From assembly GCF_026672275.1 (NCBI RefSeq), contig NZ_JANQCD010000044.1:1-32844 (forward strand): a stretch of 32,844 nucleotides of DNA. The letters are read 5' to 3'. Below the pieces are notes generated by a model. The model was not told where the DNA came from, searched no databases, and saw nothing but the letters and a program-made list of their open reading frames with translations. Shown here in pieces: positions 1 through 32,844 of the stretch. Position numbers and translations under genes: made by a program. This DNA comes from Marinifilum sp. D737. Lineage in GTDB: Bacteria > Bacteroidota > Bacteroidia > Bacteroidales > Marinifilaceae. The stretch's first letter is position 1. Every line of letters starts with the position of its first letter.

Positions 1-96
1 ATTCACTCATTCACTCATTCACTCATTCACTCATTCACTCATTCACTCATTCACTCATTCACTCATTCACTCATTCACTCATTCACTCATTCACTT
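1..96. repeat. 8-bp tandem repeat (ATTCACTC)n
   Basis: Twelve head-to-tail copies of ATTCACTC run from the first base of the window; only the last copy differs, ending in T instead of C. The array may continue to the left. A period of 8 is not a multiple of 3, so it is unlikely to encode a protein repeat. The 141 bp between the array and the fecR start are AT-rich, and I see no confident promoter there. Confidence 0.95.
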
Positions 97-237
97 ATTC
101 CTTTTCATACCCTTTGATTATCAATTCATCTCAATAAAATTGCAAGTGATTGTTAAAAAATGTAATTTTTTTTTCACCTTTTGTTCATCTACTACATTTT
201 TTTAATTGTTTTAATAATAGAAAACCAAAAATTCTAA

Positions 238-1410
238 ATGGAAAATCTAAATACGGAATATAAAATTGCTCAATTAATTTCAAGGGAACTGATTGACGAA
301 TTGACAACTGAAGAGTTGCAAGTGCTTGAGGATTGGAAGGAGAGTTCTGTTGATAATAAAAATTTGTACGAGCAAATAAAGCAAGGGGAGAAACGAAAAA
401 TAAGAAATGCCTATGTGCAATCCCTGGATAAAAAAGCTGCCTGGGTAAAGATTCAAGAGGAGATAAAACCAGAAAGAAAAGTAATTCGTTTGAAAGAATG
501 GAGTCTGAGGATTGCCGCAGTGCTAATTATTGGAGTACTGATAGCAAGCCTGTATCATATTTCTACCAGGGATATTGAGATAGGACAGAAGTTGGCAGAA
601 ATTAAAATAGAACCAGGTTCATCAAAAGCGGTACTTCAACTTCACAACGGAAGAACCATTCAATTGGAAAATGTGAAAAGCGATAGTATTTTAGAAAAGG
701 ATGGAACTATAATAAGCAACCAGAAAGGGAAATTGGCTTATGCTTCTGGTCGGGCAAATCATAAGAAGATACTATACAATCAGGTAAAAGTTCCTGTAGG
801 TGGCGAGTACCAGCTAACTCTTGCAGATGGTACCAGGGTTTGGTTGAATTCTGATTCTGAAATTAAATATCCGGTTCAGTTTAGCGAGGATAAGAGAAAA
901 GTTTGGGTTGCTGGTGAAGTATTTTTCGATGTAGCTCATAATAAGCAAAAGCCTTTCATTGTAGATGTAAAAGATGTTGAAGTAGAGGTTTTGGGAACGG
1001 AGTTTAATGTTGAGGCTTATCACGATCAGAATACAGTTACCACAAGTTTGCTTGAAGGAAGTGTGAAATTGAGTAAGAACAATGAGAGTGTAATTATTAA
1101 ACCAAATCAACAGGCCATTATTTCCAAGCATGAAATTCAGTTTGCTGTTCGAAATGTGGATGCCAGAAAATATGCTTTATGGAAGGATGGTGTTTTCTAT
1201 TTTAAAGAAGCCAGTTTGGGAACCATTATGGAAAAACTAGAGAGATGGTACGATGTTAAGGTTTTCTTCATGAATCAATCTGTAATAAATAAAAGATTTT
1301 CAGTTGAGGTAAAAAGATATGAGGATATTAATGAGATATTGGATATTATATCGAGAACAGGTAAAGTAAATTTTGAGATTAAATCCAATATAATAACTGT
1401 AAAAAACTAA
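238..1410 (+). CDS. FecR-family anti-sigma factor
   Basis: Inner-membrane anti-sigma factor that would hold an ECF sigma factor inactive until a partner TonB-dependent transporter signals that substrate is bound. The 390 residues show the usual order: a helical cytoplasmic part (about 1-80), one membrane segment (about 88-107), a periplasmic FecR domain (about 183-280, with VPVGGEYQLTLADGTRVWLN and GEVFFDV) and a C-terminal DUF4974-like domain (about 318-388) of the kind that pairs with an STN domain. The next gene is a SusC protein that carries an STN domain, the expected partner. The sigma factor gene that normally precedes fecR is not in the window. The ATG at 238 has no Shine-Dalgarno sequence, as is usual in Bacteroidota. 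Family call is secure; the signal it responds to is unknown. Confidence 0.93.
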   Translation: MENLNTEYKIAQLISRELIDELTTEELQVLEDWKESSVDNKNLYEQIKQGEKRKIRNAYVQSLDKKAAWVKIQEEIKPERKVIRLKEWSLRIAAVLIIGVLIASLYHISTRDIEIGQKLAEIKIEPGSSKAVLQLHNGRTIQLENVKSDSILEKDGTIISNQKGKLAYASGRANHKKILYNQVKVPVGGEYQLTLADGTRVWLNSDSEIKYPVQFSEDKRKVWVAGEVFFDVAHNKQKPFIVDVKDVEVEVLGTEFNVEAYHDQNTVTTSLLEGSVKLSKNNESVIIKPNQQAIISKHEIQFAVRNVDARKYALWKDGVFYFKEASLGTIMEKLERWYDVKVFFMNQSVINKRFSVEVKRYEDINEILDIISRTGKVNFEIKSNIITVKN

Positions 1411-1421
1411 GAAATAAAAAA

Positions 1422-1451
1422 AAGCAGAGTTTGCTGCAACAATCTCTGCTT
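1422..1451 (+). terminator. Hairpin between fecR and susC
   Basis: Perfect 8-bp inverted repeat AAGCAGAG (1422-1429) and CTCTGCTT (1444-1451), starting 12 bp after the fecR stop. No good T-run follows on the plus strand, while an A-run precedes it, so it would look like a terminator only on the minus strand. It may instead be a processing or attenuation hairpin that sets different levels of FecR and SusC. Confidence 0.5.
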
Positions 1452-1511
1452 CATGAATAAAAACCCAATTCCCTGCAAGGAATTGAATTGTTAAACCCTA
1501 AATACAAATTT

Positions 1512-4500
1512 ATGCAAAAAAATGGAAACCGGAGTTTCTGTCGTAAGAAACTTTACAAACCTTTATTAGTTATGAAAATTACTTTTATGTTATTATTAGT
1601 AAGTGTTTTTCAACTTTCAGCCAGTGTTTATTCTCAGAATACGAGATTCGATATGAAGTTGACAAACAAGACTTTAATAGAGGTTTTTGAGGAAATTCGT
1701 AACAATAGTGAATTCTCATTTGTTTACGATTTGGATGATGTTGAGAGTATTACAGACATAAATGTGTCGGAACAGGAGGCTACTGTGGAAGAAATACTTA
1801 ATTCATGTTTGGAAGATACAAATCTTACTTATGAAGTAATTGATAAGGTTGTAGTTGTTAAGCAAAAGCCTTATGTTGCTCCAAAATCAGAGCAGCAGGA
1901 AAAGAAAGAAATTAAAGGTAAAGTAACAGATAAAGATGGCGTTCCTTTGCCAGGTGTGTCTGTTGTAATTAAAGGAACCAATGTTGGTGTGGCAACCAAT
2001 ATCGATGGGGAATATGTTCTGGAAATGGAAAAGAACAATGCCATTTTGATCTTCTCATTTGTGGGAATGCTACCTCAGGAGGTGGTTTATAATGGGCAAT
2101 TGGTTCAAGATGTAACGCTTATTGCAGACTCTGAGCAAATGGCAGAGGTTGTAGTTACTGGGTACCAAACTATTTCAAAAGAAAGAGCTACAGGATCTTT
2201 TACAATTGTTTCACCAGAAAAATTAGAAGGTAAATTACAATCATCACTAAAATCAGCTTTGGAAGGACAAATTGCTGGTCTTGTTGTAGATAAAGATGGT
2301 AAAATAGAAATTCGAGGAGTATCATCATTTAGAGGTGATAATAGTCCCCTTGTTGTAGTTGATGGATTTCCAATTGAAGGATCGTTAGAAACGATAAATC
2401 CAGATAATATTGCCAATATTACAGTTCTAAAAGATGCTGTTTCAGCATCGATTTATGGATCACGTTCTGGGAATGGAGTTATTGTTGTTACGACCAAAAA
2501 GGGTAAAAAAGGCGAAAGTACGATTACTTATAAAGGTAGTTATGGTATTCAATTAAAACCAGATTTGTCTTATTTAAACAGAGCAAATGCAAGTGATTAT
2601 ATAGACGCAGAATTAGATCTCATCAAAGATAGTCCAGGATCTCCAACATCAACTTATAACGGCGGTTATAATATGAGTGAAGTTCAATATCTATGGCATC
2701 AAAAATATACGAATGAAATTAGTGAAACTGAGTTCAATAATGCAATTGATAAACTTAGGGAAAACGATGCTATGAGTCAAGTAGAAGATGCATTTCTTCG
2801 AGAGAAGACCATGCAGCAACACAATATTAATATTGCTCATGGCTCAGAAAATAATATTTTTAATTTTAGTTTGAATTATAATTCAAATAAGAATAATACG
2901 ATCTACAATAAAGATAATCGTTTACTTATTGATGTTAAGAATGAATTGCAAATTAACGATAGAGTTAAATTGAATTTATTTACTAATATTAATTTCTCAA
3001 ATGATTATAGAACAAAAGAAACTGTTAGAAGTATAGCTTATATGGGCTATGAAGCGATTAAGCCGTACACCGATTTTTACGATAAAAAAACTGGAGAAGG
3101 TAAAAATATATTTTACGGTAATCCTGGAAAGAGTAAATTTTATAGCGATCTTGGTTTAAAAGATCTTACTTATAATCCGATTGACGACTTTAAGGAAGGC
3201 TTAGCAAAAAATTCTACTCTAGGTGTTAGACTTGGTGGTCAGCTTAAAGTTAAAATTACAGATGCATTGTCATGTGATGTAGGATATTCATATTCTAAAA
3301 GATCAAGTAATATTAAGGCTGAGTATTCCAAAGATTCTTATTTGGCAAGAAAAATGTTTAATCAAGCAACTGATGCAGATAATCATGCTATTCATTATAT
3401 TCCTGAAGGTGGAATCGTTCAAGAATCAAGAAATTATTCATATGATTATACTCTAAGAGGACAATTAAATTATAAAAAAGAATTTAATGATAATCATAGA
3501 GTTACAGCATTATTAGGTGCTGAAAAAAGACGAAACGTAATCAATAATAATAAACTTGATACGCGTTTTGGATATAATGATTTAGCTGGATCTTATGAAC
3601 CTATTAATTCTTACGAATTATCAAGGGGGAATAAAAACACTTTGTATAAATGGTTTAGACTTAGTGGTAATGACATCGGATCATATAGGTTTGTTGATAA
3701 TAGATATATATCATTTTATGCAAATGGGTCATACGAAGCATTTGATAAATATATTATAAGTACTAGTGTTCGTATTGATCAGTCGAATTTATTTGGAGCT
3801 GATCCAAAATACAAATACACGCCTTTATGGTCTGTTGGTTTCAATTATAAATTAAGTAAAGAAGATTTCTTTGATGTTGATTTTGTAAATAATTTACAAT
3901 TAAGAGCTTCTTACGGTATTAACGGAAACGTAGCACGAGAAAATGGGCCATATCTTATTATTGGAAGGGATAGATGGAGGTCAGATATATTAGGATTATA
4001 TCCTTGGAAAATTCAGTCACCTCCTAATAATTCATTGCGTTGGGAAAGAACGAAATCTTATAATTTTGGTTTAGACGCATCATTATTGAATAACAATATT
4101 AATTTGACAGTTGATGGTTATGTGAAAAATAGTGATGATTTATTGGCTTATGACAATGTCGATCCAACTCATGGTGTTAAATCAATATTAAAAAATGTTG
4201 GTGAGATTCAAAATAAGGGTGTTGAATTTACTTTGAATACAAATAATATTAAAAACGATAATTTCAAGTGGAGTTCAACCATTTCAGTGTCTTTTAATAA
4301 AACTGAGGTTAAAAAATTATCTTTAAATTATAAATGGGCATCGCAATACATGTACCCAACTGCTTTAAAACAGGGGAGTCCTTTAAATCCTATTTTCTCT
4401 TATAGATTTGCTGAACTTGATGATAAAGGAGTATGTCTTTGGTATAATAAAGATGGAGATAAAATCAAAGGTCAGGATTTAGAGATAGAAGATATAAAAT

Positions 4501-5021
4501 TTGAAGGAACATATCGTCCTAAATACAACATCAGTTTTATAAATAATCTGACTTATAAGAATTTTGATTTATCGTTTATGTTCTTGTATAAAGGTGGTCA
4601 TAAGATTAGAAAAGACGCATTTCAAGGTTCTTCATTCAATCATGCTGACGTTGGTAAGCGATGGAAGAAACCTGGTGATGAAAAAAATACTGTGGTTCCA
4701 AAATTATCCGGATGGAACTCTGATATGTGGTATGTTCCATATGCTGATATTAATGTAATCAGTGGAAATTACTTGAAGCTTCGTGATGTTACTTTGACTT
4801 ATAATATTCCAGAACTTCTTACAGAAAAGATTGGATTTTCTAATTGTAAGTTATCTTTTCAAGCTAGAAATTTATTCGTTATTGCTGCTAATAAAGAAGG
4901 TATTGATCCATCAACTTATGAACTTAATACGACTGGTAGCTCTGGAGCTATGACAAGTCAATCTGCTCGTACAATGCCTGTTACTCCTGAATTATATTTA
5001 GGTATTTCTTTGAATTTCTAA
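1512..5021 (+). CDS. SusC/RagA TonB-dependent transporter with STN domain
   Basis: Outer-membrane active transporter that would work with the SusD lipoprotein encoded next. From the ATG at 1512 it has 1169 residues: a signal region (about 1-42), an STN domain (about 46-118) that should signal to FecR, a carboxypeptidase-regulatory-like beta-sandwich (about 133-205), a TonB-box-like stretch (EVVVTGYQ, about 212-219), a plug (about 225-345) and a beta-barrel ending in LYLGISLNF with a terminal Phe. The open frame extends upstream to a TTG at 1488, but the ATG at 1512 begins the usual form for this family, so I prefer it. SusD starts 18 bp after the stop, so the two are one operon. The STN domain marks it as a transducing transporter. 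The ligand cannot be read from the sequence. Confidence 0.95.
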   Translation: MQKNGNRSFCRKKLYKPLLVMKITFMLLLVSVFQLSASVYSQNTRFDMKLTNKTLIEVFEEIRNNSEFSFVYDLDDVESITDINVSEQEATVEEILNSCLEDTNLTYEVIDKVVVVKQKPYVAPKSEQQEKKEIKGKVTDKDGVPLPGVSVVIKGTNVGVATNIDGEYVLEMEKNNAILIFSFVGMLPQEVVYNGQLVQDVTLIADSEQMAEVVVTGYQTISKERATGSFTIVSPEKLEGKLQSSLKSALEGQIAGLVVDKDGKIEIRGVSSFRGDNSPLVVVDGFPIEGSLETINPDNIANITVLKDAVSASIYGSRSGNGVIVVTTKKGKKGESTITYKGSYGIQLKPDLSYLNRANASDYIDAELDLIKDSPGSPTSTYNGGYNMSEVQYLWHQKYTNEISETEFNNAIDKLRENDAMSQVEDAFLREKTMQQHNINIAHGSENNIFNFSLNYNSNKNNTIYNKDNRLLIDVKNELQINDRVKLNLFTNINFSNDYRTKETVRSIAYMGYEAIKPYTDFYDKKTGEGKNIFYGNPGKSKFYSDLGLKDLTYNPIDDFKEGLAKNSTLGVRLGGQLKVKITDALSCDVGYSYSKRSSNIKAEYSKDSYLARKMFNQATDADNHAIHYIPEGGIVQESRNYSYDYTLRGQLNYKKEFNDNHRVTALLGAEKRRNVINNNKLDTRFGYNDLAGSYEPINSYELSRGNKNTLYKWFRLSGNDIGSYRFVDNRYISFYANGSYEAFDKYIISTSVRIDQSNLFGADPKYKYTPLWSVGFNYKLSKEDFFDVDFVNNLQLRASYGINGNVARENGPYLIIGRDRWRSDILGLYPWKIQSPPNNSLRWERTKSYNFGLDASLLNNNINLTVDGYVKNSDDLLAYDNVDPTHGVKSILKNVGEIQNKGVEFTLNTNNIKNDNFKWSSTISVSFNKTEVKKLSLNYKWASQYMYPTALKQGSPLNPIFSYRFAELDDKGVCLWYNKDGDKIKGQDLEIEDIKFEGTYRPKYNISFINNLTYKNFDLSFMFLYKGGHKIRKDAFQGSSFNHADVGKRWKKPGDEKNTVVPKLSGWNSDMWYVPYADINVISGNYLKLRDVTLTYNIPELLTEKIGFSNCKLSFQARNLFVIAANKEGIDPSTYELNTTGSSGAMTSQSARTMPVTPELYLGISLNF

Positions 5022-5039
5022 TATTTAAAATAGATAGAT

Positions 5040-6443
5040 ATGAAAAAAATATTATATGTATTTGTAATGTTTGCAATTACCCTAACATCTTGTGAAGACT
5101 TTCTAGATGTTAAGCCAAAAGGTAAACTTATTCCTAATACAGTATCAGATTACGATAAATTAATGATTAGTGATGATGCTGTTAAATGGAATTTCCTTGA
5201 CAATAATACGGGTTCTTTAATTCCAAATTTAACAGATGATGTTAAAATGACTCCAGCTGTTGAAGAATCTTTTGCCAATAGTTATAATTTGGATCGTTTC
5301 AGAGCTTATAAGTATGAGCAAGCATATGTCGATAAAAATACATCTTCATACATGTGGGATAAGGGTTACGCTAATATATTGGCTTTTAATACCATTATAA
5401 ATAAAACAAATGAAGTTGCTGTAAGTGATGCAGATAAACTATTAGCTAAAAAAATTATCTCTCAGGCTAAAGTTGGAAGAGCATGGATTTATTTTAATTT
5501 CGCTAATATTTATGGCCCGGTTTTCGATCCTAATGGAAAGAATGATGGAAAAACTATTCCTTTAGTTTTAGATCATGACATTGATAATCCTATACCAGAT
5601 TTATCATCGGTTAATGATATCTACGACTTTTTAACGAAAGATTTAAGATCAGAAATATCCAATTTACCTGTAAACGTAAAAGATCCTTTTAGAGCTAGTA
5701 GAAAAGCCGGAAGTGCACTTCTTGCACAAATTTATTTGTTTAAGCAACAATATGACAGTGTAGCTTATTACGCAGATAAAGCTTGGGCTGGCGAAGAATT
5801 TTTATATGATTACAATACATTTGAAAAAGATCCAGTTTCAAATGAAGTATCAGGATTGGTTACAAATGCGACTCAAAAAGAAAATCTTTTTTATAGACAA
5901 ACAGCTCGGAACGTAAGTACAGGGATGGGTTATGTATCAGACGAACTTGTAAATCTATATGATGAAAATGATTTAAGATTTAAATATTTTATTTCTAAAA
6001 GATCAGGTAAAGGTGATGATGTTGAATATCAGCAGGACTATGATAAAAATAACTTTGCAAAGACTGTAGGTTTTTCTCACCCTGAAGTATTGTTGTTAAG
6101 GGCAGAAGCATATGCAAGGCTAAATCGAAGACAAGATGCTATAGATGCTTTAAATATTCTTAAAAAGAATAGATATGAGACAGGTACAGAAGCTTGGGAA
6201 TTAGGTGATAAAACTCAGGATGATGTAATTGAACTTGTTCTTAACGAAAGAAGAAAAGAATTAGCATTCCTTACAAACAAACGTTTTCTTGACTTAAAGC
6301 GTTTCAGTGTTGAGGTTGGTAAACCTTGGAGCAAACAAAAGGTTGTTCATATGATTGGAGAAGATAAATACGAAGGTGATATTGCGACAAAATTTCAGGT
6401 AGAAATTTCACCAGAAGTTTTAGAGATGAATCCTCACTGGTAA
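5040..6443 (+). CDS. SusD/RagB-family nutrient-binding lipoprotein
   Basis: Surface lipoprotein that forms the lid of the SusC transporter and binds its substrate. The 467-residue product has a lipoprotein signal with lipobox LTSC (Cys18), followed directly by EDFLDVKPKGKLIP, the typical SusD N-terminus. Helical repeat segments follow, and the family's C-terminal stretch LNERRKELAFLTNKRFLDLKRF-like sequence lies near residues 395-420. It is at the short end for SusD proteins. It is 18 bp downstream of susC and ends just before a strong terminator, so it is the last gene of the transport unit. The family is clear, but the bound substrate (glycan, peptide or other) is not known. Confidence 0.94.
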   Translation: MKKILYVFVMFAITLTSCEDFLDVKPKGKLIPNTVSDYDKLMISDDAVKWNFLDNNTGSLIPNLTDDVKMTPAVEESFANSYNLDRFRAYKYEQAYVDKNTSSYMWDKGYANILAFNTIINKTNEVAVSDADKLLAKKIISQAKVGRAWIYFNFANIYGPVFDPNGKNDGKTIPLVLDHDIDNPIPDLSSVNDIYDFLTKDLRSEISNLPVNVKDPFRASRKAGSALLAQIYLFKQQYDSVAYYADKAWAGEEFLYDYNTFEKDPVSNEVSGLVTNATQKENLFYRQTARNVSTGMGYVSDELVNLYDENDLRFKYFISKRSGKGDDVEYQQDYDKNNFAKTVGFSHPEVLLLRAEAYARLNRRQDAIDALNILKKNRYETGTEAWELGDKTQDDVIELVLNERRKELAFLTNKRFLDLKRFSVEVGKPWSKQKVVHMIGEDKYEGDIATKFQVEISPEVLEMNPHW

Positions 6444-6451
6444 TAATTTAT

Positions 6452-6485
6452 AATAATGTGATGTTTCGGCATCACATTATTTTTT
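6452..6485 (+). terminator. Rho-independent terminator after susD
   Basis: Perfect 12-bp stem AATAATGTGATG (6452-6463) and CATCACATTATT (6470-6481), loop TTTCGG, running into T residues to 6485. It starts 9 bp after the susD stop and ends the fecR-susC-susD unit, separating it from the TlpA genes downstream. Confidence 0.9.
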
Positions 6486-6661
6486 ATACAAACTACTTTA
6501 AAAGTATTGGTTTAGAGTTGATTATACTACTTAGCTTGTTGGTGGTCTGATAAATGTTTCGTGTTTTAAAGGAATTGAAAATCATGTAATTAGTAGTCGA
6601 ATTATAACAACATGTATCCTCATCTTGCTTTTGGCAATAATTGGAACAATACAAAAGCTGA

Positions 6662-7282
6662 ATCCCTAATACGGTATCCTACAATCGATTTGTTGAGCTA
6701 TAAGCCAGTGTTGTTTTATTTTGACTTTGTTTCTTAGAACCTGCAGTCTTGGCGACTGTTCTGGTATTTTGATTCAACTCGAATTCGTGCGTGTAATAAT
6801 AAAAGAATATCCAGGCATAGAGTCTTTGAAGGTATTGCTGAAGGAGGTAAGTCAACGATAGGGTATTTTTACGGATTTAAGTTTCATTTTATAATTAACG
6901 ATAAAGGAGACATATTAAATTTCATGATTACTCCTGGTGATGTCGATGACAGGAAACCTCTGAAAAATAAAAGCTTTGTTGATAAAATTAGAGTAAAATT
7001 GTATGCTGACACGGGTTGCATTTCTTAAGATTTAACAGAAGTTCTATTTGTAGTCGGTTTACATTTAATTACATTATCTGAAACAATTTGGAAAATGTTC
7101 TGATGGAAATGAAAAATAAAATTCTTTTGAGAAAAAGATCAATTATAGAAACAATTAATGATCAACTCAAGAATATTTATGATGTGGAACATTCCAGACG
7201 CAGATCTTTCATTAAGTTTATTGCGATTTTAATTACATATGCTTTTTTGGGTAAATACTTTAAGCAAATATCAGACTTTTGA
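6662..7282 (+). pseudogene. Decayed IS982-family transposase
   Basis: Remnant of an IS982-type transposase spread over several reading frames. From about 6662 one frame gives NTVSYNRFVEL; from 6733 a second gives LRTCSLGDCSGI; from 6771 a third gives DSTRIRACNNKRI and continues through GYFYGFKFHFIINDKGDI and GDVDDRKPL to a TAA at 7026-7028; that frame resumes as LFVVGLHLIT, and from 7088 another frame gives LLRKRSIIETINDQLKN and HSRRRSF up to 7282. These blocks are in the order of an intact IS982 transposase (about 290 residues). At least three frameshifts and several stops make it nonfunctional, and the N-terminal third is not recognisable. I see no convincing terminal inverted repeats. The flanks 6486-6661 and 7283-7445 hold no other gene I can support. 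Confidence 0.85.
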
Positions 7283-7445
7283 ATCAGACCAATTAGCCAT
7301 TTTTTTTATATCGAAATCACGTTATTATACTATTCGTTTGTATAACGAGTAAAAGCCAAAAAATCCCTCGTAAGAGCTAAAAAAGCAGTTGTTTTTTATA
7401 TAAGCTCAAACTAAAAGCCAATATCAAATTAAATTTATTTAAGTA

Positions 7446-9767
7446 ATGATTAAAGTTCCAAGAAAAGTTATACTCCTGCTCATCCTAATTTTATTGGGAG
7501 CATTTGTAACACAAAGTCAGGCAGCAAGCCAGAAAACTCAAAGCCACGAAAAAGAGTTTAAGATAAAAGGAAAGATAGAGGGCTTAATGAACGAAGAGGG
7601 CGGATACGCTTTGTTTGGCGATCAGTATCCAAATGGATATAAGAGAGTAAAAGTTAATATGAATAAAGGAAAACTTTCTTATAAAGGAACAATAGAAGCA
7701 CCTACCGTTATAAAATTAAGTTTTAGAAATAAGAACCTTTCAAAAACAACAACAGGTGGCGGATACATACCAACCAATGCAACAACATTAATGTGTGTAA
7801 TTTACCCAGGAGCCAAAATTAAGGTGTCAGGTAAAATCACCGACTTTATAGATGCTTACCCAAGCGATGGAGGAGAAAACGATATACTTAAAGAGCTAAG
7901 CAGTAAATTGCATCCGGTCTTAAATAAATCGGTAAATATTAGTTTAGAACTAGATAAGAATAAAAAATTAACAGCAAAAGAGATCGCTGCTCTTAAAAAA
8001 ACACAAGAAGAATTAGGAACGCAAGCTCAAAGCATTAGAGTAGAGTTTTTAAAAAAACATGCATCATCGGTAGCGGGATTGTGGTTAATGGAAGATATGC
8101 TAGTGCGTTCGCAAATTAAAATAGAAGAAGTAGAAGAATTCCTAAAAGGAGTAGATGCAAAAAAATACGGAGAGTTATCATACCATAAAGCGCTAAAAGA
8201 TAGGGTAAAAGGATACAACTCAACCAAAATTGGAAATGTACTTAACTTTAAAACAAAAGCAACACTTAGTGGCGAAACATTCGATATAAAAGATCTAAAA
8301 GGTAAGTATGTAATTCTTGATTTTTGGGGAACATGGTGTGGAGCGTGTGTAAAGGGAATGCCTGGCTTAATGGAATTTAGAAATGCACATAAAGATAAAG
8401 TAGAAGTAATTGCAGTTAACTGTGGCGATAGCGATGAGAGATGGAGAAAATCTAAATTTACCACAGGATATAACTGGATACATGTAAAATCGGACAAGGG
8501 TGATAATAACCTGGCAAATAAGTTTAATGTACAAGGATATCCAACCAAAATAATAGTAGATCCAAACGGAAAAATTATTAAAAGACATGTAGGCGAAACA
8601 CCAAGCTTTTACGAAGAGTTAAAAGAACTTATGGGTCTGGAAACTGAAGCAAAAGGCGAAGATTTTACCATTACAGCAAATATTGAAGATATAAATTCGA
8701 CCGAAGGATCTTTCTATTTTCAAGAAAAAGGAAAGCCTAAAGGACGATGGATTAAATTCCCCATGCAAGGCGGTACAGTAAAGTATACTGGGAAGGTAAG
8801 CGAGCCAACAATAATTTATATCAACTTTACCGACAATAAAGTAAGAAAATACTCGAACCCATATAAAGCAGGTTACTTTATGTCGAATGTATCTTTATTA
8901 GGCTTTGTAGCCATACCCAATAAAGAAATTACAGCCGAAGGAAAAGCAAGCGATTATATAGAGGCTTATGCTAGCGGCGATCGTGAAAACGATTTAATGG
9001 CAAAACTTAATAAACAAGTGCACCCTTTGCTTAATAAAGTCATGAATAACTACTGTACACTTGGTGACAAATCCTTAAGCGAAGAAGAAAAAAAGCCTGT
9101 TGGCGAAGAATGCAATAAGCTTAACGAGAAAATATCGGCAATTAAATTGGCCTTTGTGCAAGAAAATATTTCATCAATAATAGGACTGTCAACGGCACGA
9201 AGTTTATTAAACAATCAGATCTCTTTAGAAGAAGCACCTAGTTACTTTGCTAAAATTGATAAGAAGTACAAAAACTCCATGTATTATACCCAATTAATGG
9301 ATAGGTACAAGCAGTTAATCGAAGAAAAAGAGAGTAAAGAAAAAACAGCAGAAGGAAAAGAATCTCCGGAGATTGTAACAAGCGAAAGCTATACGGGAAA
9401 AGCATTTTCCTTAAAAAGTTTAAGAGGTAAATATGTCTTAATCGATTTTTGGGGAACATGGTGTGGTGCTTGTATTAAGGGAATGCCAGAGATGAAAGCA
9501 TTTCACGAAAAGCATGCCGATAAATTAGAGCTTTTAGGTATTGCTGCTGAAAAAGGAGGTACCGATCGTTGGAAGTCAATGATTAAGAATAGAGGCTTTA
9601 ATTGGCATCAAATTCTTAATGGGAAAGATGATAAAGACTTTGTTAAAAAGTTTGGAGTTAGTGCATTTCCAACAAAAATACTAGTGTCACCTGAAGGGAA
9701 AATTTTATTAAGATATGTTGGAGAAGATGCAGAATTCTACAACAAGTTAGAAGAGCTTATCAACTAA
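7446..9767 (+). CDS. Exported protein with two TlpA-like thioredoxin units
   Basis: Predicted periplasmic thiol-disulfide protein of 773 residues made of two complete, similar halves. A signal peptide (about 1-26) is followed by a DUF4369-like beta domain (about 35-150), a helical linker, and a thioredoxin domain (about 268-400) with WGTWCGAC (Cys298/Cys301) and cis-Pro motif GYPTK. The second half (about 405-773) repeats this order, with WGTWCGAC at Cys673/Cys676 and AFPTK. Matching linker blocks such as FIDAYPSDGGENDI and YIEAYASGDRENDL show an internal duplication rather than two unrelated fused domains. TlpA proteins usually carry one such unit. It is followed by two more thioredoxin-like genes, each preceded by a hairpin. 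Whether it reduces, oxidises or isomerises its targets cannot be told. Confidence 0.9.
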   Translation: MIKVPRKVILLLILILLGAFVTQSQAASQKTQSHEKEFKIKGKIEGLMNEEGGYALFGDQYPNGYKRVKVNMNKGKLSYKGTIEAPTVIKLSFRNKNLSKTTTGGGYIPTNATTLMCVIYPGAKIKVSGKITDFIDAYPSDGGENDILKELSSKLHPVLNKSVNISLELDKNKKLTAKEIAALKKTQEELGTQAQSIRVEFLKKHASSVAGLWLMEDMLVRSQIKIEEVEEFLKGVDAKKYGELSYHKALKDRVKGYNSTKIGNVLNFKTKATLSGETFDIKDLKGKYVILDFWGTWCGACVKGMPGLMEFRNAHKDKVEVIAVNCGDSDERWRKSKFTTGYNWIHVKSDKGDNNLANKFNVQGYPTKIIVDPNGKIIKRHVGETPSFYEELKELMGLETEAKGEDFTITANIEDINSTEGSFYFQEKGKPKGRWIKFPMQGGTVKYTGKVSEPTIIYINFTDNKVRKYSNPYKAGYFMSNVSLLGFVAIPNKEITAEGKASDYIEAYASGDRENDLMAKLNKQVHPLLNKVMNNYCTLGDKSLSEEEKKPVGEECNKLNEKISAIKLAFVQENISSIIGLSTARSLLNNQISLEEAPSYFAKIDKKYKNSMYYTQLMDRYKQLIEEKESKEKTAEGKESPEIVTSESYTGKAFSLKSLRGKYVLIDFWGTWCGACIKGMPEMKAFHEKHADKLELLGIAAEKGGTDRWKSMIKNRGFNWHQILNGKDDKDFVKKFGVSAFPTKILVSPEGKILLRYVGEDAEFYNKLEELIN

Positions 9768-9784
9768 CCATTGTAAGGATTAAA

Positions 9785-9816
9785 AAGAGAACAATGAAGT
9801 TATTCACTGTTCTCTT
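9785..9816 (+). terminator. Terminator-like hairpin after double TlpA gene
   Basis: Stem AAGAGAACAATGA (9785-9797) and TCACTGTTCTCTT (9804-9816), with one A-C mismatch. It begins 18 bp after the stop codon. The T-run after it is weak, so termination may be partial, leaving some readthrough into the next TlpA-like gene. Confidence 0.6.
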
Positions 9817-9874
9817 GTAAAATTATTACTGCATTTTCTCCTGTAAAAATGGAGAAGGTGATTCAAAAAATGCA

Positions 9875-10387
9875 ATGAAGAAGCATATTCCTGTATTTTT
9901 CTTTTTCGTAATTGTTGCTCTTGCTCTTTTAAGTGTGGAGGCATATAATAGCAAACAATTTTATGCAGAGTCTGAAAAGCTTCCTGATCTTACTTTGAAA
10001 AAAATAAATGGTAAGATTGTTTCCCTCAGTGATTATCAGGGAAAAAAATTGTTTATCACTGTTTGGGCTACTTGGTGCAAGGGCGGTCGTGAAATGAAAC
10101 CAATGATTGATAATTCGAAGTTACAATTAAAAAGTATAGACAGCCTGGTGTTTATTGAGATCTCTCTGGATAGGAATATCAATGACTGGAAGGAGTATGT
10201 AAAGAAAGCACTATCCATAGGCACTCAGTTTATTACAGAAGAAAATGTGAAAAAAGTGATAAAGTCATTTGGAAGTAAAGGCATTCCTTTTTGTGTAAGT
10301 GTAGATGAGAATGGTAAATTCCGAACTAGTTTAGGGGGTACAACCGGAGTTATTGATGTGAGGAATATTATCGAAACTACCGATTAA
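9875..10387 (+). CDS. Small TlpA-like protein with degenerate CKGG site
   Basis: A 170-residue thioredoxin-fold protein, probably anchored in the inner membrane by an N-terminal hydrophobic segment (about 5-23) or exported through it. The fold is shown by LPDLTLKKINGKIVSLSDYQGK, the active-site region VWATWCKGGREMKP and the cis-Pro loop KGIPF. The usual CxxC is replaced by Cys68-Lys-Gly-Gly71, so the resolving cysteine is gone; another Cys follows the cis-Pro region (IPFCVS). A one-cysteine site could still form mixed disulfides or reduce glutathione-type or peroxide substrates, but it cannot act as a normal CxxC oxidoreductase. It lies between two TlpA genes with intact sites. Length is normal for a single domain. 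Confidence 0.85.
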   Translation: MKKHIPVFFFFVIVALALLSVEAYNSKQFYAESEKLPDLTLKKINGKIVSLSDYQGKKLFITVWATWCKGGREMKPMIDNSKLQLKSIDSLVFIEISLDRNINDWKEYVKKALSIGTQFITEENVKKVIKSFGSKGIPFCVSVDENGKFRTSLGGTTGVIDVRNIIETTD

Positions 10388-10449
10388 CCTTATGGCTTGT
10401 ATAAATGATAGATGGCCTTGTAATATCTTAATTGAATAATAAAACAGAA

Positions 10450-10481
10450 AGAGAAATGTTGTTGATGATTTTCATTTCTCT
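10450..10481 (+). terminator. Hairpin between two TlpA-family genes
   Basis: Inverted repeat AGAGAAATG (10450-10458) and CATTTCTCT (10473-10481) with a 14-nt loop, 25 bp before the next start. There is no strong T-run after it, so it may attenuate or stabilise the message rather than end it. Confidence 0.4.
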
Positions 10482-10505
10482 ATTCAAAAATAATCAAGAA
10501 ATAGC

Positions 10506-11903
10506 ATGAGAAATTTAACCGTGTTTGTAATGCTGCTGACTTTATTTGCCTGCAGTAAAAAAAATCCTAAAGAGGTAGTTTTTAAAGGACAAATTTCAAA
10601 TTATACAGGTGAAAATATCCTGTTAAGTTATGATGGGCAAATTGATACTGTTCTTGTTGGGGAGAATGGTGTTTTTCAAAAAATATTGCACTTCGAGAAT
10701 AATACTTTCGTTTTTTTGAGAGGAGATAAATTGGCAGGCCGTTTTTTTTTAATGCCTGGTTATGATTTGGAATTTACACAGGATGTAGATCGTATTGATC
10801 AGGGGATTAATTTTATCAATCGGAATGTTTGCGTTAGTGTAAATAAATATTTGATAGATAAATACGAATTGGAAGATCAGTTAAGAATGGATCGAAAAGA
10901 ATATTTCTCGATGGAAGAAGCTGAGTTTATTTCTAAAACAGAGGAGAATTATGACAAGAGAAGTGATCTTTTAACCAAACTTTTGGAGGATAATAAAAAA
11001 ATAGATCCGGTTTTTGTGAAAGAAGAAAAAGGATCTTTGAAGTATTCCATGTTGCTGAACTATCTTCAATATGAATCTTCACATGCGCGATATGTAAAAG
11101 ACTATGAATTTAAAGCTGGAGAAGCCATTTCAAAAAAGCTGACCCAGGAGGAACTCAATCGTTCAGACCTATTAAATGTTTCGGAATATAAATCGTATTT
11201 GGATGGTAGACTTAAAGATGCAGCATACCAGTATTATAAAGAACATCCGGAATATAAGGAAATAGAAGATGGTTATTACATCGCTATGTACGATCAATTG
11301 GCAGAGTGGAGTAGTACTCCTGAAATAAAAAGTTATTTAGCAGCTACTATTGCTGATGCAAGGGTGCGTTGGAGTATAAATGAGAATAGTCCGGTTTTGA
11401 AGATGTTCAGAAAATATTGTAGCGACGAAAAAGCTCTTAATAGAGTTAATGAAAAGGTAGCTTGCTGGATGAGGTTGTCAAAAGGTAAGGATGCATTTGA
11501 TTTTACTGGACAAACCATTGAAGGAAAGTCTATGTCTCTTTCTGATCTGAAAGGAAAATATGTTTATGTGGATGTATGGGCAACATGGTGCGGTCCTTGT
11601 TGTGGAGAAATACCATATTTACAAAAAACTGAAAAAGAATATCATGACAAAAACATTGTATTTCTTAGTGTATCGGTAGATCGAGATATAGATAAGTGGA
11701 AGAAAAAGGTAAATGATGATAAGTTAGGAGGAATACAAATAAATGTAGGGCAAAGAAATAGCATTAGTAAAGATTATATGATTACCGGCATACCAAGATT
11801 TATGCTTTTCGATAAGGAGGGGAAAATAGTAAGTGTAAATGCACCACGCCCTTCACAAAAAGAAAAAATAGAGAAACTTTTTAATTCGTTAAACGGATTA
11901 TAA
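10506..11903 (+). CDS. TlpA-family disulfide reductase lipoprotein
   Basis: Lipoprotein of 465 residues with a C-terminal thioredoxin domain. The signal ends in lipobox LFAC (Cys16). An N-terminal DUF4369-like beta domain (about 22-100) is followed by a long helical segment and a thioredoxin domain (about 330-465) with VWATWCGPCCGEIP (Cys362/Cys365, with an extra Cys366) and cis-Pro motif GIPRFMLF. This arrangement is typical of Bacteroidota TlpA proteins, which use electrons from an inner-membrane reductase to keep exported thiols reduced. It is the third gene of a TlpA run beside the SusC/SusD locus and ends at a strong shared terminator. The target protein is unknown. Confidence 0.9.
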   Translation: MRNLTVFVMLLTLFACSKKNPKEVVFKGQISNYTGENILLSYDGQIDTVLVGENGVFQKILHFENNTFVFLRGDKLAGRFFLMPGYDLEFTQDVDRIDQGINFINRNVCVSVNKYLIDKYELEDQLRMDRKEYFSMEEAEFISKTEENYDKRSDLLTKLLEDNKKIDPVFVKEEKGSLKYSMLLNYLQYESSHARYVKDYEFKAGEAISKKLTQEELNRSDLLNVSEYKSYLDGRLKDAAYQYYKEHPEYKEIEDGYYIAMYDQLAEWSSTPEIKSYLAATIADARVRWSINENSPVLKMFRKYCSDEKALNRVNEKVACWMRLSKGKDAFDFTGQTIEGKSMSLSDLKGKYVYVDVWATWCGPCCGEIPYLQKTEKEYHDKNIVFLSVSVDRDIDKWKKKVNDDKLGGIQINVGQRNSISKDYMITGIPRFMLFDKEGKIVSVNAPRPSQKEKIEKLFNSLNGL

Positions 11904-11920
11904 TAATTTGCATGTAAAAC

Positions 11921-11954
11921 TATAGCTTCAATTAACAGAGTAATTGAAGCTATA
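11921..11954. terminator. Bidirectional terminator between convergent genes
   Basis: Perfect 14-bp stem TATAGCTTCAATTA (11921-11934) and TAATTGAAGCTATA (11941-11954), loop ACAGAG, with TTCTTT after it on the plus strand. It sits between the stop of the TlpA lipoprotein and the end of the oppositely oriented hydrolase gene, and could serve both. Confidence 0.88.
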
Positions 11955-11985
11955 TTCTTTGATATGAGTTTACGGTATTATATAA

Positions 11986-13776
11986 TTATTGATACTTGGC
12001 AATCATAGCATCTATTTTCTCCATTTCAGATTTTACCCACTTAGCTGGATAAAAGGGTTTGCAAAGTTCTTTAATCTCCTGGTTAAGTTTTTTCATTTGG
12101 CGAATGTTTTCAGGATTTGGAGATTGAGTTTGCATTTTGTCGTACATACGAATCATTTGTCTCTTTGCCCAAAAATAATCAGAAGGAGTGTTGTGTGCAT
12201 TTTTTAGCATTTCCAAAATAGATTGTATAGCCTTTTCATAATCTTTAGATAGTCGGTTTATTGTAAATTGTGTTATGTAGGCAGAACCAAATGTTGGCAT
12301 TTCAGCAACGTATTTACTTGCGTATTCAATAGCCTTTTCTTTATTTTCAACATTAATATAGCATCTCGAAAGCAGATTGTATTTGTATGCTGGCTGTAAT
12401 TCTAATTCATTTACTTTTTCAATCATCTTAAGGTAGTCTTCTTCTTCCAATTTCTTTTTTCTGGAATAATTTTCCCGATACCATTTTTTAAAGACCAATC
12501 TGTTTTTTAGGTAATCTCCATCGGGGATTGTTTGCTTCTCTCTGTAAACGGAAACATCTTGTGTGGCAATGTCATATTCTAAAAATTGATTGCATCCGGC
12601 AAGCATTTCACCATAGGCAAAATAGATTTTTTGCCTGGTATTGTCCATGATACATGATTTTACTGTGATATCATTGTTTATGGAGCATCCCCATGAAGTG
12701 TCATGTGGCAATTCGTAGTAGGCAGTAGAGGAAACCATTTGATATGCCTTGTCTATCAAATTGTTGTTAGAGATGTTTTGATTTAGTTCTTTTAATTTGT
12801 CTTCGCGTGTAATATTGCTTTCTCCATGCATGTTAATCGAGCTGTATTCATATCTTCCTTTTTCGGATACAGCAAGATTGGTTACGCCAACATAATTATC
12901 CTGCATTCTATTTTTGATGCATTCTCCTCTGGTCAATTCATACATTGCACCCGATTGATCCTTACTACTGCCAACCGTGATAAACCAACCATGTGTACTG
13001 TAATTGTTGAGCATTTCATCTACCTCGCTCAATTCATCGGCATTTTCCATTACATAGCGCAATTCAAAAGGCATGGGCATGCCAGTCACATAATCATTTT
13101 CTTCTTTACCTTCGGGTATTGGGCAGCCATTCATATTAATCGACATGCTTAAACCATTGTGATTCATTCCTGTGTAAGCACCAGGATAATTTACAAAAGT
13201 CAATATTGTAGTAGGAATCTTGCCTTTTCTGTGATAATTTACAATTAAAGGAAACTTGGTGAAAATTTCAATTCCAGGCCAGTCAAGGTTTCTACCGTGC
13301 ACAATTCCATTCTCATTTTTTAAAACAAAGGAGGTACAGCTGATTTCAAAAAAGATTTGAGGAAAATAGGCCATCGTTTTTACCTCTCTTAAGTTTAGTT
13401 CGCAGCCTTCAGCTATACCTTCCAATTCTTTAATGAATTCTTCTGGCATCCTTTTTTCTATTTTCCTGATTTTGGATTTTAAGACCATATTGGCAATCCA
13501 TTTTTTCAAGAAAAACTTTCCAACATAGGTTTCTACTACGCTGTCAACTTTTACCTGCATTTTCATGATTTGATCATTCATTAAAACGCCATACTGCAAA
13601 CCCATTTCGTAAGAGTCGCCTTTAACGCTTAGGAAAGGAACACCTTCCTTTACGAACATACTTCCCTGGTGAAAGGTTCTGATTCCATTTTTTTCATTGT
13701 ATTGGTAATCTTTTGCGAAAAGCAGCAAAGAGGATAGAAGAAGAGCGCTTAAAATGCTCAGATGTTTTAATTTCAT
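11986..13776 (-). CDS. NAAA/acid ceramidase-like (Ntn) hydrolase with helical tail
   Basis: Exported N-terminal-nucleophile amide hydrolase of 596 residues. After a signal peptide (about 1-21) the catalytic part contains ISCTSFVLKNENGIVHGRN followed by LDWP. Cys147 would be the nucleophile freed by self-cleavage after Ser146, and Arg162 and Asp165 match the CTS...HGRNxD pattern of N-acylethanolamine acid amidase and acid ceramidase. The block YTGMNHNGLSMSINMNG fits the substrate pocket region of the wider choloylglycine/acyltransferase superfamily. The last 150 or so residues look like TPR-type helical repeats (for example NKEKAIEYASKYV and DYEKAIQSILEML). A lipid amide such as a ceramide-like or N-acyl amino acid lipid is a reasonable substrate guess, but penicillin-acyltransferase-like C45 activity cannot be excluded. 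The gene stands alone. Confidence 0.82.
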   Translation of the reverse strand: MKLKHLSILSALLLSSLLLFAKDYQYNEKNGIRTFHQGSMFVKEGVPFLSVKGDSYEMGLQYGVLMNDQIMKMQVKVDSVVETYVGKFFLKKWIANMVLKSKIRKIEKRMPEEFIKELEGIAEGCELNLREVKTMAYFPQIFFEISCTSFVLKNENGIVHGRNLDWPGIEIFTKFPLIVNYHRKGKIPTTILTFVNYPGAYTGMNHNGLSMSINMNGCPIPEGKEENDYVTGMPMPFELRYVMENADELSEVDEMLNNYSTHGWFITVGSSKDQSGAMYELTRGECIKNRMQDNYVGVTNLAVSEKGRYEYSSINMHGESNITREDKLKELNQNISNNNLIDKAYQMVSSTAYYELPHDTSWGCSINNDITVKSCIMDNTRQKIYFAYGEMLAGCNQFLEYDIATQDVSVYREKQTIPDGDYLKNRLVFKKWYRENYSRKKKLEEEDYLKMIEKVNELELQPAYKYNLLSRCYINVENKEKAIEYASKYVAEMPTFGSAYITQFTINRLSKDYEKAIQSILEMLKNAHNTPSDYFWAKRQMIRMYDKMQTQSPNPENIRQMKKLNQEIKELCKPFYPAKWVKSEMEKIDAMIAKYQ

Positions 13777-14003
13777 GGCAATGATACTTAGCTTAACAAT
13801 TAGTTTTTGTTTTGTAATTTATAAAACTGGTAATTGCAAGTCAAGTATTGTGCCAAAATAACTTTATGTTGATTTACAGGGAGCTTTGTATTCGCAATTG
13901 ATATTTATGTTGGATTATCCAACAGGAGTGTATGGATTTTGTACAAAATCAATTTTAAAACAAATTGTCAATCACAAATTGTATTTTCCTTATTTCTAAT
14001 TGA

Positions 14004-14906
14004 TCAATGAAAATTTACCTTGGTCAACCCTTCTGACAAATCCCAAAGTTTTTTGGCAATCTCTTCATCATGCGAAAGTTTATTCGATTTTACTTTAACC
14101 GGATATCCCTGCATTTCGAAAAATTTGTCTGGGCCGTAATAATCACCTGTTTTTGCGCTGGGATCGAAACCTGCACGAAGCGATGGTAAAATTCCCATGG
14201 CAGGGGCTTGAGAAAAGAAATTATTCAGGAATCGTATTCCTCCTGAGTGTCTTTGCAATTCGGTTCTGGTCCATCCGGGATGAGCTGCTGTAACCATGGG
14301 AGCATCAGGATCGTTCTTGAGTTTGCGTACCAATTCATAAGCAAAATAAAGGTTGGCAAGTTTGCTGTCGCCATAAGCATTATTGGTATTGTATTTTCTG
14401 CTTTCCCAATGGATATCCTCGAGGTTGATTTTTCCAAATTTATGAGCAACACTCGAAGTGACTACAATTCTTGAGTTTTTGGTCTTTTTAAGCAGAGGCA
14501 TTAAATGTCCTGTAAGCGCAAAATGTCCCAAATGATTGGTTCCCATTTGTACTTCAAAACCATCTTCTGTTTTGGCAAAAGGGCACATCATGATCCCTGC
14601 ATTGTTGATGAGAACATCCAGGCTGTTGAAAGACTTGCTGAAGTTCTCCGAAAAACGTTTAATTGACTGTAAACTCGTTAAATCAAGTTCCATTACCTTG
14701 ATGTTTGCTGCAGGATTCACAGTTTGAATTTCAGATGCTACCTTGTAGCCTTTTTGAGTATTTCGAACTGCCATTACAAGAATGGCCTCCTTATCGGTCA
14801 GAATCCGTACAGCTTCTTTGCCAATTCCACTTGTCGATCCGCTTACAATTACAACTCTTCCTTTTTGATTTGGAATATGTGATTCACCCCACTTTGATTT
14901 TGTCAT
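14004..14906 (-). CDS. Short-chain dehydrogenase/reductase
   Basis: Cytoplasmic NAD(P)-dependent oxidoreductase of 300 residues. The Rossmann glycine motif is SGSTSGIG (about 22-29), the structural motif is NNAG (101-104), and the catalytic residues are Ser151 or Ser152 in VVTSS and Tyr178/Lys182 in AYGDSK. The overall pattern, with NHLGHFALTGHL and a long loop before the catalytic Tyr, resembles the retinol dehydrogenase/protochlorophyllide reductase-like group of SDRs, which is often annotated generically. ATG at 14906 lies about 40 bp below a TAnnTTTG box. Substrate is unknown and the neighbours give no pathway. Confidence 0.9.
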   Translation of the reverse strand: MTKSKWGESHIPNQKGRVVIVSGSTSGIGKEAVRILTDKEAILVMAVRNTQKGYKVASEIQTVNPAANIKVMELDLTSLQSIKRFSENFSKSFNSLDVLINNAGIMMCPFAKTEDGFEVQMGTNHLGHFALTGHLMPLLKKTKNSRIVVTSSVAHKFGKINLEDIHWESRKYNTNNAYGDSKLANLYFAYELVRKLKNDPDAPMVTAAHPGWTRTELQRHSGGIRFLNNFFSQAPAMGILPSLRAGFDPSAKTGDYYGPDKFFEMQGYPVKVKSNKLSHDEEIAKKLWDLSEGLTKVNFH

Positions 14907-14945
14907 GCTATTTTTCTTTTAAATTATTTAATTTGTTGATAGAGA

Positions 14946-14953
14946 CAAAAATA
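14946..14953 (-). promoter_or_regulatory. Possible -7 box for the SDR gene
   Basis: Minus-strand TATTTTTG matches the Bacteroidota -7 consensus TAnnTTTG, about 40 bp before the SDR start. No clear TTG element lies at the usual distance upstream, so support is partial. Confidence 0.35.
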
Positions 14954-15037
14954 CGAGAGTGTTGTTTGGAATAATTATAATAATTACTGAAGCTTGTATG
15001 CTTTTTACAGTTTAATGCATGACTTTTAGTGTTTAGG

Positions 15038-15499
15038 TCATAATTGTATTACGTCAAACTCTTTGGCATTGATAATTTGCATTAGATCTTGTGGCTTTAG
15101 CTTTACCCTGAAATTTACTTTTCCCCCGCTAACAATAATCTGTTCCATTGATACAGAACTAGCTTCTAAAAAGCTTTTGTATTGTTTTTTCATACCAATG
15201 GGCGAGCAGCCTCCTTTTATGTAGCCGGTGTTTGGCAACAATTCCTTTTCTGCTAGCATTAAGATTTTCTTTTCGCCTGCAGCTTTAGCAGCTTTTTTCA
15301 AATCCAATTCACTCGACAAGGGAATGATAAAAACATAAAGTTCATTGCTAATGCCACGTGTAACAAGAGTTTTATGAATAAGTGAAGCATCAGGATCACT
15401 CATATCTCCAGCTTTTAGATTAGTGGAATCTTTTGCTTCATAGTTTACGCTATGCTTATCTAGTAGTCGTAATGCGTTTGTTTTAATCTTTTTTGCCAT
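15038..15499 (-). CDS. ybaK: YbaK/EbsC-family Cys-tRNA(Pro) deacylase
   Basis: Editing enzyme that removes cysteine wrongly attached to tRNA-Pro. The 153-residue length is normal for the family. Recognisable parts are the N-terminal TNALRLLDKHSVNYE, the conserved Lys43 in HKTLV (the residue expected in the active site), and the signature GYIKGGCSPIGMKK (about 92-105). It stands upstream of the SDR gene on the same strand, 131 bp away, which is too far to assume co-transcription. Nothing unusual is seen. Confidence 0.92.
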   Translation of the reverse strand: MAKKIKTNALRLLDKHSVNYEAKDSTNLKAGDMSDPDASLIHKTLVTRGISNELYVFIIPLSSELDLKKAAKAAGEKKILMLAEKELLPNTGYIKGGCSPIGMKKQYKSFLEASSVSMEQIIVSGGKVNFRVKLKPQDLMQIINAKEFDVIQL

Positions 15500-15606
15500 A
15501 ATATTTAATTATTCGAGTCGAAATTAAGAAAAAAGGATTAGTCGGAGAACAACAATATCTTTTACTTAGAAAGTTTTGGAAGAAGAGGATGTGTAAATTA
15601 GGATAT

Positions 15607-15638
15607 AAAAAAAGGACTCATCATTACTGATAAGTCCT
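15607..15638 (-). terminator. Terminator of first tRNA-Arg
   Basis: On the minus strand an 11-bp stem (arms 15613-15623 and 15628-15638, one G-U pair, 4-nt loop) is followed by seven T residues. It begins 5 bp after the tRNA 3' end. Confidence 0.9.
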
Positions 15639-15642
15639 GTAG

Positions 15643-15716
15643 TGAACACGGAGGGAGTCGAACCCCCAACCTCCACAGCCGTAATGTGGTGCACTATCCA
15701 GTTATGCTACGCGTCC
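15643..15716 (-). tRNA. tRNA-Arg(ACG), copy 1
   Basis: A 74-nt cloverleaf reads on the minus strand: acceptor GGACGCG with CGTGTTC (two G-U pairs), D stem GCAT/GTGC, anticodon stem CCACA/TGTGG with loop TTACGGC (anticodon ACG, decoding CGN codons once A34 is changed to inosine), 5-nt variable loop, T stem GGGGG/CCCTC with loop TTCGACT, and discriminator A. CCA is not encoded. The mature sequence is the same as in copy 2 about 300 bp away. Confidence 0.95.
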
Positions 15717-15736
15717 GTTTCCTTAAAAAGGCGGTG

Positions 15737-15768
15737 CAAATATAGGGAAAATTACCTGTTAATTGCAA
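15737..15768 (-). promoter_or_regulatory. Promoter of first tRNA-Arg
   Basis: On the minus strand TTG (15766-15768), a 21-bp spacer and TATATTTG (15737-15744) match the Bacteroidota sigma consensus TTG / TAnnTTTG. The box ends about 20 bp before the tRNA, and the same layout precedes copy 2. Confidence 0.85.
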
Positions 15769-15906
15769 GCCTTTCCAGTAAAAAATACGAAAAAAATCCT
15801 TTTTTGTTTTACTATCAGGCATTTAAATTTTCAGTATTTGTTTCATAATGGAATATGATTCAATTTCTGATTTTTTTAGACCTGTTTTGACCAAAATGTA
15901 TGGCAT

Positions 15907-15938
15907 AAAAAAAAGACTCATCTTTATTTGATGAGTCT
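15907..15938 (-). terminator. Terminator of second tRNA-Arg
   Basis: Perfect 9-bp minus-strand stem (arms 15914-15922 and 15930-15938, 7-nt loop) followed by a T-run. It has the same function as the terminator of copy 1 but a different loop and stem length. Confidence 0.9.
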
Positions 15939-15945
15939 CTTCTGG

Positions 15946-16019
15946 TGAACACGGAGGGAGTCGAACCCCCAACCTCCACAGCCGTAATGTGGTGCACTAT
16001 CCAGTTATGCTACGCGTCC
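15946..16019 (-). tRNA. tRNA-Arg(ACG), copy 2
   Basis: A second 74-nt tRNA-Arg(ACG), identical to copy 1 from acceptor to discriminator, with anticodon loop TTACGGC and no encoded CCA. Its promoter and terminator are independent of those of copy 1, so each is its own transcription unit; the similar 5' flanks point to a duplication of the whole unit. Confidence 0.95.
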
Positions 16020-16039
16020 GTTTTTCCTTAAAGGCGCTG

Positions 16040-16071
16040 CAAATATAGGGAAAATTAGAATTGTAATGCAA
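16040..16071 (-). promoter_or_regulatory. Promoter of second tRNA-Arg
   Basis: Minus-strand TTG (16069-16071), 21-bp spacer, TATATTTG (16040-16047). The stretch AATTTTCCCTATATTTGCA is the same as at copy 1, while the rest of the spacer differs, which supports selection on the boxes. Confidence 0.85.
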
Positions 16072-16210
16072 GTGTTTTTAATCTTTTTTTTAGAAAAAAT
16101 ATCTTCCAGAGAGCTTGTAAAACCTTAAAAAACTATAAATCTTTCAGATAGATGAAAGAGATCAATCGAAAAAAATTAATTTTACATTTATAGAAATTTA
16201 AAATCTTTAG

Positions 16211-16243
16211 TTGATGTAATTCTCTTAGTATTTTCTATTTTTG
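16211..16243 (+). promoter_or_regulatory. Likely promoter of the AsmA-family gene
   Basis: TTG (16211-16213), 22-bp spacer and TATTTTTG (16236-16243) fit the TTG / TAnnTTTG pattern, 29 bp before the ATG at 16273. The spacer is one base longer than in the tRNA promoters nearby. Confidence 0.6.
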
Positions 16244-16272
16244 TTATGTAAAACCAAATTGACTTTTAAACA

Positions 16273-18750
16273 ATGAAGAAGTTTCTTAAAATTTTTGGAG
16301 GGATTGTAGTTTTCCTTTTAGCGCTATTGATTATTCTGCCTTACGTTTTTAAAGATCAGATATTTGAAAAGGTAAAAACAGAAATTGATAACACTCTTGA
16401 TGCAAAAGTAGAAATTGGAGATATGTCTCTATCTATGCTTAAAAACTTCCCAAACCTTTATATTGAATTGCAAAATGTAAGTGTGGTGGGTAAAAATGAA
16501 TTTGCATCGGATACATTGGCTTTTGTGGGCAGACTTTATACTGCTGTCGATTTGTCTTCAGCCATATCAGGATCTCAGATCAAAGTTGGAGCCATTGTGT
16601 TGGCAGATTCTAAAGTGAATGCGAAAGTTTTGGAAACAGGTAAGGCCAATTGGGACATTGTAAAGTCAACAGGCGAAGAAGTTGTGGAAGAGGAATCGGG
16701 AGAAGCTTCTGACTTTAAAGTAATTTTTGATGAGGTTAGAATAGAGAATTTTGGATTGTTATATGATGATGCCGCTATGAAGGCTGTTTTTGCGGTGGAA
16801 GATTTGGACTTAAAACTAAGTGGTGATTTTTCGGCCAAAGAAACCAACCTAAATGTTGCAAGCACTTTAATAGGTATTAGCTTTGATTATGAGGGAGCTA
16901 GATACCTGAACAATGCAAACATAAATTTAACTGCTGATCTTGCAGCAGATCTTGAAAACATGATCTTTAAATTCATGGAAAACCAATTAGGTATTAATGA
17001 TCTGCACTTTGGGATTGATGGTCAGGTAGGAATGCTTGACAACGGATATAGCATGGACCTTAAATTGAATGCTGAGAAGACAGATTTTAAATCATTGCTG
17101 GCTATGGTTCCTGATGTATTCAAATCTGATTTGGAAGGTCTGGAAACTTCTGGTGAATTTGAATTAAATGCTTTTGCAAAAGGTGAATTCAAAGAAGAAT
17201 CGTATCCTGCTTTTGGAGCCAAATTAAAAGTGGGCAAAGCAAGTTTAAAATATGCTGATTTGCCAGAATCAGTTCAGAATATTCAAATTGATGCTCAAGT
17301 AAATCACCCGGGAGGTGAATTGGATTTGCTTACAACGGATGTCAACAAATTTCATTTTGAAGTAGCCAACAATCCTTTTGATGCAGAATTACATGTGAAA
17401 AATCCAATGACAGATCCTCTTTTAAGTGGATTCTTTAAAGGAATTGTTGATTTTGAAAAGATTAAGCATGCCATTCCTATGGACAGCATTAAAATTGCTG
17501 GTATGGTTAATTCTGATGTGGTTTTTAAAGGACGCTACTCGGTAATTGAGAAAGAGGAGTTTGAGAAATTTATGGCAAAAGGAAGTGTGGTTTTGAATGA
17601 TTTTGTATTCACAACACCAGATTTCCCTCAAGGCGTTAAAATCATAAAATCAGTTCTTGATTTTACTCCACGTTACATTAGCCTTAATTCGTTCGATTCC
17701 AGAATTGGAAAATCAGATGTTCAACTGAAAGGAAAAATTGAGAACTATATTCCTTATGCAATGAAGGGGAAAGTTCTTAAAGGCAACTTTACCATGAGTT
17801 CGAAGATGATGGATCTGAATGAATTCATGACAGAAGAAGAGGAAGTAGAAAATTCTGCAGATACAGTACCATTATCGGTTATCGAGGTTCCTGCTAACCT
17901 GGATTTACGATTAAGCTCAAATTTTAATACCATTCGTTTTGATAAAATGGACATTAAAGATGTAAAGGGATTAATCGTAGTAAAGAATGCCACAGCAAAG
18001 CTTACCAACCTTTCTATGAATATGCTTAAAGGGAATATGATTATGAATGGGATGTACAAAACCATTGATGTAAGCAAGCCGGAAATCGATTTTGGTTTAG
18101 ACATCAATAATTTTGATATCAATAATGCATACCATTCACTTAGTATGATTAAGAAGATGATGCCAATAGCCATGAACTGTGAAGGAAAGGTTTCGTCGGA
18201 TATGAACATTACCGGTTTGCTTGATGCAGAAATGAATCCAATTCCAGCTAGTTTAAATGGTAAAGGATCCTTACATTCTCGCAAAATCTTAATTAAGGAG
18301 AATAAGGCTTTCGATGCATTGGCTGCAGCTTTAAAGAATGATGAGTACAAAAGAATTTCGGTTACTCAATTCGATATGGAATTTGAAATCACAAATGGAA
18401 ATGTGCTTGTGAAGCCATTTACGACTAATGTAGCAGGCAATCCGGCAACCATATATGGAACACAATCGGTAGATGGAAAGCTTGATTTTACCATGGATAT
18501 GAAATTGCCAAAAGAAGATTTGGGTAGTGATATTAATAAAATGTTTGCGCAAGTTCCTGGTTTAGATAATGTGCCTGCTTTCGATGTCGCAGTTAAAATT
18601 ACAGGAACGGTTGATAATCCTGTGGTAAAGCCTGATTTAAGCAAGGCAATTAAGCAGGCTCAAAAAGCAATTGCAAAAGAATTGGAAAGAAAAGCCAAGA
18701 AGGAGTTAGAGAAAAAAGGAAAAGATCTGCTGAAGAAATTATTTAAGTAG
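16273..18750 (+). CDS. AsmA-family membrane-anchored protein
   Basis: Large periplasmic protein of 825 residues anchored by one N-terminal membrane segment (about 5-26). The early block with DAKVEIGDMSLSMLKNFPNL is characteristic of AsmA-type proteins, and the C-terminal AsmA_2-like part (about 560-790) with PEIDFGLDINNFDI and LNGKGSLHSR supports it. The family has the repeating beta-groove fold of lipid-transfer proteins and is linked to outer-membrane assembly or phospholipid movement. The tail (about 790-825) is very rich in Lys and Glu and probably helical. It forms a single-gene unit with its own promoter-like boxes and terminator. Confidence 0.9.
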   Translation: MKKFLKIFGGIVVFLLALLIILPYVFKDQIFEKVKTEIDNTLDAKVEIGDMSLSMLKNFPNLYIELQNVSVVGKNEFASDTLAFVGRLYTAVDLSSAISGSQIKVGAIVLADSKVNAKVLETGKANWDIVKSTGEEVVEEESGEASDFKVIFDEVRIENFGLLYDDAAMKAVFAVEDLDLKLSGDFSAKETNLNVASTLIGISFDYEGARYLNNANINLTADLAADLENMIFKFMENQLGINDLHFGIDGQVGMLDNGYSMDLKLNAEKTDFKSLLAMVPDVFKSDLEGLETSGEFELNAFAKGEFKEESYPAFGAKLKVGKASLKYADLPESVQNIQIDAQVNHPGGELDLLTTDVNKFHFEVANNPFDAELHVKNPMTDPLLSGFFKGIVDFEKIKHAIPMDSIKIAGMVNSDVVFKGRYSVIEKEEFEKFMAKGSVVLNDFVFTTPDFPQGVKIIKSVLDFTPRYISLNSFDSRIGKSDVQLKGKIENYIPYAMKGKVLKGNFTMSSKMMDLNEFMTEEEEVENSADTVPLSVIEVPANLDLRLSSNFNTIRFDKMDIKDVKGLIVVKNATAKLTNLSMNMLKGNMIMNGMYKTIDVSKPEIDFGLDINNFDINNAYHSLSMIKKMMPIAMNCEGKVSSDMNITGLLDAEMNPIPASLNGKGSLHSRKILIKENKAFDALAAALKNDEYKRISVTQFDMEFEITNGNVLVKPFTTNVAGNPATIYGTQSVDGKLDFTMDMKLPKEDLGSDINKMFAQVPGLDNVPAFDVAVKITGTVDNPVVKPDLSKAIKQAQKAIAKELERKAKKELEKKGKDLLKKLFK

Positions 18751-18771
18751 ACATTTGAAATACATAATATT

Positions 18772-18806
18772 AAAGCGGATAAGCATTTTGTTTATTCGCT
18801 TTTTTT
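18772..18806 (+). terminator. Terminator of the AsmA-family gene
   Basis: Stem AAAGCGGATAA (18772-18782) and TTATTCGCTTT (18792-18802) with one G-U pair and a 9-nt loop, followed by T residues to 18806; it starts 21 bp after the stop codon. Confidence 0.88.
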
Positions 18807-18821
18807 AAAATTTAGCGCAAC

Positions 18822-18871
18822 AAAAAAGGACGGCAACCACTCCGTCCTTCTTCATATTCACTTTAAAACCT
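18822..18871 (-). repeat. Duplicated hairpin element, copy A
   Basis: Hairpin AAGGACGG / CCGTCCTT (18826-18833 and 18842-18849) with loop CAACCACT, followed on the plus strand by CATATTCACTTTAAAACCT. Copy B at 19028-19079 shares the loop and this flank, while the stem bases differ in a paired way. On the minus strand it ends in six T residues, like a terminator. A 12-bp palindrome TTTCCATGGAAA lies beside it (18876-18887). I see no gene in 18807-19166. Confidence 0.7.
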
Positions 18872-19027
18872 GAACTTTCCATGGAAAATTCTTTGACAAT
18901 ATATGAATAAAATTAAAACGGAACAATAAAAAGATTAAAAATAATTAAACAGGATGTTGTCGGACAGATTAAATATCATATGAATAAGAACTGCAAAAAG
19001 GGAAGAAATGGGAGGGGGATTTAATAC

Positions 19028-19079
19028 AAAAGAGGATGGTAACCACTCCATCCTCTTCTATCTATTCACTTTAAACCTT
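19028..19079 (-). repeat. Duplicated hairpin element, copy B
   Basis: Hairpin AAGAGGATGG / CCATCCTCTT (19030-19039 and 19048-19057) with loop TAACCACT and flank CTATTCACTTTAAACCTT. Relative to copy A the stem changes preserve pairing. A second small hairpin AAAACG / CGTTTT lies beside it (from about 19080). Both copies lie downstream of the metal efflux operon on the minus strand and could act as terminators or as ends of small RNAs. Confidence 0.7.
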
Positions 19080-19166
19080 AAAAACGGAAATCGTTTTGCA
19101 TGTTCTACGCCCTATGTTTCCAAAAGGTTCTAAAAAAAGTGGTATTTTAATTCATTCCAAATAATA

Positions 19167-19289
19167 TTATAGGCGAAATTTCAATAATTCTGAAATGGTT
19201 TTGTAATATTCATGCTCAATTTCAAGATAAGTGTCAACACTTTCGTAATAGTAAATATTTTCTGTAAGGTATTCAATGCTTGATATTTA
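19167..19289 (-). other. Cut-off C-terminal tail of the efflux outer membrane gene
   Basis: The stop codon TAA at 19287-19289 is followed in the same frame by 39 sense codons and another TAA at 19167-19169. The translated tail begins ISSIEYLTENIYYYESVDTY and ends in ELLKFRL, which is the normal C-terminal helix region of TolC-type proteins. With one codon in place of the stop the protein would have 391 residues. Confidence 0.85.
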
Positions 19290-20342
19290 GCCGTGTGTTA
19301 AAGCCTTTTGTAAAAGAGTGTCGTAACGTTTTTCTGTAAAAACTCCTGCATACTCTTTCATACTTTTCTCAAGACTCAAAAAGTTTCGAAAAAGTTTCAA
19401 AAATTTATTTTCTAACTCCATTTTGCCAATTAAATACTCTTCCCTGCTAAATTGTTCTAACAACCTCGCTCTTTTAACCTTGTTCTTATTTTCCCACAAT
19501 GGAATGCTAATCCCAAGTTTTATTCCATTGGCTTGCTTCATGATATCCGAATTCAAATAGCGATATCCAATGCTAAATTTTGGTAGCGAGTTTGTTTTTA
19601 CAAGAGAAGTTTCTTTTGCAGAAATTTTCTCTTTAGTGCTTAAGAGCTTCAGTTGTGGATCTGCATTTAAGGATTGGGAAAGCAAATTCTTCATCTCCTG
19701 GTCAATACTCATTAATGGATACTCATGTATGTTGAGATCAACTTGCTTTCCTCCGTTTAGTTTAATAAGATCATCGATAAGATTAGAAACTTTACGATCA
19801 ATCATTTTTAATTGATTTGCCGTATTCAAGCGAAGCATCTTAATTTTATTGGCTTCAAGAATAGTTGCATCTCCTTCTTCCAATCTTTTTTGAAACAAAT
19901 CATTTAACTTTTCTGCACTGCTTAAACGGTTATTTAATTCAGCTTTTTGTTTGTTGTAATAAATTAGCTTAATGCAAAGCAGTTTTGCTTCCAACAAAAT
20001 GTCTTGTCTCGATATTGCTTTGTAGTTTTCCGTATTGGCAATTTTTGCTTTTTTTAGCTGATTTTTATATAGATAACTCATTGGAAAATCAAAGCTTTGA
20101 CTTACCAATATTTCATATGGCTTTCCTTCGTCAGACGAAAAGCTTTTTTCCCATTCCAGTTCAGGATTAGCCAAATTGTTTTGCGCTTTGAACCCTAGAT
20201 TCTGCGCTTCAAAAAACTGTTCATTTGCTTTTAATACAGGATTGTTTTTTTCAATGGCAGAAAGCACATCCTGAACAGTATTCTGAGCCTTTACGGAAAG
20301 GCCCAGAATTGATATCATGATTGCGAATACAATTTTATTCAT
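19287..20342 (-). CDS. TolC/CusC-type outer membrane efflux protein, truncated by in-frame stop
   Basis: Outer-membrane channel of a metal efflux system, 351 residues as read. The signal peptide (about 1-19, ending KAQ) is followed by NTVQDVLSAIEKNNPVLKA and long helical segments (for example about 95-185 and 215-345) typical of the outer membrane efflux protein family. The first 8 bp overlap the end of the pump gene, so they are translated together. The frame ends after ALTHG, while the following in-frame 39 codons encode the expected end of the family. One base change (such as GAA to TAA) would explain it, so this is either a recent nonsense mutation or a sequence error. The missing part belongs to the helical barrel, so activity is doubtful. 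Confidence 0.88.
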   Translation of the reverse strand: MNKIVFAIMISILGLSVKAQNTVQDVLSAIEKNNPVLKANEQFFEAQNLGFKAQNNLANPELEWEKSFSSDEGKPYEILVSQSFDFPMSYLYKNQLKKAKIANTENYKAISRQDILLEAKLLCIKLIYYNKQKAELNNRLSSAEKLNDLFQKRLEEGDATILEANKIKMLRLNTANQLKMIDRKVSNLIDDLIKLNGGKQVDLNIHEYPLMSIDQEMKNLLSQSLNADPQLKLLSTKEKISAKETSLVKTNSLPKFSIGYRYLNSDIMKQANGIKLGISIPLWENKNKVKRARLLEQFSREEYLIGKMELENKFLKLFRNFLSLEKSMKEYAGVFTEKRYDTLLQKALTHG

Positions 20343-23300
20343 CTTCTTGTTTTTTCTTGTTTAACACCAAATAAACGATTGGAATAACATAGATATTAAG
20401 CAGGGTAGAGGTAAGTAAACCACCCAATATCACAACCGCCATTGGACTTTGAATTTCATTTCCAGGCTGATCGCTTGCCAAAGCCATTGGGATTAACGCC
20501 AAGGCTGCTGTTAATGCGGTCATTAAAATTGGACTTAATCGATTCACAGATCCATTTAAAATGATCTCTTTTAGCTGTAAGCCTTTTTCTTTTAAACTCT
20601 GGTAGTTCGATATCAGAAGAATTCCATTTCTGGTTGCAATACCAAATAAAGTAATGAAACCAATAATGGCAGGAATACTTAGCATACCTGAAGTGAAGAA
20701 AATGGTAAACACACCACCAATTAGAGCCAAAGGAAGATTTAGCATGATAATTCCAGCCAATTGCGAACTTCTAAACTCCTGAAATAACAGCAGAAAGATG
20801 ATTAGCAAACTGAAAATTGAAGCGATCATTAAGACTCTTGATGCTTTTGCTTCACTTTCGAATTGTCCTCCATATTCAATTCTGTATCCCTCGGGCAGTT
20901 TGATATTTTCATCAACACTTTTTTGGATGTCTGCTACAATACCACTCAAATCTCTATCGGCTACATTAGCTGAGACAACCAACTTACGTTGTACATTTTC
21001 TCTGCTTATTGTATTGGGACCCGACAAAGATTGAATGTCAGCTACGTAACTGAATGGTATTTTTTTTCCATCCCAGGTATCGATTAGTGCATTTCTTATG
21101 GCTTCAATACTGCCACGATTCTCTTCGTTGTATTTCACTACCAGGTCGAAAGCTCTGATACCTTCAAATACATCAGAAACCTTAGCGCCGCCAAAAGCCA
21201 CATGAATAAATTCCGAAAATTGAGTGATGGAAATGCCATATTTTGCCAACATATCTCTTCTTGGTTTAATTCTTACCTGGGGAATTTCTACCTGCTGTTC
21301 AACGTTTACATCCACTACACCTTCGATAGGTGAAATAGATGTTTTAATTTGATTCGCAGTTTGAAACATGAGATTCAAATCATCGCCAAAAATTTTGATT
21401 GCAATATTGGCTTTGGTACCCGAAAGAATGTGATCAATTCTATGACTTAAAGGCTGACCAATGGCAAAGTTTACTCCTTGAATTTGATTTAACTTCTCAC
21501 GTACCTCCTGCAGAAATTCTGATTTGCTACGATTTGTCAGGGTAAATGGAACTTCTATTTCAGAGGTATTTACACCAAACGAGTGTTCATCCAATTCTGA
21601 ACGACCTGTTCTTCTGGCTGTCAATCGAACTTCAGGAATGGTAAGAAGTGCCTCTTCAGCCAGGACCTTAACTTTGTTTGATTCTTCGAGAGCAATTCCA
21701 GGTTTGGTAATGGCAGTAATCGTTAATGATCCTTCATTAAAATCAGGCAGGAAATTACGCCCAAGATTTGTTAAAGTAATAATGGATGCAATAAATAAAA
21801 TACCAGCACCAGCCAAAATCAATTTCTTATGATTTAGTGCTCTTTGAAGCGAGTTCTCATATCCTTTATTTAAACGAGATACCAACCAACTTTCTTTACT
21901 TTTTTTGTCTAACATTTTATCGCTTGTAAGCATGAAGCTACATAGAACAGGAGTCAGTGTAATGGCTACGATTAATGATGCAAACAAGGCAACGATAAAT
22001 GCAATACCAAGTGGTTGTAGCATTCGTCCTTCCATCCCGGTAAGGAAGAAAAGAGGTAAAAATGCAGCAATAATAATAAAGGTTGCATTAATAATTGATG
22101 AACGAATCTCGCAAGAAGCATCGTAAACCACTAGCAATGGGTTTTTTCGCTCTTCTTTTGGCAGAAGGTGATTTTGCCTCAATCGCTTGTAAACATTTTC
22201 CACATCGATAATGGCATCATCTACCAAGTCACCAATGGCAATTGCCATACCTCCAAGGGTCATGGTATTAATGGTAATCCCTAGAAATTTAAGAGTAATT
22301 ACTGTTACCAATAAGGAAATTGGAATCGCCAAGAGTGAAATCATAGTAGTCCTGTAATTCATTAAAAACAGGAACAGAATTACAATAACAAAAACCGATC
22401 CTTCCAGTAAAGCCTTTTGTACATTGCCAATGGATGAATTAATAAAATCCGATTGACGGAAGATGTGTGTATTTACATTTACTCCCTCGGGCAATGATTT
22501 TGCGAGCTCTTCAATCGAAGCATCAAGTTTTTCTGTCAATTTTAGAGTGTTAACGCCAGGTTGCTTTTTAACGGTTAGTAAAACCGATTGTTGAGCATTT
22601 ATGGTTCCCAAACCAATTTTTGGAGCGGCTGCCGCTTTCACTTCAGCAATGTCGCTAATTCGGATGGGTACATTATTGTACATTTTTACAACCGAATTGC
22701 CTAGCTCCTCAAAATCGGAAGTTCGGGCTATTCCTCTAATGTTGTACTGATTTCCATATTCGTTAATGAATCCACCAGCCGAGTTTTGATTCGTTGCTTC
22801 AGCTGCTTTCATCAACTCATCGATACTTACATTGTAGTATCTCATTTTTTGAGGATTGGCAAGAATCTGATATTGTTTGTATTCACCGCCAATCACAACA
22901 ACCTGGGCAACCCCATTAATGGCAAGCAATTGCGGTCTGATGGTCCAATCGGCAATGGTTCTTAACTCCATTGGGTCAACATTATCCGATTGAAGACCAA
23001 TCATTAATACTTCGCCCATAATTGAGGATTGAGGTGCAAGGGTTGGATTACCAGCACCTTCGGGTAACATCTCCGACAATGGCATTAGTTTCTCACTAAC
23101 AATTTGTCTGGCTTTGTAAATATCGGTTCCCCATTCAAACTCAATCCAAACAATCGAGAATCCTGCCGATGAGGATGAACGTAATCTTCTAACATCAGTA
23201 GCTCCATTTACGGCTGTTTCTATAGGAAAAGTAACAAGTTTTTCCACTTCTTCCGGCGCCATACCGTGAGCTTCGGTCATAACAACCACTGTTGGAGCTG

Positions 23301-23427
23301 TTAAATCCGGAAACACATCCACATCCATGTTTAATGTAGTGTAACTACCGCCAATAATTAGTAAGGCAGAAACAAACATTACAAGAATGCGGTTGTGCAA
23401 TGCATATTGTATGATTTTATTTAGCAC
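20335..23427 (-). CDS. Heavy-metal efflux RND pump (CusA/CzcA family)
   Basis: Inner-membrane proton-driven pump of 1030 residues, the motor of a tripartite metal exporter. The N-terminal membrane helix (about 12-32) is followed by PDLTAPTVVVMTEAHGMAPEE, a heavy-metal RND hallmark, and by the fourth-helix motif GDLVDDAIIDVEN (about 399-411), whose Asp400, Asp403 and Asp404 fit proton relay residues. Two large periplasmic loops and a second set of membrane helices (about 540 and 850-1020) complete the usual duplicated RND plan. Length is normal. It follows the adaptor gene after 45 bp and overlaps the outer membrane gene by 8 bp. The metal (Cu/Ag versus Co/Zn/Cd/Ni) cannot be decided without structural alignment of the binding site. 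Confidence 0.95.
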   Translation of the reverse strand: MLNKIIQYALHNRILVMFVSALLIIGGSYTTLNMDVDVFPDLTAPTVVVMTEAHGMAPEEVEKLVTFPIETAVNGATDVRRLRSSSSAGFSIVWIEFEWGTDIYKARQIVSEKLMPLSEMLPEGAGNPTLAPQSSIMGEVLMIGLQSDNVDPMELRTIADWTIRPQLLAINGVAQVVVIGGEYKQYQILANPQKMRYYNVSIDELMKAAEATNQNSAGGFINEYGNQYNIRGIARTSDFEELGNSVVKMYNNVPIRISDIAEVKAAAAPKIGLGTINAQQSVLLTVKKQPGVNTLKLTEKLDASIEELAKSLPEGVNVNTHIFRQSDFINSSIGNVQKALLEGSVFVIVILFLFLMNYRTTMISLLAIPISLLVTVITLKFLGITINTMTLGGMAIAIGDLVDDAIIDVENVYKRLRQNHLLPKEERKNPLLVVYDASCEIRSSIINATFIIIAAFLPLFFLTGMEGRMLQPLGIAFIVALFASLIVAITLTPVLCSFMLTSDKMLDKKSKESWLVSRLNKGYENSLQRALNHKKLILAGAGILFIASIITLTNLGRNFLPDFNEGSLTITAITKPGIALEESNKVKVLAEEALLTIPEVRLTARRTGRSELDEHSFGVNTSEIEVPFTLTNRSKSEFLQEVREKLNQIQGVNFAIGQPLSHRIDHILSGTKANIAIKIFGDDLNLMFQTANQIKTSISPIEGVVDVNVEQQVEIPQVRIKPRRDMLAKYGISITQFSEFIHVAFGGAKVSDVFEGIRAFDLVVKYNEENRGSIEAIRNALIDTWDGKKIPFSYVADIQSLSGPNTISRENVQRKLVVSANVADRDLSGIVADIQKSVDENIKLPEGYRIEYGGQFESEAKASRVLMIASIFSLLIIFLLLFQEFRSSQLAGIIMLNLPLALIGGVFTIFFTSGMLSIPAIIGFITLFGIATRNGILLISNYQSLKEKGLQLKEIILNGSVNRLSPILMTALTAALALIPMALASDQPGNEIQSPMAVVILGGLLTSTLLNIYVIPIVYLVLNKKKQEDE

Positions 23428-23472
23428 AATGTATCTTTTTAAATTCTTAAATCGATTAATTGATCCAGGCTC

Positions 23473-25011
23473 TTAATGTTCGTGAGAATGAGCTGGCAAT
23501 GATCCTGCAAGGGAAGCAAGTTTCACAAAATAAGCACCTTCGCTAACCACTCTTTCTCCTGCACGAAGACCTTTAATGATTTCTACCTCACGACCGTTGT
23601 CGGCGCCTATTGTAATAAATCTTTTCTCAAAGCTTTCTCCTCCGGTTTGCACAAATACATACTTTAAACCCTGATCTTCAAGAATTGCCGACTTTTCGAT
23701 GTGCAAAACATTCCTGGCATTTTCAGATTTCAGATAAACCTCCACAAACGATCCTGAGTATAGTTCAGGGGTTAGATCCAATTCGAAAAACAATGGAGTA
23801 GTGTAATCATCCTCATGAATGTCTTTTCCATAGGCTATCATTCTTCCATTTAACTCTTCGGTGCTAAATACCTTATTGCGATAAGGAAGTTTAAAGTTTG
23901 CCGATTTGATATTAGAAAGTTCTTTTAAATGCTTTTGGTAAACATCAGCTTTCAGCATCAATTTTGAACCTTGATCTACTTTGGCAAGTACGCTGCCTTT
24001 TTCAACATATTGACCTTCGTTCACAAATACCTCGCAAACAAATCCGTTTACCGGAGAAAGAATGGAAAGTCCTCTGTTATTATAGTTTTTGTTGATACTG
24101 TTGAATTTAACCTTGGCATTTTCGTAAGCCGATTTAGCTTCTAAAAATGTTTTTTCCGTTACAATTTTATCTTCTCGCAAAGTGCTTGCTCTATCGAACT
24201 CAGCCTTGGCTTTTTCTAGTGCCAGTTTTGCTTCGGTATATAGGGTAGACAGGTTGTCACCAGCCAATCCTTTCCCGGTAATGATAAATAATGAAGTGTT
24301 CTTGTCAACTGTTTTACCAGCAACAATATCGGTAGAACTAAAATGAACTACACCACTGGTTTTGGCAACTACTTGCTTTTCCATATTAACAGCAGGTTGC
24401 AGAGTGCCGGTTGTTTTGATAATGTTTTGGAAGTTTGAATTTTTAACTTCAGCAGTTGCAAAATCAATTTTCCAGGCTTGTTCTTTTAAAAAGCTAATTT
24501 CATGATCACTTAATGTTTCCTGAGCAGCTGCCTTATCTGCTTCTTCATGGTCCTTGTAAACAGGGATGTTTTTAGCAACGAACTTTTCTTTGCCATACTT
24601 CGAATTTACCTCAAATACCAAGGTTGCTGAGCCAGCCTTTTTAGGCATTAGTGCAGGTGTAAAAATACCATCTCTGGCAGGCGTATTTACCGTGTTCGAG
24701 TAACCTTTTCCTGCAACCATTAAAATAACTTTAACGCTTCCTTCGGTGTAAGGTTTGTAGGTTTTAAGATTGGTTAAATGTGTAGTAAACTTCGAAACAT
24801 GATCCAGCATGAGTTTAGGAAACTCCACGAATAACTCTGTATTTTCGTTGTACAAAGTTAAACTCATTGTTGAATGATCCTCTTCATCATGTGCTGCGTG
24901 AGTATCGGGGCCATGTGCGTGTCCGCCATGATCGTGCCCATGCGAATTGTTATTTGGTTTACATGCTATTAAAAATGATAAGGCTAAGCTTATCCAGATA
25001 TATCGTTTCAT
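23473..25011 (-). CDS. Periplasmic adaptor lipoprotein of metal RND efflux, His-rich ends
   Basis: Membrane-fusion protein linking the RND pump to the outer membrane channel. The 512-residue product has a lipobox LIAC (Cys17) followed by a His-rich stretch HGHDHGGHAHGPDTHAAHDE (about 24-43) and ends in HSHEH. In between are an extra N-terminal beta domain (about 50-160), the barrel-sandwich and lipoyl-like parts (GTLQPAVNMEKQVVAKTSG and LSILSPVNGFVCEVFVNEGQ), a coiled coil (about 255-325) and a C-terminal beta-barrel and membrane-proximal domain. His-rich ends suit metal capture and are known in CusB/CzcB-type adaptors. It heads the three-gene pump unit, 194 bp downstream of a His-rich lipoprotein gene. 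Confidence 0.93.
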   Translation of the reverse strand: MKRYIWISLALSFLIACKPNNNSHGHDHGGHAHGPDTHAAHDEEDHSTMSLTLYNENTELFVEFPKLMLDHVSKFTTHLTNLKTYKPYTEGSVKVILMVAGKGYSNTVNTPARDGIFTPALMPKKAGSATLVFEVNSKYGKEKFVAKNIPVYKDHEEADKAAAQETLSDHEISFLKEQAWKIDFATAEVKNSNFQNIIKTTGTLQPAVNMEKQVVAKTSGVVHFSSTDIVAGKTVDKNTSLFIITGKGLAGDNLSTLYTEAKLALEKAKAEFDRASTLREDKIVTEKTFLEAKSAYENAKVKFNSINKNYNNRGLSILSPVNGFVCEVFVNEGQYVEKGSVLAKVDQGSKLMLKADVYQKHLKELSNIKSANFKLPYRNKVFSTEELNGRMIAYGKDIHEDDYTTPLFFELDLTPELYSGSFVEVYLKSENARNVLHIEKSAILEDQGLKYVFVQTGGESFEKRFITIGADNGREVEIIKGLRAGERVVSEGAYFVKLASLAGSLPAHSHEH

Positions 25012-25163
25012 CTGTTTATAATTTTCTTGTTAAGGTGAGATGGTCCCGATAACTATCGGGATTACCATTCCTAAATAATCATCCTCGTGCGTGAGTTAAT
25101 AATTATTTACTCATGGACGTTTCATTTTTTTCTCTTTATTGTATTGATAACTCAAAATTTCAT

Positions 25164-25199
25164 GAGCTGAGCCGGAGTTAACTTTCTCCAACTCAGCTT
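25164..25199 (-). terminator. Hairpin between His-rich lipoprotein and adaptor
   Basis: On the minus strand the arms 25186-25199 and 25164-25177 pair over 13 bp, with two G-U pairs and an 8-nt loop; the pairing is better on the minus strand than on the plus strand. A-T-rich sequence follows but no clean T-run. It begins 7 bp after the lipoprotein stop. A second small hairpin TCCCGAT / ATCGGGA is at 25044-25061. They may lower or process the message before the pump genes. Confidence 0.55.
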
Positions 25200-25205
25200 T
25201 AATGA

Positions 25206-25475
25206 TTAATGTTTGTGTCCGTGGTCGTGATCGTGGTCATGTCCATGATCGTGACCTTCTTCGTGCTTGGTACTGTCAACATCAAACTCCTCTTGGTCAT
25301 GTGCATCCTTATCATGAGAGTGAGAATGAGCTCCATCCCCGTGGTCATGATCATGATCGTGATCATGTCCTTCATGAGAATGAATTTCTTCTTTTTTCTC
25401 TGATTTTTTACCTGCATTACCACAGGAGGTAAGTACTAGTCCACAAATGGATAGGACAAATAATAATTTTTTCAT
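25206..25475 (-). CDS. His/Asp-rich metal-binding lipoprotein
   Basis: An 89-residue lipoprotein with a signal MKKLLFVLSICGLVLTSC (Cys18) and a mature part built almost only of His, Asp, Glu and Gly. It has 20 histidines, many in HDHDHDH runs. Such sequence binds Zn, Cu, Ni or Co at many sites and probably buffers metal in the periplasm or on a membrane surface. It stands upstream of the metal efflux genes on the same strand. Its first 20 residues closely match those of the Cys-rich lipoprotein at 27089-27388, which points to a common origin with different tails. The DNA of the tail is full of short GATCAT/CATGATC-type repeats. No named family is recognised. Confidence 0.85.
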   Translation of the reverse strand: MKKLLFVLSICGLVLTSCGNAGKKSEKKEEIHSHEGHDHDHDHDHGDGAHSHSHDKDAHDQEEFDVDSTKHEEGHDHGHDHDHDHGHKH

Positions 25476-25661
25476 AGGATTGAAATTTGAGTTAGCTTGT
25501 AGATGTCACATGGCAATTCACTATAGTATACCAAGTGAAATCTCTACAACTTTTGTTATAAATAATTAGAATGCTTTATGTATGATTTTATTGTACTATA
25601 ATATCTATAAATATGATACAATAATATCAAGGCAACTTTAATAAGTTGTTGAATTTAAGCC

Positions 25662-26075
25662 TTAGGCTAAGAATGAACTGGGCGGACCTCTCCTGTGAGG
25701 AATGAACCTGAGTGGTTCAGGAGTTAATTTTTGATTGCGTAATTTAAAGCTTTGAAGCCTTTGAGTTTCTTCACAATCCAACTGAATGTTATCCGACTGC
25801 AAAAATACCTTGTAGGCATTATCTTTCTGTACTCTATTATGAGTTAGAATACAACATGTTTCAGCATTTGCTTCATGAGAATGATTCCAATGAATACCAT
25901 TGTGTTGGTGTGTATTGGCAGCATGTCCATGATGATGAACCTGAATTACTGAAACATGATGGTAATCATCAATTTGTTGTAGATGATGATTATGAGGAAT
26001 AATATCATGAGCCAACAATACCAGCATTGGTATTATCATCGTTAAGCACAAAATATAACTTTTCAAATTCCTCAT
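25662..26075 (-). CDS. His-rich exported protein of unknown function
   Basis: A 137-residue protein with an N-terminal hydrophobic segment (about 6-23, ending LLAHD) followed by a His-rich part: HDIIPHNHHLQQIDDYHH and VHHHGHAANTHQHNGIHWNHSH. A CC pair and one later Cys follow, and then a basic C-terminus. Proteins like this, with an IPHxHH motif near the membrane, occur beside metal-resistance genes in Bacteroidota, but I cannot name the family with certainty. It is the first gene of the run leading to the efflux operon, 186 bp from the next gene. It probably binds metal outside the cytoplasm; a role as sensor or chaperone is possible but not shown. Confidence 0.75.
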   Translation of the reverse strand: MRNLKSYILCLTMIIPMLVLLAHDIIPHNHHLQQIDDYHHVSVIQVHHHGHAANTHQHNGIHWNHSHEANAETCCILTHNRVQKDNAYKVFLQSDNIQLDCEETQRLQSFKLRNQKLTPEPLRFIPHRRGPPSSFLA

Positions 26076-26159
26076 TTACGAAAATGTTTGCGACAAATAT
26101 AAATTTTCAAAAATAAAAATACAATACCTATATCATATGATTATAATTTCGTTAACAAA

Positions 26160-26187
26160 AAATCCATGAAAAATGCTTCATGGATTT
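26160..26187 (-). terminator. Terminator of the acetyltransferase gene
   Basis: Perfect 11-bp inverted repeat (arms 26160-26170 and 26177-26187, loop 6 nt) followed on the minus strand by TTTTTTG. It starts 25 bp after the acetyltransferase stop. Confidence 0.85.
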
Positions 26188-26211
26188 AGTTGAAATAAAA
26201 TTATTTAGCTC

Positions 26212-26871
26212 CTAATACAATTCATGGCTAATTTTTCCTTCGAGCTTTTTAGCAGGATTTCCTACATAAACTCCCCATTCTTCGGTTTTTTGTTTTGTTA
26301 AGCTGGCACCCATAGCAAGTAAAGTGCCTTGTGCCAAGTGCGAATAATCGCGGATGGTTGCATTAACGCCAAAAAAACAATGCGACTCTATGGTGCAGTG
26401 TCCCGACATTACAACATGCGATGTGAAAAATACATGATCTTTTATCACACCATGATGTCCAATGTGATTGCCACTCCAAAGTACTACGTTATTGCCAATT
26501 TTCGTGAAAGGCTGTAAAGTGTTATCCTCAAGAATAAAACAGTTTTCGCCTATTTCGTTACCACATACCGTCGCCTTGGAGCTGATGTATGAGATGTATT
26601 CATAGCCTTTTTCTTTTCCCGCAAGGTATACTTTCTCTCTTAGCTGATTCATGTTCCGTCCTGTCATAGGAGCAAACAATTTGTATTGGCTTGGCGGATA
26701 TTTATCTTCCAAATTCTCGAAAGCAACCACTGGCAGTCCTTTAAAGGTATCTTCTTTAAGATATTCTTGATTTACTGTGAAGGCAACTACTTCGTGCTCA
26801 CTATCGTTCTCCAGATACCAATGAGCCAATTCGGCGGTATCCAATATTCCGAAAATAATAACTTTAGCCAT
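26212..26871 (-). CDS. NeuD/PglD-like sugar O/N-acyltransferase
   Basis: Predicted acetyl-CoA-dependent acyltransferase with a left-handed beta-helix. I place the start at 26871, giving 219 residues beginning MAKVIIFGILDTAELAHWYL, because the PglD/NeuD family begins this way; a frame extension to 26922 exists but lacks family similarity. The N-terminal Rossmann-like part (about 1-75) would bind the sugar nucleotide. The hexapeptide-repeat region (about 85-200) contains GNHIGHHGVIKDHVFF, whose paired histidines fit the catalytic site, and the C-terminus has VYVGNPAKKLEG. Such enzymes modify amino sugars for surface glycans. No glycan genes are nearby, so its pathway is open. Ends at a clear terminator. 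Confidence 0.85.
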   Translation of the reverse strand: MAKVIIFGILDTAELAHWYLENDSEHEVVAFTVNQEYLKEDTFKGLPVVAFENLEDKYPPSQYKLFAPMTGRNMNQLREKVYLAGKEKGYEYISYISSKATVCGNEIGENCFILEDNTLQPFTKIGNNVVLWSGNHIGHHGVIKDHVFFTSHVVMSGHCTIESHCFFGVNATIRDYSHLAQGTLLAMGASLTKQKTEEWGVYVGNPAKKLEGKISHELY

Positions 26872-27038
26872 GATGAAATTTGTTTTAGGTGAATGATTCT
26901 GGTGTTTTGTGATAACATACAATAGTTGTGAATATTGTAGATTATTTTGTTATCCTATTTAAATTACTGAATATCACAATGCAAAACAAATTTGATTTTG
27001 TATGATTAGGAATAGGTACTTGGAAAAACGTAAATAAA

Positions 27039-27068
27039 AAAAGGTCGCAGATAAACCTGCGACCTTTT
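27039..27068. terminator. Strong terminator after Cys-rich lipoprotein
   Basis: Perfect 12-bp stem AAAAGGTCGCAG (27039-27050) and CTGCGACCTTTT (27057-27068), loop ATAAAC. On the minus strand it runs into a T-run (A-run at 27034-27042), ending the gene at 27089. Confidence 0.9.
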
Positions 27069-27088
27069 ACTTTTCCTTGTATGTAAGC

Positions 27089-27388
27089 TTACGATTCTTT
27101 GCTACATTCTTTTTTGCAATCACTTTTGCATTCTGTTTTTGCTTCTGCCTTGTGATGATCACACTCTCCTGAGCATTTCTTTTCTGTAGTTTCTGCAGTG
27201 GCTTCAGTTTTTGTACCATGTGCACAACCTGTACATTCACCTTTGCATTCTTCTTTTTTCTCAGCAACTACTTCAGTTTTTTCTTTTGAACAACAAGATT
27301 TTTCTGATGTAGCTTCTTTTTTAGTTTTGTTTCCACAAGAGCTTAGTACGAATCCGCAGATTGCGATTGCAAATAATAGTTTTTTCAT
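27089..27388 (-). CDS. Cys-rich metal-binding lipoprotein
   Basis: A 99-residue lipoprotein with signal MKKLLFAIAICGFVLSSC (Cys18) and a mature part rich in Lys, Glu and Cys. Besides the lipobox Cys there are ten cysteines, arranged as CC, CKGECTGC, CSGEC and CKSDCKKEC, plus a few His (CDHH). This suits binding of soft metals such as Cu(I), Ag, Cd or Hg through thiolates. The signal region and the SCGNxxKK start of the mature part are nearly the same as in the His-rich lipoprotein at 25206-25475, so these are likely paralogs with different tails. It has its own terminator. The acetyltransferase gene lies between it and the metal operon. No named family is recognised; stable thiols would need reducing partners outside the cytoplasm. 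Confidence 0.85.
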   Translation of the reverse strand: MKKLLFAIAICGFVLSSCGNKTKKEATSEKSCCSKEKTEVVAEKKEECKGECTGCAHGTKTEATAETTEKKCSGECDHHKAEAKTECKSDCKKECSKES

Positions 27389-27689
27389 TTTTCTGATCTA
27401 TTTAATAAATAATAAATTCCCCATTGTTTAACGAAGCGTGAATATATCTGTTATTTGCGGGTTTTGCAAGCTCAACAAAAAACAGATTTGTTAAAAAAGT
27501 ATTAACACATTTCTCTTTATGATTTCTTTTTGCCAAAAGAAAAGACAATAAATATATAAAATAAATCAACTTAAAAGCTTGACATATAAATATAAAAATG
27601 CTAAATTGGTGTATTGCATAATAAAAAGAGATGCGTTAAGTGCATCATGAATCTTAAAGAAAATATTTGTTTTTTCTGTAAAACTGGGG

Positions 27690-27857
27690 AAAGTAGGAAG
27701 AGGTAATGCGTAAGTAAGAAGAAGGAACGAGAAAGTAGAAAGAAGTAATGCGTAAGTAAGAAAAAGGAACAAGAAAGTAGAAAGAAGTAATGCGTAAGTA
27801 AGAAAAAGGAATCGATTTGTAGTAAGAAGGAATGAGTAAGTAGGAGAAATGAATTGT
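27690..27857. repeat. 42-bp tandem repeat array
   Basis: Purine-rich units of 42 bp start at 27704, 27746, 27788 and 27830 (beginning TAATGCGTAAGTAAGAA), the first two nearly identical, the third diverging in its second half and the fourth partial; 27690-27703 matches the end of a unit. It lies about 95 bp upstream of the next gene. There is no spacer variation as in a CRISPR. The rest of the gap 27389-27951 shows nothing I can name. Confidence 0.85.
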
Positions 27858-27951
27858 GAAGTTGAGATTTATTAAAGAGGGGGAAGAGGCAAATTTTTAA
27901 AAGAAGAATTGTTCAACCAACGAAATAATAATAATCAAACAAAAAAAAGTC

Positions 27952-28716
27952 ATGGGAACTTATTTTAAATTCAGAAGAGAAGAATTACCAGTTGTAGGCG
28001 ATTTATTATTAAGCTTATTGCAACGAGATCGAGTAAAATTTGAAGAATACTCACCAAAATACAATGATGAATTCATCGCTTCTGTTAGTGCTCAAATCCA
28101 TAAGGTGCAGGATTTAACTACCACCCAATCCCTAAGCGGGGAAATCAAAACCATAACAAGCGATTTGTATCAAAGTATGGACGATTTGGTTCCAAAGCTA
28201 AACCGATTGGCCAGCTATGTGCAATCTGCAAACAAATCACTTGTTATTAAGTATGCCGACTTTGGCATTCGTGAAGCCAAAAAGGATTTAAGAAAAAGAA
28301 ATGTAGAAGCTTATTGTGCACAACAAAAGGTAATAGAGCAGAATATTGCTAAAAATATCGATCAGCTTAAAGCAGAAGGTTACAAGGAAGACTTAGGTCT
28401 TGAAATTAAAAACGACACCAAGGCCATTTATGAGAAAAATCTATTGCAAGAGAATAAAATAAGGGAACGCAAAGAGCATGTAAACAATAATCTTAGTGAA
28501 TTCGATACACTTTGGACAATGATGTCGGATATTTCGAGAATAGGAAAAATAGTTATGGCTCTCGATAAGCAAAAAGCCGATGAGTACATGTTTACCAATA
28601 TCATTAAAAAAGTAAGAAATATTTCTGTAAAGAAGACTCCAGTTGTAATAGCTCCTCCGGTTGTTTCTAAGCCAGAAAAAGAAAACGAAGAGCCTCAAAT
28701 GGAAAATGTTGAGTAG
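27952..28716 (+). CDS. Helical protein of unknown function
   Basis: A 254-residue protein with no signal peptide or membrane segment, apparently almost all helical, with charged stretches such as EAKKDLRKRNVEAYCAQQK and ENKIRERKEHVNNNLSEF that suggest coiled coils. The C-terminal 30 residues (PPVVSKPEKENEEPQMENVE region) are low-complexity and acidic. It may belong to a Bacteroidota family of uncharacterised proteins of about 250 residues (DUF6261-like), but I cannot confirm this. The tandem repeat array upstream and a terminator downstream make it a single-gene unit. ATG at 27952 is preceded by an A-run, without a Shine-Dalgarno sequence. No function is proposed. Confidence 0.8.
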   Translation: MGTYFKFRREELPVVGDLLLSLLQRDRVKFEEYSPKYNDEFIASVSAQIHKVQDLTTTQSLSGEIKTITSDLYQSMDDLVPKLNRLASYVQSANKSLVIKYADFGIREAKKDLRKRNVEAYCAQQKVIEQNIAKNIDQLKAEGYKEDLGLEIKNDTKAIYEKNLLQENKIRERKEHVNNNLSEFDTLWTMMSDISRIGKIVMALDKQKADEYMFTNIIKKVRNISVKKTPVVIAPPVVSKPEKENEEPQMENVE

Positions 28717-28741
28717 TTAAATAAAATTCAAAAAATAATTA

Positions 28742-28769
28742 AGAGACTTTAATTCGGTTTAAGGTCTCT
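28742..28769 (+). terminator. Terminator after the helical protein gene
   Basis: Stem AGAGACTTTA (28742-28751) and TAAGGTCTCT (28760-28769) with one G-U pair and an 8-nt loop, followed by TTTCTT. Confidence 0.8.
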
Positions 28770-28823
28770 TTCTTATTCTGTTTGAGAAAACAGAGTTAAT
28801 AAAGTAACTAAATCACAAAACAA

Positions 28824-29654
28824 ATGAGAGAATTAAAAAAGTTAAGCTTGATTTCAATTTGCCTGTTAATTGGTTTTATTGCAAATGGACAAATTCAATG
28901 GATGGATTCCTTTGAAGACGCGATGGTAATTGCTAAAGCACAGAACAAATTAATTATCGTGGACTGTTGGGCCAATTGGTGTGGTCCGTGTAAGAAAATG
29001 GATGAAGATGTATGGGAAAAAGAGAGCATGAAAGAATATGCTGATAAGTTCGTGTTTGTTAAGTTAGATTTAAGTTCTAGTTTTTCTAATCGATATTTCC
29101 AAGTAGATGCTATTCCAAAAATCTTTGTTGCTGATGCGTGGAACAATCAGTTTGAATCCAAGACGGGATATAAGCCTCTTAATACAATGAAGAATTTACT
29201 TAAGGCTTACAGTTTTTCTTTGGAAGATATTTATAAATCAACAACAGAATTTAAGGAGGATGATGAAAATATTGATAAGGCATTGCAATTAGCAATGTGT
29301 TATCAGGAAAAGAGTACAGTGGTTGAGCATGATGCTAAAAAATCTCTTAAATATAAAAGCCGAATGTGTTTTAAGCAGACTGAGAAATTGTTGAAAAAAT
29401 CGAAGAATAAGGATTTATCGCAAAAAGTACTGATATTATCTTGCTTAAATAAAAGTGGTAAGAAAGCTTTAAAAGTTTTAACTTCTTGTAAGCCGAGCAA
29501 TGAAGAGAATGAAAATTTGAAAGCAGCTCTACTCACGAGAATTTATTTGTCTCTCGAACAAGTTGATAATGCTAAAGCGCAATATGCAAAAATAAAAGAC
29601 TTGCAACTTCCGTATTATGATTTTATTGCATCGGAAAGAAAACAGTTGCAGTAA
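28824..29654 (+). CDS. Exported thioredoxin-fold protein with helical tail
   Basis: A 276-residue protein with a signal peptide (about 1-22, ending NGQ) and an N-terminal thioredoxin domain (about 25-140) of the thioredoxin_7/DsbD-gamma-like type. The active site is DCWANWCGPCKKM (Cys53/Cys56), and the cis-Pro loop is DAIPKIFV. The rest (about 145-276) is helical and resembles TPR-like repeats (DDENIDKALQLAMCYQEKST and NAKAQYAKIKDL), a common tail for this group in Bacteroidota. It would reduce periplasmic disulfides. It is not linked to the TlpA cluster at 7446-11903 and stands alone, convergent with the next gene. Confidence 0.88.
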   Translation: MRELKKLSLISICLLIGFIANGQIQWMDSFEDAMVIAKAQNKLIIVDCWANWCGPCKKMDEDVWEKESMKEYADKFVFVKLDLSSSFSNRYFQVDAIPKIFVADAWNNQFESKTGYKPLNTMKNLLKAYSFSLEDIYKSTTEFKEDDENIDKALQLAMCYQEKSTVVEHDAKKSLKYKSRMCFKQTEKLLKKSKNKDLSQKVLILSCLNKSGKKALKVLTSCKPSNEENENLKAALLTRIYLSLEQVDNAKAQYAKIKDLQLPYYDFIASERKQLQ

Positions 29655-29694
29655 GTCAATAGATATTGAGCTTTGAGATTTTAGGGAATAAAAA

Positions 29695-29732
29695 AATAAG
29701 TGTATCTCTAACATGAAAGGGATACACTTATT
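29695..29732. terminator. Terminator between convergent genes
   Basis: 12-bp perfect stem AATAAGTGTATC (29695-29706) and GATACACTTATT (29721-29732). On the minus strand a T-run follows, so it mainly ends the gene at 29784; it may also stop plus-strand transcripts from the thioredoxin gene. Confidence 0.85.
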
Positions 29733-29783
29733 AAAAAATTGTGATTCACTAGAATCATCTGGTCACACGACCCACATTGCTCA

Positions 29784-30383
29784 TTACTTTCTGAAGGCAT
29801 AATTGTATTCTTTGTTGTTCGAAACTAAACGTACTTTGTACTCTCCTTCAGGTAATGCAGTAACATTAAACTTCTTTGAAAAAGTTGGAGCTGAAGTATA
29901 TGACTCTTCGAAAACTTCATTGCCTAATTCATCAGTAATTGAAAGGTTGAAAGTATCATTTTCAAAAGAAAGGTAGCTCACAAACAAATTGTTGTCTTGA
30001 GATCTGAATAAAGTTTTTTCAGCAACTTCTTTGGCAGCTGTAACTTTAAGTTTTTTACCTTCAATAATGAATTCTTTTTCAACATTTTCTTCTGCACCAC
30101 TTAGTACAATCTTGTAAATACCATCTTCTAAGTAAGAAAAGTCAAATAGTTTCTGATCGGTAGTTGCACGATTTACTTTTTTAGAGTAGTATAGGTTTCC
30201 TTCTCTATCGTAAATCTTCATTTTTAGTGCCGATTCAGAAGGGTTAATGATAGAAACGATAGATAAATCTGTATCCAAATATGGATTGATTTTGATGTTA
30301 CCAGTGGCAAAAGCTGAACTTGCACCCAAGAATAGTAATGCTCCCAATACGATTCCTTTTAGATTTACATTTTTTGTTTTCAT
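29784..30383 (-). CDS. Secreted protein with two beta-sandwich domains
   Basis: A 199-residue exported protein with a signal peptide (about 1-27, ending AFA). The mature part appears to hold two similar beta-sandwich units: the first ends in LEDGIYKIVLSG, the second in LPEGEYKVRLVSNNKEYNYA. Both resemble the DUF3244-like or secretion-tail-like folds common in Bacteroidota, but the C-terminus does not look like a clear type IX sorting signal. No catalytic residues are evident, so it is probably structural or binding. It has its own terminator and a long upstream gap. Confidence 0.82.
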   Translation of the reverse strand: MKTKNVNLKGIVLGALLFLGASSAFATGNIKINPYLDTDLSIVSIINPSESALKMKIYDREGNLYYSKKVNRATTDQKLFDFSYLEDGIYKIVLSGAEENVEKEFIIEGKKLKVTAAKEVAEKTLFRSQDNNLFVSYLSFENDTFNLSITDELGNEVFEESYTSAPTFSKKFNVTALPEGEYKVRLVSNNKEYNYAFRK

Positions 30384-30818
30384 ACAAATAAAATTTAATA
30401 ATTAAAAGTTAAATAAATCAGCTCTTGATTTTTCTCTCATGCTGACATTGTAAATCTATAGATTATTGATAGAAATGATCTAAATAAAATCCTCGAAAAG
30501 TAAAGAAATAACAAAAAAATGAACTTATAACGGTTTCGGAAACTCCCGAAATTGTTTGCGTTACACAGATTTAATAAAGAATTTTATCATTATTAACGTG
30601 ATTTGACCATTTTGAATGTTTATGATAACGTTTACGAAATTTTCGAAAAAGGGGCAAAACGTCATTTTTTGGACTGTGCTCCTAAAAAAGTGATCAAAAT
30701 TGATAGAAAAACCTACTTCGAAAATGCTCATTTGGATCATTAAAATTGTAAGCTCGACTCTTTTTGAAAAATATTTTAGGCTGAAACTACTCACAGATTA
30801 ATATATTTTACCAATCCT
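30384..30818. other. Long gene-free region
   Basis: About 435 bp (part of a 589-bp gap) between divergent genes hold no credible gene. A short hairpin (TTTCGG / CCGAAA near 30534-30552) and several TTCGAA-like short repeats are present. It must contain the promoter of the secreted protein gene on the minus strand, but I could not find a match to TAnnTTTG there. Confidence 0.5.
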
Positions 30819-30850
30819 TTTGATTGCTTATTGGTATTGAACTATTTTTG
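30819..30850 (+). promoter_or_regulatory. Likely promoter of the TIM-barrel gene
   Basis: TTTG (30819-30822), 20-bp spacer and TATTTTTG (30843-30850) match the Bacteroidota consensus well. A start near 30857 would give a leader of about 115 nt before the ATG at 30973. Confidence 0.7.
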
Positions 30851-30972
30851 ATGCAAAATTTTAGACAATACCGATTTGTATTTAATTGATCGATAACTTC
30901 ACTCTGATCCTTATTTCTCTTTAAATATCTATCGGCATAACACCTGAATCATTTTAAAATTAAAATGGTATT

Positions 30973-31971
30973 ATGAGCTACCAAAACTTAATAGACTTTT
31001 CAGTTCATCCTTCCGATGTGGATCGATTCGATAACAAATGGGAGGGATTAAAAGAATATATCAATACACAAGAATTAGATGGAGTAGAGTTATTAATAGG
31101 ATATGATCACCCATCTGATGAAATCCCTAAAGAAGTAGTAAAATCAATTCATTTGCCTTTTTGGGTAACATGGTTGGATGTTTGGCGAAAAGGAGAGGAA
31201 GCTGCAAAATATTATTTCCCGGATGTAAATAATGATTACTTGCAATTTTGTTGTGGAGGTAAGAATGCATCAGAAATGGTACAAACGCAAAAAAAGTTGT
31301 GGGAGAATGCCAGCCTGTTTAATCCGGCTCATGCAGTGATTCATGCGGCCCATGTTGAGTTGGATCATGCCTTTTCTCGCGATTTTACGTATAAAAATAC
31401 CGAAGTGAGTTCTAATTTGGCAGAGATGCTAAACCGTACGGCACAGGAATTTACCGATGGAGAACCTCCGGTTACATTGGCAATTGAAAACCTGTGGTGG
31501 CCAGGTTTGGATCTTCTATTCCCTGCTGAGGTAGATGATTTTGCAGGAAGGTTAGAGTTTGGCAATTGGAATATTTTGTTGGATACCGGGCATTTAATGA
31601 ATACCAACCCGACGCTGCGTTGCGAGGATGAGGCCATCGATTTTGTTTTGGATAGAATATCAAGACTATCGAAAGATGTACAAGACAAAATTAAAAGTTT
31701 ACACCTTAATTGCAGTTTGTCGGGAGAATATCAGTTAAAGCAATTGCAAAATGGTTTTCCTCAGGATTGGGAACAACTAACCCATCGTGAAAAATATTCA
31801 GCAGCCCGTAATCATGTTTTGCAAATCGATCAGCATTTGCCTTTTCGAACCGAACGTGTGAAAGAAATTATAGCAGAAGTTCAACCAGAGATTGTGGTTC
31901 ATGAGTTCATTACAAAAGATATGGATGAATTTACAAGCAAATTGGAAGTACAGCGAAGCAATTTGAAATAA
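30973..31971 (+). CDS. Sugar phosphate isomerase/epimerase-like TIM-barrel protein
   Basis: A 332-residue cytoplasmic protein of the xylose isomerase-like/AP endonuclease 2 TIM-barrel superfamily. Metal-site residues expected in that fold are visible at the strand ends: Glu172 in LAIENLWW, Asp204 and His207 in LLDTGHLM, His244 in SLHLNCS and Glu311 in VVHEF; His120, His124 and His127 add to a His-rich centre. The superfamily also includes phosphodiesterases such as the cobamide-remodelling enzyme CbiR, which I cannot exclude. A well-matched promoter precedes it, with a leader of about 115 nt. No pathway genes are adjacent. The general fold is fairly sure, the reaction is not. The 264 bp after the gene show nothing except the ribosome binding site of the next gene. 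Confidence 0.78.
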   Translation: MSYQNLIDFSVHPSDVDRFDNKWEGLKEYINTQELDGVELLIGYDHPSDEIPKEVVKSIHLPFWVTWLDVWRKGEEAAKYYFPDVNNDYLQFCCGGKNASEMVQTQKKLWENASLFNPAHAVIHAAHVELDHAFSRDFTYKNTEVSSNLAEMLNRTAQEFTDGEPPVTLAIENLWWPGLDLLFPAEVDDFAGRLEFGNWNILLDTGHLMNTNPTLRCEDEAIDFVLDRISRLSKDVQDKIKSLHLNCSLSGEYQLKQLQNGFPQDWEQLTHREKYSAARNHVLQIDQHLPFRTERVKEIIAEVQPEIVVHEFITKDMDEFTSKLEVQRSNLK

Positions 31972-32221
31972 ATAAAGGATTGAATTTGTCCTGCTATCCA
32001 TAAAATAGCTCAAATCGGAAATCCTATTGATTGGATGTAGTTTGCTTCTATCCTAATTAATACAGTAAGAAAAAGGCTTGATAAAGGATTTACCTGTAGC
32101 ATGTTTTCATTGTTATTTAGATTGTAAATGTGTTGTTGTGATTGATATTCAGTGGGTTTAGCTTGTTTAATTAATTGACATTGCAGCTAATTCTCCGTAA
32201 ATTCTTGTTTATTTTATAATT

Positions 32222-32227
32222 AGGAGG
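32222..32227 (+). promoter_or_regulatory. Strong Shine-Dalgarno before the globin gene
   Basis: AGGAGG lies 8 nt before the ATG at 32236, an ideal position. Most other starts in this window have no such motif, so this one should be initiated differently or more strongly. Confidence 0.8.
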
Positions 32228-32235
32228 ATTTAAAA

Positions 32236-32595
32236 ATGGAGTTATCACTTTACGAAAGACTGGGAGGTAGTGAAGGAATTACAAAAATAGCTAGTGATGC
32301 CTTAGATTTACATCTAAAACATCCTGCTATTGCAACGCGTTATTCAAAGAGCAACATCCCTGAATTAAAAAAAGCAGCAGCTAACTTTTTTATTATGGGA
32401 ACCGGAGGTCCTAATGTTTATGAGGGCAAGGACATGTTAACGACTCATAAAGGAATGAATATTAGCGATGTGGAATTTAATGCTGTTATTGACGACATAT
32501 TGCAAGCGCTCGAAATGAATAATGTTGGGCAAAAAGAGAAAGAAGAAGTTCTTTTTGTTCTTTATAGCATGAAAAAAGAAATTGTGGCAGTATGA
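32236..32595 (+). CDS. Group I truncated hemoglobin
   Basis: Small heme protein of 119 residues that would bind O2 or NO; related proteins detoxify NO or deliver oxygen. The family pattern is visible: LYERLGGSEGI at the start, the glycine motif FFIMGTGGPNVYEGKDM (about 51-67) and proximal heme ligand His71 in TTHKGMNI. The usual B10 tyrosine of many group I members is replaced by a non-aromatic residue in the segment DALDLHLKHPAI, so ligand stabilisation should differ. Length is normal. It has a strong Shine-Dalgarno and its own terminator, so it is a single-gene unit. Confidence 0.88.
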   Translation: MELSLYERLGGSEGITKIASDALDLHLKHPAIATRYSKSNIPELKKAAANFFIMGTGGPNVYEGKDMLTTHKGMNISDVEFNAVIDDILQALEMNNVGQKEKEEVLFVLYSMKKEIVAV

Positions 32596-32620
32596 CACCA
32601 TACTGATTGTATTTTAAGTA

Positions 32621-32658
32621 AGAGATTAGATCCACCTTGGTTTGATCTCTTTTTTTTT
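32621..32658 (+). terminator. Terminator of the globin gene
   Basis: Stem AGAGATTAGA (32621-32630) and TTTGATCTCT (32641-32650) with two G-U pairs, followed by eight T residues. Confidence 0.85.
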
Positions 32659-32688
32659 CTGAAAGTCTTCAAAATCTTAATGAATAAC

Positions 32689-32799
32689 GGTACTCTGTAC
32701 CTTAATATTCGTAAAATTATCAAGTTATCTATAAATGTCAAGGTGCTCTGCACCTAGGTAATACTCAATTCAAATTCATCAGAAAAGCAGCAGAGCTGC
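32689..32799. repeat. Short palindromic repeats with CTCTG core
   Basis: Three imperfect palindromes share a CTCTG core: GGTACTCTGTACC (32689-32701), AGGTGCTCTGCACCT (32741-32755) and, in inverse orientation, GCAGCAGAGCTGC (32787-32799). They are spaced about 50 bp apart. Similar elements are scattered through intergenic DNA of some Bacteroidota, perhaps as remnants of a small mobile element. No gene is seen from 32596 to the end. Confidence 0.65.
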
Positions 32800-32844
32800 G
32801 TAAGATTTATAGTTTGATCATCTAAGAGTCTACTTAGGTACAGA

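Follow-up and report, generated by a model that had tools for sequence, protein, structure and literature searches.

The bacterial metallothioneins SmtA and MymT are cytoplasmic, and metallothioneins are not usually expected outside the cytoplasmic membrane, because thiols tend to oxidise on its outer side. Ten His residues of SilE are implicated in Ag(I) binding (PMC2365173), CzcI of P. stutzeri has been proposed to deliver zinc to CzcB (PMC10393844), and the copper storage protein Csp1 carries a Tat signal and is built around a four-helix bundle, with 13 Cu(I) per monomer (PMC7558416). CusA-type (HME4) Cu/Ag pumps are described by the Met triad M573/M623/M672 (PMC3637150). In Bizionia, a member of the Bacteroidota, one of four CusA-like pumps retains this triad, and searches for Csp1 and CusF were negative (PMC11213822). 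Our literature search yielded no description of a His-rich lipoprotein encoded with czcB in Bacteroidetes. Among publications on periplasmic metallothioneins and on cysteine-rich or histidine-rich lipoproteins, no title concerned Bacteroidota, and no title on Marinifilum or Labilibaculum concerned the two genes analyzed here.

The window, i.e., the whole stretch of DNA that was analyzed, comprises 32,844 nucleotides from the marine bacterium Marinifilum sp. D737. Its relevant features, all on the minus strand, are as follows:

19287–20342, minus strand: CzcC-type outer-membrane channel, 351 aa (Pfam OEP, E 7e-20)
20335–23427, minus strand: heavy-metal RND pump of the CusA/CzcA family (TIGR00914, E 5e-251, above cut-off)
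23473–25011, minus strand: CzcB-type RND adaptor with a lipobox and a His-rich N-terminus of its own (TIGR01730, E 1e-36, above cut-off)
25206–25475, minus strand: His-rich lipoprotein of 89 aa, here HisLP, built as His arm – H-D-QEEFDVDST – His arm
25662–26075, minus strand: His-rich HDIIPH...RGPP protein, apparently the first gene of the pump operon, possibly a distant DUF6769 relative
26212–26922, minus strand: NeuD/PglB/VioB-like acetyltransferase (TIGR03570, E 2e-39, below its cut-off)
27039–27068, minus strand: intrinsic terminator directly 3' of the CysLP gene, a 13-bp stem followed by a T run
27089–27388, minus strand: Cys-rich lipoprotein of 99 aa, here CysLP, composed of MKKLLFAIAICGFVLSSC and a Cys/Lys/Glu-rich tail
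27438–27469, minus strand: promoter-like element of the CysLP gene, TTG-N20-TATATTCAC

The two lipoprotein genes lie where the initial annotation had placed them, and the reported 20 His and ten tail Cys were confirmed. HisLP additionally contains 2 Cys. CysLP has 3 His, and its 12 Cys are distributed over the signal peptide (one), the lipobox (one) and the tail (10). The annotated interval, 25206–27388, also contains two further genes (25662–26075 and 26212–26922). Both HisLP and CysLP are predicted lipoproteins with a basic n-region, a hydrophobic h-region and a lipobox Cys near residue 18; the lipobox pattern (MKKLLF...LTSC or LSSC in the window) is retained in the 17 CysLP and 15 HisLP sequences that were read. 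Both tails are of low complexity. Searches against Pfam and NCBIfam returned only weak matches below cut-off for the two proteins (e.g., PFF1_TM, GPR15L, SA0632 and PG1828). In the structure database, the best match of the HisLP profile had an E value of 0.038, and CysLP had no match at E up to 1.

The pump of the window carries T571, T621 and H666 at the positions of the CusA Met triad and thus lacks this hallmark of the CusA type (HME4). Its transmembrane helix IV reads AIGDLVDDAIIDVEN; VEN and the Asp aligned to CusA D405 are present, DFG and DGA are lacking, and the Zn/Co/Cd/Ni motif DFG-DGA-VEN of HME1/HME2 is thus incomplete. The CzcC relatives read from Marinifilum, Labilibaculum and genus g17 comprise 390–392 aa, compared to 351 aa in the window. 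Upstream of the gene for the HDIIPH protein, a promoter of the type TTG-N19/20-TATATTTG, with the TTG 47–49 nt before the start codon, was found in 15 of 18 cases. Promoters of this operon type were observed immediately before HisLP in 1 of 15 and before CzcB in 1 of 18 cases, i.e., without excess. Judged from these patterns, HisLP seems to be transcribed together with CzcBAC from the promoter one gene upstream. The acetyltransferase, the relatives of which begin at the codon matching position 26871 (219 aa), is apparently an unrelated passenger; a terminator-like hairpin (26160–26187) follows its gene, and in the stretch from Marinifilum sp. N1E240 it is located elsewhere.

HisLP is a conserved neighbour of the metal-efflux pump. 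Its gene lies directly upstream of CzcB in all 18 genomes of the family that have HisLP; the family counts leave out weak matches in open frames of 233–457 aa and one match in a 723-aa frame, which were hardly read or not read at all. Across the class, the HisLP profile gave 28 matches in 26 of 295 genomes: the protein itself, six used for building the profile, three new members with the core and 18 others, which were dropped from the HisLP count, as no core occurred in the part read. All three new members adjoin CzcB, with CzcB and CzcC in the flank. When loci outside the family were collected through CzcB instead, 16 genomes besides the own one matched, of which 13 were taken (the three weakest were left out) and 12 counted, since the L079 stretch ends before the region upstream of CzcB. 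In 6 of these 12 stretches, CzcB has a core-containing His-rich lipoprotein as its neighbour, which is no independent test of adjacency because the loci were found via CzcB, and HisLP is missing from 6 of the 12. Four matches of the class profile search (L129, L130, L132 and L133) are genes already contained in this CzcB-derived set. The pump-linked type was defined here by a lipobox, two His-rich arms, a QE[ED][FYI] core and an adjacent czcB, all of which HisLP shows. The core varies to QEDF (L081), QEEI (L082) and QEEY (L135), and the His two residues before its Gln is lost in L083, L135 and L137. Based on composition, HisLP is probably a metal-binding accessory of the pump.

The N-termini of HisLP and CysLP share 16 of 23 residues, and 18 of 29 (62%) in a longer alignment. 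Beyond this start, they differ: the profile–profile alignment is confined to columns 1–28, and the tails of non-hybrid HisLPs matched CysLP tails no better than shuffled sequences in 14 of 14 tests (17 HisLPs, 14 non-hybrid and 3 hybrid, were included; G256, G270 and G271 were left out). Thus, the annotated combination of a common start with different tails was borne out. The N-termini might also be alike through convergence, or owing to a wide use of such signal peptides among these bacteria, and parts of the start, SCGN(K/N)T above all, do reappear on unrelated, more distant lipoproteins of the order and class. An unrelated protein of 150 aa (G051) shares 10 of 23 residues with the CysLP start, and the nine non-CysLP proteins of the class that the CysLP profile matched with E values of 1e-4 or lower reach at most 12 of 23. 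Within the family, however, none of 48 other lipoprotein N-termini from Marinifilaceae stretches attained 16 of 23 (best scores 10 to CysLP and 12 to HisLP), and HisLP was the sole significant extra match of CysLP in its own genome (E 2.4e-5; next 0.84). In a control with 23 lipoproteins of M. flexuosum, none of 253 pairs exceeded 12 of 23. Convergence or a common signal peptide is therefore considered unlikely, and the proviso of the initial annotation, that the start might be a generic lipoprotein signal, holds for parts of it in the class and not within the family. A recent DNA copy is unlikely as well, because the codons agree at no more than 9 of the first 23 positions. Recent duplication or gene conversion was likewise unsupported, N-terminal identity being 15.6 of 23 within and 15.4 between genomes, a within-genome value reached by 888 of 10,000 permutations (3950 of 10,000 on distinct pairs).

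CysLP turned up in five Marinifilaceae genera and, by profile search, in none of the 294 other genomes of the class. The search gave 11 matches in 10 of 295 genomes, two of them the HisLP/CysLP pair of the window; the remaining nine are small acidic lipoproteins (L156, L161, L163 and L164), a HisLP (L160) and other proteins (L157, L158, L159 and L162). The start of CysLP is highly conserved, with 16 of the first 18 positions invariant in 14 sequences and a mean signal-peptide identity of 21.7 of 23 among CysLPs, compared to 16.9 among HisLPs. The 17 CysLPs contain 3–12 mature Cys (8–12 in 12 and 3–5 in five of them) and, without exception, a CC pair. QEE is lacking in all 17, and the mature tails carry 0–4 His, which sets them apart from the pump-linked QEEF type.

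The CysLP gene appears to be a transcription unit of its own. The pattern TTG-N18..22-TAnnTT[TC][AGC], with the TTG 80–100 nt before the start codon, occurs at 13 of 17 CysLP genes, compared to a chance rate of 0.08 per 120 nt in the window; 11 of the 13 matches read TATATTCA, and one of the four misses has merely 76 nt upstream. A regulon under this promoter was rejected, since CysLP is the only place in the genome with the exact pattern, and the reversed control pattern occurs twice. The terminator RNA folds with −18.8 kcal/mol (z −5.2; none of 200 shuffles as good). A single operon for HisLP and CysLP was rejected in view of this promoter and terminator; moreover, several Labilibaculum genomes have an opposite-strand gene of 456–457 aa beside CysLP, which lies between CysLP and the pump operon where the operon is present. 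We take its product to be a MATE-like transporter. The initial annotation had placed both lipoproteins next to a metal RND system as hard- and soft-ligand versions of one metal buffer. For HisLP, the operon association was corroborated, and it consistently accompanies metal genes. CysLP appears to be expressed apart, and in two of 17 genomes (G009 and G266) it occurs with neither a CzcB match nor HisLP. These findings, together with the intervening gene in Labilibaculum and tails with as few as 3 Cys, argue against one buffer in two versions.

The idea of modular tails fared better. Genus g17 has five species, and in three of them (G020, G030 and G254) one lipoprotein contains both a His and a Cys block, the latter placed after the QEEF core of the pump-linked HisLP. 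These Cys blocks matched a CysLP tail better than nearly all shuffles (0, 10 and 1 of 500 as good, respectively). The match is partly compositional, because reversed blocks still scored 53–61 compared to 61–70 forward, and 5–9 of 300 shuffles were as good as the whole hybrid tails. The hybrids bring up the reading that Marinifilaceae use one signal-peptide module to which metal-binding His and Cys tails can be attached in exchange for one another. The tails would be joined in the pump-linked protein of some species of one genus and split over two genes elsewhere, and the Cys copy would have acquired a promoter of its own and turned into a membrane-tethered, metallothionein-like envelope protein. 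As a whole, this reading is regarded as possible, with the chances rather against it.

A close competitor is the reading that CysLP is a small envelope lipoprotein of an ordinary kind, the tail of which drifts. In that case, CysLP would have no metal role, would perhaps be of PG1828-like origin, with a selected signal peptide and a charged tail that is Cys-containing in some species, and would lie beside the pump by inherited order only. The near-invariant signal peptide, contrasting with variable length (71–110 aa), charge and Cys number, points in this direction, as do the separate promoter and terminator and the two genomes without a CzcB match. Acidic members match PG1828 below its cut-off (7e-7, 2.5e-5 and 8.4e-5), and the CysLP profile recovers small acidic class lipoproteins of 59–65 aa, two of which exceed the cut-off of PG1828. 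However, the PG1828 model is loose: below threshold it matches 36 times in the own genome, and it also finds matches in 12 of 14 control genomes. At identical residues, CysLP retained codons at 0.67–0.78 (six pairs), compared to 0.44–0.60 for neighbours and 0.55–0.62 for HisLP; yet this may be a start-of-gene effect, as the gene at 29784–30383 retains as much within the first 23 codons (12–15 of 15–18, compared to 14–16 of 20–21 for CysLP). Against the absence of a metal role stand the 8–12 mature Cys of most CysLPs, the universal CC pair and the similar Cys block within the pump-linked HisLP of the three g17 species. On balance, the reading without a metal role is a serious contender, held at somewhat below an even chance. 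It appears very improbable that CysLP buffers thiols and disulphides in concert with secreted proteins of the thioredoxin-like type, such as the product of 28824–29654. A thioredoxin-like gene lies near CysLP in the window and in the stretches of five relatives (L047, L048, L051, L052 and L065), and 5 of 17 CysLP tails contain CxxC, including that of the window (CTGC). In the other stretches that keep CysLP, mostly from Labilibaculum and some of them short or starting near CysLP, this gene was not found, and 12 of 17 tails lack CxxC.

The preferred explanation, for which the balance is about even, is that HisLP and CysLP have N-termini of one origin but different tails and attachments, HisLP being a CzcCBA accessory and CysLP a lone thiolate sink for soft metals. 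HisLP would be lipid-anchored and co-expressed with the pump from the promoter that precedes the HDIIPH gene; its His arms would most likely bind a divalent metal of the Zn/Co/Ni/Cd class and hold it for, or hand it to, the His-rich N-terminus of CzcB, with the QEEF core as a docking or spacer element. CysLP would most likely have arisen within the Marinifilaceae by duplication of HisLP or by signal-peptide exchange. CysLP appears to be a separately expressed relative of HisLP; its link to metals is no more than plausible, and a membrane-tethered thiolate sink is our best guess for its function. The 3–5 mature Cys of five CysLPs are unexpected for a dedicated thiolate sink. Also counted against the preferred explanation were the CysLPs of G009 and G266, the start similarity that is no higher within than between genomes, and the CzcB stretches outside the family from which HisLP is missing. 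If correct, the explanation gives the czc operons of Bacteroidia a His-rich lipoprotein that is undescribed as far as our literature searches show, and makes CysLP a candidate for storing metal by means of thiols outside the cytoplasmic membrane. The split, hybrid and lost states then provide a ready comparative set for the function of each tail.

Compared to known systems, the 25662–26075 protein shares its operon place, a His run after a hydrophobic start and a C-terminal RGPP/RAPP with DUF6769 (PF20558) proteins that lie beside CzcB elsewhere. It had no Pfam match at E up to 1, but 3 of 6 scanned HDIIPH-type relatives matched DUF6769, and hhalign gave 91.8% over 43 C-terminal columns only. 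The PG1828 family (NF050142) comprises small lipoproteins with a start similar to that of CysLP, and PG1828 was the best, sub-threshold match of acidic Labilibaculum CysLPs (23–30 bits, in 3 of 5 CysLPs scanned); an origin of CysLP from an ordinary small lipoprotein is therefore possible. However, none of six scanned CysLPs exceeded the cut-off of 50 bits (19.6 for the window; 29.9, 24.9, none, 23.2 and none for the others), which places them outside the family, and the two above-cut-off proteins that were read carry no Cys besides the lipobox Cys. HisLP resembles SilE/PcoE in being small, exported, a candidate for metal binding and encoded next to an efflux system of the CzcCBA type, but it is a lipoprotein in which DH/GH repeats flank a QEEF core, and its pump is without the CusA Met triad; SilE/PcoE was not among its Pfam and NCBIfam matches at E up to 1, in libraries that may lack such models. 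Like CzcI and CzcE, HisLP is a candidate periplasmic helper of a czc system; no CzcI or CzcE family was among its Pfam and NCBIfam matches. CysLP is Cys-rich and exported like Csp1, but has a lipobox-type instead of a twin-Arg signal, a low-complexity tail and no match to a solved structure. No metallothionein model was among the Pfam and NCBIfam results for CysLP; it is small and Cys-rich like SmtA and MymT, but differs from these as an exported lipoprotein with a variable number of Cys.

The initial annotation had described two lipoprotein ORFs with alike starts but different tails, 20 His in one and ten Cys in the other, and both were found as described:

25206-25475, minus strand: HisLP, a His-rich small lipoprotein of 89 residues with 20 His
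27089-27388, minus strand: CysLP, a Cys-rich small lipoprotein of 99 residues with 12 Cys (one in the signal peptide, one in the lipobox and ten in the tail)
27438-27469, minus strand: promoter-like element of CysLP, with the conserved -7 part TATATTCAC, not TAnnTTTG

The minus-strand order is CysLP, a NeuD-like acetyltransferase gene, the gene of a His-rich HDIIPH...RGPP protein (HDIIPH gene), HisLP and the pump genes CzcB, CzcA and CzcC. The CysLP of M. flexuosum DSM 21950 is 100% identical to that of the window. CysLP and HisLP share 16 of 23 N-terminal positions. Two background sets of lipoprotein-like N-termini were used: 23 taken from a 400-kb portion of M. flexuosum, and 48 from the window and most Marinifilaceae stretches, the latter after removal of 22 CysLP/HisLP rows. 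No N-terminus of either set reached 16/23 with CysLP or HisLP (best 10/23 and 12/23, respectively), and no pair among the 23 from M. flexuosum exceeded 12 identities. The common start is not a generic lipoprotein signal within the family. HisLP was the sole significant additional match when the own genome was searched with CysLP. In a profile-profile comparison, columns 1-28 aligned with 99% probability and nothing aligned beyond them; likewise, none of the 14 non-hybrid HisLP tails tested matched a CysLP tail above shuffles. Evidence in the other direction is that parts of the start were also found on a 150-aa lipoprotein of an order-level relative (10/23), and the CysLP profile gave nine non-own matches in 295 genomes of the class Bacteroidia, with a best start identity of 12/23. 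Codon identity between the two starts was low (9/23), and any duplication must therefore be old.

Presence or absence was scored in 56 Marinifilaceae genomes, with matches sorted by reading the stretches around them. HisLP occurred in 18 and CysLP in 17 of the genomes, both in 12 and neither in 33. CzcB lay directly downstream of HisLP in 18/18 genomes, and the pump lay within a few kb of CysLP in 15/17; CysLP-bearing G009 (one contig) and G266 yielded no CzcB match genome-wide at E 1e-20. CysLP was present without HisLP in five genomes (G009, G025, G265, G266, G267), and HisLP without CysLP in six, i.e., G004 (80% complete) and five species of g17, a genus of the family.

Outside the family, HisLP was followed through CzcB, which at E 1e-25 matched 17 of 198 class genomes, own included. 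Of 13 CzcB stretches fetched there, 12 had upstream sequence; six of these carried a small His-rich lipoprotein with a QE[ED][FI] core directly beside CzcB and six did not, although the six are not a linkage test because they were found through CzcB. Three further members came from searching 295 class genomes with a HisLP profile, and each of the three has both CzcB and CzcC in its 1.5-kb flank. Across 14 HisLP sequences, Q and the first E of the core were invariant and its other positions nearly so, while the signal peptides diverged. Thus, HisLP forms an old family tied to the pump, and the resemblance between its start and that of CysLP is a Marinifilaceae trait. Two loci (L144, L145) encode other short His-rich lipoproteins, whose repeats are of the GDGHNH/GDGHEH type and which lack this core; a weak CzcB match adjoins L144.

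The pump belongs to the CusA/CzcA family. At the positions of the CusA Met triad it has T571, T621 and H666, and of the HME1/HME2 signature VEN is present and the DFG-DGA part absent. Divalent ions would be the better guess for its metal, judging by the His tails and the absence of the Met residues. CzcB (23473-25011) has a lipobox with a His-rich stretch right behind it, and CzcC (19287-20342) has 351 aa, compared with 390-392 aa in those relatives from Marinifilum, Labilibaculum and g17 that were read. The HDIIPH gene (25662-26075), a czc neighbour, seems to be first in the pump operon; three of six relatives of its protein scanned from the same operon place matched DUF6769. Elsewhere in the window (7446-11903), three consecutive thioredoxin/redoxin-like proteins lie beside FecR and a SusC/SusD-type pair, whose SusC we take to be such from its plug domain.

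Promoters of Bacteroidota are described as having a TTTG around -33 and a TAnnTTTG around -7 (PMC7366714). A match with its TTG 47-49 nt 5' of the HDIIPH start was present in 15/18 genes, and no excess was found before HisLP (1/15, 250 nt searched) or CzcB (1/18); these counts, like those for CysLP, are not independent since the rows include near-identical relatives. This pattern therefore points to one operon, HDIIPH-HisLP-CzcBAC. CysLP had its own element in 13/17 cases, 11 of them with TTG-N20-TATATTCA, and a strong terminator lies directly 3' of the gene. The conserved -7 part, TATATTCAC, may be read by another sigma factor. In its exact form, the CysLP element of the window is present once in the genome, and its reversed control twice.

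The CysLP signal peptide is almost invariant (mean identity 21.7/23, versus 16.9/23 for HisLP). This segment (27320-27388) hardly varies between genera although the mature tail does, which is the reverse of the usual pattern. CysLP retained codons at identical residues more often (0.67-0.78) than its neighbours did (0.44-0.60) or HisLP (0.55-0.62), but the first 23 codons of a neighbour gene (29784-30383) were retained as much as those of CysLP. Behind the lipid Cys, CysLP tails have between 3 and 12 further Cys, with eight or more in 12/17; the five tails with 3-5 are acidic. Fewer tail Cys were counted where HisLP is absent (3, 3, 5, 5, 11) than where it is present (3, 8, 9, 10, 10, 10, 10, 11, 11, 12, 12, 12), a hint only, because the low values come from related genomes, mostly Labilibaculum.

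Among the other 294 class genomes, the CysLP profile found no CysLP, and a scan reaching close relatives only gave 13 loci, all in Marinifilum or Labilibaculum. Some of the profile's matches in the class are acidic lipoproteins of just 59-65 aa, two of them above the PG1828 model cut-off, and PG1828 was the best match, at 23-30 bits (cut-off 50), of three acidic CysLPs (L074, L057, L054). The window CysLP scored 19.6 bits against the same cut-off, and two other CysLPs scanned did not reach E 0.1. The PG1828 model is loose: the own genome alone gave 36 sub-threshold matches, and 12/14 control genomes had matches. Derivation of CysLP from an ordinary small lipoprotein is thus a live alternative. 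In another family of the class, L158:1501-1746 encodes a short exported protein rich in Cys and Lys (81 aa, 5 Cys, end GGCCSKDK...); its signal is built differently, and its likeness in kind to CysLP may be convergent.

The proposed modularity of the tails was supported, and was strengthened by hybrids. In three of five g17 species (G020, G030, G254), HisLP carries a 4-Cys block just after QEEFKVDST; the block is not in HisLP of G255 and G256, and a full CysLP is missing from all five. Against the M. caeruleilacunae CysLP tail, 0, 10 and 1 of 500 shuffles were as good as the block (G020, G030 and G254, respectively), with weaker support for the whole hybrid tail (7, 9 and 5 of 300); reversed blocks scored 53-61, versus 61-70 forward. 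This match suggests, without proving, that a Cys module moved between HisLP and CysLP. G256 also has a second, short HisLP-like ORF (L120:10477-10605, 42 aa) with little beyond the common N-terminus, adjoining a 1391-aa ORF that looks like Cas9.

The view of both genes as hard- and soft-ligand versions of one periplasmic metal buffer beside a metal RND system held in part. HisLP is probably an accessory of the pump; CysLP is a separate gene, for which a metal role is plausible but unproven. Efflux pumps with small exported helpers that bind metal are already known, and the case described here would be a new variant on them.
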